Source of the DNA: Candidatus Uhrbacteria bacterium
Lineage (GTDB): Bacteria; Patescibacteriota; Patescibacteriia; 2-12-FULL-60-25
Length of the DNA stretch: 64,000 bases
NCBI GenBank assembly: GCA_016222815.1
Contig: JACRQE010000003.1
Span: forward strand, 1-64,000
Reading direction: 5' to 3'
In this document: piece by piece, positions 1 through 64,000 of the stretch
How positions within the stretch are numbered: position 1 is the first letter of the stretch
How the letters are laid out: each line of letters begins with the position of its first letter
Position numbers and translations under genes: made by a program
The notes under the pieces: model-generated
What the model was told of the DNA's origin: nothing
What the model saw: the letters and a program-made list of their open reading frames with translations, nothing else
Databases searched by the model: none

Positions 1-1
1 C

Positions 2-175
2 ATGCGGAAGAAGTTCCCATTCGTCCAAACCATGTATGAGAAAGAAGGTGTCTCCTTCTGGTCGGTCGGTTACTTCGTTTCAACCGTCGGGGCCAACGAA
101 GAAGTCATCCAGAAATACATCGAACACCAGGGCGAGGAGGATAGAGGACGAGCGAAGCTCGTATTGACCAAATAG
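2..175 (+). CDS. tnpA: IS200/IS605-type transposase, C-terminal part (5' cut by window edge)
   Basis: The frame is open from the window edge and ends in TAG. The last 57 residues contain SFWSVGYFVSTVG, NEEVIQKYIEHQ and GEEDRGRAKL, the usual C-terminus of the small Y1 single-strand transposases of the IS200/REP-associated family. The catalytic HUH and Tyr residues, if present, lie partly outside the window, so intactness cannot be judged. The ATG at base 2 is internal to the family domain and is not proposed as the true start. A perfect 9-bp hairpin follows immediately, as at the ends of IS200 elements. Confidence 0.8.
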   Translation: MRKKFPFVQTMYEKEGVSFWSVGYFVSTVGANEEVIQKYIEHQGEEDRGRAKLVLTK

Positions 176-177
176 AA

Positions 178-199
178 ACCACGGCCGTGAGGCCGTGGT
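178..199 (+). mobile_element. Right-end hairpin of the IS200-like element
   Basis: ACCACGGCC, a GTGA loop and GGCCGTGGT form a perfect 9-bp hairpin two bases after the transposase stop. IS200/IS605 elements carry such subterminal hairpins, which TnpA recognises as single strands. The exact cleavage site cannot be set without the left end or an empty site. Confidence 0.65.
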
Positions 200-207
200 A
201 GTTCATA

Positions 208-237
208 TTGACCTTTTCCCGCTTTTTTGCGTATAAT
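208..237 (+). promoter_or_regulatory. Promoter of hppA
   Basis: TTGACC and TATAAT are separated by 18 bases. The expected start lies about 9 bases before the hppA ATG, so the leader is too short for a Shine-Dalgarno site. The promoter lies directly against the IS200 right end. Confidence 0.75.
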
Positions 238-252
238 AGGCGCACAAAACCT

Positions 253-2244
253 ATGAACCCAGCACTAATTTTTGCCCTGGTTGCCGCCGCTGTCGGCTTG
301 CTCTGGGGTGCGTATCTGGTCAGTTGGATTCTTAAACAGCCTGTCGGTGAAGGTAAGATGGTGGAGATCTCCAAAGCCATCCAGGAAGGCGCCATGGCCT
401 ACCTGAACCGCCAGTACAGGACCATCGGCTATATCGGCGTGGTCATTTTCCTTGTCTTGTGGTGGCTCTTGGGCACCAATACGGCACTCGGCTTTTTGGT
501 CGGCGCAATCCTCTCTGCCCTGGCCGGTTACATCGGCATGTTCGTCTCGGTCCGCGCCAATGTCCGCACCACTGAAGCGGCCAAGAAGGGGATTAAGCAA
601 GCTCTCAACGTCGCAGTCAAAGGCGGTACGGTCACAGGTATTTTTGTCGTCTCACTCGGCCTGCTCGGCGTGGCCGGTTTCTATTATTTGACTGGCGACC
701 TCAAGGCTCTCGTGGGCCTGGGATTCGGCGGCTCGCTCATCTCGGTCTTCGCGCGCTTGGGCGGCGGCATCTTCACCAAGGCGGCTGACGTGGGCGCCGA
801 TCTTGTCGGCAAAGTCGAAGCTGGAATCCCGGAAGACGATCCGCGCAACCCGGCGGTCATCGCCGACCAGATCGGCGACAATGCCGGAGATTGCGCCGGC
901 ATGGCGGCTGACCTGTTCGAGACATATGCGGTCACGGCCGTGGCGACCATGTTGCTCGGTGGCCTGCTCTTCCCGGGCAACGTCAACGTCATCATGTTTC
1001 CGCTGGTCATCGGCGGCATGGCAATTTTGACCTCAATCGTCGGAACCTTCTTTATCCGTTTGAGCGGCCAGAAAATCATGGGCGCTCTGTACAAAGGTCT
1101 TATCGCCACCGGCATCCTGTCGGCCATCGCATTCTACTTCGTGGCCCAGAAGTTCTTCCCGGCTGGCGGCGCCATCGACGCTTGGACCGTGTACAAGGCC
1201 TCGCTCGTCGGTCTGGCCCTGACCGGTTTCATGGTCTGGATCACCGAATACTACACATCAACCGCGCATAAGCCGGTCCAGAACATCGCAGCCGCTTCGC
1301 AGACCGGACACGGCACCAACGTCATCGCTGGTTTGGCCATGAGCATGAAAGCAACGGCGCTCCCGGTCCTGGCTATCGTCGTGGCCATGCTCCTCGCTTT
1401 CCACTGGGGCGGTCTCTTCGGCGTCGCGGTGGCCGCGATGAGCATGTTGTCATTGGCCGGCATAATCGTGGCTATCGACGCTTACGGTCCGATCACGGAT
1501 AACGCCGGCGGCATTGCGGAGATGTCTGAATTGCCGGAAAGCGTACGCGACGTCACCGATCCTCTGGACGCTGTCGGCAACACCACCAAGGCCGTGACCA
1601 AGGGTTATGCCATCGCCTCGGCTGGCTTGGCCGCGCTCGTCCTGTTCGCGTCCTACACCCAGGAATTCGCGGACCGCGGCGTTGACCTTTCCTTCACCCT
1701 GCAGGATCCCAAGCTCATCGCCGGTCTCTTCATCGGCGGCCTGCTCCCGTACCTGTTCGCGGCCTTCGCCATGGAAGCCGTGGGCAAGACGGCCGGCACG
1801 GTCGTCGAAGAAGTCCGACGCCAGTTCCGCGAGATCAAAGGCATCATGGAAGGCACGGCCAAACCTGAATATGGCAAGTGTGTGGACATCGTGACCAAAG
1901 CAGCCATCAAGCAGATGATCGTCCCAGCCCTCATGCCGGTCGTGATCCCGGTCCTCGTCATCTGGCTCCTCGGCCCGGTCGCCCTCGGCGGCGTGCTCAT
2001 GGGTTCGATCGTCACCGGTCTGTTCGTAGCCATCTCCATGACCTCGGGCGGCGGCGCTTGGGACAATGCCAAGAAGTACATCGAGTCCGGCCACTACGGC
2101 GGCAAGAAGTCCTTCGCCCACCAGGCCGCAGTCACCGGCGACACTGTCGGCGATCCGTACAAGGACACTGCCGGCCCGGCCATCAACCCCATGATCAAGA
2201 TCCTGAACATTGTGGCGTTGCTGTTGGTGGCTCTGATGATTTGA
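253..2244 (+). CDS. hppA: Membrane-bound proton-translocating pyrophosphatase
   Basis: This 663-aa polytopic membrane protein hydrolyses pyrophosphate and pumps H+ across the cytoplasmic membrane. The substrate site is visible as [23 protein letters not shown] followed by [20 protein letters not shown], and the C-terminal acidic motif is [17 protein letters not shown]. The motif GNTTKA carries lysine where K+-dependent enzymes have alanine, which in this family marks K+-independent H+-PPases. The start at MNPALIF is chosen because the in-frame upstream start lies inside the promoter and would add hydrophilic residues. The gene is monocistronic, with a REP-like palindrome and a terminator after it. 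Family assignment is secure; ion choice is inferred from the motif. Confidence 0.96.
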
Positions 2245-2254
2245 TTCAGAACTC

Positions 2255-2303
2255 GTAGGGGCGACGCATGCGTCGCCCTGGGCAAGGTGTGCCTTGCCCC
2301 TAC
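2255..2303. repeat. GTAG-bounded REP-like palindrome, double hairpin
   Basis: It starts GTAGGGGCG and ends TTGCCCCTAC. Inside are two hairpins, GGGCGACGCA/TGCGTCGCCC and GGGCAAGG/CCTTGCCC. Related copies lie near 22.2, 25.9, 33.0, 42.9 (two), 51.6 and 52.6 kb. Confidence 0.8.
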
Positions 2304-2314
2304 AAAAAACACAG

Positions 2315-2333
2315 CCCGCTCATCGCGGGTTTT
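2315..2333 (+). terminator. Terminator after hppA
   Basis: CCCGC, a TCATC loop and GCGGG are followed by TTTT. Confidence 0.65.
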
Positions 2334-2350
2334 GTGTTATATTGTTTCCC

Positions 2351-2755
2351 ATGTCCGACACCCTGGATCCGCGCCACGAGGCTCTGGCCGAGCACCTGTT
2401 CAAGCGTGCCTGCCTGGTCTTAGGTATGCCCGGATTCGAGATGCGTCCTCTCCGTCGTCGCGTTAGGGGAAAGGGGAAACTTCGCTCCTACGCTCTCGGC
2501 TACACCAAGCTCGGCGAAAAGCTCGTGACCATCGATCTGTACACCCCGCGTACCTGCCAGCCGCGGAAGCACGACGCCATCTTGCGCGTCATCTGCCACG
2601 AGCTCGCGCACCACCAAGCTCCGCCGCGGTTATTCCGTCACTGGCTGCGTTTCGTCCGCGTCATCCACCATCCATTGTTCTGGACCCAGGTGAAAAAGAA
2701 CGTCGAACTGCTCAAAAAAGATGAGGTCTTGGGGCAGTATTTTTGCGATAAATAA
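2351..2755 (+). CDS. SprT-like / YgjP-like zinc metallopeptidase domain protein
   Basis: This 134-aa protein contains CHELAHHQAP, an HExxH zinc site, with VIHHPLFWTQVKKN about 25 residues later. A second conserved His followed by an aromatic 'FW' is the layout of the SprT-like and DUF45 (YgjP) families, in which the second His completes the zinc site. The protein is basic and has no signal peptide. The ATG at MSDTLDP is preferred over an upstream in-frame start: TATATT ends 7 bases before it, which predicts a leaderless mRNA. Substrate is unknown. SprT-like proteins are often DNA-protein crosslink proteases, but that is not shown here. Confidence 0.7.
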   Translation: MSDTLDPRHEALAEHLFKRACLVLGMPGFEMRPLRRRVRGKGKLRSYALGYTKLGEKLVTIDLYTPRTCQPRKHDAILRVICHELAHHQAPPRLFRHWLRFVRVIHHPLFWTQVKKNVELLKKDEVLGQYFCDK

Positions 2756-2759
2756 AATT

Positions 2760-2803
2760 ACTCCCCGACCGTGCCACATTCTGCGTGGTCGCCATCGGGG
2801 AGT
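2760..2803 (-). terminator. Hairpin downstream of the leftward orphan gene
   Basis: ACTCCCCGA and TCGGGGAGT pair across a 26-base loop that itself contains a short stem. The hairpin lies 6 bases beyond the stop of the minus-strand gene. Confidence 0.6.
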
Positions 2804-2809
2804 CTTGTG

Positions 2810-3295
2810 TCAGGAGTCTTTGTCTTTCTTGGGTATCGTTGAGGCGAACCCGGCGCACAGGGCGTTGATGATGGCCAGTGCAGAAGGCTCGTCCACGTCC
2901 CGAAACCCCGGTTCTTCGAAGCCGAACGCTTCCTGGGCCAGGCGTTTGGCCTTGGACGATTCGTGCAGCGAGTCTGCGCTCTTCTCATAGCCGAACTCCC
3001 AGGTATCGATGTCCGGATAGTAGAGGACATAGAAGCAGTACGAGTATTCCCGCTCCGGGTTGTCCATGAACCAGAGGCAGAGTTCGGCCGACGCCTTTCC
3101 GTCGGTTCCGACATCATGGGCCCAATAGAGCTCGAGGTACGGCGAGACGTCATCAACGAAATTGTACACCCCTCCATTTTCCGTTGGTTCGGTTTTGGTC
3201 GCCTGGATGCCGCGCGAGTTCGCGGCCCGTTCCATGAATTCCATGCGCCTTTTGGCTTTCTCGACGTCTGATGCATTCGGTTTTTTGTTTGCCAT
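2810..3295 (-). CDS. Hypothetical protein, 161 aa
   Basis: No family is recognised. The protein is soluble, with a basic helical N-terminus (MANKKPNASDVEKAKRRMEF) and an aromatic-rich middle (YLELYWAHDVG, CLWFMDN, YCFYVLYYPDIDTWEFGYE) that suggests a compact beta-sheet domain. The start at MANKK is preferred over one 15 codons upstream because GAGGT sits a few bases before it. The gene is monocistronic, with its own terminator. A TTGACG-17-TAAGGT pair further upstream on this strand is a possible promoter. It belongs to the class of strong-SD orphans seen throughout the window. Confidence 0.7.
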   Translation of the reverse strand: MANKKPNASDVEKAKRRMEFMERAANSRGIQATKTEPTENGGVYNFVDDVSPYLELYWAHDVGTDGKASAELCLWFMDNPEREYSYCFYVLYYPDIDTWEFGYEKSADSLHESSKAKRLAQEAFGFEEPGFRDVDEPSALAIINALCAGFASTIPKKDKDS

Positions 3296-3357
3296 GGCTA
3301 CCTCATTGGAAAGTCCGATAATTGACCTTATTCCGTCCAAGAACCTGCGTCAAGCTC

Positions 3358-3386
3358 TTGACAAATGGGTCTTTTTGTGGTTTAAT
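3358..3386 (+). promoter_or_regulatory. Promoter of orphan gene
   Basis: Consensus TTGACA, a 17-base spacer and TTTAAT, about 50 bases before the next ORF. Confidence 0.75.
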
Positions 3387-3438
3387 CCTTTGTTCATTCG
3401 AATGATTTCCGTTCGACGACACCCAACCAGGAGGAAGA

Positions 3439-3726
3439 ATGAAGAGCTCTTCGGCGAGTGTGGTCCGATGGGATTTCGATAAGGTTCGGCGCGAGGATGA
3501 GGCTCGAAGCTTCCGGCGTGCTCGCGATGCTCGTCCGGCCGTCGAGACTCCGCAGGACGCGCTCCTGCGCGACATCCTCGGCGCGCTGAACCGGATGCGC
3601 ATCCTGCCCATGCCGCAATGCTTCAGGGCTGCGCGTGAGTTCAAGGCCTACTGCCGTCAGTACCTCGAGGAATACGGCCACCTCACGATTCCGGTCTCGC
3701 TGCCCCTGCACCTCATCCGCCGCTAA
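3439..3726 (+). CDS. Hypothetical protein, 95 aa
   Basis: No family is recognised. This small basic protein is rich in Arg and Ala, with a likely helical centre (ALLRDILGALNRMR) and C-terminus (FRAAREFKAYCRQYLEEYG). AGGAGGAAG lies immediately upstream at ideal spacing, a consensus promoter precedes it and a strong terminator follows. These signals support a real gene despite the lack of a known family. Confidence 0.65.
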   Translation: MKSSSASVVRWDFDKVRREDEARSFRRARDARPAVETPQDALLRDILGALNRMRILPMPQCFRAAREFKAYCRQYLEEYGHLTIPVSLPLHLIRR

Positions 3727-3740
3727 CCGGCCCCATTCTC

Positions 3741-3767
3741 AAAGGCCCCGACCAAATCGGGGCCTTT
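3741..3767 (+). terminator. Terminator of orphan gene
   Basis: AAAGGCCCCGA, a CCAAA loop and TCGGGGCCTTT form a perfect 11-bp stem. Confidence 0.85.
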
Positions 3768-3781
3768 CGAATATCCAAGGC

Positions 3782-3810
3782 TTGACCGGATTGCGGTAAT
3801 AAGGTACTAA
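3782..3810 (+). promoter_or_regulatory. Promoter of orphan gene
   Basis: TTGACC, a 17-base spacer and TACTAA, followed 22 bases later by GGAGG. Confidence 0.75.
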
Positions 3811-3842
3811 AACAGGGTACATTCCACACTTGGAGGCATTCC

Positions 3843-4505
3843 ATGGGCGAAAGACACCCACCGTACACTCTGGTCTGGACCGGCTCGTTTCCCGAAGCCC
3901 GGGACCTGCCCAAGTCTATGCGGCGGGTACTGCAGAACGCCTTGACTACTGACCGCGAAGACCCGGCTAAGTTCCTGGTCAGCATGGGGCGTTTGCTCCG
4001 TTTCTGCGACATCGGTACGCCTTGCCGCCGCCGCGCACTCCGCGCCGCCGCGATGATCCTCACTGAAGCTCACGGCATCCGGTGCTGCTTCGAACATTCG
4101 TTGGCCATTTCCCAAGTCTTTTCACGGGCTTTCCGCGCCGTGCGATATCGTGAGTCCCATGTCTGGAGCGGAACCTCGTCGCCAGGTCTGGCTGTCATCA
4201 TGGCGCGGGATGATTTGGAGAGCCTCTGGCAGGCGGTCCGCCGCGGCGTACCCATTCTGGATATGGTCAAGGATCCTGTGCAACAACGCTCGCTGTTGGA
4301 GCTGCGCCGCGAGCTCGATGACCACATTCAGATGGTCGACGCTTTGCATGAGGACGCGTTGGACGGGCTCGTAGCGCAAGATTTGGCCAAACATCAGCTG
4401 GATCACGAGACTCTCTTCGTGGACGACCTGGCGGCAGTCGAACCCGTCAGATGGTGGATGTCCGTCTTCCACCACAATATCGTCAATTCGACGCGACACG
4501 GCTAG
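3843..4505 (+). CDS. Hypothetical protein, 220 aa
   Basis: No family is recognised. It is soluble and largely alpha-helical by composition, with Arg/Ala-rich stretches (CRRRALRAAAMILTEAHG) and a Leu/Asp-rich C-terminal half (LLELRRELDDHIQMVDALHE). GGAGG lies 6 bases before the ATG and the promoter is near consensus. A hairpin terminator follows. It shares layout, but no obvious sequence, with the orphan just upstream. Confidence 0.7.
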   Translation: MGERHPPYTLVWTGSFPEARDLPKSMRRVLQNALTTDREDPAKFLVSMGRLLRFCDIGTPCRRRALRAAAMILTEAHGIRCCFEHSLAISQVFSRAFRAVRYRESHVWSGTSSPGLAVIMARDDLESLWQAVRRGVPILDMVKDPVQQRSLLELRRELDDHIQMVDALHEDALDGLVAQDLAKHQLDHETLFVDDLAAVEPVRWWMSVFHHNIVNSTRHG

Positions 4506-4519
4506 CTCCGCCTTATACC

Positions 4520-4543
4520 AGGCTCCGATTCCAATCGGGGCCT
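4520..4543 (+). terminator. Terminator of orphan gene
   Basis: AGGCTCCGATT and AATCGGGGCCT pair with one mismatch, followed by TTTCC. Confidence 0.65.
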
Positions 4544-4549
4544 TTCCAT

Positions 4550-4578
4550 TTGCGTAAATCTTTTTCCTCGGCTACCCT
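4550..4578 (+). promoter_or_regulatory. Promoter of the ferredoxin operon
   Basis: TTGCGT, a 17-base spacer and TACCCT. The ATG lies 14 bases after the -10, so the leader would be about 7 bases with no SD. Confidence 0.55.
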
Positions 4579-4592
4579 AACGGCAAAATCAT

Positions 4593-4859
4593 ATGAAAAT
4601 CGAAGTCGACCAGAATATCTGCATCGGTGACGGATCGTGCGTCATGATCGCGGCCAAGACCTTCAAACTCAATCCGGACGGTAAATGCTACATCCTGAAT
4701 GAGGAGCTGGGCCCGGAGGAACAGAATCCCTCCGGCCACGTTTCCTCCCCGCTTACGGCAACCATGGACACGCGTGAGATCCTTATCGAAGCGGCCCGCG
4801 CTTGTCCGGTCCAGGCTATCCGGTTGTACGAGGACGACGGCACCGAGGTAAAACTGTGA
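4593..4859 (+). CDS. Single-cluster ferredoxin with Asp in the Cys motif
   Basis: This 88-aa electron carrier begins MKIEVDQNICIGDGSC. The motif CxxDxxC has Asp13 in place of the middle Cys, and a distant CP pair (ARACPVQAI) completes the site. Only three Cys ligands remain, as in Pyrococcus-type ferredoxins that hold a [3Fe-4S] or an Asp-ligated [4Fe-4S] cluster. The next gene, an FNR-like flavoprotein, starts inside the last codons (GTGA overlap), so the two are translated together and probably exchange electrons. Family is clear; cluster type is inferred. Confidence 0.88.
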   Translation: MKIEVDQNICIGDGSCVMIAAKTFKLNPDGKCYILNEELGPEEQNPSGHVSSPLTATMDTREILIEAARACPVQAIRLYEDDGTEVKL

Positions 4860-5578
4860 ACGTCATAACTAACCGGCCGTTCCGCGTGTCCGAAAATACG
4901 GATCTGGCTGAAGGTATTTTCGGCTTGCGCCTCGAGCCGGCTGACGGACTGCCGGTTTTCGGTTTCAATCCCGGCCAGTTTGTCATGCTCCATCTGCTCC
5001 AGCCTGACGGAAGCATTTGGGCCAAGGCCGCATATTCCATCGCCAGCGCGCCTTCCGAATCGAAAAGCTCCATCGAATTGGCCGTGAAACTCAAGAAGGA
5101 TTTTACCCACCGGATGCATGAGCTCAAAATCGGGGACGAGGTCCGTATCCAGGGTCCGTTCGGCCGTTTCAATTTTCCCGAAGGCACGCGCCCGGTCGTC
5201 GTCTTGGCCGGGGGCATCGGCATCACCCCGTTCCGGAGCATGATCCGCAATGAATTGAACCTCGGCACGGGCAGGAAGATCGGCTTGGTCTATTCCTGCA
5301 AGACCGCCGAAGCCATGCCGTATCTCGAAGAGTTCAGGTCATTGGCCGATTCCCATCCGAACTTCGAAGCCGTCCTGTCCCTCACCGGTTACGCGCCTGA
5401 AGGCTGGTCCGGGAAAATCGGCCGCATCAATCCGGACACGTGGTCCAAGCTCGCGGCCAATCAGGACAATCCGGACTATTTCGCCTGCGGCTCCCCGGAA
5501 TTCGTCAGGGATATGGCCGGCTTGCTTGAAAAAACCGGCGTGGATGTTACACTGCGCCTGCATAAAGAAATGTTTTAA
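4856..5578 (+). CDS. Ferredoxin--NAD(P)+ reductase-like flavoprotein
   Basis: This 240-aa FAD/NAD(P) oxidoreductase has an N-terminal FAD barrel (FNPGQFVMLHL; AAYSIAS in place of the usual RxYSxxS) and a C-terminal nucleotide domain (VVVLAGGIGITPFRSM, ACGSPEFVRDM). The first Arg of the FAD motif is replaced by Ala. The GTG start is chosen because it makes the 4-base GTGA overlap with the ferredoxin gene and matches the natural N-terminus of the barrel. The role is probably transfer of electrons between NAD(P)H and the neighbouring ferredoxin. Direction of flow and partner enzymes are unknown. Confidence 0.85.
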   Translation: MNVITNRPFRVSENTDLAEGIFGLRLEPADGLPVFGFNPGQFVMLHLLQPDGSIWAKAAYSIASAPSESKSSIELAVKLKKDFTHRMHELKIGDEVRIQGPFGRFNFPEGTRPVVVLAGGIGITPFRSMIRNELNLGTGRKIGLVYSCKTAEAMPYLEEFRSLADSHPNFEAVLSLTGYAPEGWSGKIGRINPDTWSKLAANQDNPDYFACGSPEFVRDMAGLLEKTGVDVTLRLHKEMF

Positions 5579-5585
5579 ACATATT

Positions 5586-6149
5586 ATGAACTACAAACAT
5601 CTTGTCCCGTTGGTTTCGTTGGTCGCCGCAGTTTCTCTCCTTGGTCTGGGCTGCAACCCTTTCCAGGCCGCTAAAGAAAAGGCTGAACAAAAAGTCGCGG
5701 ATTCCATCACGAGCGGCATCTTGAGCAAGGCGACCGGCGGTGATGTGGATGTTGATACCGGTTCGGGCGCCATGGTCTATAAGGACAACAAGACCGGCAG
5801 TAGCGTATCCATCGGCGAGAACATGGATATCCCGGACGACTTCCCCAAGGATGTGCCCGTCTATTCCGGCGCCAAAGCCAGCTCCATCTTGACCAATTCG
5901 ACCGATAAGTCTGCTAGCGCCACACTGACGAGCGGTGATGACGCGGCTAAAATCACGGCTTGGTACGAAGGCAAGTTCAAGGCCGACGGCTGGACCGAAG
6001 ACAGCAACTCCACCATCAACAAGGTCGAAGTTCGCTCCTACTCCAAAGGCGACGTGAAGATCACGATCTCGGTCTGGCCTAACGAGGACGAAGGCAAGAC
6101 CGGCTCATTCATCACCTTGAGCCGCACTGAAGAGAAGGCTTCGGAATAA
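5586..6149 (+). CDS. Predicted lipoprotein, 187 aa
   Basis: The N-terminus MNYKHLVPLVSLVAAVSLLG is a signal peptide ending in the lipobox LGLGC, so the mature protein should be lipid-anchored on the outer face of the membrane. A coiled stretch (QAAKEKAEQKVADS) and a Gly/Asp-rich linker follow. A C-terminal alpha/beta domain (AWYEGKFKADGWTED to TISVWPNEDEGKTG) resembles small extracellular domains of CPR lipoproteins. It sits just after the FNR-like gene with no clear promoter of its own, so it may be cotranscribed. A strong terminator follows. Function unknown. Confidence 0.8.
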   Translation: MNYKHLVPLVSLVAAVSLLGLGCNPFQAAKEKAEQKVADSITSGILSKATGGDVDVDTGSGAMVYKDNKTGSSVSIGENMDIPDDFPKDVPVYSGAKASSILTNSTDKSASATLTSGDDAAKITAWYEGKFKADGWTEDSNSTINKVEVRSYSKGDVKITISVWPNEDEGKTGSFITLSRTEEKASE

Positions 6150-6166
6150 CGCAGGAACCAAACACG

Positions 6167-6192
6167 AAAAAATCCCCGATCGGGGATTTTTT
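6167..6192. terminator. Bidirectional terminator
   Basis: AAAAAATCCCCGA and TCGGGGATTTTTT form a perfect symmetric hairpin between the lipoprotein gene and the convergent tRNA-Ile. Confidence 0.85.
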
Positions 6193-6195
6193 CTA

Positions 6196-6272
6196 TGGTG
6201 GGCGTGCCAGGACTCGAACCTGGGACCTTCACATTATCAGTGTGACGCTCTAACCACCTGAGCTACACGCCC
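6196..6272 (-). tRNA. tRNA-Ile (GAU)
   Basis: A full cloverleaf: acceptor GGGCGTG/CACGCCC, D-stem GCTC/GAGC, anticodon arm TCACA-CTGATAA-TGTGA with anticodon GAT, T-arm CCAGG-TTCGAGT-CCTGG and an encoded CCA end. Confidence 0.97.
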
Positions 6273-6290
6273 TAAAAATATATTGTTGAA

Positions 6291-6355
6291 TGAACTCGAA
6301 CCTGGAACCTCCCCGGTGTCCACCGGGGCGCTCTAACCACCTGAGCTACACGCCC
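6291..6355 (-). pseudogene. tRNA-Ile-like remnant with replaced anticodon arm
   Basis: The first 27 bases (acceptor 5' strand, D-arm) are identical to tRNA-Ile next door and CCAGGTTCGAG of the T-arm is kept. The anticodon arm is replaced by a CCCCGGTG/CACCGGGG hairpin, and the acceptor 3' strand is lost. The 19-base string CCCCGGTGTCCACCGGGGC also forms the terminator stem near 25.55 kb. It cannot fold as a normal tRNA. It lies directly upstream of the intact gene in transcription order. Confidence 0.75.
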
Positions 6356-6422
6356 TGGAGCCTCTTATTTTGTGCCGCTAGATTACAGTAAGCTTCCTGG
6401 TTTGGCAAGGTCTTGCCGGGGC

Positions 6423-6451
6423 TTGCATTGTTCGGTAATTCTGGCTATTAT
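6423..6451 (+). promoter_or_regulatory. Promoter of mgtC
   Basis: TTGCAT, a 17-base spacer and TATTAT, with the ATG 13 bases after the -10, so a leader of about 6 bases. Confidence 0.6.
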
Positions 6452-6463
6452 TCCCGCGTTCCT

Positions 6464-6949
6464 ATGGAACTTACCTTACAGGAAATTGTCATCCGCTTGG
6501 GGGTCGCCACTATCCTCTCGGGCATAATCGGTATCGAGCGGGAAGTCAGGCAAAAACCAGCGGGCGTCCGCACTAATGCCCTGATCGGCCTCGGTTCGGC
6601 CGCCATGTCTTTGGCTGGCGTCTATGCCGCCATGTCGACTCCTGCGACGACAGATGTTACGCGGATCGCCTCTGTCGTGGTACAAGGTATCGGTTTCCTG
6701 GGTGCAGGCGCCATCATCCAGTCATCCGGCTCTGTCCGCGGTCTCACCACAGCCGCCACCATGTGGGTCGTGGCCGGCATCGGCATCGCCTGCGGCCTGG
6801 GTCTCCTGCAAGTGGCCATGGTCACGGCGCTGATCGTCCTGGTCCTCCTGGCCATCTTCGGCCCGATTGACGCCAGGTTGATGCATGACGAAGTCTTGGA
6901 AGGTGAAGGTTTGTTCAGGAAGCTCGTCAAAGGTAAGAAGAAGGAATGA
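6464..6949 (+). CDS. mgtC: MgtC/SapB family membrane protein
   Basis: This 161-aa protein has about five membrane segments. Family motifs are GIIGIEREVRQKPAGVRTNAL near the N-terminus, GIGFLGAGAIIQ, and VRGLTTAATMWVVAGIGIACG. MgtC proteins modulate the membrane ATP synthase and Mg2+ homeostasis in other bacteria; the role here is inferred by family only. It ends soon after the membrane domain, without the C-terminal ACT-like domain of Salmonella MgtC. The start is fixed by the near-leaderless promoter. Confidence 0.9.
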   Translation: MELTLQEIVIRLGVATILSGIIGIEREVRQKPAGVRTNALIGLGSAAMSLAGVYAAMSTPATTDVTRIASVVVQGIGFLGAGAIIQSSGSVRGLTTAATMWVVAGIGIACGLGLLQVAMVTALIVLVLLAIFGPIDARLMHDEVLEGEGLFRKLVKGKKKE

Positions 6950-6957
6950 AAGATTTG

Positions 6958-6995
6958 GCCGAGGTAGCTCCCCGATGTCGCTCCGCTCTTCGGGG
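6958..6995 (+). pseudogene. Truncated tRNA-Phe 5' end fused to a hairpin
   Basis: GCCGAGGTAGCTC is identical to the first 13 bases of tRNA-Phe 66 bases downstream. It runs directly into a hairpin, CCCCGA/TCGGGG. The rest of the tRNA is missing. The layout resembles the tRNA-Ile remnant. Confidence 0.6.
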
Positions 6996-7036
6996 CAGGC
7001 AGTGGTCCCACTTCGCGAATCATACAGACAATTTAC

Positions 7037-7111
7037 GCCGAGGTAGCTCAGTGGTAGAGCGAAGGACTGAAAATCCTTGCGTCGCCAGTTCAATCCTGGC
7101 CCTCGGCACCA
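7037..7111 (+). tRNA. tRNA-Phe (GAA)
   Basis: Acceptor GCCGAGG/CCTCGGC, anticodon arm AAGGA-CTGAAAA-TCCTT with anticodon GAA, T-arm GCCAG-TTCAATC-CTGGC and encoded CCA. Confidence 0.97.
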
Positions 7112-7114
7112 CAC

Positions 7115-7141
7115 AAAAACAGCTCTCGCAGAGCTGTTTTT
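7115..7141. terminator. Bidirectional terminator between tRNA-Phe and tRNA-Gly
   Basis: AAAAACAGCTCT, CGC and AGAGCTGTTTTT form a perfect hairpin serving both convergent tRNA genes. Confidence 0.9.
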
Positions 7142-7144
7142 GTG

Positions 7145-7220
7145 TGGAGCGGGTAGCGGGAATCGAACCCGCCTCTCAACCTTGGAAGGGTCGCATAATA
7201 ACCACTATACGATACCCGCC
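7145..7220 (-). tRNA. tRNA-Gly (UCC)
   Basis: Acceptor GGCGGGT pairs with ACCCGCT (one wobble). The anticodon loop CTTCCAA gives TCC, the T-arm is GCGGG-TTCGATT-CCCGC and CCA is encoded. Confidence 0.95.
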
Positions 7221-7273
7221 TGATTCGATTGTCAGGCCGTATCTTAGCGTGCCTAGTCGTTTTTGGCAATCCC

Positions 7274-7792
7274 TTACGGCGTGTCCTGGGCTTTGAAACG
7301 ACCCTGATACGTCGCTTCACCTTCACAGCGGACAAAGACCATCTGGCAGATTTTCGTGCCGGGATAGATGGCCAACGGCGTGTGTCCGAGGTTCACGATT
7401 TCGAGGACTTCGCGGTTCGAGATGCCTGGCTGCATGAAGCCGGCCGTGACATGGACAGCCAGACCGAATCTGGCGAAGCGACTGCGGCCTTCGAGCAAAC
7501 CGGCGATGCTCGGGGCGAGGGAAACTTTCTCTTTGGTGATGCCGAGGATCATCTCGCCGGGTGTAATCATCATGTAGTCGCCGTCCTTGACCGTCACGAG
7601 CTCGGTAACGTCTTCGAAGTGCGAATCATCGCGGACCTCATATAACCCGACCTGTTTCTTGAAGATGCGAAAGTCGTTGCCAAGGGTGAGATCGACCGAC
7701 CCGGGGCCGATTTGGGACGGGTCGAGGGGTTCGACTTTGACCAGGCCGCTGTCGAGAGCTTTCTTGAGTTCGTCGCCGATGAGGATAGACAT
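7274..7792 (-). CDS. dcd: dCTP deaminase (dUTPase superfamily)
   Basis: This 172-aa trimeric-type enzyme deaminates dCTP to dUTP and so feeds dTMP synthesis. Visible motifs are GPGSVDLTLGNDFRIF, EGRSRFARFGLAVHVTAGF (substrate-binding EGRS; the E. coli HRID segment is replaced by GFMQ) and LEIVNLGHTPLAIYPG. The change after VTA is like that in bifunctional dCTP deaminase/dUTPases, so release of dUMP is possible but unproven. No SD is seen at the start MSILIGDE. It is a single gene between tRNA-Gly and tRNA-Pro. Confidence 0.92.
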   Translation of the reverse strand: MSILIGDELKKALDSGLVKVEPLDPSQIGPGSVDLTLGNDFRIFKKQVGLYEVRDDSHFEDVTELVTVKDGDYMMITPGEMILGITKEKVSLAPSIAGLLEGRSRFARFGLAVHVTAGFMQPGISNREVLEIVNLGHTPLAIYPGTKICQMVFVRCEGEATYQGRFKAQDTP

Positions 7793-7896
7793 ATGGTCGG
7801 GATTATAAGCCGGGAGATGCGGATGGGCAAAAGGCTCGACAAAAGGAGCCGAATCGCCTATGATTCAGGCCGCGAGAAGATAAGAGGAAGAATCGT

Positions 7897-7973
7897 CGGG
7901 CCATAGCGCAGTTGGCTAGCGCGCCTGCTTTGGGAGCAGGAGGTCGTGGGTTCAAGTCCCACTGGCCCGACCA
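7897..7973 (+). tRNA. tRNA-Pro (UGG)
   Basis: Acceptor CGGGCCA/TGGCCCG, anticodon arm CCTGC-TTTGGGA-GCAGG with anticodon TGG, T-arm GTGGG-TTCAAGT-CCCAC and encoded CCA. Confidence 0.97.
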
Positions 7974-7978
7974 TGTAA

Positions 7979-8004
7979 AACGCACAGCATACGCTGTGCG
8001 TTTT
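7979..8004 (+). terminator. Terminator of tRNA-Pro(UGG)
   Basis: CGCACAGC, ATAC and GCTGTGCG, then TTTT. Confidence 0.85.
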
Positions 8005-8099
8005 GCGATGAGATATTTGATTGGCATCCATGCTCACCCGTTGACATCTCGCTGTTTTTCCGTTTCAGTATCCTGGCAACGGCAAGAAAGGAGGTAACC

Positions 8100-8783
8100 A
8101 TGCCCGATCCAAAACTCGATTTTTGGACCGCGGCGTGGAATCTCGCCGTGGACCAGCACATTTCAGGCACGTCATGGAATAACAGCATGCATTTTTTGGG
8201 GCTCCCGCAAGATCAGCAGAAGTTCCTCGAAGACATGCTCCGCGCTCTGCAGCAACTGCCCGATGAGGCTGATCTGGGCATCCGGCTCTTGGTCGAAGCG
8301 CGCCAGAAGCACGACCTGGAAAAGATCCGCGGCGAATGGCGTGACCTTCCCTTGAGCATCCGCATCAAGCTCGAAGCCCTGGCTCGCGGCGAGGTCAAGA
8401 CCATCAAGACGAATTGGGACGAGCCCTTTCCTCCCGAAATGTCGGTCGACGAAGACTTCGAAGAAGGTGAGCGCATCACTTCCAAGCTTCCGTACGCCCA
8501 CCACATGGGCCAGGTCATGAACCGCGAGGCTTACGTGGAACAGCCCCAGACCGCGGTCGTGCAACAGCCGGCAGAGGCCCCGGTCCATCGTGATACTTTG
8601 CCGGTCCCGAAAAACTTCCAAGCATCGCTTGAAGCGCGCAGTCGTCTGGTTGTGCCGCTCGTTCCCCGGGCTGCTGCGTTGCCGAACGTAGCACATCCGG
8701 TCTTCGAGAATCCGGATGACCCCGAGATCGACGAGCAATGGACCGAAGTGCCTCTCGAGCATGACGACAAACCCGAAAACTGA
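8100..8783 (+). CDS. Hypothetical protein, 227 aa
   Basis: No family is recognised. The N-terminal half is helical and acidic/basic mixed (FLEDMLRALQQLPDEADLG). The C-terminal third is Pro/Val/Glu-rich and probably disordered (AVVQQPAEAPVHRDT). The start is fixed by AAAGGAGGT 4 bases upstream. TTGACA lies 59 bases before the ATG; its -10 is unclear. A terminator follows. Another strong-SD, single-gene cassette. Confidence 0.7.
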   Translation: MPDPKLDFWTAAWNLAVDQHISGTSWNNSMHFLGLPQDQQKFLEDMLRALQQLPDEADLGIRLLVEARQKHDLEKIRGEWRDLPLSIRIKLEALARGEVKTIKTNWDEPFPPEMSVDEDFEEGERITSKLPYAHHMGQVMNREAYVEQPQTAVVQQPAEAPVHRDTLPVPKNFQASLEARSRLVVPLVPRAAALPNVAHPVFENPDDPEIDEQWTEVPLEHDDKPEN

Positions 8784-8802
8784 CCCGCCCTTTATCCAAA
8801 TC

Positions 8803-8830
8803 GACCGCCCCAACCCGGCGGTCTTGTCTT
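8803..8830 (+). terminator. Terminator of orphan gene
   Basis: GACCGCC and GGCGGTC with tail TTGTCTT. Confidence 0.8.
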
Positions 8831-8841
8831 AATGGAAAATT

Positions 8842-8919
8842 TGTCGTCCCACGGCTTGACCGGGAGACCTTACATGAAGCGCTGTTTGTAAGATTCCCCG
8901 GTTGAACCGTGGAATGACA
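8842..8919. repeat. Inverted-repeat element, TGTCGTCCCACGG family, copy A
   Basis: The left end TGTCGTCCCACGGCTTGACC and the reverse complement of the right end, TGTCATTCCACGGTTCAACC, match except at three or four transitions. The arms extend about 32 bases, so most of the 78-bp element is one imperfect hairpin. No ORF is inside: a MITE-like element. Confidence 0.8.
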
Positions 8920-8924
8920 GATGA

Positions 8925-9020
8925 TGTCGTCCCACGGCTGGACCGGGGGACCTTACCTAGCGTGTCAGCTGCATGATTCCCCGGCTGCGCCACGTTTTAC
9001 GTGGTTGAACCGTGGAATGA
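8925..9020. repeat. Inverted-repeat element, TGTCGTCCCACGG family, copy B
   Basis: It starts TGTCGTCCCACGGCTGGACC and ends TTGAACCGTGGAATGA, in direct orientation 5 bases after copy A. An extra inner hairpin CCACGTTTTACGTGG sits in the right arm. A third, partial copy lies at about 28.66 kb. Confidence 0.78.
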
Positions 9021-9074
9021 TGGAATATTTTAGGTTTACTACTCTATAGAATGTTGCTAACCTCCCTTCCAGCT

Positions 9075-10010
9075 ATGTTCACCAAGCCCTTCTCCGAGCT
9101 TTCCAAGACCGACGTCAGTACAGCCGGCGGCAAGGGCGCGTCTTTAGGTGAGATGACCCAGGCCGGTATCCCGGTCCCGCCCGGCTTCGTGGTCCTGGCT
9201 CCGGCCTTTGACCGCTTTCTCTCCGAAACAGACCTCGCCCAGGAAGTCGCGGCCGAACTCTCCAAAGTCAATTACGACGACGTCTCATCCGTGGACCGCG
9301 CCTCTCGAGTCATCCACGATTTGATCCACGACGCCAAATTTCCGACCGACATTCAAGAAGAAATCCTCTCCAATTTCGAAACTCTCGGCGCGGAACTCGT
9401 CGCGGTCCGCTCCTCCGCCACAGCCGAAGATTCTTCCGTCGCTAGCTGGGCCGGTGAACTCGAAAGTTACCTCAATACCACCGAAGCGACGCTCCTCGAC
9501 AACATCAAACGTTGTTGGGCTTCGCTTTTCACGCCACGCGCCATCGTGTACCGCAACGAAAAGGGAATGCTGGACACGCGTGTCTCGGTCGCAGTGGTGA
9601 TCCAAAAGATGGTCCAGTCCGAAGTCGCGGGTATCACTTTCACGGTCCATCCGGTCACGAAAGATACTAACCAAATGATCATCGAAGCCTGCTGGGGCCT
9701 GGGCGAATTCATCGTGGGCGGCCGCGTCACTCCGGATTCCTACGTCGTGGACAAACGCGACGGGAAACTCATGGACGTGAACGTCTCGGAACAGGAGGCG
9801 ATGCTCGTCCGCGGAGCGAACGACAACGAAGAGGTCGCGGTCCCGTCAGGCAAGAAAGAAAAACAGAAACTCGACGCCGCCCAAATCCGTGAACTCGGCG
9901 ACATCTGCATCAACATCGAAAAGCACTACGGCTTCCCGTGCGACATCGAGTGGGGGATGGAAGGCGGGAATTTTTTTATCTTGCAGAGCAGGCCGATAAC
10001 TACGCTGTAA
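9075..10010 (+). CDS. PEP synthase-like ATP-grasp (pyruvate/ATP-binding) domain protein, stand-alone
   Basis: This 311-aa protein is only the N-terminal half of a PEP synthase/PPDK. It has GGKGASLGEMTQAGIPVPPG near the N-terminus, VAVRSSATAEDSS in the nucleotide site, GITFTVHPVTKDTNQMIIEA, and ends exactly at the domain boundary LQSRPITTL. The His swivel domain and the PEP-binding TIM barrel are absent. Family members use ATP to phosphorylate a His on the swivel domain. Here that domain is on the three genes that follow, spaced by 4, 1 and 9 bases. The start at MFTKPF is preferred over one 8 codons upstream because it matches the family N-terminus. Confidence 0.88.
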   Translation: MFTKPFSELSKTDVSTAGGKGASLGEMTQAGIPVPPGFVVLAPAFDRFLSETDLAQEVAAELSKVNYDDVSSVDRASRVIHDLIHDAKFPTDIQEEILSNFETLGAELVAVRSSATAEDSSVASWAGELESYLNTTEATLLDNIKRCWASLFTPRAIVYRNEKGMLDTRVSVAVVIQKMVQSEVAGITFTVHPVTKDTNQMIIEACWGLGEFIVGGRVTPDSYVVDKRDGKLMDVNVSEQEAMLVRGANDNEEVAVPSGKKEKQKLDAAQIRELGDICINIEKHYGFPCDIEWGMEGGNFFILQSRPITTL

Positions 10011-10014
10011 ACTT

Positions 10015-11043
10015 ATGGCTACTAAATACGTCAAGGAATTTTCCCGGAATTACTCGCTGTTCCAGATTGTTGCTTATGGAGAATTCGCCAAAAGATCTGA
10101 TCCCGCTTTCAACACCGAAATAGACATCGGCCACCCGCTTTTCATCTATCGCGGCGGTCCGCTGACCGATATCTACTTTCCTCCAGGAGAGATGAAGAGG
10201 GTTTATGCAGATTTCGGCAAAGCTTTAGCGAATGTTGATTATTTCGAAAGACTGGTGCAAGGGTCGTCAGCTGTCGTGAAAGAAATTCAGCCATATTTTG
10301 AGAAGAAGAAAAAGGCAGGCGACCTCGATGAATTGCGTTATCTCTATGGGCTATACCTGGATTTCCTGTACGGCGAATCGGCTTCTTGGGTAGCGCCTCA
10401 TATCGAGGAACTGCCGCAAGAATTGAGATCGAGAGCCATGTCCATCCGGGAAAAATCGCAGCACTTGAGCTCCATGCGTGACGAGATGTTCGATTTTAAC
10501 TTACGTGAATTGTTTCCCGAGCTGGGCGATTATGTCCATTTTCTGACTCCCGCAAGCGTCTTCGGCGGCAAGTCAGCGGCGGAATTAAAAGCTGAAGGCC
10601 AGAAATATCGGGATGGGTTCATAAGCCTCGATGGGGCTTTTTATGTAGGTCCGCAGGAAGAGTTATTGGGTAAACTCGGGATTGAACTCGAAATAGTGGC
10701 GCTGGAGACAGACATCGTGGAAATCACGGGGCAGGTTGCATCACCTGGTACGGCACGAGGGTGTGTGAAGATTGTCTGGACCAAGAACGACAATAGTAAA
10801 ATTATGGATGGGGACATCCTGGTGAGCCCGATGACCCGTCCGGATTTCCTTCCGGCAATGAAAGCTGCGGCTGCCTTCGTGACCGATGAAGGCGGAATCA
10901 CTTGTCACGCTGCCATAGTCTCGCGCGAAATGATGAAACCCTGCGTCATCGGCACCAAGATCGCGACCAAAGTCCTGCATGACGGTGATGAAGTCGAGGT
11001 TAATGCGGATAAAGGCATCGTCAGAATCCTGAAGCGCGCTTAA
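10015..11043 (+). CDS. Phosphohistidine swivel-domain protein 1 of the split PEP-synthase-like operon
   Basis: This 342-aa protein has a helical N-terminal region of about 235 residues unlike known PEP-binding barrels. A C-terminal mobile domain follows: GQVASPGTARGCVKIV, DILVSPMTRPDFLPAM, and the phosphorylatable His in DEGGITCHAAIVSREMM, then GDEVEVNADKGIVRILK. The start is 4 bases after the ATP-grasp gene. The arrangement suggests the upstream protein phosphorylates this His and the N-terminal domain supplies the acceptor site. That transfer and the acceptor are inference. Confidence 0.85.
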   Translation: MATKYVKEFSRNYSLFQIVAYGEFAKRSDPAFNTEIDIGHPLFIYRGGPLTDIYFPPGEMKRVYADFGKALANVDYFERLVQGSSAVVKEIQPYFEKKKKAGDLDELRYLYGLYLDFLYGESASWVAPHIEELPQELRSRAMSIREKSQHLSSMRDEMFDFNLRELFPELGDYVHFLTPASVFGGKSAAELKAEGQKYRDGFISLDGAFYVGPQEELLGKLGIELEIVALETDIVEITGQVASPGTARGCVKIVWTKNDNSKIMDGDILVSPMTRPDFLPAMKAAAAFVTDEGGITCHAAIVSREMMKPCVIGTKIATKVLHDGDEVEVNADKGIVRILKRA

Positions 11044-11044
11044 T

Positions 11045-12181
11045 ATGACCTCCCCTGAACTTCTCGCTTATATCAAATCCCAAAAATGGTTTTTCGGCGT
11101 GCGAGCCGATGCGTCCATCCTTTTCTATTCAGCCAAACAAGATGGCGTCCGACGCCACGTCAAAGAGCTTCACGGTTTGGATTTCGCCGAGACCATGCTC
11201 GTGCCGGTCGCTTGCCAACCGGTGCGCGCTATCAACGTCGAGCAGGCTAAGGCCTTCCACGAAGTCAGCAAAAAGTCGGTGCTCGAGAATCCGCAGATCC
11301 TCCAAGATCGCATCAAGGAAAACGACAAGCTTTGGGTCCGCATTGCGCGCGAGTGCGAGGCTGTGGATCGGGCGGTAAAAGCTGGGGATGAATCTGCGGC
11401 CATCGAAGCATACAAGACCGCCGCAGAATCGTACTCCCTGCACGGCGCGCATTTCATCATCATCTTCTCGCTCGGCCTCAAGCTCACCGAAGCCGGAGTG
11501 ACACCGGAGACCAAGGATGTGCTCGCGGTTCACGATGTGTGGCGCAACACGGTCGCACTCAAGGAAGAACTGATGGGCGAGTCATGGTATGACTTTTTCG
11601 TGTTCATAGCAGACCGAAGAAAGGTTCAATCTTCGGCTTTGGATTTGATGCGCTACCTCTCGTTTTCCGAGGTTTTTGCTTGGTTGGACGGCAATTTGGA
11701 TGGCGTTGACGCCTTGGTTGATTCAAGGAAGAGTCGGGGTTTCGTCTACCTCGATTTGCGGGACGACCGTCGCGTCATCGACGAACTGGAGCTTATCGAT
11801 GCCATCAGCAACCAATTCACGGAACAGGAAGAAAAAACCGAGGCCCAAGAGGTCAAAGGTCAGGTTGCGTTCGCCGGCCAGGGGAATGTCGTGGGCCAAG
11901 TCGTGGTCGTGAAGAACAAAGAGGAGCTCCCGTCCAAATCCGGTTCTCTCGACGGCAAAATCCTGGTCACTGTCCAGACCACGCCGCATTTCATCCCATA
12001 CCTCAAAGGCGTCAAAGCCATCATCACGGATGAGGGCGGCATCACCTGCCACGCGGCTATCGTCTCGCGTGAAATGGAAATCCCGTGCATCGTGGGCACT
12101 AAGAACGCAACCAGCGTTCTGGACGACGGAGATGATGTCGAAGTCGATACGGAAAAAGGAGAGGTGAGAAAAATCCAGTAA
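11045..12181 (+). CDS. Phosphohistidine swivel-domain protein 2
   Basis: This 378-aa protein has the same architecture as the preceding gene. A variable, mostly helical N-terminus of about 270 residues begins MTSPELLAYIKSQKWFFGVR. The C-terminal swivel domain has GQVAFAGQGNVVGQVVVV, DEGGITCHAAIVSREME and DGDDVEVDTEKGEVRKI. The catalytic His and the following Ala-Ala-Ile are kept. The N-terminal region is not obviously similar to those of the other two proteins, so the three probably have different acceptors. The gene starts one base after the previous stop. Confidence 0.85.
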   Translation: MTSPELLAYIKSQKWFFGVRADASILFYSAKQDGVRRHVKELHGLDFAETMLVPVACQPVRAINVEQAKAFHEVSKKSVLENPQILQDRIKENDKLWVRIARECEAVDRAVKAGDESAAIEAYKTAAESYSLHGAHFIIIFSLGLKLTEAGVTPETKDVLAVHDVWRNTVALKEELMGESWYDFFVFIADRRKVQSSALDLMRYLSFSEVFAWLDGNLDGVDALVDSRKSRGFVYLDLRDDRRVIDELELIDAISNQFTEQEEKTEAQEVKGQVAFAGQGNVVGQVVVVKNKEELPSKSGSLDGKILVTVQTTPHFIPYLKGVKAIITDEGGITCHAAIVSREMEIPCIVGTKNATSVLDDGDDVEVDTEKGEVRKIQ

Positions 12182-12190
12182 CCAAAAACC

Positions 12191-13297
12191 ATGTCCCAAC
12201 CGGTCATCACATCTAACCAGCCCTCTATCACCGAGTGGCTCGCCGCCATCGGCGAAGTCGAAGAATCGAACGCCTTCCGCGTCGAAGATAATAAGAAAGC
12301 CGAACGCCTCGAGATGCTTTTCCAAGCCATCGGTCTGCCGTACGAACGTCCCGAAGAACTCCCGGCGCGCGAATTGGCCGACCTCGCCGGTCGCTTCAAG
12401 GAAATCCTGGAGACGCGCGGTGATGAGCTTTGCGCCATCCGTCTCGTTCCCAATAAACCCGAGCTTCCCAAACTGCGCCAGCGCGGCGTGTCCATCCGCG
12501 ACAGCTACGAGAATTGGTTCAAGAAACAGGTGATAAATCCGGACGATTATTCGGCTTTTATCTGCCCGCATTCCGAGACCCTGCTCTGGTCCGCGACCTT
12601 CGTCGTGACTGACGAGGCGATCTACGGCGAGATCATTCGTGGTTTGCATAGCCAACTGACGCATGGCGTGACTACGAATGAACTTCTGCAATTCGCCTGG
12701 GATTTCGGTTCCTGGTCTTGGTCAAAATCCGATCCTGAAGCCGAAAAGGAAATCCAGCGCATCATCTCCATGCTCCGCGTCCATGACCCGGCCGTCCAGT
12801 GCAATCTCAACGCATCGCTAAACGCTGGTTTCTCACACGGTTATCTCAAAGGTTACTTCGAAGCCACCATCTGGCCTGACGGCAAAGCCTATATCATCGA
12901 TTACAACCGTTTACTGTCCAAATATCTGCCGGATAGCATCACCCTCGGTGAAACGTCAGACGAAACCGTCGGCTCTATAACCGGCGCGGTCGCACATCCC
13001 GGCGTCGCCCAAGGCCGTGTCCGCATCGTCACCGACATCTCCGCTGTCACGGACTTCGCCGCCGGCGATATCCTGGTCTGCGACAACACTGACGTCCGTT
13101 TTCTGCCTCTTATGCAGAAGGCGGCCGCCATCGTCACCAACCGCGGCGGCATCCTGACCCACGCCGCCATCGTGGCCCGCGAACTCGGCAAGCCCTGCAT
13201 CATCGGCACCAAAAACGCGACGGAAATCTTGAAGAATGGCGATGAGGTCGAGGTCGATGCCGTGCAAGGGAAAGTGAAGATCATCAAGCGAGCATGA
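12191..13297 (+). CDS. Phosphohistidine swivel-domain protein 3
   Basis: This 368-aa protein has an N-terminal region rich in charged helices and aromatic patches (FAWDFGSWSWSKSDPEAE). The C-terminal swivel domain has GAVAHPGVAQGRVRIV, DILVCDNTDVRFLPLM and NRGGILTHAAIVAREL. Thr replaces Cys before the active His, so it is the most diverged of the three swivel domains and closer to the 'GGxxxHxAIVARE' form seen in phosphotransferases such as rifampicin phosphotransferase. It is the last gene of the operon. Confidence 0.85.
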   Translation: MSQPVITSNQPSITEWLAAIGEVEESNAFRVEDNKKAERLEMLFQAIGLPYERPEELPARELADLAGRFKEILETRGDELCAIRLVPNKPELPKLRQRGVSIRDSYENWFKKQVINPDDYSAFICPHSETLLWSATFVVTDEAIYGEIIRGLHSQLTHGVTTNELLQFAWDFGSWSWSKSDPEAEKEIQRIISMLRVHDPAVQCNLNASLNAGFSHGYLKGYFEATIWPDGKAYIIDYNRLLSKYLPDSITLGETSDETVGSITGAVAHPGVAQGRVRIVTDISAVTDFAAGDILVCDNTDVRFLPLMQKAAAIVTNRGGILTHAAIVARELGKPCIIGTKNATEILKNGDEVEVDAVQGKVKIIKRA

Positions 13298-13304
13298 AAA
13301 ACAA

Positions 13305-13327
13305 GACGGCCTCGAGGCGAGACCGTC
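13305..13327 (-). terminator. Terminator of the leftward orphan gene
   Basis: GACGGCCTCG and CGAGACCGTC pair with one mismatch. On the minus strand a TTGTTTTT tail follows. The stem includes part of the stop codon of the minus-strand gene. Confidence 0.65.
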
Positions 13328-13775
13328 AGTGGAGAGAGGAGTAGAAGCTCCGCATGTATTGGTGCGGGGGATAGACCAGACCCAGCACCAGGTGGATAGG
13401 CTGCGCTTCAGTGGCGCGCTGTCTGGCGTTTTCGGCCAATGAGACATCAATTTTGTCCGGACGCGGGATCAGGATGAGCTCCCGCGCCGATTGGTTGATG
13501 GCGGCCAGCCTGCCTAGCCAGCAAAAGTCACTGCCCTCGGGCATGATCCTGCTCCACAGCCATTTGTTCCAGCCGCGGGCCGGCGTTTTGCCGCCGCGGT
13601 ATCGGACATAAACCGCAGGCATGTCGCAGTGCTGGAGAAGTCTGCAGACTTCGATTTCCATGGCTCGGAGCGAGGCGATGATGCGCAGGCACTCGATTGA
13701 GTCCTGTTCCGTGGATGGCTGAGAGAGCTTGCGGCAGATGGGCAGTTCGATGAGTTCGCTTTCGCTTTTTGGCAC
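13326..13775 (-). CDS. Hypothetical protein, 149 aa
   Basis: No family is recognised. It is soluble and basic, with helical segments (IECLRIIASLRAMEIEVCRLL) and a C-terminus containing IHLVLGLVYPPHQYMRSF. It starts with GTG; AAAGGAGGG lies 7 bases upstream, which decides the start. A single-gene unit convergent with the phosphohistidine operon. Confidence 0.65.
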   Translation of the reverse strand: MPKSESELIELPICRKLSQPSTEQDSIECLRIIASLRAMEIEVCRLLQHCDMPAVYVRYRGGKTPARGWNKWLWSRIMPEGSDFCWLGRLAAINQSARELILIPRPDKIDVSLAENARQRATEAQPIHLVLGLVYPPHQYMRSFYSSLH

Positions 13776-13823
13776 TCGTTACCCTCCTTTGTGCTATACG
13801 GAAAGTGACACGTTTTTCGCGGC

Positions 13824-13852
13824 TTGTCAACCGTTGGGGCGTCAAGTACTTT
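13824..13852 (+). promoter_or_regulatory. Promoter of the glycosyltransferase operon, leaderless
   Basis: TTGTCA, a 17-base spacer and TACTTT, with only 6 bases to the ATG, so transcription should begin at or next to the start codon. Confidence 0.65.
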
Positions 13853-13858
13853 AAGGTC

Positions 13859-14983
13859 ATGCGAATCGCCATTGATTCCCGGATGATGGGCCCGGAAAAC
13901 ACCCGGGGCATCGGTCGTTATATCGAGGAGCTTGTCCGCGCCATGTTGCTGTCCGAACCGGACAATCGCTACGTCCTCATCGTCCGCAAACCCGACCATC
14001 CTTTCAAAAACCATCCGTCAGTCGAGACCCTCGTCGCCGATATCCAATGGTACGGTTTGGCCGAACAGTTCAAGATGTCCGAGATCTTCCGCCAAGCAAA
14101 AGCTGACCTTGTCCACGTTCCGCACTGGAACGTCCCCATTTTTTATCGCGGTCCGCTCGTCATCACCATCCATGACTTGCTCCTCCGCCACTTTCCGATG
14201 AGCGCCAAGACTTCAACCCGTTCCTGGCCGACGCGTGCGATGAAGCGTCTGCTCTACCGCGTCGTGGTCGCCAACGCCGTCTCACATTCGACCCGTATCC
14301 TTGTCCCGACCGAGTTCGGCAAACGAGATCTTGAGTCATTCTACCCATCGGCCAAAGGCAAGGTCGTGGTGTCCGGAGAGGGGATGCCTGATATTGAAGT
14401 ACGCGGCACGCGGTACGAGGTACGCGGTACGACGCCCTTCCTCCTCTACGTCGGCTCCGCTTATCCCCACAAAGGTCTCGAAGACCTCCTAGCGGCCTGG
14501 CCCAAGATACGCGGGCTCCATCCTGAACTTAAATTGAAGATCGCGGGTGAAAAAGACGTGTTCATGCGTCGTGTGATGTCCCGTGCAGAGTCGGATGGGC
14601 TCACAGGTATCGACTTCCTTGGCCGGGTCAGCGACGAAGAGCTCTCGGACCTCTATTCCAGCGTTTCCTGCTTGGTTTTTCCTTCGCATTTCGAGGGTTT
14701 TGGACTGCCGCCGCTCGAAGCTTTATCCCACGGTTGCCCGGTCATCTCGTCAGATGCCGCCTGCTTGCCTGAGGTCTTGGGAAAAAATGGCGCAATCTAC
14801 TTCCGCGCCGGGGATTCTGATGGTATAATTGCGGCTGTCGAAAACGTCCTGGCTCATCCGGAAAATGCCAGACAGACGGCTCGTCAAGCTGCGGCGGAAT
14901 TGGCCTTACGGCATTCTTGGAAAAACTCCGCCGAAAAAACTCTTCGTTGCTATCGCGCCGCGCTCAAGAATCTCCAATTGTGA
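13859..14983 (+). CDS. Glycosyltransferase family 4 protein
   Basis: This 374-aa GT-B fold enzyme has an N-terminal MRIAIDSRMMGPENTRGIGRY, a middle VITIHDLLLRHFP, a C-terminal Rossmann start FLLYVGSAYPHKGLEDLL, and the donor site FPSHFEGFGLPPLEALSHGCPV. It probably transfers a sugar from a nucleotide donor to an envelope polymer; donor and acceptor are unknown. The loop between the two domains is made of a GTACGCGGTACG repeat read in frame (EVRGTRYEVRGT), so a dispersed repeat has become protein. The next gene starts in the stop codon (GTGA). Confidence 0.9.
   Translation: MRIAIDSRMMGPENTRGIGRYIEELVRAMLLSEPDNRYVLIVRKPDHPFKNHPSVETLVADIQWYGLAEQFKMSEIFRQAKADLVHVPHWNVPIFYRGPLVITIHDLLLRHFPMSAKTSTRSWPTRAMKRLLYRVVVANAVSHSTRILVPTEFGKRDLESFYPSAKGKVVVSGEGMPDIEVRGTRYEVRGTTPFLLYVGSAYPHKGLEDLLAAWPKIRGLHPELKLKIAGEKDVFMRRVMSRAESDGLTGIDFLGRVSDEELSDLYSSVSCLVFPSHFEGFGLPPLEALSHGCPVISSDAACLPEVLGKNGAIYFRAGDSDGIIAAVENVLAHPENARQTARQAAAELALRHSWKNSAEKTLRCYRAALKNLQL
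14399..14434 (+). repeat. GTACGCGGTACG repeat inside the glycosyltransferase gene
   Basis: About four 8-9 base units of GTACGCG/GTACGAG run in tandem and are translated in frame as VRGTRYEVRGT between the two Rossmann domains. Confidence 0.8.
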
Positions 14984-17667
14984 CCAAAAAGTTTCCCATC
15001 GATTTTCCTCGCAAGACGTCGGTCGCCAAACGGCCGGCGATGGATTTAGAGGAGCAGTTGGCCGGAGTGGTGGAGCGTGAAGGCGTCATCATGCAGACCC
15101 CGCTGGGTCCCAAACGCGGCCGCAAACAGAAAAAAAACTGGCAAGAGAACGCTCCAGTCACCGTTCAAGCTGTTTCGGACGCGGGACATGGTACGCGGTA
15201 CGAAGCTTCATCTCCCGATTCCGTGATCGAGATGGATCGCGTCGCTGTTGAACTGGCGGTCAAAAGCCCGGGCGACAGGGCGTACAAGATAAACATCAAC
15301 CACGTTCAGCACGAACGCAGCGCTTATCTCGTATCCCTCCAAAAGATCCTGATCAATCCGGCCAAAACCAGCGAACGCCAGCCGGTCGTCGGTGAGGCGT
15401 ACTCGTTCCCGGTCGCCCCGTCTGCACCGGTCGAAGTCTACGCCACTTTGACCCATGACTTGACGCACCCGACCGCCGACCCCTGGCATGCTTCCGAACA
15501 ATTCACTCCACCGGATTTCGACCAAGCTTATTCCGCCTCCTACGGTCGCTTTGATTGGCTTGGTTCCACGGTACGCGAAATCTCCGACACCTTCATCGGC
15601 CTGTTCCGTCGTGCGGAAAAAGCCGAGACCTGCGTGGTCAAAGAGGTTGAGGATTCGTTGGCCACCATCCAAGTCCCGAAATTTTCATACGTCCGCGCCT
15701 TGGCCGGTTTCGCAGCTTTGGCCTTGTTCGTCACTTTGCCGGCGAATGCCGTCATGCTTTACCGCTCGGTGTCCGCGACTAAAGCCGAAGCTACCCAGGC
15801 CGGCGAACAGGCGGTTGATGACCTGATCCAGGCTGGTTCAGCCGCGAGCATTCCTGATTCGGCCGATGCCCTTAAGCGTGCGTCCAGCCGTTTCCGCGAA
15901 GCCGATGCATTCTTGGGCAAAGCCAGCGCTTTGGCCGTGGGCCTGGCCTCGGTCGTACCCAGCCAATATCGCAGTGCCCGTGCCTTGCTCGAGGTCGGCG
16001 ACAAGTCCAGCGCCGCCGCCCGCCTTTTGGCCGTGGGCTTGGATAAGGTTTTCTCCGATCCCGGACGCCGCATCGACGAACGCTTGGATGTCTTGGCCGC
16101 CTATTCCAGAAGTTCGCTCCAGCTCCTGTCTGATGCCTCCAAAGCCGCGGCCACGGTCGACCCCTCCAGCCTGCCCGAAGACAAGCGCGAAAGCGTAGCC
16201 GCGCTCCTCGACCAGATCGACCAGTCGCAAAGCGCCATCCGCGAATTCGCGGTGTTGGCCGACGCCGTTTCCCAGATGGCCGGACGCGACCACGCGCGTA
16301 ACTACCTCGTGATTTTCCAGAACAATACCGAACTCCGACCGACCGGCGGATTCATGGGTTCTTTCGCTGAAGTCAGCATGGATCGCGGCGCCATCAAAAA
16401 GATCAGCGTCCCTGCCGGCGGAAGCTATGCCATCAAAGGCCAGCTCCAGGCGCGCGTCATCTCTCCCAAGCCGCTCCAGCTCATCAACCCGCTCTGGCAG
16501 TTCCAGGACGCCAACTGGTTCCCTGATTTCCCGCAAAGCGCCGAAAAGATCCGCTGGTTCTGGAGCAAAGCCGGCCAACCCACTATCGACGGCGTCATCA
16601 CCGTGAACGCCTCGTTCATGGACGAACTGCTCAAACTCACCGGCCCCATCGACATGCCTGAATACGGCAAAGTCATAACGCCCGAGAACTTCATGCTCGA
16701 GACGCAGAAGGCAGTCGAACTCGAATACGACAAAGAATCCAATACGCCCAAGAAGTTCGTGGGTGATTTGATGGAAAAGGTCATGGAAAGGCTGAAATCC
16801 TTTGATAAGGACGGTTGGTTGAAGCTCGCGACCGCGGCTTCCCAGGCCCTTGAGACTAAAGATATCCAGATTGCATTCTTCAACGAAGAGGAGGAGGCTT
16901 TGGCCGAGAAATTCGGCTGGAACGGACGTCTCAAAGATGTCTATGGCGACAGCCTGGCTCTCATCGAAGCCAATGTAGCCGGCCAAAAGACCGACGGCGT
17001 CATCCAGGAAACCGTGGATCATCATGTGGTCATCGCCGCTGACGGTTCCATCGAAGATACTTTGACTTTCGACCGTACGCACAATGGCCAAAAAGGCGAA
17101 CTCTTCCGCGGCGTGCGTAACGTCACCTATCTTCGGGCGTATGTCCCGTCAGGCAGTAAACTTCTTTCCGCATCAGGTTTTGATGCGCCTGACTCGCAGC
17201 TTTTCAAGACCGTCGCTGACGACCAGACTCCGGATTCCGACGTCTCGCGCTCCGAAACCACGATCGCTGACGGACGTGACGGCGTGTCCGTAACCCAAGA
17301 AGGGACGCGGACCGTGTTCGGAGGCTGGCTCCAGCTTGACCCAGGCCAACATCAGACCATCACCCTCAAATACCGTCTGCCTTTCACGGTGTCCGACATC
17401 CTGGGCAAGCTTGACCAGGGCCAGGCTTCTTCGGAGCAGTCGGCGCGCGGCGCATATCTTCTGCTCTTGACCAGCCAATCCGGAAAGACCGACCGCAGAC
17501 TGACTTCGCACGTGACTTTGCCCTCTTCCTGGAGCGTGTCATGGAGCAAGCCGGGCAGCGAGAATCTGCAGTTCAGCGGCGATTGGGACCGCGATCGGGT
17601 CATGGCTGCAATCCTGACACCAACACATGGGCAAGAAATTTCGCCACAAATCGGTGGGGCCCAGTAA
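14980..17667 (+). CDS. DUF4012 membrane-anchored surface protein
   Basis: This 895-aa protein starts with GTG overlapping the glycosyltransferase stop. The first ~235 residues are basic and probably cytoplasmic, and include a short GTACGCGGTACG repeat translated as HGTRYEA. One membrane segment (residues ~238-258, ALAGFAALALFVTLPANAVM) follows. The extracytoplasmic part is a helical stalk and then DUF4012, recognised by NYLVIFQNNTELRPTGGFMG, NPLWQFQDANWFPDFP and GVITVNASFMDELLKLTGPI. DUF4012 proteins are common beside glycosyltransferases in CPR and Gram-positive genomes; biochemical function is unknown. The next gene overlaps it by 41 bases. Confidence 0.85.
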   Translation: MTKKFPIDFPRKTSVAKRPAMDLEEQLAGVVEREGVIMQTPLGPKRGRKQKKNWQENAPVTVQAVSDAGHGTRYEASSPDSVIEMDRVAVELAVKSPGDRAYKININHVQHERSAYLVSLQKILINPAKTSERQPVVGEAYSFPVAPSAPVEVYATLTHDLTHPTADPWHASEQFTPPDFDQAYSASYGRFDWLGSTVREISDTFIGLFRRAEKAETCVVKEVEDSLATIQVPKFSYVRALAGFAALALFVTLPANAVMLYRSVSATKAEATQAGEQAVDDLIQAGSAASIPDSADALKRASSRFREADAFLGKASALAVGLASVVPSQYRSARALLEVGDKSSAAARLLAVGLDKVFSDPGRRIDERLDVLAAYSRSSLQLLSDASKAAATVDPSSLPEDKRESVAALLDQIDQSQSAIREFAVLADAVSQMAGRDHARNYLVIFQNNTELRPTGGFMGSFAEVSMDRGAIKKISVPAGGSYAIKGQLQARVISPKPLQLINPLWQFQDANWFPDFPQSAEKIRWFWSKAGQPTIDGVITVNASFMDELLKLTGPIDMPEYGKVITPENFMLETQKAVELEYDKESNTPKKFVGDLMEKVMERLKSFDKDGWLKLATAASQALETKDIQIAFFNEEEEALAEKFGWNGRLKDVYGDSLALIEANVAGQKTDGVIQETVDHHVVIAADGSIEDTLTFDRTHNGQKGELFRGVRNVTYLRAYVPSGSKLLSASGFDAPDSQLFKTVADDQTPDSDVSRSETTIADGRDGVSVTQEGTRTVFGGWLQLDPGQHQTITLKYRLPFTVSDILGKLDQGQASSEQSARGAYLLLLTSQSGKTDRRLTSHVTLPSSWSVSWSKPGSENLQFSGDWDRDRVMAAILTPTHGQEISPQIGGAQ
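15191..15205 (+). repeat. GTACGCGGTACGAAG unit inside the DUF4012 gene
   Basis: A single copy of the GTAC repeat module, read in frame. Confidence 0.65.
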
Positions 17668-19567
17668 ACCCCTGTCGACCAAGACGGCCAGCCAGAATAT
17701 CGAGGTAGACCAAAGCTTGTCTGCTATTTTTCGCGACGAAGGCGGCGAGATGCCGGACCTGTCCAAGCTTGATCGGCGCCGCTCGCGTTGGATCATCTAT
17801 CTCTTCGCCGGTGTCGCCGGATTTTTGCTCCTTCTCCTGTCAGCCATCTGGGCCGGCTTCATGGTGTTCAAACCCTTCCGCGGTTTCAGCGGCAACGGCC
17901 TTGAGCTGAATATCGACGGTCCGGCGCGCGTGGTCCTGGGCCAAGAGACGTCCTATTTCGTCAACTACAGCAACACGGCCAACGAACCCTTGGCATCTGC
18001 CGAAATCAGGGTCAGCTTCCCGGCGGATTTTACGGTCACAAGTGTGGAACCGAGCTCGACCAACCAAACCATGACCTGGAGGCTCGGTTCGGTCTCCTAC
18101 GGCGGCCGCGGTACTTTCACCATCAAAGGCGTGTATACCGGAGCCCTGGGCACCACGACCGCTATCCAGGCCGTGGGCAGTTACCGCCCATCTTCGTTCA
18201 ACAGCGATTTCGAAGCTTTGGCGACCAAGCAGATAACTTATGCCGAAAGCGTTCTGGATGGCGTCATCAACCTGCCTGAAAAAGCGTTACCCGGCGATAA
18301 AGTGCGGATAGCCTACGTAATCCAGAACCGCGGGACGTCGGCCATGCGCAACCTGGAAGCGCGCATCACTCTGCCCCCTGGTTTTGTCCGCGAAGCCGCG
18401 TCAGGCGCCGTTCAGTTGGATGGCGATACGGTCCGCCTGCCTCTGGGGGACTTGGCTGCCAACGCTTCGGCTACGGCGGCAGTCGTCGGCTCTTTCACTT
18501 CCGGCGCCGGCGGCGAACTGCCCATCCATGCCGAAGTCGGAAGTTCGGGATCCAATGGGATTTTCCTGCCCGCGCAAAAAGCCGATGCCAAGATTTCCGT
18601 CCTGGCCGGCGACCTCACCCTGAAACTTCTGGTCAACGGTTCCTCGGGCGACCGGTCCGTCTCATTCGGCGATTCGTTGCGCCTCGCTTTGGATTACGAA
18701 AATACATCGGGCGAAGAACTCCAAAACGTGACCCTGCGTCTGCGCTTAGAACCACTCACCGCTTCATCCTCCGCAACGAATATCGCGAAAGTCGTCGGAC
18801 CGGTCAGTGCCCGTTTCGTGGATTGGAAAGGCTTGGAGGATTCTTCGTCAGGCACGGTCAAGGGCGATACGCTCTCGTGGACCAGCGACCAGCTGGGTGC
18901 CCTCAAACGCTTGCCGGTCGGCGCAGACGGCGGCATCGAAATTTCGGTGCCGGTCATCGCCGCCGCCCAAGCCGTATCCGGTATCGCCGGTTTCCAGGCC
19001 ATCGTAGAAGCCACGGTCGAGAAAGTCGGAGACGCCAAGCTCGACCGCACGGTCAAGACCCAGCCTCTGACCCTCAAGTTCCGCACTGACGCCGACCTCA
19101 TGACCGAAGCGCGCTATTATTCCGAAGAAGGCGCCCCCGAAGGTTCGGGTCCGTTGCCGCCGGTCGTGGGCCAGACCACCACATATCGCATCGTTTGGAC
19201 CGTGACCAAATCCATGCACGAGCTCAAGGATTTGCGCGTCACCGCGACGTTGCCCGGCAGCGTTTCGTGGCCCAAGAACGCCATGGTCTCGGCCGGAGTC
19301 ATCGCCTACGACGAGACGTCGCGCGAAGTCCGTTGGGAGCTGAACAAGATGCCTGACGGCGTCAACCAAGTCACTGCCGAGTTCGACGTGGCTTTCACCC
19401 CGGTAAATTCCGACGCCGGCCGTTTCGCACCGCTTATGGGCGAAACCCGCTTCCAGGCATACGACAACCAGATCAACGAAACCGTGAACCTGATCAAGGT
19501 CGGACTCAACACCGATCTCCAAAACGACGAAAACGCCAAAGGTAAGGGCGTGGTGAGGAAACCTTGA
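17627..19567 (+). CDS. Single-pass surface protein with CARDB/DUF11-like repeats
   Basis: In this 646-aa protein a ~55-residue cytoplasmic N-terminus precedes one membrane helix (WIIYLFAGVAGFLLLLLSAI). A long outer region of Ig-like repeats follows: VVLGQETSYFVNYSNTANEP, GDKVRIAYVIQNRGTSAMRN, GDSLRLALDYENTSGEEL and VVGQTTTYRIVWTVTKSM. The recurring 'G...Y.V.y.N.....l.n..v...LP' pattern is that of DUF11/CARDB-type adhesion or scaffold domains. The ATG lies inside the DUF4012 gene, so the two are translationally linked. It is probably part of one envelope complex with the two preceding genes. Confidence 0.82.
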   Translation: MGKKFRHKSVGPSKPLSTKTASQNIEVDQSLSAIFRDEGGEMPDLSKLDRRRSRWIIYLFAGVAGFLLLLLSAIWAGFMVFKPFRGFSGNGLELNIDGPARVVLGQETSYFVNYSNTANEPLASAEIRVSFPADFTVTSVEPSSTNQTMTWRLGSVSYGGRGTFTIKGVYTGALGTTTAIQAVGSYRPSSFNSDFEALATKQITYAESVLDGVINLPEKALPGDKVRIAYVIQNRGTSAMRNLEARITLPPGFVREAASGAVQLDGDTVRLPLGDLAANASATAAVVGSFTSGAGGELPIHAEVGSSGSNGIFLPAQKADAKISVLAGDLTLKLLVNGSSGDRSVSFGDSLRLALDYENTSGEELQNVTLRLRLEPLTASSSATNIAKVVGPVSARFVDWKGLEDSSSGTVKGDTLSWTSDQLGALKRLPVGADGGIEISVPVIAAAQAVSGIAGFQAIVEATVEKVGDAKLDRTVKTQPLTLKFRTDADLMTEARYYSEEGAPEGSGPLPPVVGQTTTYRIVWTVTKSMHELKDLRVTATLPGSVSWPKNAMVSAGVIAYDETSREVRWELNKMPDGVNQVTAEFDVAFTPVNSDAGRFAPLMGETRFQAYDNQINETVNLIKVGLNTDLQNDENAKGKGVVRKP

Positions 19568-19625
19568 CTTTTTTACCAAAGACTGCAAAATTAAGGTCGC
19601 ACATTCCAAGAAAGGACGGCTCGGA

Positions 19626-20270
19626 ATGACATACAATCTGTTGGTTGTCGGTACTTTCGTAGCGGGCATTATCATGTTTGCCGCCTTCATGTTCGTCATA
19701 GAAGATCCGCGAATACCGTGGTTGCGCCGCGCTGCCCGGATTGCACTTCCTCTCGGTGGATTGCTGACAGTCGTCGGTGCGATCATCGTGTTGCGCTACG
19801 GCTATCTTCCTTCCTCGCCCAACGAAGTCGGTGTCCGCCAGGATGGCATCCGCTACTCCGAGTTCACCGATGCCACGATGTGCTGGCAGCGCAACTGCAT
19901 CCTCGTGGCCAAGAATTCCGAGCTCGAAGGCGCGGTCCAGCCCATCACGGACAACCCCAAGGTCCGGCACCTCAAGTACAAGCTCGAGGTCGAGGTCGTG
20001 GACCCGGTCGCCTTCGCCCGCGCGGTCCAGCTCCAACCCGGCGCGTCGTGTCCCGGTGAAGGTCCGATGAAGTGCCAGTTGGACGACGCCGTGCTCTACG
20101 AGATCTACGAGTTCAACAACGCCAACTCCAAGGAGCTGGCCAGGTTCTACAACCCGTACGACAAGAAACAGGCTGACGAGCTCGAGAAACTCATGAACGT
20201 CGAGCTCACTCCGCCGCTCGCGGCCAAGGGCATCAACTTCAAGCGTCTCGTGTCCTGGTCGGTCGAATGA
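19626..20270 (+). CDS. Predicted membrane protein, 214 aa
   Basis: Two membrane helices (LLVVGTFVAGIIMFAAFMFV and ALPLGGLLTVVGAIIVLRYG) frame a short cytoplasmic loop. The ~150-residue remainder contains four Cys (ATMCWQRNCIL and SCPGEGPMKCQLDD) that could form disulfides outside the cell. No family is recognised. AAAGGA sits upstream at normal spacing, and TTGACT-17-AAAATT is a possible promoter directly after the preceding operon. Belongs to the SD-led orphan class. Confidence 0.7.
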   Translation: MTYNLLVVGTFVAGIIMFAAFMFVIEDPRIPWLRRAARIALPLGGLLTVVGAIIVLRYGYLPSSPNEVGVRQDGIRYSEFTDATMCWQRNCILVAKNSELEGAVQPITDNPKVRHLKYKLEVEVVDPVAFARAVQLQPGASCPGEGPMKCQLDDAVLYEIYEFNNANSKELARFYNPYDKKQADELEKLMNVELTPPLAAKGINFKRLVSWSVE

Positions 20271-20304
20271 CTCTCAAGTCTTCGTTTCGTTGAGGAGTTG
20301 ACTC

Positions 20305-20469
20305 ATGGCAAATCAAAGAGACATTCATCAAGAGGCTCTGATTACCCCTGAAGGGCCCAAGGTCGAATCCGCCGCGGAGAGTCAGGGACGGCTGGACGAA
20401 TGGAAAAAGCTCGAGATCGAACTGGCTCGTCGCGCCCGGAACATGCGCCCCAAAGGCGTGCTCGAATAG
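20305..20469 (+). CDS. Small hypothetical protein, 54 aa
   Basis: The ORF runs from ATG (MANQRDIHQEALITPEGP) to TAG and ends RARNMRPKGVLE. It is highly charged and helical. GAGGAG precedes the ATG at good spacing, and a strong terminator follows 29 bases after the stop, which supports a real small gene. It probably shares a transcript with the membrane-protein gene 34 bases upstream. No family is recognised. Confidence 0.6.
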   Translation: MANQRDIHQEALITPEGPKVESAAESQGRLDEWKKLEIELARRARNMRPKGVLE

Positions 20470-20497
20470 TTTCTCCCCGCTGAAATTCTCATCTGCA

Positions 20498-20524
20498 GAC
20501 GGCTCGAGCGAGCCGTCTTGTCTT
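20498..20524 (+). terminator. Terminator of the orphan pair
   Basis: GACGGCTC, GAGC and GAGCCGTC with tail TTGTCTT. Confidence 0.85.
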
Positions 20525-20589
20525 ATATAGATAGTCTGATTGACTTAGCCTGCCTGAAACCGTATATTCCGCATGACCAACCCATGTAG

Positions 20590-20666
20590 GCGCCAGTAGC
20601 TCAGCTGGATAGAGCAACAGCCTTCGAAGCTGAAGGTCGGGGGTTCGAATCCCTCCTGGCGCACCA
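20590..20666 (+). tRNA. tRNA-Arg (UCG)
   Basis: Acceptor GCGCCAG/CTGGCGC. The anticodon loop CTTCGAA gives TCG, the T-arm is GGGGG-TTCGAAT-CCCTC with one wobble, and CCA is encoded. The anticodon stem has an A-A mismatch at its base (ACAGC/GCTGA). Confidence 0.93.
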
Positions 20667-20668
20667 GA

Positions 20669-20700
20669 AAAAACACCTCGGTAAGAACCGGGGTGTTTTT
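20669..20700 (+). terminator. Terminator of tRNA-Arg
   Basis: AAAAACACCTCGGT and ACCGGGGTGTTTTT. Confidence 0.85.
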
Positions 20701-20712
20701 CAATAAAGCGAA

Positions 20713-20736
20713 AGCTCTCCTTGGGTAGGGAGAGCT
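20713..20736 (-). terminator. Terminator of leftward orphan gene
   Basis: AGCTCTCC and GGAGAGCT with a U-rich tail on the minus strand. Confidence 0.75.
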
Positions 20737-20743
20737 AGAGGAG

Positions 20744-21220
20744 TCAGTCCCGAGGATTGCGTTCGAAGTAGCGCATCGACATCTCGTCCCATTTATTCTG
20801 CGCTGTTTCTTCTTCCAGGAACTTGTCCCTGGGCCGCCGCTTGGGCTTGGAGAAGACTAGCCTGGTGGCTTCGTGGACCGCATAGATCCGATCCTCGGCC
20901 GATTGGTACAGCTCGGAACCTTCTTGGATCCGCGTGAGCCTCATTCCGTCGATGTCCAGCGGCAGTTCGCGGATTTCGAGATGGGCGTCGCAGAAACACC
21001 AGGTTCCCCAGGGCGTCCAAAGCGAGAACGACGTGTTCAGGATAGATGCACCGCACGGGTCGAGGCTGATGCAGAGCCCGAACCGCAGCTGGTTGCATGT
21101 AGGAAGGATAGGGAAGTGACGTTGGTCGCTAAGCGCGACCTTGTTTTTGGCCAGATGCCTCACGACGAGTCCGGCCACGTAGCGGGCTGCAATGAATGTC
21201 TTATATTCGCTCTCGGTCAT
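20744..21220 (-). CDS. Hypothetical protein, 158 aa
   Basis: No family is recognised. It begins MTESEYKTFIAARYVAGLVV, has a Cys- and Trp-containing middle (LCISLDPCGASIL, LWTPWGTWCFCDAH) and a highly charged C-terminus (KPKRRPRDKFLEEE). The start is chosen at MTESEY because AGGAGAC lies just upstream; an upstream in-frame start would lack a site. It is a single-gene unit with its own terminator. Confidence 0.65.
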   Translation of the reverse strand: MTESEYKTFIAARYVAGLVVRHLAKNKVALSDQRHFPILPTCNQLRFGLCISLDPCGASILNTSFSLWTPWGTWCFCDAHLEIRELPLDIDGMRLTRIQEGSELYQSAEDRIYAVHEATRLVFSKPKRRPRDKFLEEETAQNKWDEMSMRYFERNPRD

Positions 21221-21271
21221 TGCTGTCTCCTGGCTGGAATGTGCGATTGGGGAGTTAACCATAAACAGAAA

Positions 21272-21292
21272 CCGGCGTCAATATGACGCCGG
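21272..21292 (-). terminator. Terminator of the rpmF-nusB-rnc unit
   Basis: CCGGCGTCA, ATA and TGACGCCGG; on the minus strand it is followed by TTTCTGTTT. Confidence 0.8.
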
Positions 21293-21310
21293 CTCAATCG
21301 GTACCGTTGA

Positions 21311-22048
21311 TTATTTCTCTTTCTTCACTGCAATCGGTGTGTCCCAACCTTTTGCCTCCAGCCCTAATTGCGCTGCCGCGACCTGCGCTTCCTGTTTGGA
21401 TGAACCCTGACCGACGGCGATCATTTCCTTATCCAGGAATACGCCGACCGTGAACTCCTTGGCATGGTCAGGCCCCTTCTCTTCCAGGACTTTGTAGTTC
21501 GGTGTGATGCCCAAAAGCTCCTGTGCAGTCTCCTGGAACTTGCTCTTCGGGTCTACGTACAGTTCGTTCTTCAGGATGTATTCCAGATGTGACAGGATGT
21601 GTTTATGGATGAACTTTTCGGCTGCCGGTACGCCACCGTCCAGGTAAATGGCTCCGATGATGGCTTCGATGGCATTAGCCAGGATGTACATGCGCGCCTT
21701 TGAATTCTTGTCGCGAGCTTCGCCCTTGGAAAGTAGCAGGAAATCCTCGAACTCGAGTTGGGTCGCGATGCCGGCCAAGGTCTTGGCATTCACCAATGCG
21801 GCCCGCCAGTTCGTCAGCTCGCCTTCGGGATTGGCGAAATTCTTGAACAGATGTTCAGTCACTATCAGCTCCAGCACCGCATCGCCTAAAAACTCCAGGC
21901 GCTCGTTGTGTGTGTATGCGAAATCCGCATGCTCATTGAGGTAAGAGCGGTGCGTCAGTGCTTCGATTATGAAATCTTTATTGCGGAACACGTGTCCCAG
22001 ACGTTCTTCCAAAACCTCCAAGTTTTGGATCTGCGTTTGTTCGTTCAT
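21311..22048 (-). CDS. rnc: Ribonuclease III
   Basis: This 245-aa dsRNA endonuclease for rRNA and mRNA processing has the catalytic signature HNERLEFLGDAVLELIVTE with its metal-binding Glu/Asp, and a second acidic site at ANAIEAIIGAIYLDGG. The C-terminal dsRNA-binding domain has FQETAQELLGITPNYKVLEE to GQGSSKQEAQVAAAQLGLEA. The start at MNEQTQ is taken; an upstream ATG five codons earlier is equally possible. It is third in a same-strand group with rpmF and nusB, separated from nusB by a REP-like palindrome. Confidence 0.95.
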   Translation of the reverse strand: MNEQTQIQNLEVLEERLGHVFRNKDFIIEALTHRSYLNEHADFAYTHNERLEFLGDAVLELIVTEHLFKNFANPEGELTNWRAALVNAKTLAGIATQLEFEDFLLLSKGEARDKNSKARMYILANAIEAIIGAIYLDGGVPAAEKFIHKHILSHLEYILKNELYVDPKSKFQETAQELLGITPNYKVLEEKGPDHAKEFTVGVFLDKEMIAVGQGSSKQEAQVAAAQLGLEAKGWDTPIAVKKEK

Positions 22049-22164
22049 ATTGGCCTTATGCATCAGGCCGGGAACGTCATCAATGAAGTCAACGTTAGCT
22101 TCGTAGCTAGACCGTATCCTTCGTTGGGGCCGTTACCGCTGTGAATGAAGATTAATGATAAATT

Positions 22165-22192
22165 GTAGGGGCGAGGCATGCCTAGCCCGTAC
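22165..22192. repeat. GTAG REP-like palindrome, degenerate copy
   Basis: GTAGGGGCGAGGCATGCCTAGCCCGTAC, with one arm eroded, in the nusB-rnc spacer. Confidence 0.65.
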
Positions 22193-22205
22193 CTTTTTGA
22201 TAATT

Positions 22206-22718
22206 TTATGGAACTTCCGGTGCCGGTTCGGCTGTAACGTCTTTTTTTTCTGCCTCGTCTTCTTTTTTCTCTTTTTTCTCCTTATCAACCTCTTTCTCCA
22301 ATCCCTTGGCCAGTTGATCGCGGTACACGGCGCCCAGGACGCCGTTCACGAATTTACCCGAAGATTCGCCGCCGAATGTCTTGGCCAGTTCGATAGCCTC
22401 GTTGATCGCGACTTTGGATGGGATCTCGTTATCGTATTTCAGCTCGTACGTCCCGATGCGCAAAACGTTCCGGTCCACGGTCGTGATTTTCGGCAACGGC
22501 CAATCAGGCGCGAACTGGGTGATGGTCGCATCAATCTCCTCAAGTTTTTCCATCACGCCGGTCACCAGCTTGGATGCGAATTCCTTCTCGTCCAATTCCG
22601 GTGCGAATTCCTCGATGTTGCGCTCCAGGATTTCAGGAGCACCCTGTTCTCCACGATGAAAATCCCACTCGTAGAGCGATTGCAGGGTCAGGGCGCGGGC
22701 CAGGTGGCGGTTGGACAT
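22206..22718 (-). CDS. nusB: Transcription antitermination factor NusB
   Basis: In this 170-aa all-helical RNA-binding protein, family features are [17 protein letters not shown] at the N-terminus, [15 protein letters not shown], and [30 protein letters not shown]. The last ~35 residues are a Lys/Glu tail ([18 protein letters not shown]) beyond the usual domain. NusB with S10 forms the rRNA antitermination complex. Order rpmF-nusB-rnc links translation and rRNA maturation. Confidence 0.93.
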
Positions 22719-22750
22719 AAAGGACGAAAGGTACGATTTAGTTCGAAGGT

Positions 22751-23002
22751 CTAATGTTTGTGGTCGTGCTCTTCGGCTTTTTTCTTGCTGCCCGATTTCT
22801 TGAGCAATTTTTCGAGCTTGTGTTCCGCGCCCTTGATGTGGATGGCGTGTCCGCGGTACTCCTTGGCGCCCGGGGCGGCCTTATGCGAGAGGTGAAGCAA
22901 GCCGGTCTTCTTGTCTTTCGAAACGGGAGCTGCAACCAAAGCAAAATGCGCGGCGCGGCGGCGTTTGTCTGAACTGGTTCGGCGATGTCCGGGTAAACCC
23001 AT
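22751..23002 (-). CDS. rpmF: Ribosomal protein bL32, with long His-rich tail
   Basis: This 83-aa protein starts [20 protein letters not shown], the bL32 N-terminal signature of CPR type. No Cys is present, so it is the zinc-free form. It is about 25 residues longer than most L32 proteins. The extra C-terminus ([20 protein letters not shown]) is basic and then His-rich and could bind metal. It is the first gene of the nusB-rnc group. Confidence 0.88.
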
Positions 23003-23037
23003 AGAACTGCGTAAAGCTAAAAATGAATGATAAGTCA

Positions 23038-23066
23038 AGTTTAGCAAAAATCCCGAATTTTTGCAA
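23038..23066 (-). promoter_or_regulatory. Promoter of rpmF-nusB-rnc
   Basis: On the minus strand TTGCAA, a 17-base spacer and TAAACT. A second pair, TTGACT-17-TTTACG, lies closer to the gene. Confidence 0.55.
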
Positions 23067-23147
23067 GTCTTAGCCATAAAACGGCTTTTTTCAGTAAATT
23101 TTGCTCAACCGAGGCAAAAATATCCCAAATATCCACTCCTCTCAATC

Positions 23148-23176
23148 TTGTCAGAGCGGACTTTACATGCTATCCT
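23148..23176 (+). promoter_or_regulatory. Promoter of ndk
   Basis: TTGTCA, a 17-base spacer and TATCCT, 11 bases before the ATG, so the leader is about 5 bases. Confidence 0.6.
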
Positions 23177-23187
23177 TGGGCAAAACT

Positions 23188-23778
23188 ATGGAACAAACCT
23201 TGATTTTGGTTAAGCCGGACGGTGTCGAACGCGGTTTAGTCGGCGAGATCTTTGCCCGCCTCCAGCGCGCTGGTCTCAAGATCGTGGCCCTTAAGATGGT
23301 CAAAGCCACGGCCGAACAATGCGATAAACATTATGCCTTGACCGAAGAGTGGATGAAGGGTGTGTATGACAAGGCAAAGGCCAAGATGGAATCGCTGGGC
23401 CAGCCGTTTCCGTATCCTGACCACAAGGCTTACGGCGGTATGATCAAGGATGGTTTGGTCGAATTCCTCCAGGCTGGTCCCATCGTGGCCGCCGTGTTCG
23501 AAGGCGAGCAAGCCGTAGCCCAGACGCGCAAGCTCGTGGGTGCGACCGAACCCGCCTCGTCCGCGCCGGGCACCATCCGCGGCGATTTTTCCATCGATAC
23601 CTACGCCTTATCCAACTCCCAGAACCGCCCGCTGCGCAACCTAATCCATGCATCCGGCACAGTCGAAGAAGCCAAGAATGAAATGGCTATCTGGTTCAAG
23701 CCTGAAGAAATCGTGTCCATAAACGCCACTGTTGACCCCGTGCTTTACGGCGCTGACCGCTATCGGCTGGCGAAGTAA
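23188..23778 (+). CDS. ndk: Nucleoside-diphosphate kinase, long form
   Basis: This 196-aa enzyme transfers the gamma-phosphate between NTPs and NDPs through a phospho-His. The N-terminus is MEQTLILVKPDGVERGLVGEI and the active-site segment is RNLIHASGTVEEAKNEMAIWF. It is about 45 residues longer than the common ~150-aa enzyme, with the extra sequence around AKAKMESLGQPFPYPDHKAY between the two halves and another part after the RKLVGATEP segment. It is a monocistronic gene with a clear terminator. Confidence 0.94.
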   Translation: MEQTLILVKPDGVERGLVGEIFARLQRAGLKIVALKMVKATAEQCDKHYALTEEWMKGVYDKAKAKMESLGQPFPYPDHKAYGGMIKDGLVEFLQAGPIVAAVFEGEQAVAQTRKLVGATEPASSAPGTIRGDFSIDTYALSNSQNRPLRNLIHASGTVEEAKNEMAIWFKPEEIVSINATVDPVLYGADRYRLAK

Positions 23779-23796
23779 GGTAAGGGATGATCGATA

Positions 23797-23822
23797 AAAG
23801 ACGGCCTTCGGGCCGTCTTTTG
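23797..23822 (+). terminator. Terminator of ndk
   Basis: AAAAGACGGCC, TTCG and GGCCGTCTTTT. Confidence 0.9.
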
Positions 23823-23848
23823 GACCAGGTTTTTCCCGGATAGGCTTA

Positions 23849-23875
23849 TTGACAATTAGTCCCCACACCTATAAT
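23849..23875 (+). promoter_or_regulatory. Promoter of the zinc-motif/RelA-like pair
   Basis: TTGACA and TATAAT, both perfect, but with a 15-base spacer. Confidence 0.6.
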
Positions 23876-23909
23876 TTTGTAACTCGTTCCTTTTACTCAC
23901 GGAGGTTTG

Positions 23910-24185
23910 ATGGATTCCGCAGATAATCGCGACCAGGACGATCTCGATGCCCGGTTGCAGGGATTGCGCGAAGGACGCGAAGTCGGCGACGACCAGGCAT
24001 TCAGCGATGAAGAAGTTCCGACTAAGCCGGACACGCCCTCATCCTTGCCGCCCAAAGGCGGTAAACGGACGTGCATTCATGGTTTGGCCGCGGACGTGTG
24101 CGAAGAGTGTCGGCTATTGCTTGAACACGGCGGACGCTATGCTATCTTCCGCCAGGAAGATGGCGATCCGCCCAAGGAGGACTGA
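23910..24185 (+). CDS. Small acidic protein with a CxH...CxxC zinc-type motif
   Basis: In this 91-aa protein the first ~50 residues are acidic and probably disordered (DSADNRDQDDLDARLQG). The C-terminal part contains CIHGLAADVCEECR, a Cys-x-His and Cys-x2-Cys pair able to hold one zinc. GGAGG precedes the ATG. The stop overlaps the start of the next gene (TGATG), so the two proteins are made in a coupled way. No family is recognised. A small protein coupled ahead of a large one fits an antitoxin or regulator, but this is only a hypothesis. Confidence 0.65.
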   Translation: MDSADNRDQDDLDARLQGLREGREVGDDQAFSDEEVPTKPDTPSSLPPKGGKRTCIHGLAADVCEECRLLLEHGGRYAIFRQEDGDPPKED

Positions 24186-25537
24186 TGGTATCGTCGACAG
24201 CCCAGCTTCATGGCCAATCGGCAGCGACCATCGCCCGAATTTCCGACATCCAAGCTATTCCGATGCTGGATTTTGATGATGAACTTATCCGCAAGTTCCC
24301 CAACCTGTACGTCTTGCCCGATGACCCCCTGGTCCGGGCCGAAGCCGAACGCCGTTTCGACATCTTGCAAGGGGAGCGCGAGCGTCTCAGGTTATTGTTC
24401 CGGCATCTGGCTACTGCGAGGCAGGCCGCCAAGAAGGATTTCGGGGTCGATGCCTCGGATGCGCGCGTGCGCGAAGCCGGGTGGCATGCGCTCCAGGAAT
24501 ATTATGCCTGGAACTACCGGTTGACCCCCGCGACCTACGATCGCGATCGTCGGTTGTTCTTGGATGCCCTGAAAGCCGCGGACGAGTCGGTTGATGAGAT
24601 CCTGCGTGAATACTTCCCGCTGCGTTTCCGGCAGTGCCTGGCGACCCTCGATCTCGTCGCTTCACAGCATGACCCGATCGAACTCTTCCGCCTCTGCGCC
24701 GAACCCGGCGACGACCTCATGTCGCGCCTCAAGCGGTTCGAAGCGCGGCGCAAGTTCACCGTCGGTCTGTCTGAATTCGAACTCCGCCTGTTCCAGGCCG
24801 AGCCGGATATCGTCGAGCAGGACATGGCTTTCTTCGTCGAGATTCTGGAGCGGCACTTCTTCGCCCCGGGGCATATCGAACAGGTCACCATAGTGGCCGA
24901 ACGCGACCCGAGGAACGAGATGCGCATCAGCGAACATCGCATCTTGCCGCGCGACAGCCGGGAAGCCAGGCACTCGATTCCCTCCGAGAACCTCGATGTC
25001 CTGCCAATCGATCTCCGCTTCGTCATGGTTAATGGCCGCGAAGTGCCCATATTCTTCCTCTCGCGCGTCAAGCGACACCCCACGCAGAAGATGCTCCGCA
25101 AGCGCGAGCGTCATCTGAACATCGGTGACCGCCTGGGCGTGACTTTCGGATTTTTCTGCGAGAAGGACCTGCTCGAAACCATCCCGTATCTGCGCCATCA
25201 GGTGGTCCGCCAGCCGGGTACGGTCTGGGGTCAGGTCTCAAACTTGAGCCGCGCCGGAGTCCTGGACAAGACCAATCCTCATTCCAGTCCCGAGTACCAA
25301 GCAACAAAATGGAACTGGATGTGGATGGGTTCGCCCATGGAACTCCGCTTCATGCTCTACCGCGACTGGCGCAACGAGTTGGTCAGTCATGGTCCCGAAA
25401 ACCACTCGCTCTACAAGCTGACCCAGCTCCTTGAGGACTTGGCCGGAATCGTCTTCCCCAAGACGCTCTACAGCATCGACTGGTCATCTCCCGATATCCA
25501 TCGCGAGATGACCAAGTTCATCCGTTCCAAGTACTGA
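24185..25537 (+). CDS. Unknown 450-aa protein with possible RelA/SpoT-like synthetase fold
   Basis: The N-terminal ~250 residues are helical, charged and unrecognised. From about residue 285 the sequence FFLSRVKRHPTQKMLRKRER, NIGDRLGVTFGFFCEKDLLE, NPHSSPEYQATKWNW and SPMELRFMLYRDWRNEL follows the order of motifs in (p)ppGpp synthetase domains: the R.K...S/T..K lead, an IxDxxGVxF strand, N..YQ.xH-like, and E(L/I)(Q/R)(I/F). Lys replaces the usual His after YQAT. The match is from pattern reading and needs a profile or structure search. AAGGAGG precedes the ATG inside the upstream gene. A terminator follows. Confidence 0.6.
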   Translation: MVSSTAQLHGQSAATIARISDIQAIPMLDFDDELIRKFPNLYVLPDDPLVRAEAERRFDILQGERERLRLLFRHLATARQAAKKDFGVDASDARVREAGWHALQEYYAWNYRLTPATYDRDRRLFLDALKAADESVDEILREYFPLRFRQCLATLDLVASQHDPIELFRLCAEPGDDLMSRLKRFEARRKFTVGLSEFELRLFQAEPDIVEQDMAFFVEILERHFFAPGHIEQVTIVAERDPRNEMRISEHRILPRDSREARHSIPSENLDVLPIDLRFVMVNGREVPIFFLSRVKRHPTQKMLRKRERHLNIGDRLGVTFGFFCEKDLLETIPYLRHQVVRQPGTVWGQVSNLSRAGVLDKTNPHSSPEYQATKWNWMWMGSPMELRFMLYRDWRNELVSHGPENHSLYKLTQLLEDLAGIVFPKTLYSIDWSSPDIHREMTKFIRSKY

Positions 25538-25544
25538 AATCCTC

Positions 25545-25570
25545 GCCCCGGTGTCCACCGGGGCTTGTCT
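25545..25570 (+). terminator. Terminator of the pair
   Basis: GCCCCGGTG, TC and CACCGGGGC with tail TTGTCT. The same 19-base core occurs in the tRNA-Ile remnant. Confidence 0.8.
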
Positions 25571-25833
25571 TTTATAGGTTTTTTACGCTCTTGACGGTCT
25601 CTTTACGCCGTTTCATCCTGTAAGAGTCTGGAGAAACGGTCGAAGCGAGATTTCGGGCTGAATTCGATCTTGAGGCTACGATTTCGGCATCCGCCGTGGC
25701 GGAGCGATGACGGCCTCGCGGCGTTCAATCATGGAGTTGTGGCTTGACGGAGAAATCTGTCTTTCCCGAGCTCCCTGACGTTGTGCTCACCTATCTTGAG
25801 CGGACCGAATATCTCGCCGACCTCTCCGGGCGC
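25571..25833. other. Gene-poor spacer
   Basis: No convincing gene. TTGACG followed 17 bases later by CATCCT could be a weak rightward promoter. A short open frame ending near 25.88 kb (reading LTYLERTEYLADLSGRKK) has no usual start and runs through the following hairpin, so it may be the tail of a decayed gene. Confidence 0.4.
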
Positions 25834-25859
25834 AAAAAAATCCCCATTTCACGATGGGG
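25834..25859 (-). terminator. Terminator of the CYTH gene
   Basis: TCCCCAT and ATGGGGT form the stem. On the minus strand a run of seven T follows. Confidence 0.8.
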
Positions 25860-25869
25860 TGTTTTTGTT

Positions 25870-25897
25870 GTGGGGGTGTGATTCATCACGCCCCTAC
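25870..25897. repeat. GTAG REP-like palindrome overlapping the CYTH stop codon
   Basis: GTGGGGGTGTGATTCATCACGCCCCTAC. Its terminal CTAC supplies the TAG stop of the CYTH gene on the minus strand. Confidence 0.8.
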
Positions 25898-26502
25898 GGT
25901 TTCGGTATTTCCGTCTTCGTCTTCAAAAAAGGATTCTCCTCTCCGAAAGTGATTGATGGCAGCCAGTTGTTGATGAGATCCAGTTCCCAGCCGTACTTTT
26001 TCGAGTAGAGTTGGTCAACAGCGCCAAAGACGGCAGTCGCATAATCGAATCCCAATTTCTCGCTCGCGGCTTTGACCGCCGTTTCGTCCGGGCCTTCGAC
26101 TTCCACATACGGTTCGAGGAACGGCCATTCGTCGATGGTCACGTCGCAGCCGTCCAATTTCCAAAGTTCGCGCTTGCTCTCCTGGAAAGCCTTCACTTCG
26201 CATCCCATTGTCTTGAGCAGCTCGACCGCATTTTTATAATCGTCGACTTTAAGGTAAATCTCTTTTTGGTCCTCGATTTTGTCTCCGCTGACGATCTTCA
26301 GGCTCAAAGTGATCTTGTCCGATTCGTCGCGCACGCGCAGCCACCCGCCGGGAATCTCGTGTCCTTTCGGGAACTTGAAGACGTGCCTCCGCTGCATGAA
26401 CTCTGGCTTGATGAGCTCGGCGCCGGCGGATTTTAATCTTCCGCGCACCTCGTCCTTGTCCACATTAGGGAAAGTCGCTTCGTATTCGATGTCGATTGGC
26501 AT
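25894..26502 (-). CDS. CYTH / triphosphate tunnel metalloenzyme family protein
   Basis: In this 202-aa protein the CYTH signature is visible: IEYEATF at the N-terminus (ExExx, with Thr where Lys is usual), GGWLRVRDESDKITLSLK, QKEIYLKVDDYKNAVELLKT, and CDVTIDEWPFLEPYVEVEG. These proteins bind triphosphates in a beta-tunnel and act as triphosphatases or class IV adenylate cyclases. Which applies is not decided by sequence, and loss of the motif Lys could alter catalysis. The TAG stop lies in the REP-like palindrome. Confidence 0.85.
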   Translation of the reverse strand: MPIDIEYEATFPNVDKDEVRGRLKSAGAELIKPEFMQRRHVFKFPKGHEIPGGWLRVRDESDKITLSLKIVSGDKIEDQKEIYLKVDDYKNAVELLKTMGCEVKAFQESKRELWKLDGCDVTIDEWPFLEPYVEVEGPDETAVKAASEKLGFDYATAVFGAVDQLYSKKYGWELDLINNWLPSITFGEENPFLKTKTEIPKP

Positions 26503-26551
26503 ATTAAATACGAGGTTAGCGGAAATTCCGTTCCGCGTCCACGGAAATGAA

Positions 26552-26580
26552 AGACGCCACGCGAGGATTGCGGGGCGTCT
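26552..26580 (-). terminator. Terminator of the inositol-phosphatase-like gene
   Basis: AGACGCC and GGCGTCT; the minus-strand tail is TTTCATTT. Confidence 0.7.
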
Positions 26581-26601
26581 GGTCTGTCGACCGAGTGGTC
26601 T

Positions 26602-27495
26602 TCAGCGAATATCGAGCCATCTGGACAGTTCTCGGACGCGCGACCTGTGAATGATGAGATGTTCCCTCGGTATCGGGATTGTCGATTCGTACACGGTCAT
26701 GGGCGTAGGTTCCCAGATGCCTTTCTTTGTGTTCATCTCATACATAACGAAACCAAGTCTCTGGCTAATCCCGAACACTGGTGCGCAGTCCCAGGGCGTC
26801 TCGTATATGGGTCTGAGCAAGACGGCGCCGACCTCGCCCTTCCAGAGCCGTGCTGTGCTGACGCCGACGCTGCCCGTGGCAATTTCAAAATCCTGGAAAA
26901 ATCCGCCGTCATTCTGCAGAGCGGTCAGATTCCTTACGCACCTCGAGTGATTCTCGGGACGTTCGCGTAACAGGATATGTTGGTCCTTCAACTGAACGCT
27001 CGGGTCGATTCGGAGAGTTTCCCCGAAGCCGTACTCGCTGATGCGATGGACCTTGTCTGACTCCGGACGGAAGCCGTAGATTTCGCGCGTCATCACATCG
27101 CCGACGTAAGCGGCGATGACTTCTTCGCCGCAGACGAGGGCAATCATTGTCCCGATGCCGTGCGATTGGCGGCGCTTGAACGCCTTGGTGCCGTCGAGCG
27201 GATCGACCGTGAAGTACATGCCGATGTCCGGGTGCGGTTCGACGCGCAGATGGTCTTCCTCGGCCACGATGCCGTAGCCCGGAAAAGCCTCGGTGATCAT
27301 CTTCACGTAGATCTCCTGCGCCGCCTTGTCTGCGCTCGTGAAGATGTCGTCCATCTGGCCGTCGTGGCCTTCTTTAGCCGTCACTTCGAAGGCGAAACGC
27401 TGGGCGCGGATGGCTTCGATGGCGCGCCGCACCATCTCTTTCATGATGAAACCGATGGCGTGGGCGTTCATGTTTCCGTAGTTCTTGTCCGCCAT
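26602..27495 (-). CDS. Inositol-monophosphatase superfamily phosphatase
   Basis: In this 297-aa protein the metal-binding motifs occur in order: GIVAEEDH, FTVDPLDGTKAF and ETPWDCAPVFGI (WDxAP). These are the Mg2+-dependent phosphatases acting on inositol phosphates, fructose-1,6-bisphosphate, PAP or histidinol phosphate; the substrate here is not evident. GAGAGGAGC precedes the ATG. TTGACA-18-AAGTTT upstream on this strand is a likely promoter. A single-gene unit of the strong-SD class, notable because its product is a recognised enzyme rather than an orphan. Confidence 0.88.
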   Translation of the reverse strand: MADKNYGNMNAHAIGFIMKEMVRRAIEAIRAQRFAFEVTAKEGHDGQMDDIFTSADKAAQEIYVKMITEAFPGYGIVAEEDHLRVEPHPDIGMYFTVDPLDGTKAFKRRQSHGIGTMIALVCGEEVIAAYVGDVMTREIYGFRPESDKVHRISEYGFGETLRIDPSVQLKDQHILLRERPENHSRCVRNLTALQNDGGFFQDFEIATGSVGVSTARLWKGEVGAVLLRPIYETPWDCAPVFGISQRLGFVMYEMNTKKGIWEPTPMTVYESTIPIPREHLIIHRSRVRELSRWLDIR

Positions 27496-27581
27496 GCGGA
27501 GCTCCTCTCTTCAGGTTGAATGTACGCGGTAAACTTGGCACTAAAAGCCGCAAATGTCAAGCCACGTGCCTCGGAAATGAA

Positions 27582-27609
27582 AGACGCCCCGATGGCCATC
27601 GGGGCGTCT
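27582..27609 (-). terminator. Terminator of the methyltransferase gene
   Basis: AGACGCCCCGATGG and CCATCGGGGCGTCT form a perfect 14-bp palindrome with a T-rich minus-strand tail. Confidence 0.8.
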
Positions 27610-27612
27610 GAG

Positions 27613-28224
27613 TCAGTCGTTTCGGGCGAACAAGGCGAAGATGAAGGTGGATCGCTCCGAAGCTTTGTAGGAACTGGAATAAAGCGGCTCGAAGTCGTCT
27701 TCGCACCACCCCAATATCTCTTCCAGCGTCACCCTCGTGAACCATCGCGCAGAACCGGGGAAGTCCTCGTGTTCCTCCAAGCCTTGCGTCTCGCCGTGTT
27801 TGAATGCGAGCGCAAGGATGCCATTGGGCTTCAAGATGGCGTGGATTTTGGCGATTACCTTCGGGATGCGTTCCTTGGGCAGGTGGAGGAGCGAGGAGTA
27901 CGCCCAGATGCCGTCGAACGTCGTGTCCACGAAGGTCATGGATTCCATGTCCAAGTGGCGTGTCTTGAGCCCTTTGTCGCGGCAAATCTCGAGCATGGCC
28001 GGAGAGATGTCGGCGCACAAGACGTCACATCCCCGGCTGCGGAAATATGCCGCGTGATGCCCGGATCCGCAGCCCAGGTCCAAGACGCGTTGCCCGCGCA
28101 GGAGCTGGACGAACCGGTCCGCATCTTCCATGACGGCACGGGAGAAGTGTTCTCCGAACCGTGAATCGTACAGCGCAGAATAGCGTTCGTACGAATCCAG
28201 TGTCTTGGCTTTCCAGTCTTCCAT
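27613..28224 (-). CDS. SAM-dependent methyltransferase
   Basis: In this 203-aa class I methyltransferase motif I is RVLDLGCGSGHHAAYF, the acidic end of strand 2 is VLCADISPAMLEIC, and motif IV is GIWAYSSLLHLPKER, with IHAILKPNGILALAFK after it. The substrate is unknown. The start MEDWKAK is chosen because AGGTGA lies just upstream and overlaps the stop of the gene before it; a longer upstream frame is ignored. Translated together with the small orphan gene upstream. Confidence 0.88.
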   Translation of the reverse strand: MEDWKAKTLDSYERYSALYDSRFGEHFSRAVMEDADRFVQLLRGQRVLDLGCGSGHHAAYFRSRGCDVLCADISPAMLEICRDKGLKTRHLDMESMTFVDTTFDGIWAYSSLLHLPKERIPKVIAKIHAILKPNGILALAFKHGETQGLEEHEDFPGSARWFTRVTLEEILGWCEDDFEPLYSSSYKASERSTFIFALFARND

Positions 28225-28228
28225 AGCT

Positions 28229-28573
28229 TCACCTCGTCGTGGCGAATCCGTTGAACCGGATCTCTCCGGGTTTGATGGTCTCAACCACCATGTAGCGTCC
28301 GCGCGTCCAGACCTCGCCGTCTTCGATGTAGTGCGTCGCCTCGATTATCCGGATGGAAGCCAGCGGCCGCGAGAGATGTTGGTTGCCCATCGTCTCGAGC
28401 AATGGAATCTCTCCAAGCAGCCAGTAGTTGCGCTGTCCCTTCTTGCGGAAAGCGTATGAATGCCCGCTCACGAGCTGTTCCGGGATGCACTCGTCAGCGC
28501 CTCGGCGGTGCGCCTTGAACTCTTCGATGTTCCGCAGCGCCAAATCCGGGTTGAATTCGACTTGGATCCCCAT
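28229..28573 (-). CDS. Hypothetical protein, 114 aa
   Basis: No family is recognised. It reads MGIQVEFNPDLALRNIEEFK at the start and ends EIRFNGFATTR, with a mixed alpha/beta composition. The only plausible SD, GAGGT, is the end of a GTACGAAGTACGAGGT repeat, so a dispersed repeat forms most of the leader and its ribosome site. A longer in-frame version would translate the repeat and is thought unlikely. First gene of a pair with the methyltransferase. Confidence 0.65.
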   Translation of the reverse strand: MGIQVEFNPDLALRNIEEFKAHRRGADECIPEQLVSGHSYAFRKKGQRNYWLLGEIPLLETMGNQHLSRPLASIRIIEATHYIEDGEVWTRGRYMVVETIKPGEIRFNGFATTR

Positions 28574-28580
28574 GACTGAA

Positions 28581-28609
28581 ACCTCGTACTTCGTACCGCG
28601 TACCGCGTT
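28581..28609 (-). repeat. GTACGCGGTACG repeat in a 5' leader
   Basis: Three to four units, ACGCGGTACGCGGTACGAAG then TACGAGGT on the minus strand, between promoter and start codon. Confidence 0.8.
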
Positions 28610-28626
28610 AGTGAATGTGCGGGGGG

Positions 28627-28655
28627 ATTTAAGCAATGGAATGCGTAAAAGTCAA
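28627..28655 (-). promoter_or_regulatory. Promoter of the orphan-methyltransferase pair
   Basis: On the minus strand TTGACT, a 17-base spacer and TTAAAT. Confidence 0.7.
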
Positions 28656-28663
28656 AAACGAAA

Positions 28664-28714
28664 TGTCGTCCCACGGTTTAACCACGTAGAACGTGGCGCG
28701 GCCGGGGGATCTTA
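28664..28714. repeat. Half element of the TGTCGTCCCACGG family (copy C)
   Basis: TGTCGTCCCACGGTTTAACC, an inner CCACGTAGAACGTGG hairpin, then GGGGGATCTTACC. Only one arm is present. Its GGTAAG end supplies the TAA stop of the Nudix gene. Confidence 0.75.
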
Positions 28715-29125
28715 CCTCGGCCTGAACCCTTGCTTCAACAGATTTTCGAGCGGCAAAAACCGCGGCTCCGGCAATTCGTCCCAACTGAACCATTCCCAGC
28801 GTTCGCATTTGTCCGGTTCCAGCACTTGCGGTTCACCGGATACATAGTCGGCAACCACGGCCAGGGTGATGTAGTGTTTATCTTCGTCTAAGAACACGTC
28901 ATTAGTGAACGTCATGCTCCGTAAGTTCACGATCTCGATCCCGGCTTCTTCCGCCACCTCGCGCAGTGCGCATTCTTCCGGAGATTCGAACCATTCCAGG
29001 TGTCCGCCTGGCGCCGCCCAGGATTCATTGCCGTGTGCATTCTTCCTTTTCCCCAATAGGACTTTCCCGTCTTTGACTATCCAGACTCCCACGCCGACTT
29101 TCGGCCGCTTATTTTCGTTTTCCAT
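28712..29125 (-). CDS. Nudix hydrolase
   Basis: In this 137-aa protein the Nudix box is complete: GGHLEWFESPEECALREV followed by AEEAGIE (GX5EX7REUXEEXGU). The order VGVGVWIVKDGKVLLGKRK, then the box, resembles MutT/NUDT15-like NTP sanitisers. Substrate is not certain. The ATG is one base after the stop of the transporter gene upstream, so the two are cotranscribed. The C-terminus GFRPR ends on a TAA provided by the repeat element. Confidence 0.92.
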   Translation of the reverse strand: MENENKRPKVGVGVWIVKDGKVLLGKRKNAHGNESWAAPGGHLEWFESPEECALREVAEEAGIEIVNLRSMTFTNDVFLDEDKHYITLAVVADYVSGEPQVLEPDKCERWEWFSWDELPEPRFLPLENLLKQGFRPR

Positions 29126-29126
29126 A

Positions 29127-30050
29127 TCATTTAAACTTCTTCATTCCGTACTTGAACGGGATTATCAATAAGCTCCACGGCAGGACCGAAAGCACGACCG
29201 GCACCACGATCTTGGGGTCGTTGAAGAATTTGCCGGCCAGATAAATCGCGAGCGTGAAGTTCAGATACGTCAGGCAGATGGTGATGGTCACGCGGTCGTC
29301 GCGCTTGCGCCACCAGACCGTGTAGTAGCCGACCACGTGGAAGAAAGCGAACAGTACGAAGAGCGCCGCGATTTCAATCAAGAAAGTCACGTTCAGGCCT
29401 CCGAGTATGGTCGCCGCCTGTTTGGCCACGATGCCCATGATGAGCAAGCCGAGCAGGACCGTCGAGATCGGCTTGAACGTGAAGTACGTGGCTTTGATCT
29501 TGTGGTGCCAGAAATATTTGATGATGTTGGCCAGTATGAACGGCACGAAGATGACTTTAACCAGCGACAGGAACATACCAAGCGTATCGACTTGGACGGT
29601 CGCGCCGGCGAGCAGTCCGACCATGAGCGGCACGGTGAATGGCGCGAGGAGCGAGGTCGAGATCGTGAGCACTAGCGCCAGGCTCTGTTTGCCGCCGCAG
29701 ATCTCCGAGAGCAGTGGAGATGTCATGCCCGCCGGCATGGCCGCGAGGAGCAGGAAGGCGATGGCCAAATCCGGATAGATGAGCAGCGTGGCGTAATACA
29801 CGATGATGGGCAGTCCGATGAGCATCATGAAATTCACGGCCACGACCATCTTCGCGTCTTTGAGGTATTTGGCGAACTCCTTCAGGTCAATCTTCAATGC
29901 CGAAAGGAAAAATATGATGCCCAGGAAAAACGTACCGTACGGCGCGAGGAGTATCGCGTACTGTGGTAGCAGTAAACCGATCGTCAGCGAAAGCAACAAA
30001 ATGAAGACGTAAGATTCGAGCAAGACGCGGAAATAGTTGAGGAGTTTCAT
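29127..30050 (-). CDS. Bile-acid:sodium symporter (BASS/SBF) family transporter
   Basis: This 307-aa protein has about ten membrane helices. Recognisable parts are FFLGIIFFLSALKIDLKEF, the Na+-site region MPAGMTSPLLSEICGGKQSL, LVLTISTSLLAPFTVPLMVG, and a last helix pair near VPVVLSVLPWSLLIIPFKYG. It probably imports an organic anion or small metabolite with Na+; the substrate is unknown. The start MKLLNYF is taken; MDMKLL two codons earlier is possible. A palindromic repeat occupies the upstream region. Operon with Nudix. Confidence 0.85.
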   Translation of the reverse strand: MKLLNYFRVLLESYVFILLLSLTIGLLLPQYAILLAPYGTFFLGIIFFLSALKIDLKEFAKYLKDAKMVVAVNFMMLIGLPIIVYYATLLIYPDLAIAFLLLAAMPAGMTSPLLSEICGGKQSLALVLTISTSLLAPFTVPLMVGLLAGATVQVDTLGMFLSLVKVIFVPFILANIIKYFWHHKIKATYFTFKPISTVLLGLLIMGIVAKQAATILGGLNVTFLIEIAALFVLFAFFHVVGYYTVWWRKRDDRVTITICLTYLNFTLAIYLAGKFFNDPKIVVPVVLSVLPWSLLIIPFKYGMKKFK

Positions 30051-30060
30051 ATCCATCCGT

Positions 30061-30151
30061 CTGTCGTCCTGAGCTTGTCGAAGGACCTTCGTAATGATCT
30101 TTCGACTTCCCCCGCTCTTCACGAAGGGCGGGGTCCGCTCAAGACGACGAG
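30061..30151. repeat. CCTGAGCTTGTCGAAGG palindromic repeat
   Basis: The left arm has GTCGTCCTGAGCTTGTCGAA. The right arm has GGTCCGCTCAAGACGACGAG, its approximate reverse complement. Inner TTCGAC/GTCGAA segments are also repeated. No ORF. The motif resembles a palindrome widespread in bacterial genomes. Confidence 0.65.
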
Positions 30152-30152
30152 A

Positions 30153-30398
30153 TTATTTATCTTTATTTTCCAAATATCGGTTCGTCGCATGCATCAGATA
30201 CCAGACTGCGACCACGTCGAATCCGATATCATCCAGCCAGCCGAGCAGGGGAATCAGGTCTGGCGCCAAATCCAACGGCCAAATCAGATAGAGGATGGCC
30301 AGGATAGCCAGTACTTTCGGCTTCCAGTCGCTTTTCGGGTCGCGGATGAAGCGCCAGATGTTGGACCAATTAGGGATGAGTTGTTTGGTTTGTCTCAT
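30153..30398 (-). CDS. DUF1232 (YkvA-like) small membrane protein
   Basis: In this 81-aa protein the family core IWPLDLAPDLIPLLGWLDDI ('xPxDLIPDxIPxxGxxDD') sits between two hydrophobic segments. DUF1232 proteins are small membrane proteins of unknown biochemical role. There is no SD at the ATG. It lies upstream of, and in the same direction as, the BASS-Nudix pair, with the palindromic repeat between. Confidence 0.85.
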   Translation of the reverse strand: MRQTKQLIPNWSNIWRFIRDPKSDWKPKVLAILAILYLIWPLDLAPDLIPLLGWLDDIGFDVVAVWYLMHATNRYLENKDK

Positions 30399-30451
30399 GG
30401 CCTTGATGGTAGCAGTTCCCGCTCTGCGGCAAAAGCCCGGATAAAACGCAA

Positions 30452-30480
30452 ACGCCCCGCTCGAGAATCGAGTGGGGCGT
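30452..30480 (-). terminator. Terminator of the leftward orphan pair
   Basis: ACGCCCCGCTCGA, GAA-type loop and TCGAGTGGGGCGT with one mismatch. Confidence 0.75.
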
Positions 30481-30502
30481 GAGACGAAAGGACGGGGGGG
30501 AG

Positions 30503-30856
30503 TTAGAGGCTCGGGACGCAGGCAGGCAACATGTCGTCGTAGGTGTCTTCCATCTCGAGCATGATGATCTCACGCCCGTCCAGGCCGACTGCGAACGAGA
30601 CGATGTCCTCGTGGTGTCGGCGGACGGCGACGCGCGGACCCTTGAGTACCGCTTCGTGGATCAGGGCGGTTCCGTCCGGGAGCTTGTACCCGACGCGGTA
30701 CGGACCGACTCCTTCTGGGATCATGTACAGCGTGACGCGGCGCCAGCTGAAGAATGACAGGAGCGGGCGGTTCCACCAATACGTCCGGAACGCCGTTTTG
30801 TCGCCCTTGGTACGCGTTCCGTGGATTCCGCTGGCATCGAACTTCCGAGTAAACAT
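30503..30856 (-). CDS. Hypothetical protein, 117 aa
   Basis: No family is recognised. It is basic at the N-terminus (MFTRKFDASGIHGTRTKGDK) and rich in beta-prone residues (RVTLYMIPEGVGPYRVGYKL), with an acidic end. AAAGGAGCG precedes the ATG. It follows the 93-aa gene by 16 bases, so the two form a small operon with a shared terminator. Confidence 0.65.
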   Translation of the reverse strand: MFTRKFDASGIHGTRTKGDKTAFRTYWWNRPLLSFFSWRRVTLYMIPEGVGPYRVGYKLPDGTALIHEAVLKGPRVAVRRHHEDIVSFAVGLDGREIIMLEMEDTYDDMLPACVPSL

Positions 30857-30872
30857 CCGGCGCTCCTTTGGT

Positions 30873-31154
30873 TCAGTAGCCGATTGCGTTGCTCAGAACG
30901 ACGAGGTCTTTGCGGGCGGCGTTGACTCGCTCGGCGATGAGGCTCACTTCGTTGTGGTCGTCGTCATCAAGACCGATGAGCAAGCGCAGTTCACTGGCGG
31001 CTCTTTCGGCGCGCTCGGCTTGTTCCGAGGGTGAATCCGCAGTCGTCTGGATCAAGTCCAGCAAACGGATGATACGCTCCAGACTGCCCGCGATGTCGCC
31101 GCTTGTCCTGCTCGCTAGTCCCCGGAGAAATCTGATATCTCGTTCCATCTGCAT
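30873..31154 (-). CDS. Hypothetical helical protein, 93 aa
   Basis: No family is recognised. It begins MQMERDIRFLRGLASRTSGD and is almost wholly alpha-helical with heptad-like spacing (SLERIIRLLDLIQTTADS, AERAERAASELRLLIGLDDD), suggesting a coiled coil or bundle. The start at MQMERD has GGAGG upstream; the longer frame has none. First gene of a two-gene operon. Confidence 0.65.
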   Translation of the reverse strand: MQMERDIRFLRGLASRTSGDIAGSLERIIRLLDLIQTTADSPSEQAERAERAASELRLLIGLDDDDHNEVSLIAERVNAARKDLVVLSNAIGY

Positions 31155-31190
31155 GTTGTCGTCCTCCACCTGGTTGAAAGTGCGTTCACC

Positions 31191-31220
31191 AATATGCCCA
31201 CGTTTGCGTCGTTTTGTCAA
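31191..31220 (-). promoter_or_regulatory. Promoter of the leftward orphan pair
   Basis: On the minus strand TTGACA, an 18-base spacer and CATATT. Confidence 0.7.
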
Positions 31221-31295
31221 TCCCTATGCCTTGCCGTCCGGGCTAGGGTCTGCTAAGCTTCGTCCGAAATAAATCGCTCAAAATAAGTCTATTCT

Positions 31296-31372
31296 CGGGC
31301 TATAGCGCAGTTGGCTAGCGCGCTTGCATGGGGTGCAAGAGGTCGTGGGTTCAAGTCCCACTAGCCCGACCA
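31296..31372 (+). tRNA. tRNA-Pro (GGG)
   Basis: Acceptor CGGGCTA/TAGCCCG, anticodon arm CTTGC-ATGGGGT-GCAAG with anticodon GGG, T-arm GTGGG-TTCAAGT-CCCAC and encoded CCA. It differs from tRNA-Pro(UGG) mainly in the anticodon arm and acceptor. Confidence 0.97.
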
Positions 31373-31375
31373 CAC

Positions 31376-31402
31376 AAAAAGACCCTCGAACGGGGTCTTT
31401 TT
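31376..31402 (+). terminator. Terminator of tRNA-Pro(GGG)
   Basis: AAAAAGACCC and GGGGTCTTTTT. Confidence 0.85.
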
Positions 31403-31504
31403 GGTATTGTCACCACTTCAACTATCAAAGACAAGTGGGTTATTTCATCTTTGTTGAGCCATTTATTTCATCATAATTAACAACATTTTTGGCATCCTTA
31501 TGCC

Positions 31505-31533
31505 TTGACAAAAAGCGATTTTAATGCTATTTT
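31505..31533 (+). promoter_or_regulatory. Promoter of Cys-rich orphan gene
   Basis: TTGACA, a 17-base spacer and TATTTT. About 100 bases of AT-rich DNA without a gene lie before it. Confidence 0.75.
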
Positions 31534-31588
31534 TCTTTGTTCAGTGAATGCCGTATTTCCTCCACCAACCGGACAAGAAGGATAAAAA

Positions 31589-32182
31589 ATGTGCCAGGAA
31601 TGTGAAGACAAGAAGAACGAACTTTTCAACCGGCGTGAGTCTCTAGTGTATCCTCCGGAAGCCATTCCCGAGGTGCGCCGGATTGACGTCTGCGTCTGCC
31701 AGGAAACTGGTCAGTTGCAGCACATGTTCGAGGGCTTAGCGGCCCACACGTTTTGCCAGGACATCGCATGCAAAGCGTGTCTCGATGAGCTGAAGTTTCG
31801 TCCCATGTGTTGGGATGAGCTCGAGCACGCCGAAGCGACTACCGGGGACGCGAGAATGTGGCTCGAAGCCCACAAGCGCCACCTGGCCAAGAAGCTTGCG
31901 GACGCCGCCAAGCAGGAGCTTCTCCTCCAGGCACGAATCGCCGAGGAAGAGGATTTCATGCGTCGCATCGACGCTGCCCAGGCGAAGATGCTCTCGGTCG
32001 TGAAGTCTGCTGACGAGTGCATGCGCGCCGGCCGCAGGTTCGACCGCGGCATCTACAATGAGCTCGTCCGTCAATCGCGCATGAAGATGCCGACGGTGCG
32101 GAGCGAACTCGAGAAGTGGCTCAAGCGGGCGATTTCCATCGCCGAACGAGCCGAGGTAGCTACTGCCTCGCGCGCGGCCTAA
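31589..32182 (+). CDS. Hypothetical protein with Cys-rich N-terminus, 197 aa
   Basis: No family is recognised. The first 65 residues carry MCQECEDKK, DVCVCQETG and FCQDIACKACLDE, seven to eight Cys in pairs, which suggests one or two zinc or disulfide sites. The remaining ~130 residues are a long charged helical region (KKLADAAKQELLLQARIAEE) with coiled-coil character. AGAAGGA lies about 6 bases before the ATG. A single-gene unit with promoter and terminator. Confidence 0.7.
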   Translation: MCQECEDKKNELFNRRESLVYPPEAIPEVRRIDVCVCQETGQLQHMFEGLAAHTFCQDIACKACLDELKFRPMCWDELEHAEATTGDARMWLEAHKRHLAKKLADAAKQELLLQARIAEEEDFMRRIDAAQAKMLSVVKSADECMRAGRRFDRGIYNELVRQSRMKMPTVRSELEKWLKRAISIAERAEVATASRAA

Positions 32183-32200
32183 CCGACCGCACCCCAACGA

Positions 32201-32244
32201 AGACCGCACCCTGTGCGCGCTTCATCTCTCGGGGTGCGGTCTTT
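32201..32244 (+). terminator. Terminator of Cys-rich orphan gene
   Basis: AGACCGCACCC and GGGTGCGGTCT across a 20-base loop, followed by TTTG. Confidence 0.8.
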
Positions 32245-32272
32245 GTATTTATGCGGAGGATGCTTTCAACCT

Positions 32273-32506
32273 TTAGTTTTTTCCCGCGTCCCATCCGGCT
32301 ACATTCGGTGGATCAATTTGGAGGAAACGGCACATGCTGGTGGGAAAGTTGAATTGTTTATACGTCACCCACTCTCCTCCTTGGAGTTTGCAGGTTATCC
32401 TATTGGTCGGAAACTCGATGAACGTAAAGTGATAAGCCGCGTAGAGCGCGATGCCCGCCACGATCACGGATAGGCCGATGAGGAATATCTTGATATTTTT
32501 CTTCAT
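32273..32506 (-). CDS. Small single-pass membrane protein, 77 aa
   Basis: A lysine-flanked membrane helix (KIFLIGLSVIVAGIALYAAY) is followed by a short outer domain with two Cys framing GG and aromatic residues (TCKLQGGEWVTYKQF, SMCRF), probably a disulfide. Short proteins with a 'C.LQGG.W...C' outer segment are frequent in CPR genomes. No function is known. It is more AT-rich than its neighbours. Confidence 0.6.
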   Translation of the reverse strand: MKKNIKIFLIGLSVIVAGIALYAAYHFTFIEFPTNRITCKLQGGEWVTYKQFNFPTSMCRFLQIDPPNVAGWDAGKN

Positions 32507-32601
32507 AAATTTAAATATTTATTGCCATTCTATAGCTGATGCGAATATAACGCAAAATGACGCCTCCTAGTGACACTCCCTTGACATGTGGATTGTTATT
32601 C

Positions 32602-32630
32602 TTGTTTACCCTTTGAAAATGGGCTATTCT
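32602..32630 (+). promoter_or_regulatory. Possible promoter of the HU gene
   Basis: TTGTTT, a 17-base spacer and TATTCT. A TTGACA lies 21 bases further up. The leader would be about 90 bases, unusually long for a core gene here. Confidence 0.45.
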
Positions 32631-32728
32631 GTGGCTTGTTGTTAATAACTCACGGGATTCCGGCATTCGGCATCATCCCACAGGATGTGTTGGATGCTCG
32701 AGAAATCCTCATTTTTCCAAGCATTTCT

Positions 32729-33010
32729 ATGGCAAAGATGACTAAAGCCCAGATAATTCGCGAATTGGCCGACAAGTCCGGCCACTCTAAGAAGGACATC
32801 GAGACCTTACTCGACATGCTGACCACGCTGGCCTACAAGCAGGTCAAATCCTCCGGCGAGTTCTTGGTCCCGGGCTTCGGCAAGATGGTCAAGATGCAAC
32901 GCAAGGCGCGCCAGGGCCGCAACCCGGCCACGGGTCAGACCATCACCATCCCGGCAAAGACGGTGGTCAAGTTCCGCTTGGCCAAGGCTGCCAAGGAAGC
33001 GGTGCTGTAA
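32729..33010 (+). CDS. HU/IHF-family DNA-binding protein
   Basis: This 93-aa nucleoid protein has MTKAQIIRELADKSGHSKKD at the N-terminus, the dimer core GEFLVPGFGKMVKMQRKARQ, and the DNA-binding arm tip RNPATGQTITIPAKTVVKFR with the intercalating Pro in RNPATG. The arm and C-terminal helix are complete. The first ATG (MAKMTKAQ) is used; a second lies three codons in. It is followed by a perfect GTAG palindrome. Confidence 0.93.
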   Translation: MAKMTKAQIIRELADKSGHSKKDIETLLDMLTTLAYKQVKSSGEFLVPGFGKMVKMQRKARQGRNPATGQTITIPAKTVVKFRLAKAAKEAVL

Positions 33011-33030
33011 TCAAGGAATTGATTTTTCCG

Positions 33031-33066
33031 GTAGGGGCGGTCCGGTGAACACCGGACCGCCCCTAC
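33031..33066. repeat. GTAG REP-like palindrome, perfect copy
   Basis: GTAGGGGCGGTCCGGTG, AA, and its exact reverse complement ending CCCCTAC: a 17-bp perfect stem, the best-preserved copy in the window. Confidence 0.9.
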
Positions 33067-33104
33067 TTTTATTCACGGCGTTTTTCCTCTACCATGTCTC
33101 CGTT

Positions 33105-33623
33105 ATGCCTGACGTCATTGGCGCCTTCGCTCCCCGGAGGCCGCGAGTCCCGGAAAACCAAGAAGCTCCATTGCGCGAAGTCCACGCCGAGTTCGTGTCC
33201 CTGGGCGGCGCCGTCATCTTGAGCGTCTGCATCATCCTCACTCTGGTCACGGCCATGTCGTTCTTGCTGCCTGCGGTCAGCGACCTGCAGCGCGTCATCC
33301 TCTTGATCTTGAGTTTCATCTGCTGGGTCTATCTCCTGGACAGCGTGACCGAAAAACTCCGGCTTGATGATGAGGCTATCGAATTCCGTTCCTTATTGAG
33401 CCGTCGCCGTACGTACCAGGTGTCAGAACTCGAAGCCGTGCTCCTCATCCATGAAGGTTTCAACCTCGAGAGGGGCTTCGAATCCGTGGAGTTCCGCCGC
33501 GTCGGCCGACGTCCGGACAGGATCGCACTCGGTCCGTGCTGGCAGCGCAATAAGCTCGAACGCCTGATGCGTTCCGTCGAGTTGGAGCTGAACGATCCGC
33601 ATCTCCTCGAGGAGGTGAGGTGA
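33105..33623 (+). CDS. Membrane protein with PH-like domain, 172 aa
   Basis: Two adjacent membrane helices (GGAVILSVCIILTLVTAM and VILLILSFICWVYLLDSV) are followed by a ~90-residue soluble part reading LRLDDEAIEFRSLLSRRRTY and QVSELEAVLLIHEGFNLERG. This alternation is like bacterial PH (bPH2/YdbT-type) domains behind a hairpin of helices. The fold call is tentative. No SD is at MPDVIG; the gene lies 10 bases before the LOG-family gene and is probably cotranscribed with it. Confidence 0.65.
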   Translation: MPDVIGAFAPRRPRVPENQEAPLREVHAEFVSLGGAVILSVCIILTLVTAMSFLLPAVSDLQRVILLILSFICWVYLLDSVTEKLRLDDEAIEFRSLLSRRRTYQVSELEAVLLIHEGFNLERGFESVEFRRVGRRPDRIALGPCWQRNKLERLMRSVELELNDPHLLEEVR

Positions 33624-33633
33624 AATAAAAAAT

Positions 33634-34404
33634 ATGCCAATAAAAAAACCTAAAGCACAGACAGCGAAACCAAAAAGCAAATCCGGTAAATCCGCGGCAG
33701 GCAAGCACTACCTGGGCTGGTTGGATGCACCAACCGGCGAAGCTCCCCAGATGACCGATGCCGCCTTCACCAAAGGGATCAATTGGAAAATCTTCCGCAT
33801 CATGGCCGAGTTCATCGAAGGTTTCGAGTTCCTGTCCAAGCTCAAGAAGGAAGTCACTATCTTCGGCAGTGCGCGTTCGACATCCAATAACAGGTATTAC
33901 AAGATCGCCAAGGAACTGGGTTATAAGCTCGGCAAGAAGGGCTACACCGTAATCACAGGCGGCGGTCCGGGCATGATGGAGGCGGCTAACTGGGGTGCGA
34001 CAGAGGCTGGTGCCGAATCAGTAGGCTTGGACATCGAACTTACCTCGGCGCAGCGGCGCAATCAGTTCGTCTCCAAGGCCATCGGTTTCCACTATTTCTT
34101 CACCCGCAAGGTCATGCTTTCGGCATCTGCCCAGGCTTACATTTACTTCCCAGGCGGTTTCGGGACTATGGACGAAATGACCGAAATGGTGACCCTGATC
34201 CAGACGAATAAGATTCCGCGCAACGTCCCGGTCATCCTTGTCGGCAAGGATTTCTGGACTCCGTTTCTCGACTGGGTGAACCGCACGATGTGCGAGGAAC
34301 AGCGTTTCATCGACAAAGAAGAAGTCGCCATCATGCAGGTGGTTGATACCGCAGATGAAGCCATCAGGATTATCGACAGGACCCGCGAACGTCCGTTCGG
34401 ATAG
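33634..34404 (+). CDS. LOG / TIGR00730 family protein (Rossmann nucleotide-binding)
   Basis: In this 256-aa protein a basic N-terminal tail precedes a Rossmann domain with VTIFGSARSTSNNRYY, GYTVITGGGPGMMEAANWGA and the signature YFPGGFGTMDEMTEMVTLIQ (PGGxGTxxE). Plant and bacterial LOG proteins are cytokinin-nucleoside 5'-monophosphate phosphoribohydrolases, and many bacterial members are annotated as 'lysine decarboxylases' in error. A nucleotide phosphoribohydrolase role is likely but the substrate is unknown. Confidence 0.88.
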   Translation: MPIKKPKAQTAKPKSKSGKSAAGKHYLGWLDAPTGEAPQMTDAAFTKGINWKIFRIMAEFIEGFEFLSKLKKEVTIFGSARSTSNNRYYKIAKELGYKLGKKGYTVITGGGPGMMEAANWGATEAGAESVGLDIELTSAQRRNQFVSKAIGFHYFFTRKVMLSASAQAYIYFPGGFGTMDEMTEMVTLIQTNKIPRNVPVILVGKDFWTPFLDWVNRTMCEEQRFIDKEEVAIMQVVDTADEAIRIIDRTRERPFG

Positions 34405-34430
34405 AAAAATCACCCCGGTTCCTAAATCCA

Positions 34431-34531
34431 CCACCCCCGACCCCTCCTAAACCAGGAGGGGAGTCAGTCAGAACCCTCCTTGTGAAAGGGGGCGGGCCAC
34501 GTCGCTCGCGAGCGACGTGGCAGGGGGATTA
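34431..34531. repeat. Complex palindromic spacer element
   Basis: It contains CCCCTCCT/AGGAGGGG and a perfect 13-bp palindrome built on GCCACGTCGCTCG. An ACCCTCCTTGTGAAAGGGGG string links them. It fills the spacer between the LOG gene and the malic enzyme gene; only this copy is seen here. Confidence 0.6.
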
Positions 34532-34542
34532 CACATGTATTT

Positions 34543-35688
34543 ATGAAAACCACTGACATCGCCAAAAAATCCCTGGCACTCCATGCCAAGCTCAAAGGAA
34601 AGATTTCCATCGTCTCCAAACAGCCCATCGAAAAGCGTGAGGACCTCTCGCTCGTCTACACTCCCGGCGTAGGCGCGGTCTCTTCGGCTATCGCCAAGGA
34701 TCCGAAGCTCGCGGACAAATACACCTGGCGCCGCAACCTCGTTGCCGTGGTCTCAGATGGTTCCGCTGTCCTCGGCCTCGGCAACATCGGTCCGCTTGCC
34801 GCTTTGCCCGTCATGGAAGGCAAGTGCGCCATCTTCAAACGCTTCGCCGGCATCGACGCTGTACCCATCGTCCTCTCCACGCAAGATCCTGACGAAATCG
34901 TGCGCACCGTCCAAAATCTCGAACCCTCGTTTGGCGCCATCCAACTCGAAGATATTTCCGCGCCGCGCTGTTTCGAGATCGAGAAGCGCCTGTCCGAATC
35001 GCTCAAGATCCCTTGCATGCACGACGACCAGCACGGCACGGCCATCGTGGCTTTAGCCGGCATCCTGAACGCCATGAAAGTCACGCGTCGCGCCGACAAA
35101 ACCAAGATGAAAATCGTGGTGAACGGCGCCGGCGCCGCCGGATTTGCCATCGCGCGCCTCCTCTCGGTCGCCGGCTTCAAGCGCATCGTGGTCTGCGACC
35201 GTGAAGGCGCGATACATAGGGGGCGTTTGGGGCTCAATCAGTCAAAGCAAGCTCTGCTCAAATTCACGAATCCAAAATCCGAGAACGGGAATCTCTCCGA
35301 GGTCATCCGAGGCGCCGACGTGCTCATCGGAGTCTCCGGACCCAAGACCGTCACGCCGGATATGGTCAGGTCTATGGCGCCGAAGCCAATCGTCTTCGCC
35401 ATGGCCAATCCCGTGCCCGAGATTATGCCTGATGAGGCTCTCGCGGCCGGTGCCGCCGTCGTAGCCAGCGGCCGCAGCGACTTCCCGAACCAGGTCAATA
35501 ACGCGCTCGTCTATCCCGGACTCTTCCGCGGTATGTTGGACAAGCGCGTGACTAAAGTCGACGACAAAATCAAACTCCGCGCCGCCCATGCCCTGGCCGG
35601 TTTCGTCAAAAAACCCATGGCCGATAAGATCATCCCATCCATCTTCGAGAAAGGTTTGCATCAAACCATAGCCAAGAGCGTGAAATAA
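34543..35688 (+). CDS. NAD(P)-dependent malic enzyme
   Basis: This 381-aa short form catalyses malate to pyruvate plus CO2 with NAD(P)H. Visible are LVYTPGVGAVSSAIAKDP with the catalytic Tyr, VSDGSAVLGLGNIGP, the metal-site LEDISAPRCFEIE, HDDQHGTAIVALAG, the dinucleotide fold VVNGAGAAGFAIARLL, and MANPVPEIMPDEA. No phosphotransacetylase tail is present. In a genome with a PEP-synthase-like operon and few pathways, it may be one of few links between C4 and C3 acids. Confidence 0.94.
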   Translation: MKTTDIAKKSLALHAKLKGKISIVSKQPIEKREDLSLVYTPGVGAVSSAIAKDPKLADKYTWRRNLVAVVSDGSAVLGLGNIGPLAALPVMEGKCAIFKRFAGIDAVPIVLSTQDPDEIVRTVQNLEPSFGAIQLEDISAPRCFEIEKRLSESLKIPCMHDDQHGTAIVALAGILNAMKVTRRADKTKMKIVVNGAGAAGFAIARLLSVAGFKRIVVCDREGAIHRGRLGLNQSKQALLKFTNPKSENGNLSEVIRGADVLIGVSGPKTVTPDMVRSMAPKPIVFAMANPVPEIMPDEALAAGAAVVASGRSDFPNQVNNALVYPGLFRGMLDKRVTKVDDKIKLRAAHALAGFVKKPMADKIIPSIFEKGLHQTIAKSVK

Positions 35689-35702
35689 AGAACGTGATAT
35701 CT

Positions 35703-35734
35703 AAAAACCCTACATTAGCCGATGTAGGGTTTTT
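35703..35734 (+). terminator. Terminator of malic enzyme gene
   Basis: AAAAACCCTACAT and ATGTAGGGTTTTT. Confidence 0.9.
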
Positions 35735-35747
35735 GTTTTTGGACGGT

Positions 35748-35776
35748 TTGACAATCACCGAAAAACAGTCTAAAGA
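35748..35776 (+). promoter_or_regulatory. Promoter of SspB-like gene
   Basis: TTGACA, a 17-base spacer and TAAAGA. Confidence 0.65.
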
Positions 35777-35820
35777 ATTCGTGTATTCCGACGAAACGTC
35801 CTTTGCTAGGAGACAATGTC

Positions 35821-36174
35821 ATGGGGAAGTGGTCGGCAAAAAAAGAAGTCGCAATCGAGATGCTGCAGCGCTCCGATGTCTTCATCCATCTCGACCCGCG
35901 TCAGAGCGGCGTCGTGGTCCCGCCGCAGTACAGACGAGGCCCGCATCTCATCCTGGAGATCGGCCTCAACATGCGTGTCCCGATCCCGGACCTGAAAATC
36001 GGCAAGAAGGGGATCAAGTGCACCTTGAGCTTCAACCGCACGCCGTTCTTCTGCATCATCCCATGGAAGAGCGTCTACGCCCTTGTGGACCAGAACAGTA
36101 GGGGCATGATCTGGCATGAGGATATGCCGCCCGAGATGGCGGTCCGCAAACCCAGCAACAACCTCCTCAACTGA
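35821..36174 (+). CDS. SspB-like ClpXP adaptor domain protein
   Basis: In this 117-aa protein the series VFIHLDPRQSGVVVPPQYRR, LILEIGLNMRVPIPDLKIGK, IKCTLSFNRTPFFCIIPWKS and RGMIWHEDMPPEM follows the SspB family: 'hlD.r..gV.VP', a paired strand, 'lsF.g.pf...VPw.AV' and 'G..W.ED.PPE'. SspB delivers ssrA-tagged proteins to ClpXP. The acidic ClpX-binding tail of E. coli SspB is not evident, so ClpX docking is uncertain. AGGAG sits 8-9 bases before the ATG. A single-gene cassette. Confidence 0.65.
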   Translation: MGKWSAKKEVAIEMLQRSDVFIHLDPRQSGVVVPPQYRRGPHLILEIGLNMRVPIPDLKIGKKGIKCTLSFNRTPFFCIIPWKSVYALVDQNSRGMIWHEDMPPEMAVRKPSNNLLN

Positions 36175-36201
36175 AGCGTCGTCCAGGTCGCTCCAACCAA
36201 A

Positions 36202-36229
36202 AACCCCTCGCCATTCCTGACGAGGGGTT
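36202..36229. terminator. Terminator between SspB-like gene and rpmB
   Basis: AACCCCTCG and CGAGGGGTT, convergent position. Confidence 0.75.
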
Positions 36230-36247
36230 ATTCGATATCCGAGTTGG

Positions 36248-36505
36248 TTATTTTACGCCTTTCTTGGCCGCACGCTCGACGCGTTTCGCCTGTTTCTTCT
36301 GCTTCAGGGTCGGGATTTCGCCGCTCATCACCTTGGCCAGGCGTTTGATGGATTTCAGTGTCCGGGCCGAGATGCGGATGCGCTTACCGTCAATCTTGAT
36401 GGTCTGCAAATTCACGTCTTGGCGACGTTTGCTGGCGATATTGGAGTGGCTGCGCGAATGGCCGAAATTGGCGCCGCGTCCGGTAAGTTGGTCTATTTTG
36501 CTCAT
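36248..36505 (-). CDS. rpmB: Ribosomal protein bL28
   Basis: This 85-aa protein reads MSKIDQLTGRGANFGHSRSH, then SNIASKRRQDVNLQTIKIDG and RIRISARTLKSIKRL: the bL28 core (tGk....gn.vSHs....rr..pNlq..r....g....v.vs...l). No zinc Cys pairs. It stands apart from the main ribosomal cluster. Confidence 0.93.
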   Translation of the reverse strand: MSKIDQLTGRGANFGHSRSHSNIASKRRQDVNLQTIKIDGKRIRISARTLKSIKRLAKVMSGEIPTLKQKKQAKRVERAAKKGVK

Positions 36506-36528
36506 ACTGGTAATTTAGGTATGGCCGA

Positions 36529-36557
36529 ATGCTACACGAATAAGCTATTCTTGGCAA
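36529..36557 (-). promoter_or_regulatory. Promoter of rpmB
   Basis: On the minus strand TTGCCA, a 17-base spacer and TAGCAT. Confidence 0.5.
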
Positions 36558-36563
36558 GACCTT

Positions 36564-37214
36564 ATGTTCACCCTCCTCTTCAACGAACCGCTTGTCTTCT
36601 TCACCTGGGTTTTGGCGTTCCTCATCGCGCTTTCGGTGCATGAATTCTCGCATGCTTTGGTCGGAAACCTGTTGGGCGACAGTACGGCCAAGCGCCTGGG
36701 CCGATTGACGCTCAATCCCGCGGCCCACATCGATTGGATCGGCCTCATAGCTGTCCTGCTAATCGGCTTCGGCTGGGGCAAGCCAGTTCCCTATAATCCG
36801 TACAGCCTCAAGTGGCCGAAGTGGGGACCGGTCTTCATCGCTTTCGCCGGTCCTGTAAGCAACCTCATCTTCGCATCCGTCTCACTGCTCCTCCTGTCCG
36901 TCTTCGGACCAAGTCTTGGCTTCAACAATCTTTTGACCATCTTCCTGCTCGTGAGCTCCCAGCTCAACGTCGCGCTTTTGGCGTTCAACCTCATCCCGCT
37001 GCCGCCGCTCGACGGCTCAAAGGTCCTCCTGGCCATTTTTGACGGACCGCAGTACGCGGCGTTCCGTTTCAAACTTGAGGCACAGGGCCCGTACTTTTTG
37101 CTCATGCTGATCTTCGCTGATTCATTCTTGCATCTGGGATTATTCTCCGGTCTGATCCGCTTGGTTTGGAATCTTCTGGGTTACGTCTTTCCCATACCTG
37201 CCTTCCTCCTATGA
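36564..37214 (+). CDS. Site-2 protease (peptidase M50) family
   Basis: In this 216-aa polytopic membrane metalloprotease the zinc motif is ALSVHEFSHALVGNLLGD (HExxH) and the second motif is FNLIPLPPLDGSKVLLA, supplying the Asp ligand. No PDZ domain is present, as in the compact FliR/YwhC-like subgroup. It probably cleaves membrane proteins within the bilayer; target unknown. The stop overlaps the start of the next gene (ATGA). Confidence 0.92.
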   Translation: MFTLLFNEPLVFFTWVLAFLIALSVHEFSHALVGNLLGDSTAKRLGRLTLNPAAHIDWIGLIAVLLIGFGWGKPVPYNPYSLKWPKWGPVFIAFAGPVSNLIFASVSLLLLSVFGPSLGFNNLLTIFLLVSSQLNVALLAFNLIPLPPLDGSKVLLAIFDGPQYAAFRFKLEAQGPYFLLMLIFADSFLHLGLFSGLIRLVWNLLGYVFPIPAFLL

Positions 37215-38782
37215 AACTCTGGCCCGAAACCCGTCGCACCGCCGATCTCACCGGACTGCTCATCTCATGGCTCGGCCTGTCGTTGGCCGTGCCTTTGGTG
37301 ATCGGTTTCTTGACCCGCGTCGGTCCGCCGCCGCTGTCCGAGATCCTCTTCAGGACTGCACCTGATCTGGGTTTGGGCATGGTCATCTCGGCCGTGGTCC
37401 TCATCCTGTTGAACCGTTCGCGCAGCGAGCACGCCGCCATGTCCGCGGTTTGGCTGGCTATGTCCGCGGCCGTCGCGGTCTTCGTTTTCTCCCTCACTAA
37501 AGCCTGGGATTCGACCTACGCATTCGCCGTCCTCAAACCCGGCGAAGCCGTCATCTCCATCTTGAGCCTTGGTTTCTGGCCAATGCATTATGGACCGTAT
37601 GTCTTGGACCGGTTCTTCCCCTTGGCTTTCGCCCTCGGTACGGCTTTCATCCTCTGGAGGCAAAAACAGGCCATACTCCGCATCCTCGCTTCGGCCCTGA
37701 CCGTTTATCTAAGCTCCGCCTTCCTCTCCAACTGCTTGTCATGGATCTCCGCCGTGCTCGCCAAGTCTAGGGATACGGTTCTCGAAGATGTCCAAGATGT
37801 CTATCGCATCCTTGTCTCGGTGCAGAGCGGGGGATATTGGGTCAGCGGCCAGGCCGAACGCTTCTTCGCGGCCACCGGCCATCAGGCTGAAACCGGACTC
37901 ATGGCCGCCCGTGCCGCCGTGCTCTTCCTGGCCGCCGGTCTCATCCTGCTCGGACTTGCCTGGCGTCGGCTCGCGGCTTTCAAGCTATTGGCTAAGCGTT
38001 TCATCACCCTTGAAGCCACGGTCACGGTCACTGTCTTGTGCATCGGTTTGGGTATCGGCTGGATCGGTCGTTCCCTTGATCGTTCATATACCAATCTCCT
38101 GTCCACGGTCGTCTTGGCTGTTTCGGCCTTGGCTTGGGTCTATTGGCGGCGTTTCGGCTCCGATCTCGAAAACCTGTCCCAAGACGAATTACGCAGTCCG
38201 CATCTGCCTCTTCCGTCAGGCGCGGTCGCTCCACATGACCTAGAAGATGCCGGTTCCATCCTCCTGGTCGTCGCCTTGTTCGGCTCTTCGCTGTTGGGTT
38301 GGCCGGTCTTCGCCGGATTCGCGGCCGCGACATTTTTTGCCTGGTGCTCATCTCGCAGCGGTTTGGGTTGGGGGACCGGCTTGGTCAGCCAGTTGGCCGT
38401 CTTCTCTGTCACGTTTTTGTCCCTGGGCCAGGCTGGGTTAGCTTTCGGCTTACGGAATTCCGCTTTAGCCGGTTGGCAGGTTTGGGCGCTCTTCGGCGCA
38501 GCTTTGCTCGGCGGCTCCGTCCTCTTGGTCAATGGACTCAAAAACCAGGCCTTGTCGCGAACCTGGTCTATGGCTCTACCGTCAGCAGGCATCCTCGTCC
38601 CGCTCCTCGTGATCCGCCAACCTGTGCTTTGGGGCCTGGGTATCGCCGCTATCTTCATCCAGCTCGCCATCGGCTACAAGCCTGCTTGGTATTCGCGCTT
38701 TGCCCTACTCCCGACCTTCGTCCTGCTCGTGGTTTTTGCGGTTTTTAGCGTTTTCTGGCCCACGCTCTGGATTACGTACTGA
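37211..38782 (+). CDS. Large polytopic membrane protein, unknown
   Basis: This 523-aa protein has about a dozen membrane helices (for example LTGLLISWLGLSLAVPLVIG and FAGFAAATFFAWCSSRSGLG). No recognised catalytic motif or family; a mid-protein soluble loop (DVQDVYRILVSVQSGGYW) separates two helix blocks. It starts with the ATGA overlap on the site-2 protease gene, so a joint role in membrane proteolysis or signalling is possible. It ends just before a GTAC repeat pair. Confidence 0.75.
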   Translation: MKLWPETRRTADLTGLLISWLGLSLAVPLVIGFLTRVGPPPLSEILFRTAPDLGLGMVISAVVLILLNRSRSEHAAMSAVWLAMSAAVAVFVFSLTKAWDSTYAFAVLKPGEAVISILSLGFWPMHYGPYVLDRFFPLAFALGTAFILWRQKQAILRILASALTVYLSSAFLSNCLSWISAVLAKSRDTVLEDVQDVYRILVSVQSGGYWVSGQAERFFAATGHQAETGLMAARAAVLFLAAGLILLGLAWRRLAAFKLLAKRFITLEATVTVTVLCIGLGIGWIGRSLDRSYTNLLSTVVLAVSALAWVYWRRFGSDLENLSQDELRSPHLPLPSGAVAPHDLEDAGSILLVVALFGSSLLGWPVFAGFAAATFFAWCSSRSGLGWGTGLVSQLAVFSVTFLSLGQAGLAFGLRNSALAGWQVWALFGAALLGGSVLLVNGLKNQALSRTWSMALPSAGILVPLLVIRQPVLWGLGIAAIFIQLAIGYKPAWYSRFALLPTFVLLVVFAVFSVFWPTLWITY

Positions 38783-38786
38783 CAAT

Positions 38787-38884
38787 GCGTACCGCGTACC
38801 GCGTACTTCGTACAGTGAAAAATGGCTGATAATGCTGTTTTTTCCGTTATGCCGAACGCGGCACGAGGTACGCGGTACGAGCGG
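38787..38884. repeat. GTACGCGGTACG element with inverted arms
   Basis: The left arm is GCGTACCGCGTACCGCGTAC plus TTCGTAC. The right arm is GCGGCACGAGGTACGCGGTA plus CGAG in opposite sense, separated by about 45 bases. It lies upstream of the rpsL promoter. Confidence 0.8.
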
Positions 38885-38898
38885 GAAGGGTCTCGGTC

Positions 38899-38928
38899 TT
38901 GACGTTCTACCGCTTTTATTGTTATATT
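38899..38928 (+). promoter_or_regulatory. Promoter of rpsL-rpsG-fusA region
   Basis: TTGACG, a 17-18 base spacer and TTATAT/TATATT. The leader is about 70 bases. Confidence 0.75.
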
Positions 38929-39004
38929 TTGCCCACATTTTAGTCGAACCCCCGTCTTTCACGCATTCGTGGCTGAGTGCCGTGCGACGCCAACTTCAAC
39001 CCAA

Positions 39005-39433
39005 ATGCCAAGCATCAACCAACTCGTCAAACATGGACGCCGCGCCCAGAAGGTAAAGTCCAAGAGCCCGGCCATGCAGTTCACTAACGATACCTTGCAC
39101 CGCAAGCGTACCGAGCTTTCCCGTGGCGCGCCGTTCAAACGCGGCGTGTGCACCAAGGTGACCACCATGACCCCCAAGAAACCGAACTCGGCGCTCCGGA
39201 AGATTTGCCGTGTCCGTCTTTCGAACGGCATGGAAGTCACTGCTTATATCCCGGGCGAAGGCCACAACCTGCAGGAGCACTCCATCGTGCTGTTGCGCGG
39301 CGGCCGCGTCAAAGATCTTCCAGGTGTGCGCTATCACGTCATCCGCGGTGTCTACGATACCCAGGGCGTCAAGGATCGCCGCCGCAGCCGTTCAGTCTAC
39401 GGTGCTAAGAAACCGAAGGAAGCTAAGAAATAA
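39005..39433 (+). CDS. rpsL: Ribosomal protein uS12
   Basis: This 142-aa protein starts [20 protein letters not shown]. The decoding-site loops [17 protein letters not shown] and [16 protein letters not shown] hold the conserved lysines and Pro linked to streptomycin and accuracy phenotypes. An insertion after position ~20 ([20 protein letters not shown]) replaces the usual short linker. First gene of the str operon; no SD. Confidence 0.97.
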
Positions 39434-39438
39434 TATTT

Positions 39439-39909
39439 ATGCGCGGAAAGAAACAAGCACCAAAACGGAGGATCCTGCCTGATCCCAAATACGCCTCGCC
39501 ACTCGTGGCCAAGTTCATCAACTACGTGATGGAAGAGGGCAAAAAGTCCACGTCCCAAAAGATCGTGTACGCGGCTTTCCAAATCATGGAAGACAAGACC
39601 AAGAAGCCGGCCTTGGACGTGTTCAACGAAGCCATCAAGAACGTCTCGCCGCTCCTCGAGGTCAAATCCCGCCGTGTCGGTGGCGCCAACTACCAGATCC
39701 CGATCCAGGTCCGCGCCGAACGTCGCATGCAATTGGCGTTCCGCTGGCTCCTGGCCGCCGCCCGCTCCAAGAAGGGCAAGCCCATGGCCATCAAGCTCTC
39801 CAACGAACTCCTCGCCGCCGCCGAAAATCAGGGCGACGCCGTCAAAAAGAAGCAGGACGTCCAGCGCATGGCCGAGGCCAACCGCGCCTTCGCCCACTTC
39901 GCGCGCTAA
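39439..39909 (+). CDS. rpsG: Ribosomal protein uS7
   Basis: This 156-aa protein begins MRGKKQAPKRRILPDPKYAS, with KFINYVMEEGKKSTSQKIVY, the conserved VKSRRVGGANYQIPIQV and AFAHFAR at the end. It binds the head of 16S rRNA. It lies 5 bases after rpsL, as in most str operons. Confidence 0.97.
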   Translation: MRGKKQAPKRRILPDPKYASPLVAKFINYVMEEGKKSTSQKIVYAAFQIMEDKTKKPALDVFNEAIKNVSPLLEVKSRRVGGANYQIPIQVRAERRMQLAFRWLLAAARSKKGKPMAIKLSNELLAAAENQGDAVKKKQDVQRMAEANRAFAHFAR

Positions 39910-39922
39910 CCGCCATTCGGAT

Positions 39923-40741
39923 ATGGATGACGGCTCAGACCGGGTAATTACCAGAATTCCGAAACAGGAGACGCGCTCATCCGCGTCTCTTTGGTTTGTT
40001 GCCGCCTTCGGTCTCTTGGTTTTGCTGGGTGCTGGCTGCTCCAAGTCATCGGCTCCAGTCGTTTCGGTCCAAGACCAAAAAGTGAAGCAAATCATCCAAG
40101 ACACGGTCAACTCCAAAGATGTCCAGTCCACGGATGATGAAGTCGTGGAACCTGAAGATACCAAGGTTTATGTAGCGACGGATTACCCGATGACAGGAGA
40201 CTGTCTTGCTTCGACCATGCTTTGGGTTGTTTCCGAAGGGAAGAGCGTCGATTGGACTGGTTCTGCCTTCCCGGAACCAAGCCAGGATCTGAAGACTGCA
40301 CTTAACAAGAAAAGGCTTTGGCAGCTCTGTTTCTCCTCCAAAGAATCGGCATATTATTTTTCCATGGTAGCCGCGACCGGCACCCCAATCCTGGAGTTGC
40401 CATCCAAAGGCGCCCATGGCCAGAGTCATGTGTTCGGTTTTTGGAAGGGTAAAGGCTTCGGCAGCCAGAACGGCAAGGTCATGGTTTCGCCCGCGTTTTC
40501 AGCCCAAGGCGGGGGAGACGAATCATTCATCGAAAACCTCAAACTCATCCGGACAGCTTCCGGCTATGCCGTAACAGGCGACACCGGTGGTGGCGACGGT
40601 CCGAGTTGGTGGAATGCGATTGTCCGGTATGACGGACCGAGCAATAAGCTTAAAGTCGTGAAACAATGTGAGAATACCGGAGGATATCAGGACGAAACCG
40701 GCACAGAAATTCCGGAGAACCAAAACTGCAAGACTTTCTGA
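39923..40741 (+). CDS. Predicted lipoprotein inserted between rpsG and fusA
   Basis: In this 272-aa protein a 23-residue polar lead (MDDGSDRVITRIPKQETRSS) precedes a hydrophobic segment ending in the lipobox LLGAGC, then a Ser/Val linker. The mature part has several Cys and Gly/Trp-rich motifs (FGFWKGKGFGSQNGKVMV, GDTGGGDGPSWWNAIVRYD). No family is recognised. It starts 13 bases after the rpsG stop, so it should be cotranscribed with translation genes. An envelope lipoprotein at this place is unusual. Confidence 0.8.
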   Translation: MDDGSDRVITRIPKQETRSSASLWFVAAFGLLVLLGAGCSKSSAPVVSVQDQKVKQIIQDTVNSKDVQSTDDEVVEPEDTKVYVATDYPMTGDCLASTMLWVVSEGKSVDWTGSAFPEPSQDLKTALNKKRLWQLCFSSKESAYYFSMVAATGTPILELPSKGAHGQSHVFGFWKGKGFGSQNGKVMVSPAFSAQGGGDESFIENLKLIRTASGYAVTGDTGGGDGPSWWNAIVRYDGPSNKLKVVKQCENTGGYQDETGTEIPENQNCKTF

Positions 40742-40781
40742 AACTTAACGAATCTGTCATCCTCTACCAACAACAATCACT

Positions 40782-42872
<2,091 letters not shown>

Positions 42873-42879
42873 AAAAAAT

Positions 42880-42934
42880 GTAGGGGCGCGATTCATCGCG
42901 CCCTTTCGGTAGGGGCGGACCGATGTGTCCGCCC
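42880..42934. repeat. Two adjacent GTAG REP-like palindromes
   Basis: GTAGGGGCGCGATTCATCGC then, 5 bases after its CGCGCCC end, GTAGGGGCGGACCGATGTGT ending CCGCCC. They are in the same orientation at the boundary between the str operon and the restriction-modification locus. Confidence 0.8.
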
Positions 42935-42983
42935 TTCTGGTAGACGGAACGGGATTGGGGTAATATCGCCTTGATATTCCAAT

Positions 42984-44441
42984 ATGTTTGAACAAGCCTT
43001 CAAGAACATCGATTCTATCCTCCACACGGATTCCGGCTCGGCGACCGAGCTTGATTACGTTGAGCAAACTTCATGGATCCTGTTCCTGAAGTATCTGGAT
43101 GATCTGGAAGCGACCAAAAAGAAAGAGATGGCGCTGGCCGGCAAAAAATATGACTACATCCTCGATCCGCAATATCGCTGGGATGTTTGGGCGTGTCCAA
43201 AAGGCGCTGACGGTAAACTAGACCATCAAAAAGCGCTTGAAGGCGATGACCTTAAGGAATTCGTGAACCAGAAGCTTTTTCCATATCTCAAGAAATTCAG
43301 GGCCGAGGAACCGGATACAATAGAATATAAAATCGGCGAGATATTCAGCGAGCTGAAGAACAAGATCTCGAGCGGCTATAAGCTGCGCGAAATCCTGAAC
43401 ATCGTCGACGGCATGCACTTCCGGCTGTACGAAGAAAAGCACGAGTTGTCGCATCTGTACGAAGACAAGATCAGGAACATGGGCAACGCCGGACGGAATG
43501 GCGGGGAATACTACACGCCGCGTCCGCTAATCAAGACGATCGTCAAAGTCGTGGCGCCGAAGATCGGCCAAAAGATTTACGACGGCGCGTGCGGCTCGGC
43601 CGGGTTTTTGGTCGAAGCTTATAATTATCTGACCGAAAACCAGGCAAAGCTTTCGTCGAGCCAGATGGAAACGCTCCAAAAGAAAACGTTTTACGGCAAA
43701 GAGATAAAATCACTCGCGTACATCATCGGCATCATGAACATGATCCTGCACGGCATCGAAGCGCCGAACATCAGGCACATGAACAGCTTGGCCGAGAACA
43801 TCAACGACATCCAGGAGAAAGACCGCTTCGACGTGATCCTGGCCAATCCGCCGTTCGGCGCAGGCATCGGCCGCGAAATCCAGCAGAACTTCCCCATCAA
43901 AACCGGCGAAACGGCATTCTTATTCCTTCAGCACTTCATCAAGATACTCAAAGCCGGCGGCAAAGCGGGCATCGTCATCAAGAACACATTCCTGTCGAAC
44001 ACGGACAACGCATCCGTCAGCTTGCGCAAACTGCTGCTCGAAAGCTGTAACCTGCACACGATCCTCGACTTGCCGGGTGGCGCTTTCGCCGGCGCGGGCG
44101 TAAAGACCGTGGTCCTATTTTTCGAAAAGGGCGCGCCAACTAAAAAAGTCTGGTTCTACCAACTCAACCTCGCCCGTAACCTCGGCAAGACCAATCCGCT
44201 GAACGAAAAAGACCTGGCCGAATTCGTGGAACTCCAAAAGACCAAAGCGAATTCAGAAAATTCCTGGTCAGTGGACGTCAAAGATATCGATCAGGCGACG
44301 TTTGATCTGTCGGTTAAGAACCCGAATAAAGGCGAAGAGAAGAAGTTGAGGGAGCCGGGGGAGATATTGGAGGAGATGAGGAAACTCGATGATGAGACAA
44401 ATGTAGTTATTCAGGAAATCCGAAAAACAATCAATAATTAG
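42984..44441 (+). CDS. hsdM: Type I restriction-modification methyltransferase subunit M
   Basis: In this 485-aa N6-adenine methyltransferase the N-terminal helical HsdM domain begins MFEQAFKNIDSILHTDSGSA. The SAM site is GGEYYTPRPLIKTIVKVV with IYDGACGSAGFLVEAY, and the catalytic motif is FDVILANPPFGAG (NPPF). Works with HsdS to methylate, and with HsdR to restrict, a bipartite site. It has its own terminator, so the following genes use a separate promoter. GC content is close to the chromosomal surroundings. Confidence 0.96.
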   Translation: MFEQAFKNIDSILHTDSGSATELDYVEQTSWILFLKYLDDLEATKKKEMALAGKKYDYILDPQYRWDVWACPKGADGKLDHQKALEGDDLKEFVNQKLFPYLKKFRAEEPDTIEYKIGEIFSELKNKISSGYKLREILNIVDGMHFRLYEEKHELSHLYEDKIRNMGNAGRNGGEYYTPRPLIKTIVKVVAPKIGQKIYDGACGSAGFLVEAYNYLTENQAKLSSSQMETLQKKTFYGKEIKSLAYIIGIMNMILHGIEAPNIRHMNSLAENINDIQEKDRFDVILANPPFGAGIGREIQQNFPIKTGETAFLFLQHFIKILKAGGKAGIVIKNTFLSNTDNASVSLRKLLLESCNLHTILDLPGGAFAGAGVKTVVLFFEKGAPTKKVWFYQLNLARNLGKTNPLNEKDLAEFVELQKTKANSENSWSVDVKDIDQATFDLSVKNPNKGEEKKLREPGEILEEMRKLDDETNVVIQEIRKTINN

Positions 44442-44480
44442 AGTTTTTTATGTCTGGAGACTTACTCCTTACATTATGAG

Positions 44481-44507
44481 AAAAAATCCTTATAAAATAA
44501 GGATTTT
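44481..44507 (+). terminator. Terminator after hsdM
   Basis: AAAAATCCTTAT and ATAAGGATTTTT. Confidence 0.8.
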
Positions 44508-44572
44508 TGTTATGTAAGGATAGAATTCTGAAAATAATTAACCCCTCAATGAAAGTAATTTTCAAGCAATAT

Positions 44573-44601
44573 TTGACAAAATTTGAGAATAAATTTACAA
44601 T
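44573..44601 (+). promoter_or_regulatory. Promoter of the AT-rich trio and hsdS
   Basis: TTGACA, a 17-base spacer and TACAAT, in AT-rich DNA. No SD precedes the first ATG. Confidence 0.75.
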
Positions 44602-44633
44602 GGTCTTATTAATCATTCCGGATAACCAAAATT

Positions 44634-45026
44634 ATGACAAATACAGACCCATTACAAAAACTCTTAGTTAGCGAGTCGCAGGCGGTAGACAGGCAGGAGC
44701 TCGCGGATTTGTTGTCACCCTATCTGTCAATAAATAAAGAGACGCGTTCATTTGACTTTGCGGGTAAGTTTGGAGAACTCCAGAATGCTGAAAAGCTGCT
44801 TATTCTTTTTGCTGCAATTAAGGCGAGAAGTCTTGTTTTTGGCACAGATGACAAGGTGACGCCTTCTGAAATAATTAAAATGGATTTCGCACCTGTAGGC
44901 AGTATAAAGGTTACGCTTAAGAAGCTTTTAGAATCGAGAGACATAAAGTCAGAAAATGGGAAATATTCCTTGCCAAATTATAAACTCGCGCAAGTTGTTG
45001 CGAGATTTAAGAAATTAGAAAAATAA
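44634..45026 (+). CDS. Unknown protein of the RM island, winged-helix-like, 130 aa
   Basis: No family is certain. The N-terminus MTNTDPLQKLLVSESQAVDR is helical. The second half (VTPSEIIKMDFAPVGSIKVT, LKKLLESRDIKSENGKYSLP) has the helix-turn-helix then beta-hairpin pattern of a winged helix. AT-rich codon use sets it off from chromosomal genes. It is first of three genes leading into hsdS, one base before the next. Confidence 0.65.
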   Translation: MTNTDPLQKLLVSESQAVDRQELADLLSPYLSINKETRSFDFAGKFGELQNAEKLLILFAAIKARSLVFGTDDKVTPSEIIKMDFAPVGSIKVTLKKLLESRDIKSENGKYSLPNYKLAQVVARFKKLEK

Positions 45027-45027
45027 T

Positions 45028-45429
45028 ATGGAGAATCTTGATCTTGAACGAAGAGTGGCGTTACTTGAGGAGCGCCTTGCGAAGTTTGAGGAAGCTGCCT
45101 TGAAGCCATTTATTGTGCAGCCGTCGGAGACAAAGAAAATTTCTATTAAGGAATTCATAATGACGAAGAAACTTGACGACGATGTAAAGCGTACATTGGC
45201 CATTGCGTACTTTATTGAAAATATTGAAAATATTAAGCCTTTCAATGCAGACGATTTGAAGAAGGCTTTCCGTTCGGCAAAAATGCAAACACCTACAAAC
45301 ATTAATGATAAGATAAATATGAATATCCGTGCTGGTCGTATTATGGAAGTTGATGAAAAAAAAGAATCTAAAAAAGCTTGGGAACTTACCGCGACGGGCG
45401 AATCTTTCGTCGAGGACATGGGTAAATAG
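45028..45429 (+). CDS. Unknown protein of the RM island, coiled-coil plus winged-helix-like, 133 aa
   Basis: The N-terminal coiled coil (MENLDLERRVALLEERLAKF) suggests oligomerisation. The rest (TLAIAYFIENIENIKPFNAD, DLKKAFRSAKMQTPTNINDK, then WELTATGESFVEDM) resembles a winged-helix domain ending in a helix. Its layout parallels the preceding gene, so the pair may be distant paralogues or partners. AT-rich; no SD. Function unknown. Confidence 0.65.
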   Translation: MENLDLERRVALLEERLAKFEEAALKPFIVQPSETKKISIKEFIMTKKLDDDVKRTLAIAYFIENIENIKPFNADDLKKAFRSAKMQTPTNINDKINMNIRAGRIMEVDEKKESKKAWELTATGESFVEDMGK

Positions 45430-45432
45430 TTT

Positions 45433-46116
45433 ATGGTAGTTTCACGCAATGATAAAAAGAAATCAGCAAAAAATGCCACAGTAGCTCTTGATTTATTGTG
45501 GAACGAGGGATTTTTCAAGAGTTGGCAGAGCCTTCCTACGATTGTTGTTGAACTTGGTGAACGGGGGAACAATTTTTCTTCTGTGGAAATTTGTAAAGCA
45601 CTTTTACGGACAAAATACTTGACTCGACGCGGAAAAAGAGGCGCTTATGAATATATTCAGAAAATGGATGCAATACGTAAAGAAGTTGAGGACGTTGAAC
45701 ATGATTTATTTCCCGTCGATCTTGTGGTTAAATTTGGGAAAAAATTTAATACAGAGATTACGGATCTCAGGCTTAACTTTGGAAAAAGCGGAAATTGTAC
45801 CGCCTTTCTTTTGCGGAAAATTCTGGAAAAAGCAATCTTTTTAGCTTTTGCCAAAAACGGCAATACAACGAATCTGGAAGACAGGAGCGGTACTGGTAGG
45901 TTGATTGGTTTGGAAGCTATGTTGGATACCGCCGCACGGGAGAAGGTCGGTGGAATCCCATTCCTACTGCCTAGAACCGCAGAAAAGATAAGGGGCGCCA
46001 AGTTTCTTGGCGATACATCAGCGCATAATCCGTTGGCTAATGTTGACATGGAAACCATTTTACCTCAAATGCCATTTGTTATTACGGCTTATAAAGAACT
46101 AGCTGAAAGATTATGA
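45433..46116 (+). CDS. Unknown protein of the RM island, DUF4145-like C-terminus, 227 aa
   Basis: The N-terminal half has helix-turn-helix character (NNFSSVEICKALLRTKYLTR). The C-terminal half (FLLRKILEKAIFLAFAKNGN, then AEKIRGAKFLGDTSAHNPLA) follows the 'aR..lE..l......l..ir..GN.aAH' pattern of DUF4145/HEPN-like helical domains often found in defence loci. The catalytic HEPN motif Rx4-6H is not clearly present. Its stop overlaps the hsdS start (ATGA), so it is tied to production of the specificity subunit. Confidence 0.6.
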   Translation: MVVSRNDKKKSAKNATVALDLLWNEGFFKSWQSLPTIVVELGERGNNFSSVEICKALLRTKYLTRRGKRGAYEYIQKMDAIRKEVEDVEHDLFPVDLVVKFGKKFNTEITDLRLNFGKSGNCTAFLLRKILEKAIFLAFAKNGNTTNLEDRSGTGRLIGLEAMLDTAAREKVGGIPFLLPRTAEKIRGAKFLGDTSAHNPLANVDMETILPQMPFVITAYKELAERL

Positions 46117-47306
46117 CTTGGCAAAGAAAAAAACTTGGTGAGGTTTGTGTAGTTGGTGCTGGTAATTCAGCGCCACAAAAAATGGAGTTTTTTGTTGATG
46201 GAAAATATCCATTTTTTAGAACTTCTGATGTCGGTGCTATCCACTTAGGGGAAATTTTAGAAGCTGCGGATCATTTAAATGATAAGGGCATAAAAAATCT
46301 AAGATTAGTAAAAAAAGGTACCATCTTGTTTCCTAAAAGCGGCGCTTCAACGTTTTTGGATCATAGGGTTATCATGGGCGTTGATGGATATGTCTCCAGT
46401 CATTTAGCTACAATTGCAACAGATGAAAGAATTTTAGACAGTAGATTTTTGTTTTATTTCTTGCAAGGGATACGTGCCCGAGACCTGATTCAGGACCATG
46501 GATATCCTTCATTAAACCTACCGGTTATCAGCGGGATCCAAATCCCTCTCCCGCCCCTTCCTGACCAACTCCGCATCGTCAAAACTCTCGACTCGATTTT
46601 TGAGAAAGTTTCTCTTGCGAAACAAAACGTCGAAAAGAATCTGCAAAACTCCCGCGAGCTTTTTGAATCGTATCTGCAAAAAATATTCGCGAACCCGGGG
46701 CAGGGGTGGGAGGAGATAGATTTTGGGGACATTATTCTTGAAGTTAGGACCGGGCCTTTTGGGAGTGCGTTGCACAAATCGGATTATGTTGAGGAGGGTG
46801 TTCCGGTGATTAACCCACAAAATATTGTTGATGGAACAATTTTACCACGCGGCAAAACAAATGTTTCAGAAGCCACGAAACGGCGACTGTCGCAATATGT
46901 TTTAAGAAAAAATGATATTATTCTAGCTCGACGAGGTGAGATGGGGAGGTGTGCACTCGTTACAAATAAAGAGGCTGGCTGGCTATGTGGCACTGGCAGC
47001 TTATTGATTAGATTAAAAAGCGAAGCAGACGTTCGCTTCTTACTCTTGGTGCTTCAATCCGCCCGTGTAAGTGAGGAGCTCGAAGAGAAAGCGATCGGGG
47101 CTACGATGAGCAATTTGAACCAAGGAATATTAAATTCTTTGAAAATTGTTTTGCCGCCTTTTGCAGTGCAATGCTCAATCGTCACCAAGCTCGACGCCCT
47201 CTCCGCCGAAACCAAAAAGCTTGAAGCGGTCTACACGCAAAAACTTGCCGATTTTGAAGAATTAAAGAAATCCGTGCTGAATAAGGCTTTTAGCGGGGAG
47301 TTGTAA
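46113..47306 (+). CDS. hsdS: Type I restriction-modification specificity subunit S
   Basis: This 397-aa protein has two target-recognition domains, each followed by a conserved helix: NLPVISGIQIPLPPLPDQLR leading to LDSIFEKVSLAKQNVEKNLQ, and NLNQGILNSLKIVLPPFAVQ leading to LDALSAETKKLEAVYTQKLA. The recognition domains are AT-rich, while the conserved helix DNA (about 46.53-46.72 kb and after 47.17 kb) matches the GC-rich chromosome. This looks like exchange of recognition domains by recombination. Target sequence cannot be predicted. Confidence 0.94.
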   Translation: MTWQRKKLGEVCVVGAGNSAPQKMEFFVDGKYPFFRTSDVGAIHLGEILEAADHLNDKGIKNLRLVKKGTILFPKSGASTFLDHRVIMGVDGYVSSHLATIATDERILDSRFLFYFLQGIRARDLIQDHGYPSLNLPVISGIQIPLPPLPDQLRIVKTLDSIFEKVSLAKQNVEKNLQNSRELFESYLQKIFANPGQGWEEIDFGDIILEVRTGPFGSALHKSDYVEEGVPVINPQNIVDGTILPRGKTNVSEATKRRLSQYVLRKNDIILARRGEMGRCALVTNKEAGWLCGTGSLLIRLKSEADVRFLLLVLQSARVSEELEEKAIGATMSNLNQGILNSLKIVLPPFAVQCSIVTKLDALSAETKKLEAVYTQKLADFEELKKSVLNKAFSGEL

Positions 47307-47323
47307 TGGTCGTGTAGTCGACT

Positions 47324-47352
47324 TTGACCACATTGAGGAATAAAGGTATATT
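47324..47352 (+). promoter_or_regulatory. Promoter of hicBA-hsdR, leaderless
   Basis: TTGACC, a 17-base spacer and TATATT, 6 bases before the hicB-like ATG. Confidence 0.7.
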
Positions 47353-47358
47353 CAAATC

Positions 47359-47727
47359 ATGAAAAATGCCAAGCATTTAGGAGAAGCGACCGTTTTTATC
47401 TATCCGAGCAAAGATAGATATATTGGCGTTTGTCTTGAGCTCGATTTGATTGACGAGGATAGCGATAGGGATATTTTAGTCGATCGGATGAAGCGACGCG
47501 TCGAATCCTATGTCGCCTTCATTCACAAGAAGAATTACGACGATTCTCTCCTGAATCGGCCAGCTCCGAAAAAGTACTGGAACAAGTTCTACCAATTCCT
47601 CAGCCTGATGAAAGAAGAAGAGAAAAAGCACATCCGTTCGACGACGGCTCCAGCTAGCAGGCCCGCGGCTTCGTCGACCAGGGATTTTTTCGTATCACGA
47701 CGGAGCCTGGTGTGTGAGCCTGCATAA
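47359..47727 (+). CDS. hicB: HicB-like antitoxin
   Basis: In this 122-aa protein the N-terminal ~55 residues (GEATVFIYPSKDRYIGVCLE, then a segment ending RVESYVAFI) follow the partial-RNase-H fold of HicB: a strand with 'Y.a.c.EL', then a helix. The C-terminus is charged and then Ser/Arg-rich, without a clear ribbon-helix-helix or HTH DNA-binding domain, so autoregulation is uncertain. It is one base before the HicA-like gene. Confidence 0.6.
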   Translation: MKNAKHLGEATVFIYPSKDRYIGVCLELDLIDEDSDRDILVDRMKRRVESYVAFIHKKNYDDSLLNRPAPKKYWNKFYQFLSLMKEEEKKHIRSTTAPASRPAASSTRDFFVSRRSLVCEPA

Positions 47728-47728
47728 T

Positions 47729-47959
47729 ATGGTGGCTCGACTGGCTCCGCTGCATCCGACGAAAATCGAGAAGAAGTTGAAACGTTTAGGTTTTTCTTTG
47801 GATCACGTGGATGGCAGTCTGAGATATTTTGTGAGGATTAAAGACGGCAAGACCTGGGTCGTCCAGGTCCATTTTCATCCCGAAGAGAAAGGGCTTGATG
47901 TGATAACGTCTATTTTGAGGACTGGAGGAATCTCACGCGATGAATGGTTGAACGCTTGA
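47729..47959 (+). CDS. hicA: HicA-like protein (possible toxin, active His replaced)
   Basis: This 76-aa dsRBD-like small protein reads LHPTKIEKKLKRLGFSLDHV, GSLRYFVRIKDGKTWVVQVH and LDVITSILRTGGISRDEWLN, matching HicA ('l...l.k.Gf....GSH.........v..H..kel..g....Il...gis..ef'). The catalytic His of GSH is replaced by Leu (GSLRYF), so mRNA-cleaving activity may be lost. The ATG is preferred to a GTG five codons upstream. hsdR starts inside its last codons. Confidence 0.65.
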   Translation: MVARLAPLHPTKIEKKLKRLGFSLDHVDGSLRYFVRIKDGKTWVVQVHFHPEEKGLDVITSILRTGGISRDEWLNA

Positions 47960-50307
47960 CTTGTATGAACGAAGCCGAAACCCGGGCGGAACTGATTGAC
48001 CCTAAACTCAAGGCGAGCGGTTGGGGCGAGGTCGAGGGATCGAAAGTCCTGCGCGAATTCCATATAACCGACGGCAAAATCTTGCCCGGCGGCAAACGTA
48101 GTCCTGCTGAACGGGCGGATTATGTTTTGGTCTACAAAAACCGCAAGATCGGTGTCGTGGAAGCCAAGGCTGACGGCGAGACGGTGGGCGAGGGCGTGGC
48201 GCAGGCCAAAGGTTACGCGCAGAAACTGCGGATCGATTACGCTTACTCGACCAACGGCAAAGGCATCTACGAAATGTCGATGAAGTCCGGCCGCGAAGGG
48301 GATGTTGACCGTTTTCCCACGCCGGATGAATTGTGGAGCAAGACTTTTTCGGACCAAAACGCATGGAAAGATAAATTTGATGCCGTGCCTTTCGAGAGCG
48401 TGGGCGGCACGAAGTCGGCGCGTTATTACCAAGAGATCGCCGTCAACAATACGCTCGACGCCATCGCCGAAGAAAAACAGCGCATCCTGCTGACGCTCGC
48501 GACCGGAACCGGCAAGACGTTCATCGCGTTTCAAATCGCGTGGAAGCTTTTCCAAACACGCTGGAACCTGAAGCGCAACGGCCAGCGCCGCCCGCGCATC
48601 TTGTTCTTGGCCGACAGGAACATCTTGGCCGACCAGGCGTTCAATTCCTTCTCGTCATTCGCGGAGGATGCCTTGGTGCGCATCAATCCTTTGGACATCC
48701 GCAAAAAGGGAGGAGTGCCGAAGAACGGCAGCGTTTTCTTCACCATCTTCCAGACTTTCATGAGCGGCAAGGACAATTCCCCGTATTTCGGCGACTATCC
48801 GCCGGACTTTTTCGATTTCATCGTCATCGACGAGTGTCATCGCGGCGGCGCGAACGACGAAGGCAATTGGCGCGGCATCCTGGAATATTTTTCTCCCGCG
48901 GTCCAACTCGGCTTGACGGCCACGCCGAAACGCAAAGACAACGTGGACACATACCGATATTTCGGCGAACCGGTCTACATTTATTCGTTGAAAGAAGGCG
49001 TGAACGACGGATTCTTGACGCCTTTCAAAGTGAAGCGCATCAAGACGACGCTCGACGATTACGTCTACACGTCAGATGACCAAATCATCGAAGGCGAAGT
49101 GGAAGAGGGGAAAATCTACGAAGAAGCTGATTTCAATAAGATAATCGTTATCAAGGAACGCGAAGCCAAGCGCGTGCGCGTCATGATCGATGACATCAAC
49201 CAACAAGATAAGACAATCGTCTTTTGCGCCACCCAGGACCACGCGGCCGCGGTGCGCGATTTGATCAATCAGTACGCGGAAAGTCGCGACCCGAACTACT
49301 GCGTACGTGTGACCGCGAACGACGGCGCGCGCGGCGAGCAGTTCCTCCGCGAGTTCCAGGATAACGAAAAGACCATCCCGACGATCCTCACGACCTCGCA
49401 GAAACTTTCGACTGGCGTTGATGCACGCAACATCCGCAACATAGTTTTGATGCGTCCGGTCAATTCGATGATTGAGTTCAAGCAAATCATCGGCCGCGGC
49501 ACGCGGCTCTTCGACGGGAAAGAATATTTCACGATCTACGATTTCGTCGATGCCTATCATCATTTTTCCGATCCGGAATGGGACGGCGAGCCAGTGGAAA
49601 TATCGACAGAAAAAGAATCCATATCGAAGCAGAAAGAAGAGAAGGTAAGCAATCCATTCTCGAATCAACCTGAACCGGAAGAGCGGGAAGAACCAAGAAT
49701 AAAACTAAAGATAAAACTGCGTGACGGCAAAGAGCGCGAGATCCAGCACATGATCTCGACGTCATTTTGGAGTGCGGACGGCAAACCGGTTTCCGTCCAG
49801 GAATTCATGGACAATATGTTCGGAGCCATGCCGGAATTCTTCAAGAGTGAGGATGAATTGCGGAAGATTTGGTCGAGTCCGACCACGCGGAAAACTTTCT
49901 TGGATAAGATCGCGGCCATCGGATACGGTCCGGATGAGTTGGAGGTGCTCCAAAAAATGATCGACGCGGAAAACAGCGATTTGTTCGACGTTTTAAGTTA
50001 TGTTTCGTTTTTGACCAAACCGATCTCCCGCTTGGAAAGAGTCGAGCGGTCAAGGGACAGGATTCTTGATGACTTGGACGAAAAACAAAAAGAGTTCTTG
50101 GATTTCGTCTTGTCGAAATACGAAGAAAAGGGCGTAGAGGAGCTGGATGAAGAGAAGCTGCCGATTCTGCTGAATTTGAAATACCAGGCCATTGCCAATG
50201 CGGAACTGTCGCTCGGCGATGTCGAAAAGATCCGCACGCTATTCTTCTCCTTCCAGAAGGATCTTTACGCAAAACATAGCAACACGAAGCGCGAGTTGGT
50301 GCATTGA
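47944..50307 (+). CDS. hsdR: Type I restriction enzyme subunit R
   Basis: This 787-aa protein has an N-terminal nuclease domain (RADYVLVYKNRKIGVVEAKA, PD-(D/E)xK type), helicase motif I LATGTGKTFIAF, motif II VIDECHRGG, motif III LGLTATPKRKD, and motif VI FKQIIGRGTRLFDG. The C-terminal helical part should dock onto M and S. EcoEI/EcoR124-like length. The first ATG lies within the hicA-like gene; MNEAETR seven codons later is an alternative start. Cotranscription with HicBA places restriction under that promoter. Confidence 0.95.
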   Translation: MVERLTCMNEAETRAELIDPKLKASGWGEVEGSKVLREFHITDGKILPGGKRSPAERADYVLVYKNRKIGVVEAKADGETVGEGVAQAKGYAQKLRIDYAYSTNGKGIYEMSMKSGREGDVDRFPTPDELWSKTFSDQNAWKDKFDAVPFESVGGTKSARYYQEIAVNNTLDAIAEEKQRILLTLATGTGKTFIAFQIAWKLFQTRWNLKRNGQRRPRILFLADRNILADQAFNSFSSFAEDALVRINPLDIRKKGGVPKNGSVFFTIFQTFMSGKDNSPYFGDYPPDFFDFIVIDECHRGGANDEGNWRGILEYFSPAVQLGLTATPKRKDNVDTYRYFGEPVYIYSLKEGVNDGFLTPFKVKRIKTTLDDYVYTSDDQIIEGEVEEGKIYEEADFNKIIVIKEREAKRVRVMIDDINQQDKTIVFCATQDHAAAVRDLINQYAESRDPNYCVRVTANDGARGEQFLREFQDNEKTIPTILTTSQKLSTGVDARNIRNIVLMRPVNSMIEFKQIIGRGTRLFDGKEYFTIYDFVDAYHHFSDPEWDGEPVEISTEKESISKQKEEKVSNPFSNQPEPEEREEPRIKLKIKLRDGKEREIQHMISTSFWSADGKPVSVQEFMDNMFGAMPEFFKSEDELRKIWSSPTTRKTFLDKIAAIGYGPDELEVLQKMIDAENSDLFDVLSYVSFLTKPISRLERVERSRDRILDDLDEKQKEFLDFVLSKYEEKGVEELDEEKLPILLNLKYQAIANAELSLGDVEKIRTLFFSFQKDLYAKHSNTKRELVH

Positions 50308-50316
50308 GTGCTGGCG

Positions 50317-50345
50317 TTGACACTCGACGCGATTTTTGGTAAGCC
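50317..50345 (+). promoter_or_regulatory. Possible promoter of the orphan pair
   Basis: TTGACA, a 17-base spacer and TAAGCC (weak -10). Confidence 0.45.
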
Positions 50346-50382
50346 GAAGCCAGTTCATTCCACGAAGAGAGGAACAATCATC

Positions 50383-50826
50383 ATGGCGAATTGGCGTGAC
50401 GCGGCGGATAAGTACCGGCAAGCCCAACCCGACGAAGTCAAGGCGGCGCGCGATCAGCAGATCCTCGCCCTGGCGCAGGAGCTCGATATGTTCCTGAAGT
50501 CAGGTGAAGGAGTGCTGGCCCTCGAACTGCTCAAGGCCAGCGGCCGGCACATCATCCTCGGTGAGGAACAGCCCGAAGGCGGATTCACTACCGTGTACTT
50601 CCTGAACGGCGACGGATTGCGGAAATCCGACGAAGCCGCCGGGACCTGGACGGCGTACGCGAGTCCGAATCAGATTCCCGCACCGAAGCTCTCGCCGATC
50701 ACGTTGGGAGAGGCGGCAAAGGCCGCGCTCACGCTCGGCCGCAAGCAGCCCGGGGAACTCGTCCACTGGCTCCGCGAGGAACTCGACAAGATCGCCGCAG
50801 CCGCTCCCGAACCCAAGCAACGCTGA
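50383..50826 (+). CDS. Hypothetical protein, 147 aa
   Basis: No family is recognised. It starts MANWRDAADKYRQAQPDEVK and is helical at both ends with a beta-rich centre (HIILGEEQPEGGFTTVYFLN). The C-terminus PGELVHWLREELDKIAAAAP is a charged helix. AGAGGA precedes the ATG. It is the first of two genes with a shared terminator, 17 bases apart. Confidence 0.65.
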   Translation: MANWRDAADKYRQAQPDEVKAARDQQILALAQELDMFLKSGEGVLALELLKASGRHIILGEEQPEGGFTTVYFLNGDGLRKSDEAAGTWTAYASPNQIPAPKLSPITLGEAAKAALTLGRKQPGELVHWLREELDKIAAAAPEPKQR

Positions 50827-50843
50827 ACGTTGGAGGAAGATCG

Positions 50844-51446
50844 ATGTATGCAGCGCTTTGCCGAATGTACGATTGGGGATCCAAGCATCCCGTCCTGTCG
50901 GTCTTGTTCCTCGTCGCGATTGCAACTTGGTTGCTCCTCCTGCCGTTTTTCCTCTTGGGCTGCGCCACGCCCAATACCTACGTCCTGCCCGCGCAGAGCG
51001 CCAAGACCGACGCCGATTTCGAACGGGTCATCACGCTCCGCCTGCCGTTCGAGAACCAGCCGACCGGCGCGGCCATCGCCTGTGAGTCCAAGGATTACCG
51101 CATCTTCGCCATCAAGATCGATGACTACCGCGTCCACGTCCGCGAACACGACGGCGAAGAACGCGACCTGGAGATGCCGGGCGACGGTTCGCCGCGCGGA
51201 CTCGTGACCGTCTGGCCGGACGGCGGAGCCACCAAGTGCGGACTTGCGAACCTGACGCCTGTCGGCACCGAAGCCTATGTCATGTGGCGCGAGTTCACGC
51301 TCTTCATGAAACGCACCGGCATCGCCCAAGCCCGCTACCGCATCGCAGGCGACGTGCTCGATCTCCACTTCCCGCTCACCCCCGAGGACCGTACGCTCCT
51401 GCGCAAGCGCAGCGTCCCATCCGAAATCGCGGACCTGCTCTACTGA
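50844..51446 (+). CDS. Predicted lipoprotein or membrane-anchored protein, 200 aa
   Basis: A long N-terminal hydrophobic segment (LSVLFLVAIATWLLLLPFFL) ends in FLLGCAT, a lipobox-like site, although it begins after ~18 polar residues and could instead stay as an uncleaved anchor. The outer part is beta-rich (FAIKIDDYRVHVREHDGEER, LVTVWPDGGATKCGL) and unrecognised. GGAGGA precedes the ATG. It shares an operon with the preceding soluble orphan. Confidence 0.65.
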   Translation: MYAALCRMYDWGSKHPVLSVLFLVAIATWLLLLPFFLLGCATPNTYVLPAQSAKTDADFERVITLRLPFENQPTGAAIACESKDYRIFAIKIDDYRVHVREHDGEERDLEMPGDGSPRGLVTVWPDGGATKCGLANLTPVGTEAYVMWREFTLFMKRTGIAQARYRIAGDVLDLHFPLTPEDRTLLRKRSVPSEIADLLY

Positions 51447-51463
51447 TCCGCACCTCTTCCAAG

Positions 51464-51486
51464 GACCGTCCGATCGACGGTCTTTT
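51464..51486 (+). terminator. Terminator of the orphan pair
   Basis: GACCGTC, CGATC-type loop and GACGGTC, then TTTT. Confidence 0.8.
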
Positions 51487-51490
51487 CGCA

Positions 51491-51550
51491 TTTAAAAAGA
51501 AAGACCCCTTTAAAAAGAAAGACCCCGCGCCGGATTCGGTTGCGGGGTCT
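51491..51550 (-). terminator. Terminator of the ADP-ribosylglycohydrolase gene with duplicated tail
   Basis: TTTAAAAAGAAAGACCCC occurs twice in perfect tandem. The second copy joins the stem AGACCCCGC/GCGGGGTCT. On the minus strand this gives a hairpin, TTTCTTTTT, then a second GGGGTCTTTCTTTTT tail. Confidence 0.75.
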
Positions 51551-51554
51551 GTGT

Positions 51555-51579
51555 GTAGGGGCGCATGCTGTGCGCCCAT
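51555..51579. repeat. GTAG REP-like palindrome, partial
   Basis: GTAGGGGCGCATGCTGTGCG then CCCAT; the closing CTAC is lost. Confidence 0.65.
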
Positions 51580-51585
51580 TTCTCC

Positions 51586-52503
51586 TCACGCGTACGCCTG
51601 CATCAGCTTGAAGCTCAAGTCGCGCAGGTATCCGGAACCGGTCCGCTGGTCGCCGCGTTCGAGGTCGCGGGTCAGGAATTCCGGCAGGACTTCGGTCCGA
51701 TGCAATGTCGAGGCTATGCCCCAGGTGACGGCCGCGACCGAGTCCGTGTCGCCACCCAGGAGGATGATGTCTTCCAACATCTCCATGAGCGACAGTTCGC
51801 TGACGACCGTATGGAACACGGCTTGGACTGTCTCGACGGACAACGGCAGTTCTTTTCCCGTGACCGGAGCTTCACACGGTTGGACGATGCGCGCGAGATA
51901 CCCGAGGTCATCCTTGGGCAGGGAACCTCGGAGGAATCCGAGAAGTCCGTTGAAGTTGTTGACGTCCCGGTGCAGGGCATAATGCGCCATGAGCGCCACG
52001 GCCCGCGCCGAGAACAGCGCCGGGGGAGTGTCGTGCGTGATCTTCGCCTGCAAGGTGGCGACCTCGAGCACGTCCTTCACTTCCGGCAGTGCACCGATGG
52101 GCACGGCCCGCATGCAGGCGCCGTTCTTGTCCGAATCGTTGCGGATGCGCGCCAGGAAATCTTCACCGTCGCGCACACTCTCAAGGAACGTTTGGAAATG
52201 TCTGGCATATCCCTTGCGCCGGCCGCCGCGGTTGAACTCGTCAATCCACGCTTGCGCGAACTCGATGGGTTCGTAGGGCGGGGGATGGCTAGTCAGGACG
52301 CGGGCGTTGGCGCACGACATCTCGGTGTCGTCCGTGTACATGCCGGCATATTCCTGATGCGTCGGATGTTTGACGTAATGTCCGAAGTTCAGGACTTCGC
52401 GGAAATGCATGGGGTGCCGCATTTTGTCCACGAATTCAGTTCCCATGGCGCACGCATCAGCCATGCCGATGTAGAGGAGCAGTGACGCGTTCGGGTTCTT
52501 CAT
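51586..52503 (-). CDS. ADP-ribosylglycohydrolase family protein
   Basis: In this 305-aa protein the two metal motifs of the ARH/DraG family are present: GMYTDDTEMSCANARVL (TDDT) and ILLGGDTDSVAAVTWGIAST (GGDTD). They hold the dinuclear Mg2+ site that removes ADP-ribose from proteins or related substrates. An early IGMADACAMGTEFV matches the family's GxxxGDA-like start, with MADACAMG in place of GDAlG. GGAG precedes the ATG. No ADP-ribosyltransferase is seen in the window, so its substrate is unknown. Confidence 0.88.
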   Translation of the reverse strand: MKNPNASLLLYIGMADACAMGTEFVDKMRHPMHFREVLNFGHYVKHPTHQEYAGMYTDDTEMSCANARVLTSHPPPYEPIEFAQAWIDEFNRGGRRKGYARHFQTFLESVRDGEDFLARIRNDSDKNGACMRAVPIGALPEVKDVLEVATLQAKITHDTPPALFSARAVALMAHYALHRDVNNFNGLLGFLRGSLPKDDLGYLARIVQPCEAPVTGKELPLSVETVQAVFHTVVSELSLMEMLEDIILLGGDTDSVAAVTWGIASTLHRTEVLPEFLTRDLERGDQRTGSGYLRDLSFKLMQAYA

Positions 52504-52526
52504 CTTATTTCTCCAAAGGACGGTTC

Positions 52527-52555
52527 AATCTAGCTCCAACCTCTTTTCCGGTCAA
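52527..52555 (-). promoter_or_regulatory. Promoter of the ADP-ribosylglycohydrolase gene
   Basis: On the minus strand TTGACC, a 17-base spacer and TAGATT. A GGGGCGAATCA/TGATTCGCCC palindrome overlaps its outer edge. Confidence 0.75.
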
Positions 52556-52598
52556 GGGGCGAATCATGATTCGCCCTTTCCGCTTCCGATAAAGAATA

Positions 52599-52620
52599 CC
52601 CCGCATCGAGCGATGCGGGG
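52599..52620 (-). terminator. Terminator-like hairpin
   Basis: CCCCGCATCG, AG and CGATGCGGGG. On the minus strand it is followed by TATTCTTTAT; on the plus strand no U-run follows. Confidence 0.5.
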
Positions 52621-52654
52621 CTTCATGAGAGGGTCGGAGATTTCCAGGAAAACG

Positions 52655-52945
52655 GTTGGGCGGCCGGGGGATTGGCCGCTTAACTATTCGACACTGGTCG
52701 TCTCCGTTCAGGGACGCTCTGACTGCGCGTGGGGGGCGTAACCGCAGGCAGAGACCCCTGAATTTGGCGGAGGTCGCGTGACTTTCCGAAGGCGGTGGCG
52801 ATCCATCCTTACATCACGTGACCCCCTAAATTGCGGAGAGTCGATCGGCTGGCTGGGCCGATCGTCCGGAGTGACCGGTTCTGCTGTCTGTGTGTGGTGA
52901 GTTGTTCAACAGGAGGTGCGGTCGACCAAGCCAGACAGCGTTCTC
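52655..52945 (+). ncRNA. Candidate structured RNA, unknown class
   Basis: No ORF fits this stretch. Five helices can be drawn: GCGGCC/GGCCGC; CTCCG-TTCAGGG with CCCTGAA-CGGAG around CTCTG/CAGAG and CTGCG/CGCAG; GGTCGCGTGA/TCACGTGACC with an inner AAGG/CCTT and GTGG/CCAT; CGATCGGC/GCCGATCG; and GCTGTCTG/CAGACAGC. Two pairs are G-U if read on the plus strand but A-C on the minus strand, favouring plus. Against this, a good TTGACA-17-TAGCTT promoter at its right edge points leftward. RNase P, tmRNA and SRP signatures were looked for and not seen. Confidence 0.5.
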
Positions 52946-52958
52946 TCTCCTGATGATT

Positions 52959-52987
52959 AAGCTAACAGGGCTAATTCGTGGTGTCAA
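52959..52987 (-). promoter_or_regulatory. Leftward promoter at the edge of the structured segment
   Basis: On the minus strand TTGACA, a 17-base spacer and TAGCTT. With the hairpin at 52.6 kb it would define a ~350-base leftward transcript. Confidence 0.5.
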
Positions 52988-52990
52988 CCC

Positions 52991-53019
52991 TTGCGCCCGA
53001 CACTCCCTTGCTGTTAGAT
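52991..53019 (+). promoter_or_regulatory. Promoter of the Phd/YefM-like gene
   Basis: TTGCGC, a 17-base spacer and TTAGAT, 9 bases before the ATG, near-leaderless. Confidence 0.45.
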
Positions 53020-53028
53020 AAGGCCAAT

Positions 53029-53406
53029 ATGTCATTGCAACGCGTTTTCGAATCCGCCAGAAAGCTCGGTTTGCCCGTTGTGGTCACTGATCCGGCCGGT
53101 CGCGAGCCCATGGTAGTGCTGTCTTTAGAGCAATTTGAGGCCATGGCCGGTTCGACCGAGAACGTCTCGGACGAGCCTCGTTCGACCCTCCCCCCGAAAG
53201 CACCGAAAAACAACCGGAAAGCCCCGGAAACCCTGGTTGAACCCACCCTCACGGACCTGCCGGGCTATGAAAACGGCAATAAATCGTCCGAACAGCGGTC
53301 TGAACCGGTCATGGATGAAATCCAAGTCCAGAACCAGCAGAACCCGGAAATTTCGCTAGATGAACGCTTTTATCTTGAGCCGCTCGAGGATGGGTCGGCT
53401 GGGTAG
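53029..53406 (+). CDS. Phd/YefM-like N-terminal domain protein with disordered tail
   Basis: In this 125-aa protein residues 1-45 (LQRVFESARKLGLPVVVTDP and EPMVVLSLEQFEAMAGS) follow the Phd/YefM antitoxin fold: helix, 'pvvvT..g.p.aVl...efe.l'. The remaining ~80 residues are rich in Pro, Asn, Glu and Ser and look disordered. No toxin gene is adjacent; tuf follows. A single protein of this form may be a DNA-binding regulator rather than half of a toxin pair. The in-frame GTG upstream is rejected since the promoter overlaps it. Confidence 0.65.
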   Translation: MSLQRVFESARKLGLPVVVTDPAGREPMVVLSLEQFEAMAGSTENVSDEPRSTLPPKAPKNNRKAPETLVEPTLTDLPGYENGNKSSEQRSEPVMDEIQVQNQQNPEISLDERFYLEPLEDGSAG

Positions 53407-53414
53407 CCCTCCTC

Positions 53415-53443
53415 TTGCGCGGATTTAAAAGACCTGTTATAGT
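53415..53443 (+). promoter_or_regulatory. Promoter of tuf
   Basis: TTGCGC, a 17-base spacer and TATAGT. The ~65-base leader contains a CCCGC-TCCTT-GCGGG hairpin. Confidence 0.7.
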
Positions 53444-53513
53444 CTCCCTGCTTTAATTCAATATTTAACGCTTAATTCCCGCTCCTTGCGGGTCCCTAAT
53501 CTCTCCAAACGGT

Positions 53514-54704
<1,191 letters not shown>

Positions 54705-54770
54705 ATTAATCAAAGTCTCCGTTCTCCCCTGAAGCTACTTGCGGAAGGGGAGGGCGGGACGGGAACTACC

Positions 54771-55115
54771 ATGACCGATACAGCAGCCAAGAAAGCCCCG
54801 GCCAAAGAAGCCGCTTCCCGCGTCCGCATCAAGGTCCGTGCTTTCGACCACAAGATCATAGACCAGTCCACCCGCACCATCATCGATACTGCGGTCCGGA
54901 CCGGCGCGCGCGTGGTGGGTCCCGTCCCGCTTCCGACCGAGAAGAAGAAATGGACCGTGAACCGCTCGACGTTCGTCCACAAGAATGCCCGCGAACAGTT
55001 CGAGATGCGCATCCATAAGCGCATCGTCGACATCCTCGACCCGAACGCCAAGACCATCGAGGCTTTGACCTCGCTGAACTTGCCGGCCGGCGTGGACGTG
55101 GAAATCAAAATGTAA
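54771..55115 (+). CDS. rpsJ: Ribosomal protein uS10
   Basis: This 114-aa protein has an Ala/Lys-rich lead ([18 protein letters not shown]) before the S10 core [40 protein letters not shown] and [15 protein letters not shown]. The lead is ~14 residues longer than in E. coli. S10 also partners NusB, encoded at 22 kb. It is separated from rplC by an unusual ~350-base spacer. Confidence 0.97.
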
Positions 55116-55120
55116 AAAAA

Positions 55121-55200
55121 CGTACCTCGTGCCTCATACTTCATACCTAGCTGATTGTCGCTAAGTATCGAGTACGAGGTACGAAGTACGATGTACCTAG
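55121..55200. repeat. GTAC-repeat element with inverted arms
   Basis: The left arm is CGTACCTCGTGCCTCATACT; the right arm is GAGTACGAGGTACGAAGTAC plus GATGTAC, opposite in sense, about 15 bases apart. It lies between rpsJ and rplC. Confidence 0.8.
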
Positions 55201-55205
55201 TCCGT

Positions 55206-55407
55206 TCCCCGATCAGACGTTCCCCAAGGAGTAAGTTGCTTTCCCCCGTCAAACGGGGTTAACCCTCGCCCGCGATGCGAGACTGGCATAACCTCCCTGC
55301 AGTGCGAAAGTCAGATCGGTCGCAGTTACAACTCGTCAGCCTTTCAGTCGCAGAGAGGCCAGCCCCGGATTCCCGCAAGCGATTGTGGACCTCCAGGGCT
55401 GGCTTTT
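55206..55407 (+). ncRNA. Candidate structured leader/attenuator between rpsJ and rplC
   Basis: No ORF. Helices: CCCCGT/ACGGGG; CCTCCCTGC/GCAGAGAGG (8 of 9) around GAAAG/CTTTC; and the last stem GCCAGCCC/GGGCTGGC followed by TTTT, a terminator form with a 30-base loop. Ending in a terminator just before rplC, it could reduce read-through from tuf-rpsJ, perhaps controlled by a ribosomal protein as L4 does in gamma-proteobacteria. Regulation is inference. Confidence 0.5.
55358..55407 (+). terminator. Intrinsic terminator-like stem before rplC
   Basis: GCCAGCCC and GGGCTGGC followed by TTTT. TTGACA overlaps its tail but has no clear -10. Confidence 0.6.
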
Positions 55408-55463
55408 GACATAAGTCAGTGAATCACGGACCAATGCCATTTAGGCATGTCCATTAAGGAAGT

Positions 55464-56066
55464 ATGAAATTCATCCTCGCCAAGAAACTCGAGATGACGC
55501 AGGTTTTCCTGCCTGACGGCACGGTTGTCCCCGTGACGTTGGTTCAGGCTGGACCATGCGTCGTGACGCAAGTCAAGACAAAGGAAAAAGACGGCTATGA
55601 TGCCGTCCAGTTAGGTTACAAGCCGGCCAAGAAACTGACCAAGCCGGAAGAAGGCCATCTTAAGGAATTGCCTAAACTCGACATCCTGCGCGAGTTCCGC
55701 CTGGCCGAAACGCCGGCATTGGAACGCGGCACGGCAGTCGAAGCAACGACCTTCGCCCAAGGCGATATGGTCGAAGTCACCGGCACCTCCAAAGGCAAAG
55801 GCTTCCAGGGTGTGGTCCGCCGCCATCATTTCCATGGCCATCCGTCCACCCACGGCCACAAGGACCAGCAGCGCATGCCTGGATCGATCGGCGCCGGTGG
55901 CGTCCAGCACGTCATGAAAGGCCGCCGCATGGCTGGCCAGATGGGCGATGAGACCGTCACCGTCAAGAACCTGAAGGTCGTCGAAATCCGCGATGGCGGC
56001 ATCTTGGCGCTCAAAGGCGCGGTCCCCGGAGCCCGTAATTCAATCATCGAAATCAGGACTGTTTAA
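55464..56066 (+). CDS. rplC: Ribosomal protein uL3
   Basis: This 200-aa protein starts MKFILAKKLEMTQVFLPDGT. The conserved loop reaching the peptidyl-transferase centre is FQGVVRRHHFHGHPSTHGHK then PGSIGAG, with MAGQMGDETVTVKNLKVV following. The unmodified E. coli-type Gln is in the HKDQQRMPGS segment. First gene after the attenuator-like region. Confidence 0.97.
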   Translation: MKFILAKKLEMTQVFLPDGTVVPVTLVQAGPCVVTQVKTKEKDGYDAVQLGYKPAKKLTKPEEGHLKELPKLDILREFRLAETPALERGTAVEATTFAQGDMVEVTGTSKGKGFQGVVRRHHFHGHPSTHGHKDQQRMPGSIGAGGVQHVMKGRRMAGQMGDETVTVKNLKVVEIRDGGILALKGAVPGARNSIIEIRTV

Positions 56067-56070
56067 TCAT

Positions 56071-56703
56071 ATGCCCAGCGTCAAAGTCTATACCCAAGAG
56101 GGCAAAGTCGCAGGCGAGATCGAGTTGAGCGCCAAGCATTTCGGCGTCAAACCCGACTCGGCTTTGGTGCACAGCGTGGCTGTGGCCCAACAGGCCAACG
56201 CCCGCCACCCCATCGCGCATACCAAGAACCGCGGCGACGTCGCCGGCGGCGGCAAGAAGCCGTGGAAGCAGAAAGGTACCGGCCGCGCCCGCCAAGGTTC
56301 CATCCGTTCCCCGCAATGGAAGGGCGGCGGTGTCGTTTTCGGCCCGCGCAACGTCCGCAATTTTTCCCTTAAAGTGAACCGCAAGGTCAAACAGAAGGCG
56401 TTGTTCATGGCGCTCTCGGACAAGGTCACGGACAACCGTTTCCTGGTCCTCGAGTCGTTCACGCCGGCCGAACCCAAGACCAAGCTCGCGGCCCAGCTCG
56501 TCAAGAACCTGCCCATCACGCGCAAGGTCCTCATGGTCATCCCCAAATCGGATGCTTCGCTCATGCGCATGGTCCGCAACCTGCAGAACGTCACCGTGGT
56601 CACGGTCAACTCCCTGAACCTGGTCGACGTCCTGTCCAACCAAACGCTGCTCTTCATGAAGGACACGGTCCCAGCTTTCGAGACCCTGTACCGCAACGCC
56701 TAA
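56071..56703 (+). CDS. rplD: Ribosomal protein uL4
   Basis: In this 210-aa protein the extended loop that lines the exit tunnel is AHTKNRGDVAGGGKKPWKQK followed by GTGRARQGSIRSPQWKGGG. The C-terminal globular part has VLMVIPKSDASLMRMVRNLQ and VVTVNSLNLVDVL. The start is the ATG of the CATATG sequence just after rplC. Confidence 0.97.
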   Translation: MPSVKVYTQEGKVAGEIELSAKHFGVKPDSALVHSVAVAQQANARHPIAHTKNRGDVAGGGKKPWKQKGTGRARQGSIRSPQWKGGGVVFGPRNVRNFSLKVNRKVKQKALFMALSDKVTDNRFLVLESFTPAEPKTKLAAQLVKNLPITRKVLMVIPKSDASLMRMVRNLQNVTVVTVNSLNLVDVLSNQTLLFMKDTVPAFETLYRNA

Positions 56704-56704
56704 T

Positions 56705-57127
56705 ATGGGAATCTTCAATCGAATCAAAAAGATCGGCCACACGGCTGACGCCAAAGACGGAGGCAAGGACGCAGCCGAAAACAAGGCTGATGTTACTGTC
56801 GAGAACGAAGGCTTGGTCCTCCAGCCCCAGAAGACGGCCCGCAAGCGCGTGGACGTCGTGGCTGTCGCGCCCCGCATCAGCGAAAAATCGGCGGTCCTGA
56901 CGTCTTCCGGCAAATACGTTTTCGACGTCCCGGTCACGGCCAACAAAGTCGAAGTCCGCAAGGCGATCGAAGCGCTGTATGGCGTCAAAGTCCAGGATGT
57001 GAACACGGTGCGCGGCATCGGCAAAGCAGTCTCTCGCGGCCGCATCGCGGGTCGCCGCAACCGCTGGAAGAAAGCCATCGTAACACTCAAGAAGGGCCAG
57101 AAGATCGACCTCTTCGTCGGCGTCTAA
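56705..57127 (+). CDS. rplW: Ribosomal protein uL23, N-terminally extended
   Basis: This 140-aa protein has a ~45-residue Lys/Ala/Glu-rich extension ([20 protein letters not shown]) before the L23 core [40 protein letters not shown] and [16 protein letters not shown]. It docks SRP and trigger factor at the tunnel exit. It starts one base after rplD. Confidence 0.95.
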
Positions 57128-57131
57128 ACAT

Positions 57132-57977
57132 ATGCCTATCAAAGTCTACAGGCCAGTCACCAAAGGCCGCCGGATCTCCTCCGTGCAGGATTTTTCCGAT
57201 ATCACGCGCCACGAACCGGAACGCTCCCTCATCGTGAACCGCAAGGAATTCGCCGGCCGCACCAACGGCAAGATCACCGTGCGCCACAAGGGCGGAGGCG
57301 TGAAGCAGTATGTCCGCATCGTGGATTTCAAACGCGACAAGTTCGACATCGAAGCCCGCGTCGATTCCATCGAATACGACCCGAACCGCGGCGCCCGCAT
57401 CTCCCTCCTCATCTACAAGGACGGCGAAAAGCGTTACATGGTCGCACCCGACGGCTTGAAGGTCGGGGACACAGTCATTTCGTCCAAGAGCGCTGATGTC
57501 GAAGTCAAAGTCGGCAACCGCATGCCGCTGTCCGTCGTGCCGGTCGGCATGATGATCCACAGCGTCGAACTCCAGCCTGACAAGGGCGGCCAATTGGCCC
57601 GCGGCGCCGGCAACTCCATCCAGCTCATGGCCGTCGAAGGACGTTTCGCTACGCTCAAGATGCCTTCAGGCGAAGTGCGCAACGTGTCCAAGGAATGCAT
57701 GGCCACTATCGGCACGGTCTCCAATCCTGATTACCACCTGGTCCGTTACGGCAAAGCCGGCCGCATGCGTTTGCGCGGCATCAAGCCCACGGTCCGCGGT
57801 AAGGTCATGAACCCGGTCGACCACCCGCACGGCGGTGGTGAAGGTAAACATCCGATCGGCATGAAGTACGCCAAGACCAAGTGGGGCAAGCACGCCCTGG
57901 GCGTGCGCACGCGCCGCAAGAACCGCTCTTCGGATAAGCTCATCCTGCAGCGCCGCAAGAGCAAGAAAGCCAAATAA
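57132..57977 (+). CDS. rplB: Ribosomal protein uL2
   Basis: In this 281-aa protein conserved parts are GRNxGKIT-type [40 protein letters not shown] and the rRNA-binding [20 protein letters not shown], whose His is essential at the peptidyl-transferase region in other bacteria. Full length, basic C-terminus. Confidence 0.98.
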
Positions 57978-57982
57978 ACATT

Positions 57983-58309
57983 ATGTCACGAAGTCTCAAA
58001 AAGGGCCCTTTCACGGACCCCAAACTCCTGGCCAAGGTCGCCAAACTCAAAGCTGGCGACAAGACGCCGATCAAAACCTGGTCGCGCGCTTCGACCATCA
58101 CTCCCGAGATGGTGGGTTTCATTATCGGCGTGCACAACGGCCGCGTCCACGTCCCGGTCTCCGTGGTCGAGAACATGGTCGGCCACAAGCTGGGCGAGTT
58201 CTCGCCGACGCGCAAGTTCACGCGCCACGGCGGCAAGATGCAGAAGACCCTTGAAACAGCTGCCGCTCCGGCTGCCGCACCCGCTGCAGCCCCGGCCGCC
58301 AAGAAATAA
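57983..58309 (+). CDS. rpsS: Ribosomal protein uS19, with Ala-Pro tail
   Basis: This 108-aa protein starts [20 protein letters not shown]; the core includes [20 protein letters not shown] and [19 protein letters not shown]. The last ~17 residues ([16 protein letters not shown]) are a low-complexity addition beyond the usual end. Confidence 0.96.
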
Positions 58310-58312
58310 CAT

Positions 58313-58786
58313 ATGGACGTCAAAGCATCATTGCGCCACCTCCACATGGCGCCCCGTAAAGTCAGGTTGCTCGCCGATCTGGTCCGCGGTTTAGGCGTGG
58401 CCGAAGCTGAGGTCCGCCTCAAGTTCAACGGCAAAGCCGCCGCCCGCCCGGTCCTGAAGCTCCTGAATTCCGCAGTGGCGAACGCCGAACATAATTTCAA
58501 GCTCCAGAAGGAGGATCTTTTCGTCAAGACGATCACGGTCGACGGCGGTCCGGTCATGAAGCGCATGGTGCCCCGCGCCATGGGCCGCGGCATGACCATC
58601 CGCAAGCGCATGTCGCACATCAACCTGATCCTTTCTGACGAGAAGCCAGTGGGCAAGAAGTCGAAAGGCAAGGGCTCTAAGGCAGAGGCTAAGGATCAAA
58701 AATCCGAAGTCAAGGTTGCCGCCAAAGCCAAGGCTGTCCGCAAACCCAAGGCCGTCGCCAAAAGCGAAGCGGCTAACAACGCGTAA
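58313..58786 (+). CDS. rplV: Ribosomal protein uL22, with basic tail
   Basis: In this 157-aa protein the core is ASLRHLHMAPRKVRLLADLV, LKLLNSAVANAEHNFKL and the tunnel hairpin VPRAMGRGMTIRKRMSHINL. A Lys/Ala-rich C-terminus of ~45 residues (EAKDQKSEVKVAAKAKAVRK) is extra and reminiscent of tails in other CPR ribosomal proteins. Confidence 0.96.
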   Translation: MDVKASLRHLHMAPRKVRLLADLVRGLGVAEAEVRLKFNGKAAARPVLKLLNSAVANAEHNFKLQKEDLFVKTITVDGGPVMKRMVPRAMGRGMTIRKRMSHINLILSDEKPVGKKSKGKGSKAEAKDQKSEVKVAAKAKAVRKPKAVAKSEAANNA

Positions 58787-58791
58787 CCACT

Positions 58792-59586
58792 ATGGGACAT
58801 AAAGTAAACCCAAAATCTTTCCGCATCGGCACGACCACCACCTGGCCGTCGCGTTGGTTTGCCCGCGACGAGGCTTATCGCACCCACCTGCGCCAGGATC
58901 TCGGCATCCGCGATTTCTTCAAGCAGGAACTCAAGGATGCTTCGGTCAGCCAGGTGACCATCAACCGTTCGCGCGGCTCGCTCGAGATCAGTATCGCCAC
59001 GGCCAAACCCGGTTTGGTCATCGGCCGCTCCGGCTCTGGCATCGAGGACCTGAAGAAAAAATTCCTCAAGAAGTTTTTCCCGGGCAAGAAGATCCAGTTC
59101 CAGCTGAACGTGACCGAAGTCTCCAAGCCCACGCTTGAATCCTCCATCGTGAGCCAGCAGGTGATCCAGGATCTGGAACGCCGCATGCCTTTCCGCCGCG
59201 TCCTCAAGATGGCCATCGAACGCGTCAAGAAAGCCGGCGCTTTGGGCGTGAAGATCGCCGTTTCCGGCCGCTTGAACGGCGCCGAAATCGCGCGCCGCGA
59301 ATGGCTGGGCTGGGGCAAGATCCCGCTCACCAACCTGCGCGCTGACATCGATTACACCCAGGACTGCGCCCGGACCATGGCTGGCGCCATCGGCGTCAAA
59401 GTCTGGATCTACCGCGGCGATATCTTTGAACAGGACCGTTTGGCCCAGTACCAGCCCACGACTCCCTCGCGCGACAACCGCGGTCGGGGACCGGGTGGTC
59501 GGGGCCAGGACAATCGCGGCCGCCGTCCTTATGGCGACAATCGCGGCCCGGCAGAAGCCCGGCCGGCCGAAGCCGCTTCCGCTTAA
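58792..59586 (+). CDS. rpsC: Ribosomal protein uS3
   Basis: This 264-aa protein starts MGHKVNPKSFRIGTTTTWPS; the KH domain has AKPGLVIGRSGSGIEDLKKK, and the C-terminal domain has GRLNGAEIARREWLGWGKIP and LRADIDYTQDCARTMAGAIG. The end is an Arg/Gly-rich tail (DNRGRGPGGRGQDNRGRRPY). S3 is part of the mRNA entry site. Confidence 0.97.
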   Translation: MGHKVNPKSFRIGTTTTWPSRWFARDEAYRTHLRQDLGIRDFFKQELKDASVSQVTINRSRGSLEISIATAKPGLVIGRSGSGIEDLKKKFLKKFFPGKKIQFQLNVTEVSKPTLESSIVSQQVIQDLERRMPFRRVLKMAIERVKKAGALGVKIAVSGRLNGAEIARREWLGWGKIPLTNLRADIDYTQDCARTMAGAIGVKVWIYRGDIFEQDRLAQYQPTTPSRDNRGRGPGGRGQDNRGRRPYGDNRGPAEARPAEAASA

Positions 59587-59598
59587 TCTCGAACGACT

Positions 59599-60012
59599 AT
59601 GTTGATCCCAAAGAAAGTAAAACACCGCAAGTGGCATAAGGGCCGCGGCCGCATGATCCGCACCGCAACCGACAAGATCGAGTTGGCTTTCGGTTCGCAC
59701 GGCCTCAAAGCCACGACCTCTGCCTGGGTCAGCTCCCGGCAGATCGAAGCCTGCCGTCGCGTACTCACGCGCTACACCAAGCGCGGAGGCAAGATCTGGA
59801 TCCGGATCTTCCCGGACAAACCGATCACCAAGAAGGGCAACGAAACGCCGATGGGCGCCGGCAAAGGCGCGGTCGACCACTACGTAGCCCCGGTCCGCCC
59901 CGGTACGGTCATGTTCGAGATGGATGGCATCCCGGCGGCCAAGGCCAAGGAAGCGCTGGAGCTCTCGGCCTATAAACTGCCGTGCAAGTCGCGGTATATC
60001 ACCAACGAATAA
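59599..60012 (+). CDS. rplP: Ribosomal protein uL16
   Basis: In this 137-aa protein conserved parts are [40 protein letters not shown] and [20 protein letters not shown]. It sits by the A-site tRNA elbow. Confidence 0.97.
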
Positions 60013-60013
60013 T

Positions 60014-60214
60014 ATGGACGCTAAAGAACTTCGCCTCAAAACGCGTGAAGAGCTCATGGCCCTGGTGGCCGAGCTGACTGGTGATGCGCGCGACCTGAAA
60101 TCTTCGGTCCGGACCCGGCAGACCCGCAATGTCCGCGACCTGCGCACCAAGAAGCGCACATTGGCCCGCATCCACACCATCCTTCGGGAACTAGCCGCTA
60201 AATCAAACGTATGA
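60014..60214 (+). CDS. rpmC: Ribosomal protein uL29
   Basis: This 66-aa protein starts MDAKELRLKTREELMALVAE, with the C-terminal helix NVRDLRTKKRTLARIHTILR. Two long helices, typical size. Its stop overlaps the rpsQ start (ATGA). Confidence 0.95.
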   Translation: MDAKELRLKTREELMALVAELTGDARDLKSSVRTRQTRNVRDLRTKKRTLARIHTILRELAAKSNV

Positions 60215-60483
60215 CCACCCCAGCAACCAAAACAACGGCTCGCCGCCGCCTCCAAGGCTTCGTCGTCTCGACCAAGATGGCCAAGACCTTCGTCATCCGG
60301 CTCGACCGCCGCGTGCCCCACAAGAAGTACGGAAAGTACTTCACGGTTTCGACACGCCTCAAGGTCCATGACGAAAAGTCCCTGGCCAAGGTCGGCGATT
60401 TCGTCGAAATCGAAGAGACGCGCCCGCTGTCCAAGGACAAGTGCTGGCGTTTGATTTCGGTTCTTAAACCGGCTCAAGCCTAA
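60211..60483 (+). CDS. rpsQ: Ribosomal protein uS17
   Basis: In this 90-aa OB-fold protein [40 protein letters not shown] and [20 protein letters not shown] are diagnostic. Coupled to rpmC by the 4-base overlap. Confidence 0.97.
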
Positions 60484-60488
60484 ACCAT

Positions 60489-60860
60489 ATGGTGCAACAT
60501 CGAACAATGTTAGCCGTCGCCGACAACAGCGGAGCCAAAAAGCTCCAGTGCATCCGGCTGCACGGCGGATACAAACGGCGCTATGCGGGTTTGGGCGACA
60601 TCATCACCTGCGTAGTCAAAGAGGCCGACCCCCGCGGTGCGGTCAAGAAATCGGACGTGGTCCATGCGGTTTTGGTGCGTGTCCACAAGGAGACGCGCCG
60701 TCCTGACGGCACCTACATCCGTTTCGACGACAATGCCGCCGTCATCATCGACCAGAAGACCAAGGAACCCAAAGGCTCCCGCATCTTCGGCCCCGTGGCC
60801 CGCGAATTGCGCAACCGCGGTTATGCCAAGATCATCTCCTTGGCCCCTGAAGTCGTCTGA
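60489..60860 (+). CDS. rplN: Ribosomal protein uL14
   Basis: This 123-aa protein has [40 protein letters not shown] and [20 protein letters not shown]. It is full length and makes an intersubunit bridge. Confidence 0.98.
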
Positions 60861-60865
60861 ACCAT

Positions 60866-61135
60866 ATGATTAAACTCCGCATCAAAACAGGCGACACGGT
60901 CAAGATCATCGCCGGCAAAGACAAGGGCAAGACCGGCAAGGTCATGCAGGTTTTCCCGAAGCTGAACCGCGTGGTCGTCGAGGGCGCCAACCTGACCAAA
61001 CGCCACCTCCGCTCGCGCCAAAGCGGCGCCAAGGGGCAGGTCATCGAATTTTCCATGCCTATCCACGCCTCGAACGTCTTGCCGGTGACAGAAGCCGGTT
61101 CGACGATCCGGCACGACGATAAGCCTAAAGCCTAA
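60866..61135 (+). CDS. rplX: Ribosomal protein uL24
   Basis: In this 89-aa protein the KOW motif is GDTVKIIAGKDKGKTGKVMQ, then VFPKLNRVVVEGANLTKRHL. It is slightly shorter than the ~103-aa E. coli protein, ending soon after the KOW domain and an IEFSMPIHASNV segment. Confidence 0.95.
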   Translation: MIKLRIKTGDTVKIIAGKDKGKTGKVMQVFPKLNRVVVEGANLTKRHLRSRQSGAKGQVIEFSMPIHASNVLPVTEAGSTIRHDDKPKA

Positions 61136-61140
61136 ACGCT

Positions 61141-61677
61141 ATGACACTCAGAGAACGATATCAAAAGGAAATCGCCCCGGAGCTCCAGAAAGAGCTCGGC
61201 GTCAAGAACGTCATGGCTGTGCCCAAGGTGTCTTATGTCACCCTGGCCGTGGGTTTGTCGCAGGGCCTCAAGGACCCCAAGTTCCTCGAGACCGCCGAGA
61301 ACGTCCTGACCCGCATCACGGGCCAGAAGCCGGTCAAGACCAAGGCCAAGAAATCCATCTCCAACTTCAAGATCCGCCAGGGTATGGTCGTGGGCATGCG
61401 CGTCACGCTGCGCGGCCCCCGCATGTGGCACTTTCTGGACAAGCTCCTGAACGTCACCTTCCCGCGCATCCGCGACTTCCGCGGCCTCACCTCCAAGCTG
61501 GTTGATGCCACGGGCAACGTGACCGTAGGCTTCAAGGAGTTCCTGCCGTTCCCGGAAATCCGTCCTGATGAAGTCGAACGGGTGCATGGCCTGCAGGTCA
61601 CGGTCACGACCACGGCCGGCAACCGCAAAGACGGCACGGTCTTGCTTAAACGCCTCGGCTTCCCCTTCAAAGACTAA
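61141..61677 (+). CDS. rplE: Ribosomal protein uL5
   Basis: In this 178-aa protein LREQYQKEI-like [60 protein letters not shown] and [10 protein letters not shown] are the family hallmarks. It binds 5S rRNA and the P-site tRNA. Confidence 0.97.
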
Positions 61678-61681
61678 TCTT

Positions 61682-61867
61682 ATGGCAACTACAGCCCAGA
61701 TCAACAAATCGATCCGCAAACCCAAGTACAGCACCCGCAAGGTGAACCGTTGCTGGCGGTGCGGACGCAGGCACGGCCACATCAGGTACTTCGGCATCTG
61801 CCGAATCTGCTTCCGCGAGCTCGCCAACCGCGCGGAACTGCCGGGCGTAACCAAGTCTAGCTGGTAA
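61682..61867 (+). CDS. rpsN: Ribosomal protein uS14, zinc-binding short form
   Basis: This 61-aa protein has two Cys pairs, [20 protein letters not shown] then ICF, forming one zinc site, with the FRELA end typical of type Z S14. ATG follows the rplE stop by 4 bases. Confidence 0.97.
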
Positions 61868-61872
61868 AAAAT

Positions 61873-62265
61873 ATGCATACCGATCCCATCGCAGATTTCT
61901 TGACGCGCATCCGCAACGCGCAGGCAGCCCACCACGACCTGGTGGAGCTACCTTCGTCGCGCCTCAAGTACACCGTGGCCAAGATCCTGGAACGCGAAGG
62001 CTTTGTCGGAGCTGTCTCCGAAAAAAGCGAAGGCGCCAAGAAGATTTTGGCCGTCGGCCTTAAGTACGACGGCAAACAGCCGGCCATCCGTTCGGTGGTC
62101 CGTGTCTCCAAACCGGGCAAACGCGTCTATCGCGGAGCCGGTGAGTTGCCGCGCGTCCTCTCGGACATCGGCATCGCCATCGTCTCGACTTCGGCCGGCG
62201 TCATGACTAACAAAGAAGCCCGCAGGCGCAAGCTGGGCGGAGAAATTATTTGCGAAGTCTACTAG
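61873..62265 (+). CDS. rpsH: Ribosomal protein uS8
   Basis: This 130-aa protein has DPIADFLTRIRNAQAAHHDL, LKYTVAKILEREGFVGAVSE, SKPGKRVYRGAGELPRVLSD and the final GIAIVSTSAGVMTNKEARRR. Complete. Confidence 0.98.
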   Translation: MHTDPIADFLTRIRNAQAAHHDLVELPSSRLKYTVAKILEREGFVGAVSEKSEGAKKILAVGLKYDGKQPAIRSVVRVSKPGKRVYRGAGELPRVLSDIGIAIVSTSAGVMTNKEARRRKLGGEIICEVY

Positions 62266-62266
62266 T

Positions 62267-62818
62267 ATGTCACGCATCGGAAAAAAACCCATCATCATCC
62301 CTGCAGGCGTCGAGGCCACCCTCGGCACTGCGGAAGTGGCCGTCAAAGGCCCCAAGGGGACTGTGACCATCGGCATCCACCCGTCGGTCAAGGTCGCTTT
62401 GGAGAACGACCCCAAATCCCTGGTGGTCACGGTCGGTGATCCCGAAGATACGACCCAGCGCGCCCTGTGGGGTCTGACCCGCCAGCTTTTGTCTAACGCC
62501 GTCGACGGCGTCCAGAAGCCGTTCGAGAGGTCGCTCGAGTTCGTCGGCGTCGGCTTCAAGGTCGCGCTCGCCGGAAACGCTTTGAACATCGAAGTCGGGT
62601 TTTCCCATCCGGTGAAATTCGAATTACCCAAGGGCATCGAAGCCAAGGTGGACAAGCAGATTGTGACCCTTTCCGGCATCGACAAACAACTCGTCGGCGA
62701 GACGGCTGCCCGCATCCGCCGCATCAAGCCGCCCGAACCGTACAAGGGCAAGGGCATCAAGTACACGGACGAGGTCATCCGCCGCAAGGCCGGTAAAGCC
62801 GCGGTCAAGTCAGCCTAA
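62267..62818 (+). CDS. rplF: Ribosomal protein uL6
   Basis: In this 183-aa protein [40 protein letters not shown] and the C-terminal [20 protein letters not shown] (with RKAGK) are diagnostic. It starts one base after rpsH. Confidence 0.98.
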
Positions 62819-62828
62819 CGCTACGCAT

Positions 62829-63182
62829 ATGAAGAAAGACGTATTGAAGACAATCGCTAAAGCCAGGCGCATCATCCGCGTCCGGGCCAAGATATCCGGG
62901 ACGGCCGAACGGCCTCGCTTGGCCGTGCGCCGCTCCCTCAGCCATATCTACGCCCAGCTCATCGACGACGTGTCCAAGAAGACGCTGGTCGCAGCTTCGG
63001 ATAAGGATGTGAAAGGCAAGTTCACCAAGACCGAAGCGGCTGCCGAGGTGGGCAAGATCCTGGCCGAAAAGGCGGTGGCCAAGAAGATCCAATCAGTGGT
63101 CTTCGACCGCCGCGACAAGCGGTATCATGGCCGCGTCAAAGCCTTAGCCGATGGCGCCCGCGCTGGCGGCCTTAAGTTTTAA
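62829..63182 (+). CDS. rplR: Ribosomal protein uL18
   Basis: In this 117-aa protein [40 protein letters not shown] and [20 protein letters not shown] are the L18 core. It contacts 5S rRNA. Confidence 0.97.
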
Positions 63183-63191
63183 ATTGCTTTT

Positions 63192-63917
63192 ATGACAGAC
63201 GAAATCAAACAACCCGCGCCGGAATCAGCAGCACCGGCCCCAGCGCCGACCCCGGCTAAACCGGCCCAGAGGACCGGCGCGCCGCAAGGTCGCGGCAGTT
63301 TCGGTCGTGGCGGAGCCGGAGGCCGCGGTGGCTTCGGCGGTCGTGGCGGAGCCGGAGGCAAAGGCGGCCAGCGCCGCGGACCTCCGCGCGGTAAACCAGG
63401 CGAGATGCCGGTCGAATCCGACTACGAAGAGAAGAACCTCGAAGTGGCCCGCGTCACCCGCGTGACCAAGGGCGGCAAGCGCATGCGCTTCCGTGCCCTG
63501 ACCGTCATCGGCAACCGCAAAGGCCGCGTAGGCTTCGGCTTGGCTAAGGGTATCGACGTGGCATTGGCTACCTCGAAAGCCACGACCCAGGCGCGCAAAG
63601 CCCTCATCACCATCCCGCTCCGCAACGACACCATCCCGCACGCCGTGGAAGCTAAGTTCGCGGCGGCCCGCATCCTGCTCAAACCGGCTCCTAAAGGCAC
63701 TGGTATCAAAGCCGGCGGCGCGGTCCGCATTGTGCTCGAATTGGCTGGCGTACCCAACGTCGTCTCCAAGATTTTGGGGTCGGCTAACAAGATCAACAAC
63801 GTCAAAGCGACCTTCGCCGCCCTCAAGAAGCTTCGCCTTCCGCCGCAGGCTGTAAAGACGGAAGGTCACGACGCGGTACGCGGTACGTCGGACGAAGCAC
63901 GTCCGAACCAAGAATAA
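63192..63917 (+). CDS. rpsE: Ribosomal protein uS5, extended at both ends
   Basis: In this 241-aa protein a ~75-residue lead rich in Pro/Ala and then RGG-type repeats (GRGGAGGRGGFGGRGGAGGK) precedes the S5 core KNLEVARVTRVTKGGKRMRF, GNRKGRVGFGLAKGIDVALA and GTGIKAGGAVRIVLELAGVP. E. coli S5 is about 167 aa. Near the C-terminus a GTACGCGGTACG repeat is translated in frame (AVRGTSDEARPNQE). rplO follows directly; there is no gene for uL30. Confidence 0.96.
   Translation: MTDEIKQPAPESAAPAPAPTPAKPAQRTGAPQGRGSFGRGGAGGRGGFGGRGGAGGKGGQRRGPPRGKPGEMPVESDYEEKNLEVARVTRVTKGGKRMRFRALTVIGNRKGRVGFGLAKGIDVALATSKATTQARKALITIPLRNDTIPHAVEAKFAAARILLKPAPKGTGIKAGGAVRIVLELAGVPNVVSKILGSANKINNVKATFAALKKLRLPPQAVKTEGHDAVRGTSDEARPNQE
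63871..63898 (+). repeat. GTACGCGGTACG repeat inside rpsE
   Basis: CGCGGTACGCGGTACG then TCGGACGAAGCACG, read in frame in the last codons of rpsE. Confidence 0.7.
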
Positions 63918-63921
63918 ACAT

Positions 63922-64000
63922 ATGGCATTGACTCTCAATACCCTCAAACCCGCCAAGGGGTCCAAAGTGAAGCGGTTCCGCCTCGGCCGTGGCGAAGGTT
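63922..64000 (+). CDS. rplO: Ribosomal protein uL15, N-terminal part (cut by window edge)
   Basis: The 26 visible codons read MALTLNTLKPAKGSKVKRFR then LGRGEG, matching the L15 start 'l..L.p..gs......vGRG..sG'. The gene continues outside the window. Confidence 0.93.
   Translation, partial: MALTLNTLKPAKGSKVKRFRLGRGEG

Follow-up and report, generated by a model that had tools for sequence, protein, structure and literature searches.

Hairpin-bearing tRNA pieces beside intact tRNA genes in a Candidatus Uhrbacteria genome: probable footprints of tRNA-inserting elements that carry a GIY-YIG gene

Endonuclease genes have been described in structured RNA genes or among them in both phages and bacteria. 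In T-even phages, SegB is a free-standing GIY-YIG homing endonuclease encoded in tRNA clusters; according to the available portions of two papers, it makes breaks within tRNA genes and drives the tandem amplification of tRNA-containing segments via short homologies (PMC13096335, PMC2988022). In the rRNA genes of the CPR (Patescibacteria), endonuclease insertions such as that of I-ShaI are found mostly at the top or the base of stem-loops; the main text of that study, as far as it was available, does not contain the word tRNA, and it calls GIY-YIG enzymes sparse and places them outside homing (PMC11270868). The accessible part of a survey of the GIY-YIG superfamily mentions tRNA three times, none of them concerning insertion. 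In the open-access literature, which leaves aside subscription papers and preprints, we found no published description of the arrangement reported here for bacterial chromosomes.

Here, we describe displaced pieces of tRNA genes in a window of 64,000 nucleotides (contig JACRQE010000003.1, positions 1 to 64,000) of a Candidatus Uhrbacteria bacterium, whose genome (G000; 1.30 Mb, 8 contigs) is referred to as the source genome. An earlier note on this DNA had pointed to 5' copies with G+C-rich hairpins ahead of the intact tRNA-Ile and tRNA-Phe genes. Both copies are real by sequence and alignment (Table 1), and they are indeed unlikely to be due to chance, as the alignment scores of 67 (Ile) and 26 (Phe) exceed the maximum of 24 obtained in 196 control alignments against reversed tRNA sequences. 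When each remnant is folded by itself as RNA, its stability is not out of the ordinary (z -1.07 for Ile and -0.41 for Phe). The fragments are probably the footprints of mobile elements that insert into tRNA genes and that in their complete form carry a GIY-YIG gene and a functional tRNA.

Table 1. Features at and related to the two tRNA sites of the window.
Feature	Position	Strand	Basis
Intact tRNA-Ile (GAT)	6196..6272	-	ARAGORN and Rfam
AT-rich spacer from remnant to intact tRNA-Ile, too short for an ORF	6273..6293	-	Sequence
Displaced 5' tRNA-Ile piece, tRNA positions 1-61, with a hairpin for the anticodon arm	6294..6355	-	Alignment score 67
Hairpin CCCCGGTGGACACCGGGG at the anticodon-arm place of the tRNA-Ile remnant	6311..6328	-	Sequence; covariation (n=16 such hairpins)
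Presumed MgtC-like gene between tRNA-Ile and tRNA-Phe	6463..6949	+	ORF; syntenic in G001 and G003
Displaced 5' tRNA-Phe piece	6958..7006	+	Sequence, alignment score 26; G002 ortholog with a different hairpin
Intact tRNA-Phe (GAA)	7037..7111	+	ARAGORN and Rfam
Intergenic terminator-like hairpin outside any tRNA, 19 bases in common with the Ile hairpin	25545..25564	+	Sequence

The tRNA-Ile remnant is composed as the earlier note had read it, of a 5' gene part, a hairpin in place of the anticodon arm and a partial T-arm. Its 27 nt at 6329-6355 are identical with the 5' end of the intact gene, CCCCGGTGGACACCGGGG occupies the exact place of the 17-nt anticodon arm, and the sequence that follows the hairpin, AGGTtCCAGGTTCGAGT (6294-6310), represents about half of the T-arm. 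The gap to the intact tRNA-Ile is 21 nt. The reported identity over 19 bases between the hairpin core and a terminator at 25.55 kb is also correct (CCCCGGTGTCCACCGGGGC). With any two loop bases allowed, the 18-nt core occurs eight times in the genome, twice in tRNA remnants and six times elsewhere, and several of these six have terminator-like A and T runs. Among relatives, the tRNA-Ile sites of the congeners G001 and G002 are empty. G003 has the 5' half of the gene (1-36), an insert with inverted-repeat ends around an intact tRNA-Ile and then the 3' half, with no ORF, and G015 has a 5' fragment bearing D-loop hairpins. A GIY-YIG gene at tRNA-Ile was absent in all congeners seen, which makes the assignment of the Ile remnant one step less direct than that of the Phe remnant; by analogy, it may be tied to a GIY-YIG element.

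At tRNA-Phe, the fragment had been described as the first 13 bases running into a CCCCGA/TCGGGG hairpin. The 13 identical nt (6958-6970) and the hairpin (CCCCGA...TCGGGG, 6970-6995) are present, but the copy does not end at base 13: CAGG and the rest of the D-loop, CAGTGGT (7000-7006), follow. Since D-loop sequence returns after the hairpin, the hairpin lies inside the D-arm and the copy was not simply truncated. The gene between the two tRNAs, which we take to be MgtC-like, anchors the orthology of the tRNA sites through its synteny in G001 and G003. Behind this gene the tRNA-Phe site of G001 is empty. The site of G003 holds, in this order, GCCGAGGTAGCTCAGTGGTA, an inserted hairpin, GAGCGAAGGACTGA, a GIY-YIG ORF with a single frameshift and an intact tRNA-Phe, the hairpin of the 5' tRNA-Phe half being in the D-loop; the window remnant is located where this congener has its nuclease gene. 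The window genome and G002 have the fragment and hairpin only, and their hairpins differ, while G014 has a fragment with another hairpin and G006 an internal fragment. The presence of fragments in several relatives at Phe and Ile indicates that remnants arise repeatedly at the same genes. A search of the source genome found no GIY-YIG gene left at either window tRNA site, which counts against the element reading. The earlier note had offered insertion scars as well as decoys or processing elements as explanations: occupied and empty orthologous sites and the GIY-YIG association support the former well, and the latter is without direct support. The convergent tRNA-Phe and tRNA-Gly genes have a single 18-bp hairpin between them, at 7109-7147 of the window, which is probably the terminator of both.

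The layout, which the earlier note had proposed to look for near other tRNA genes and in relatives, recurs in congeners and beyond, and it is common in the source genome. Neither of the two absences that the earlier note would have read as simple decay applies. Rfam gives 48 tRNA matches there, two of which are hairpin-bearing pseudo-Thr copies; 11 of the 46 intact genes have a same-strand self-fragment within 500 bp that scores above all controls. The fragments lie upstream of Ile, Phe, Val(cac), Thr(ggt), Asp, Arg(ccg), Arg(gcg), Arg(tct) and Ser(tga), and downstream of Ala(ggc), Gly(ccc) and, for a second time, Arg(ccg). The anticodon arm has given way to a hairpin of 18-19 nt, exactly in its place, in Ile, Asp, Thr (two copies), Arg(gcg), Arg(ccg) and Ala; Phe, Val(cac) and Arg(ccg) have almost the same hairpin inserted in the D-arm, and the Arg(tct) fragment has hairpins in the D-stem and the T-loop. 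At Arg(ccg) and Arg(tct), the small ORFs that separate the tRNA from its fragment encode GIY-YIG proteins. Tandem pseudo-copies occur without a nuclease gene at Thr and Arg(gcg), those of Thr being kept in G000, G001 and G003. At the loci L008, L167 and L076, pseudo-Thr copies and the adjoining intact tRNA-Thr have species-specific bases in common, which suggests that gene conversion may act between the copies. Upstream of tRNA-Ser(tga), at L019, a structured insert flanked by repeats (CGCGAAGCTCGAGTTTATGATYGAG) comes after an 18-nt 5' piece of tRNA-Ser; this insert is of a different kind from those in the other remnants.

Complete copies of the element consist of a hairpin-bearing 5' tRNA piece in which the anticodon arm is replaced, a GIY-YIG gene and an intact tRNA in either order, and a hairpin-bearing 3' piece. 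Two layouts are seen: a 5' piece, the GIY-YIG gene and the intact tRNA (Glu, Leu, Met), or the intact tRNA with its own terminator, the GIY-YIG gene and a 3' piece (Val, Ala, Arg). Two-ended complete elements were found at Ala in G146 and G016, Pro in G215, Val in G134 and Arg in G001, and at Ala in one Woesebacteria and one Uhrbacteria record; complete elements occur in distant families (Ala, Pro, Val) and in Bacteroidota. The end hairpins of eight two-ended elements are identical in four (G001, G146, L228, L256), one base apart in G215 and less alike in three (G016, G134 and the Arg(ccg) element of the source genome).

The splits lie in or beside the anticodon in Glu, Cys, Ile, Phe and Ala, with empty sites in relatives for Phe, Ile and Ala. 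The 5' piece of tRNA-Glu, which is split around a GIY-YIG gene on the same strand as tRNA-Glu, ends at base 35 in genomes of three families, and the split points are 34/35 in Cys, which likewise surrounds a GIY-YIG gene, and 36/37 in Ile. Tyrosine-integrase elements commonly use tRNA genes, and splits in the anticodon region are typical of their crossover sites, so both the splits and the tRNA fragments beside intact tRNAs would fit attachment-site remnants of such elements. This origin is nevertheless very improbable, because the fragments lie 5' as often as 3' and within about 20-500 bp, the ORF between the tRNA pieces in the element loci read is a GIY-YIG gene, and the sole PF00589 match of the source genome (C6:252755) is near neither window site and between no pieces. 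The anticodon loop is also the usual site of introns, and GIY-YIG a usual intron endonuclease. That the loci are decayed group I or II introns with homing endonucleases is scarcely credible even so: in seven element loci there was no match to an Rfam intron family at E values up to 0.1, and with a complete tRNA inside the insert splicing is not needed.

The inner tRNA of an element is not always a copy of the gene that it interrupts. The outer pieces in G215 derive from another tRNA-Pro than the inner intact one, and in G040 a different tRNA-Ala(tgc), with the same anticodon, lies within the split native tRNA-Ala(tgc); a tRNA-Ala gene has apparently been replaced by a foreign one there. The inserts at G003 Ile and G040 Ala lack an ORF, and their inverted-repeat ends are related. 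Further hairpins are present in the D and T loops of the outer tRNA-Ala gene of G040 (L281). In a comparison that used a GIY-YIG profile built from only seven proteins, the inner tRNA-Ala(TGC) of the G016 element is identical to the tRNA-Ala of the element-free congener G035, and the outer tRNA is disrupted. Simple homing predicts an enzyme-resistant rescuing tRNA, so this identity counts against simple homing. At L066/L070 (G004:C19), a second hairpin-bearing pseudo-Arg copy with its spacer begins at the contig end, which may reflect tandem amplification of the whole element.

The source genome has six GIY-YIG matches, one of which, a long reading frame of 444 codons, is taken for UvrC. Three of the five stand-alone genes have a tRNA gene no more than 300 bp away, and two of these tRNAs have displaced pieces. 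Around 40 GIY-YIG loci of relatives (20-kb stretches with about 10 kb on each side, hand-picked from genomes with long contigs, about seven of them already known to be near tRNAs), tRNA density is 0.875 per kb within 300 bp, 0.126 at 0.3-1 kb and 0.030-0.033 beyond 1 kb, so that the density beside GIY-YIG genes is about 27 times background; a tRNA lies within 300 bp in 15 of these loci, always on the strand of the nuclease gene. In two sets not picked in this way, a tRNA was found within 300 bp in 13 of 29 loci (the best GIY-YIG locus per further genome) and in 6 of 28 (a phylum-wide draw). Conversely, GIY-YIG genes do not adjoin tRNAs in 25 of the 40 loci and in 22 of the 28, which speaks against the element reading. 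Stand-alone GIY-YIG proteins occur across the Patescibacteria, with 57 of 57 relatives and 114 of 116 genomes in the phylum draw, both counts including UvrC. The ORFs of the elements are short, about 76-154 aa as read. All four scanned against Pfam have PF01541 above the cut-off, a family that was also found in family searches; no separate DNA-binding domain was found in these four, a further point against the element reading. The nearest solved sequences to one element nuclease are the small GIY-YIG proteins of UPF0213 (PDB 1zg2 and 1ywl; E 2.2e-05 and 1.4e-04), a weak similarity, and no link to mobility or tRNA was seen for either. At L077 (G000:C6:157631), a GIY-YIG gene without a tRNA has several palindromes of about 80 bp at its flanks (TGTCGTCCCACGG...CCGGGGAATGACA), which suggests a second association of GIY-YIG genes with hairpins.

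Beyond the genus, a strict hairpin-core pattern matched 8 of 191 genomes of the class, one of them (G021) by a false match in a coding region, and its reversed control gave one match. In one match list of 31 rows, two were false matches in AT-rich sequence, and in two pairs of rows a single site had been read twice with overlap. A second pattern, applied to one genome for each of 84,980 species, gave 69 hairpin-tRNA stretches, about 47 in Bacteroidota, 18 in Patescibacteria and 4 labelled as neither; since this pattern fixes CCCG/CGGG, the 69 under-represent other stems. An intact tRNA lies within 700 bp of 58 of the 69 stretches and, with the seven-protein profile, a GIY-YIG ORF within 800 bp of 29. 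Relative to the cores, there are 29 GIY-YIG ORFs in 37 kb (up to 300 bp away), 2 in 56 kb (300-800 bp) and 2 in the roughly 383 kb farther out, and all 31 within 800 bp are on the strand of the core. Against the element reading, 40 of the 69 stretches lack a GIY-YIG ORF within 800 bp, among them 15 of the 17 tandem arrays; a nuclease gene is nearby in the other 2. Niastella caeni has five pseudo-copies ahead of tRNA-Ala. In Flavobacterium ustbae six pseudo-copies (three of them exact pattern matches) are followed by an intact tRNA, a terminator, a GIY-YIG gene and a 3' piece with a T-loop hairpin.

Arrays of this kind raise the question of whether a tRNA gene was simply duplicated in tandem, the spare copy decaying and gathering unrelated REP-like palindromes, and GIY-YIG genes merely settling in the same places. 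That arrays without a nuclease gene are common, also at Thr and Arg(gcg) of the source genome, agrees with such a history, as do the use of the same hairpin core as a terminator elsewhere and the fragments of Y1 transposase at four contig ends. We regard it as unlikely, because the hairpins recur in the same tRNA arms across independent tRNAs and phyla, show covariation and stand at both ends of complete elements, because the enrichment of GIY-YIG ORFs is specific to the first 300 bp around the cores and to one strand, and because the Phe ortholog in G003 bears the nuclease gene.

The stem of the hairpin covaries strongly. Across 16 distinct 18-nt anticodon-arm hairpins, most of them found by DNA similarity, one (G146 Val) by a pattern requiring partial pairing and three (G134, G215) read by eye at loci that a pattern of this kind had found, 112 of 112 cells are paired (100%) and 22 are changed on both sides; covariation is 0.582 vs 0.209 after shuffling and at most 0.154 when slid (n=16). 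The hairpins at the Thr loci of G000, G001 and G003 differ by a compensated pair. This covariation means that the stem is either constrained or copied as a unit. The hairpin may have a structural role, as DNA or as RNA; it could be an end of the element, protect the displaced pieces or act in RNA. A role as an insulator that keeps the upstream 5' half from pairing with the intact tRNA is unsupported by equilibrium folding, a model that may itself be poor for tRNA: in five source-genome cases, native acceptor pairing was 0.00-0.03 for the actual remnant, 0.00-0.08 for a copy without the hairpin and about 0.5 for shuffled leaders.

Another proposal gives the hairpin tRNAs a function as RNAs: they would be decoys, or repeats resembling RNA antitoxins, that bind a nuclease directed at tRNA (GIY-YIG or foreign) and that cannot be cut in the anticodon loop. 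It would account for a stable hairpin with compensatory changes exactly in the place of the anticodon arm, for the persistence of Thr pseudo-copies in three congeneric genomes, and for arrays of up to six copies followed by an intact tRNA, a terminator and a nuclease gene, an order that resembles the layout of type III toxin-antitoxin systems. However, the GIY-YIG enzymes known to us act on DNA, most arrays have no nuclease gene nearby, gene conversion can explain the likeness of D-arm and T-arm to the adjoining tRNA, and the window copies lack unusual fold stability. It is therefore quite improbable.

The preferred explanation, mobile elements inserting into tRNA genes, can be laid out as a series of steps. 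The GIY-YIG nuclease would break a tRNA gene in or near the anticodon arm, insertion being mostly in the anticodon loop, and repair from an element-bearing copy would install displaced pieces, the nuclease gene and a working tRNA. The invaded gene would be split into a displaced 5' piece on the promoter side and sometimes a 3' piece, with tRNA function retained through the copy in the element; the displaced pieces would bear hairpins that replace, or are inserted in, the D, anticodon or T arms. Decay of the nuclease ORF would leave a displaced piece with its hairpin beside an intact tRNA, as at Ile and Phe in the window, and tandem copies would form later by recombination between repeats. The scheme builds on what was seen directly: the layouts, orthologous sites in both occupied and empty form, the association of GIY-YIG genes with tRNA genes, and hairpins that covary. 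By analogy with phage SegB, we infer that tRNA genes are cut by the nuclease, which would spread through repair in a homing-like manner, and the hairpins may be element ends or insertion scars.

REP and REPIN sequences with their RAYT transposases are likewise small hairpins multiplied in a genome and associated with a stand-alone enzyme. Their enzyme is of another family, whereas the hairpins described here are in tRNA arms and vary with the element. Matches to PF01797 are present in the source genome only as fragments at four contig ends, with no link to the hairpins. These Y1-transposase fragments, at window positions 5-130 (+) and at the starts of contigs C1, C3 and C7, indicate that an IS200-like repeat probably broke the assembly at the four contig ends. 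REP-like palindromes of the form (GTA)GGGGCG...CGCCCC(TAC), intergenic by appearance, are located at 2259, 33031, 42884 and 52557 of the window. As with SegB, the elements have a free-standing GIY-YIG nuclease adjoining tRNA genes; as far as the available text on SegB goes, they differ in being in bacterial chromosomes, with the gene inside a split tRNA that has a rescuing copy, hairpins that replace tRNA arms and a protein that is a short GIY-YIG domain. As with the CPR rRNA insertions, endonuclease genes lie in structured RNA genes of the same phylum; in the available text, the CPR insertions differ in being in rRNA, mostly LAGLIDADG and in many cases within group I introns (PMC11270868). 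We rate the elements as a kind of free-standing GIY-YIG endonuclease element with an unusual anatomy, in a family that looks widespread and, as far as the open-access literature shows, is undescribed.

Taken further, and as a tentative possibility with the balance somewhat against it, these would be minimal mobile elements of at least two phyla that live in tRNA genes, split the anticodon loop, swap in their own tRNA (sometimes a heterologous isoacceptor, as in G040 Ala and G215 Pro), carry a GIY-YIG gene and mark the displaced pieces with a covarying hairpin. The hairpin-tRNA core would then be functional, in end recognition or immunity, and the arrays in genomes like those of Niastella and Flavobacterium may be resistance or decoy sites. 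The element reading is testable since complete copies occur in cultured Bacteroidota. For many of the stand-alone GIY-YIG proteins of Patescibacteria, the link to tRNA-gene insertion suggests a function. Because the element brings a working tRNA, even single-copy tRNA genes could be invaded without killing the cell. The elements offer an explanation for hairpin-bearing pseudo-tRNAs and their tandem arrays, and they are a possible way to swap a tRNA for a foreign one, as at the tRNA-Ala of G040.

Follow-up and report, generated by a model that had tools for sequence, protein, structure and literature searches.

Does the gene-free DNA between an ADP-ribosylglycohydrolase gene and a divergent small open reading frame (ORF) upstream of tuf in a Candidatus Uhrbacteria genome encode a functional RNA, and if so, on which strand, of which class, and with what action? 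The locus lies in a 64,000-nt stretch of contig JACRQE010000003.1 (here called the window), which belongs to a genome of ~1.3 Mb in 8 contigs that is 98% complete. This genome, from an ultra-small, uncultured bacterium, is designated G000, and three other species of its genus are designated G001, G002, and G003. A first-pass annotation had described the segment as a structured RNA of ~300 bases and unknown class, with at least five helices. The helices were readily located: inverted repeats are present at 52599-52620, 52635-52647/52694-52706, and 52655-52684, and further ones at 52707-52713/52756-52762, 52842-52864, and 52883-52890/52932-52939. The observation held, with a length of ~360 nt in place of ~300. 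The predicted parts of the RNA and its neighbors are listed in Table 1.

Table 1. Predicted features of the RNA locus and its neighbors (positions in the window)
Feature	Position	Strand	Basis or remark
Whole RNA gene, ~360 nt	52591..52952	-	Fold z -5.3 to -5.4; syntenic homologues in two species
Sigma-70-type promoter of the RNA, TTGACA-17-TAGCTT	52959..52987	-	-35, spacer, and -10 common to three species
P1 5′ strand GGAGAG, Shine-Dalgarno-like	52945..52950	-	Complements 52835-52840; complementary in both homologues too
Variable 5′ domain inside P1	52841..52944	-	~104 nt in the window, ~256 nt in G003, 7-nt loop in G002
P1 3′ strand and linker ACTCTCCGCAATT	52829..52841	-	Best conserved primary sequence
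Hairpin P2 (P2a GGGGGTC/GACCTCC, P2b CGTGAT/GTCACG)	52769..52826	-	Covariance-model alignment
Hairpin P3, C-rich apical loop 52728-52742 GTTACGCCCCCCACG	52707..52762	-	Covariance-model alignment; loops of predicted folds
Hairpin P4, C-rich apical loop 52666-52673 AATCCCCC	52635..52706	-	Homologous in G003; corresponding last hairpin in G002
Intrinsic terminator GCCCCGCATCG-CTCG-ATGCGGGGT + TATTCTTT	52591..52621	-	Terminator scan; same place in both homologues
Promoter of the downstream gene, TTGACC-17-TAGATT, past the RNA terminator	52527..52555	-	Promoter scan
ADP-ribosylglycohydrolase (PF03747), downstream of the RNA	51586..52503	-	Pfam E 5e-33
Small ORF, divergent, upstream of tuf	53029..53406	+	41/41 family genomes; synteny anchor

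To the right of the RNA segment, the small ORF is followed by tuf. Its product is conserved at the start (MSLQR..ESARKLG.P...TDP.GREP.V..LEQFEAM) and at the end (FYLEP) and had no match in Pfam, and a contig search for this ORF yielded no additional genus members. On the other side, a near-perfect palindrome, GGGGCGAATCATGATTCGCCC, was found at 52555-52578, between the RNA terminator and the promoter that serves the downstream gene; its identical core occurs once more on the same contig (C8:78320), similar palindromes occur in a distant class member, G020, and it looks like a REP-like repeat. Also near the RNA segment, a type I restriction enzyme R subunit-like protein (ResIII, EcoEI_R_C, and HSDR_N) is encoded at 47944-50307.

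Promoter and terminator point to transcription from the minus strand. The leftward promoter named by the first-pass annotation is present, reading from 52987 to 52959, and TTGAC(A/T)-17-TAGCNT with an identical 17-nt spacer precedes the RNA both in the window and in its two homologues (3/3 species). Its -10 element agrees with the textbook consensus at 3 of 6 positions and was missed by a standard scan. In both genomes, TTGAC followed by a 17-nt spacer and TA...T outnumbered most of the other spacings tried by a factor of 3-5 (38 versus mostly 6-14). The terminator scan also recovered the leftward terminator-like hairpin, which spans 52621-52598. Accordingly placed, the transcript would begin at CAGGAGAG and end within the terminator T tract. 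Folding of a 401-nt segment gave an MFE of -159.9 for the minus strand (z -5.26; 0/100 dinucleotide-preserving shuffles as low) and of -177.6 for the plus strand (z -3.60 versus shuffles), and the minus strand without the terminator still scored z -4.7. Over the three species that carry the RNA, the z of the RNA strand was -5.4, -3.5, and -7.5. An earlier remark that two pairs were G-U on the plus strand but A-C on the minus strand was not borne out by the covariance model, in which 12 G-U versus 5 A-C cells were counted on the minus strand, a weak strand indicator from a model derived from the minus-strand fold.

A DNA search of relatives detected no more than fragments of the RNA, in G003, where the arrangement is as in the window (small ORF, RNA, terminator, and ADP-ribosylglycohydrolase). 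The G002 copy was found via the small ORF anchor; it shares the promoter and the motif CTCTCCGCAGTTTGGGG and likewise has a terminator. From start to terminator, the RNA measures 364 nt in the window, 519 nt in G003, and 328 nt in G002. A covariance model built from the window copy alone (R1) matched G003 at E 8e-7 and G002 weakly (E 0.09), and among 41 family genomes it matched G000 and G003 only. With the window copy and G003 as training sequences (R2), the syntenic G002 copy scored E 1.2e-4 and was the best non-training match in 37 kb. A third model (R3), run on 41 order-level genomes, gave three matches, that is, 3/4 genus members. Outside the genus, a search of 381 class-level genomes recovered none; it was run with stricter filters and may miss far-diverged relatives. 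One weak match in G004 (E 0.29) falls in what looks like a RecQ-like coding sequence and was discounted, and no match to the RNA was found in phage records. As far as traced in the genomes searched, the RNA is confined to one genus.

All three species share a common architecture: P1 closing the 5′ domain, a near-invariant linker, P2, P3, the last hairpin P4, and the terminator. P1 pairs a 5′ GGAGAG or GGA..GAGG with CTCTCC, and the linker follows the consensus CTCTCCGCA(A/G)T(T/C)T in all of them. The 5′ domain of the window copy contains an anti-Shine-Dalgarno-like CACCTCCT at 52911-52918, and in G002 an additional hairpin separates P3 from P4. Because automatic MAFFT alignments misplaced helices, the sequences were instead aligned by structure with the covariance model. 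In P2, 9/13 pairs were changed on both sides with all cells paired, and in P3, 10/18 pairs were. Over the whole alignment, which comprises three sequences fitted to the model and misplaces P4 of G002, 27/62 pairs were changed on both sides, compared with 0-5 when the partners were slid by 1-3 columns, and 93% of cells were standard pairs. Compensatory changes were strong in P2 and P3, and those of P4 were seen between two species. Since the alignment was model-fitted, the E-values of 8e-7 (R1 to G003) and 1.2e-4 (R2 to G002) constitute the more independent evidence.

Known families did not account for this RNA. When the segment was compared with 4227 Rfam 15 families, none reached the gathering score; there were weak subthreshold matches, the best of them to the terminator hairpin, and both homologues likewise had no match at the gathering score. 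Across the whole window, Rfam detected tRNAs only. The first-pass annotation had found no RNase P, tmRNA, SRP, or 6S signatures in the segment, and rightly so: no covariance model of these matched the locus, and RNase P RNA (RF00010) and tmRNA (RF00023) of G000 reside elsewhere, at C6:23542-24015 on another contig and at C8:158736-159134, respectively. The RNA falls in the size range of these bacterial housekeeping RNAs but differs from them in being restricted to one genus.

Nor was coding potential apparent. No reading frame is common to the homologues, and the differences between G000 and G003 fall in equal measure on each of the three codon phases, giving no codon-phase signal. An 83-codon ORF in the 5′ domain of G003 was discarded as a candidate; it is absent from the window copy and had no Pfam match above the cut-off. 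Likewise, the 5′ AGGAGAG was rejected as a leader-peptide Shine-Dalgarno sequence, with no ATG, GTG, or TTG at a proper distance downstream in the window copy.

Taken together, we are highly confident that the minus strand of 52591-52952 is a real structured RNA gene absent from Rfam 15, and it probably encodes a regulatory RNA that had not been described before. The first-pass annotation was largely right, including its functional RNA of unknown class, which is now backed by a conserved fold with compensatory changes; beyond it go the minus strand, the ~360-nt length, the covarying homologues, the restriction to one genus, and the independence from the ADP-ribosylglycohydrolase gene.

A clue to function comes from the apical loops. 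In all three species, the apical loops of both P3 and P4 are rich in C: GUUACGCCCCCCACG (window), CACCCGCCCCCUCC (G003, as seen in the core fold; the full-length fold is different there), and UACCCCAUCCCCCUC (G002) for P3, and AAUCCCCC (window), CCCC (G003), and AUUCCCC (G002) for P4. The P3 loop has stayed C-rich while the surrounding stems were almost entirely altered. The C content of the RNA is 33-34% throughout, and unpaired C-runs exceed those of shuffled sequences modestly, the observed number being reached by 3/60, 16/60, and 7/60 shuffles. Among possible targets, GGAG precedes the start of ~13-20% of genes and GGGG that of ~8%, figures obtained with a rough start-codon rule that favours such motifs. 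Hfq was detected in 0/41 family genomes, in which the controls were detected.

Several hairpins with C-rich apical loops are a feature of sX13 of Xanthomonas, an Hfq-dispensable small RNA with three stems and apical C-rich loops whose repressed mRNAs bear G-rich motifs close to the start (PMC3771888). The Uhrbacteria RNA resembles sX13 in its several stable stems, its apical C-rich (CCCC) loops, and its separate small gene; it differs in size, since sX13 has 115 nt, whereas the window RNA and its homologues have ~330-520 nt with a variable-length domain enclosed by P1. In Staphylococcus aureus, C-rich unpaired motifs of RNAIII and related C-rich (UCCC) small RNAs pair with ribosome-binding sites. 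RNAIII is similarly long and multi-hairpin with C-rich unpaired motifs, but it belongs to an unrelated organism, no Rfam match to such families was found, and no coding function was seen in the Uhrbacteria RNA.

On these grounds, we tentatively put forward, as a possibility that falls somewhat short of an even chance, a genus-restricted structured small RNA that acts in trans by antisense pairing through C-rich loops and independently of Hfq. In several mRNAs, G-rich motifs close to the start codon would be bound by the exposed CCCC/CCUCC loops through base pairing, which would block ribosome binding. Stems P2-P4 and the terminator would space the loops and shield the RNA. In P1, the 5′ GGAGAG is paired with the conserved CUCUCC; more speculatively, opening of P1 might expose a further anti-Shine-Dalgarno-like strand. 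The antisense mechanism remains a proposal, given the modest excess of C-runs and the small share of genes with G-rich motifs before the start.

The main rival to this mechanism is a minus-strand structured RNA that acts by binding protein or as a scaffold, that is, as a sponge or by binding polymerase or the ribosome, for which we see a real but lesser chance, roughly one in three. A length of ~330-520 nt and the dense structure exceed what a simple antisense RNA needs, structure is kept better than sequence, and the failure to detect Hfq in the family suits a protein-binding role as well. The Uhrbacteria RNA also shares a similar length and many hairpins with CsrB/CsrC; a CsrA sponge would need GGA, however, and none of the apical loops predicted for the window copy contains it. 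The RNA locus also matches none of the 6S, SRP, RNase P, and tmRNA models, and RNase P and tmRNA are placed elsewhere in the genome. Restriction to one genus speaks against a housekeeping role.

Much less probably, the RNA acts in cis as the riboswitch or attenuator leader of the ADP-ribosylglycohydrolase gene, although strand and order are the same in the window and G003 and the structured region ends in a terminator. The segment matched no riboswitch family. The RNA is a free-standing gene and not such a leader, because the downstream gene has its own promoter past the terminator, was not detected in the G002 genome, where RNA and terminator are present, and is kept in G001, from which the RNA is absent.

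It is similarly improbable that the segment has no RNA function and represents either a protein gene in decay or random palindromic DNA between genes. In G001 (C3, L062), a gene for a ~234-codon protein replaces the RNA between the small ORF and ADP-ribosylglycohydrolase, exactly at this position and with a comparable terminator in the same place, and the rapid sequence divergence of the RNA would fit decay. This protein, which had no Pfam match above the cut-off, showed no similarity to any of the three RNA segments, however (best E 0.31 or worse), and the lack of a codon-phase signal, the compensatory changes, the excess stability, and the preservation of promoter and terminator likewise argue against decay. 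Least probable of all, a functional RNA on the plus strand could be claimed from the fact that this strand beats its shuffles too, as any palindromic DNA would, but the minus strand had the better z in 3/3 species, and promoter and terminator both point left, with none found for the plus strand in the segment.

Returning to a minus-strand regulatory RNA, its sequence diverges fast between species, and two further loci outside the genus were recorded. At the same position in G004, which belongs to another genus, the minus strand of L021 (~1190-1425) has a promoter (TTGACG..TACCCT), a stable fold, and a terminator; it contains GGAGAGAAG...ACTCTCCGC, which resembles the P1 motif of the RNA, was not found by the models, and had no Rfam 15 match at the gathering score. 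Upstream of the small ORF in G035, L019 is non-coding and has a terminator and a degenerate tRNA (called as tRNA-Phe, anticodon aaa), and a further tRNA-like pair of widely separated ends was noted by eye. In a reading that we regard as unlikely, the Uhrbacteria RNA would be the first member to be described of a rapidly evolving family of long regulatory RNAs peculiar to these Uhrbacteria, with a fixed P1-P4 frame and an exchangeable 5′ domain, and these unrelated-looking non-coding RNAs, at the same promoter position near tuf, could be far-diverged relatives.

To our knowledge, little is known about the regulatory RNAs of Patescibacteria, and a limited literature search turned up no work on them. 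The RNA is an example of a structured RNA traceable across one genus only, with helix sequences that have turned over almost completely. As a covariation-supported locus in bacteria without detectable Hfq, it offers a test case for antisense control by C-rich loops in ultra-small genomes.
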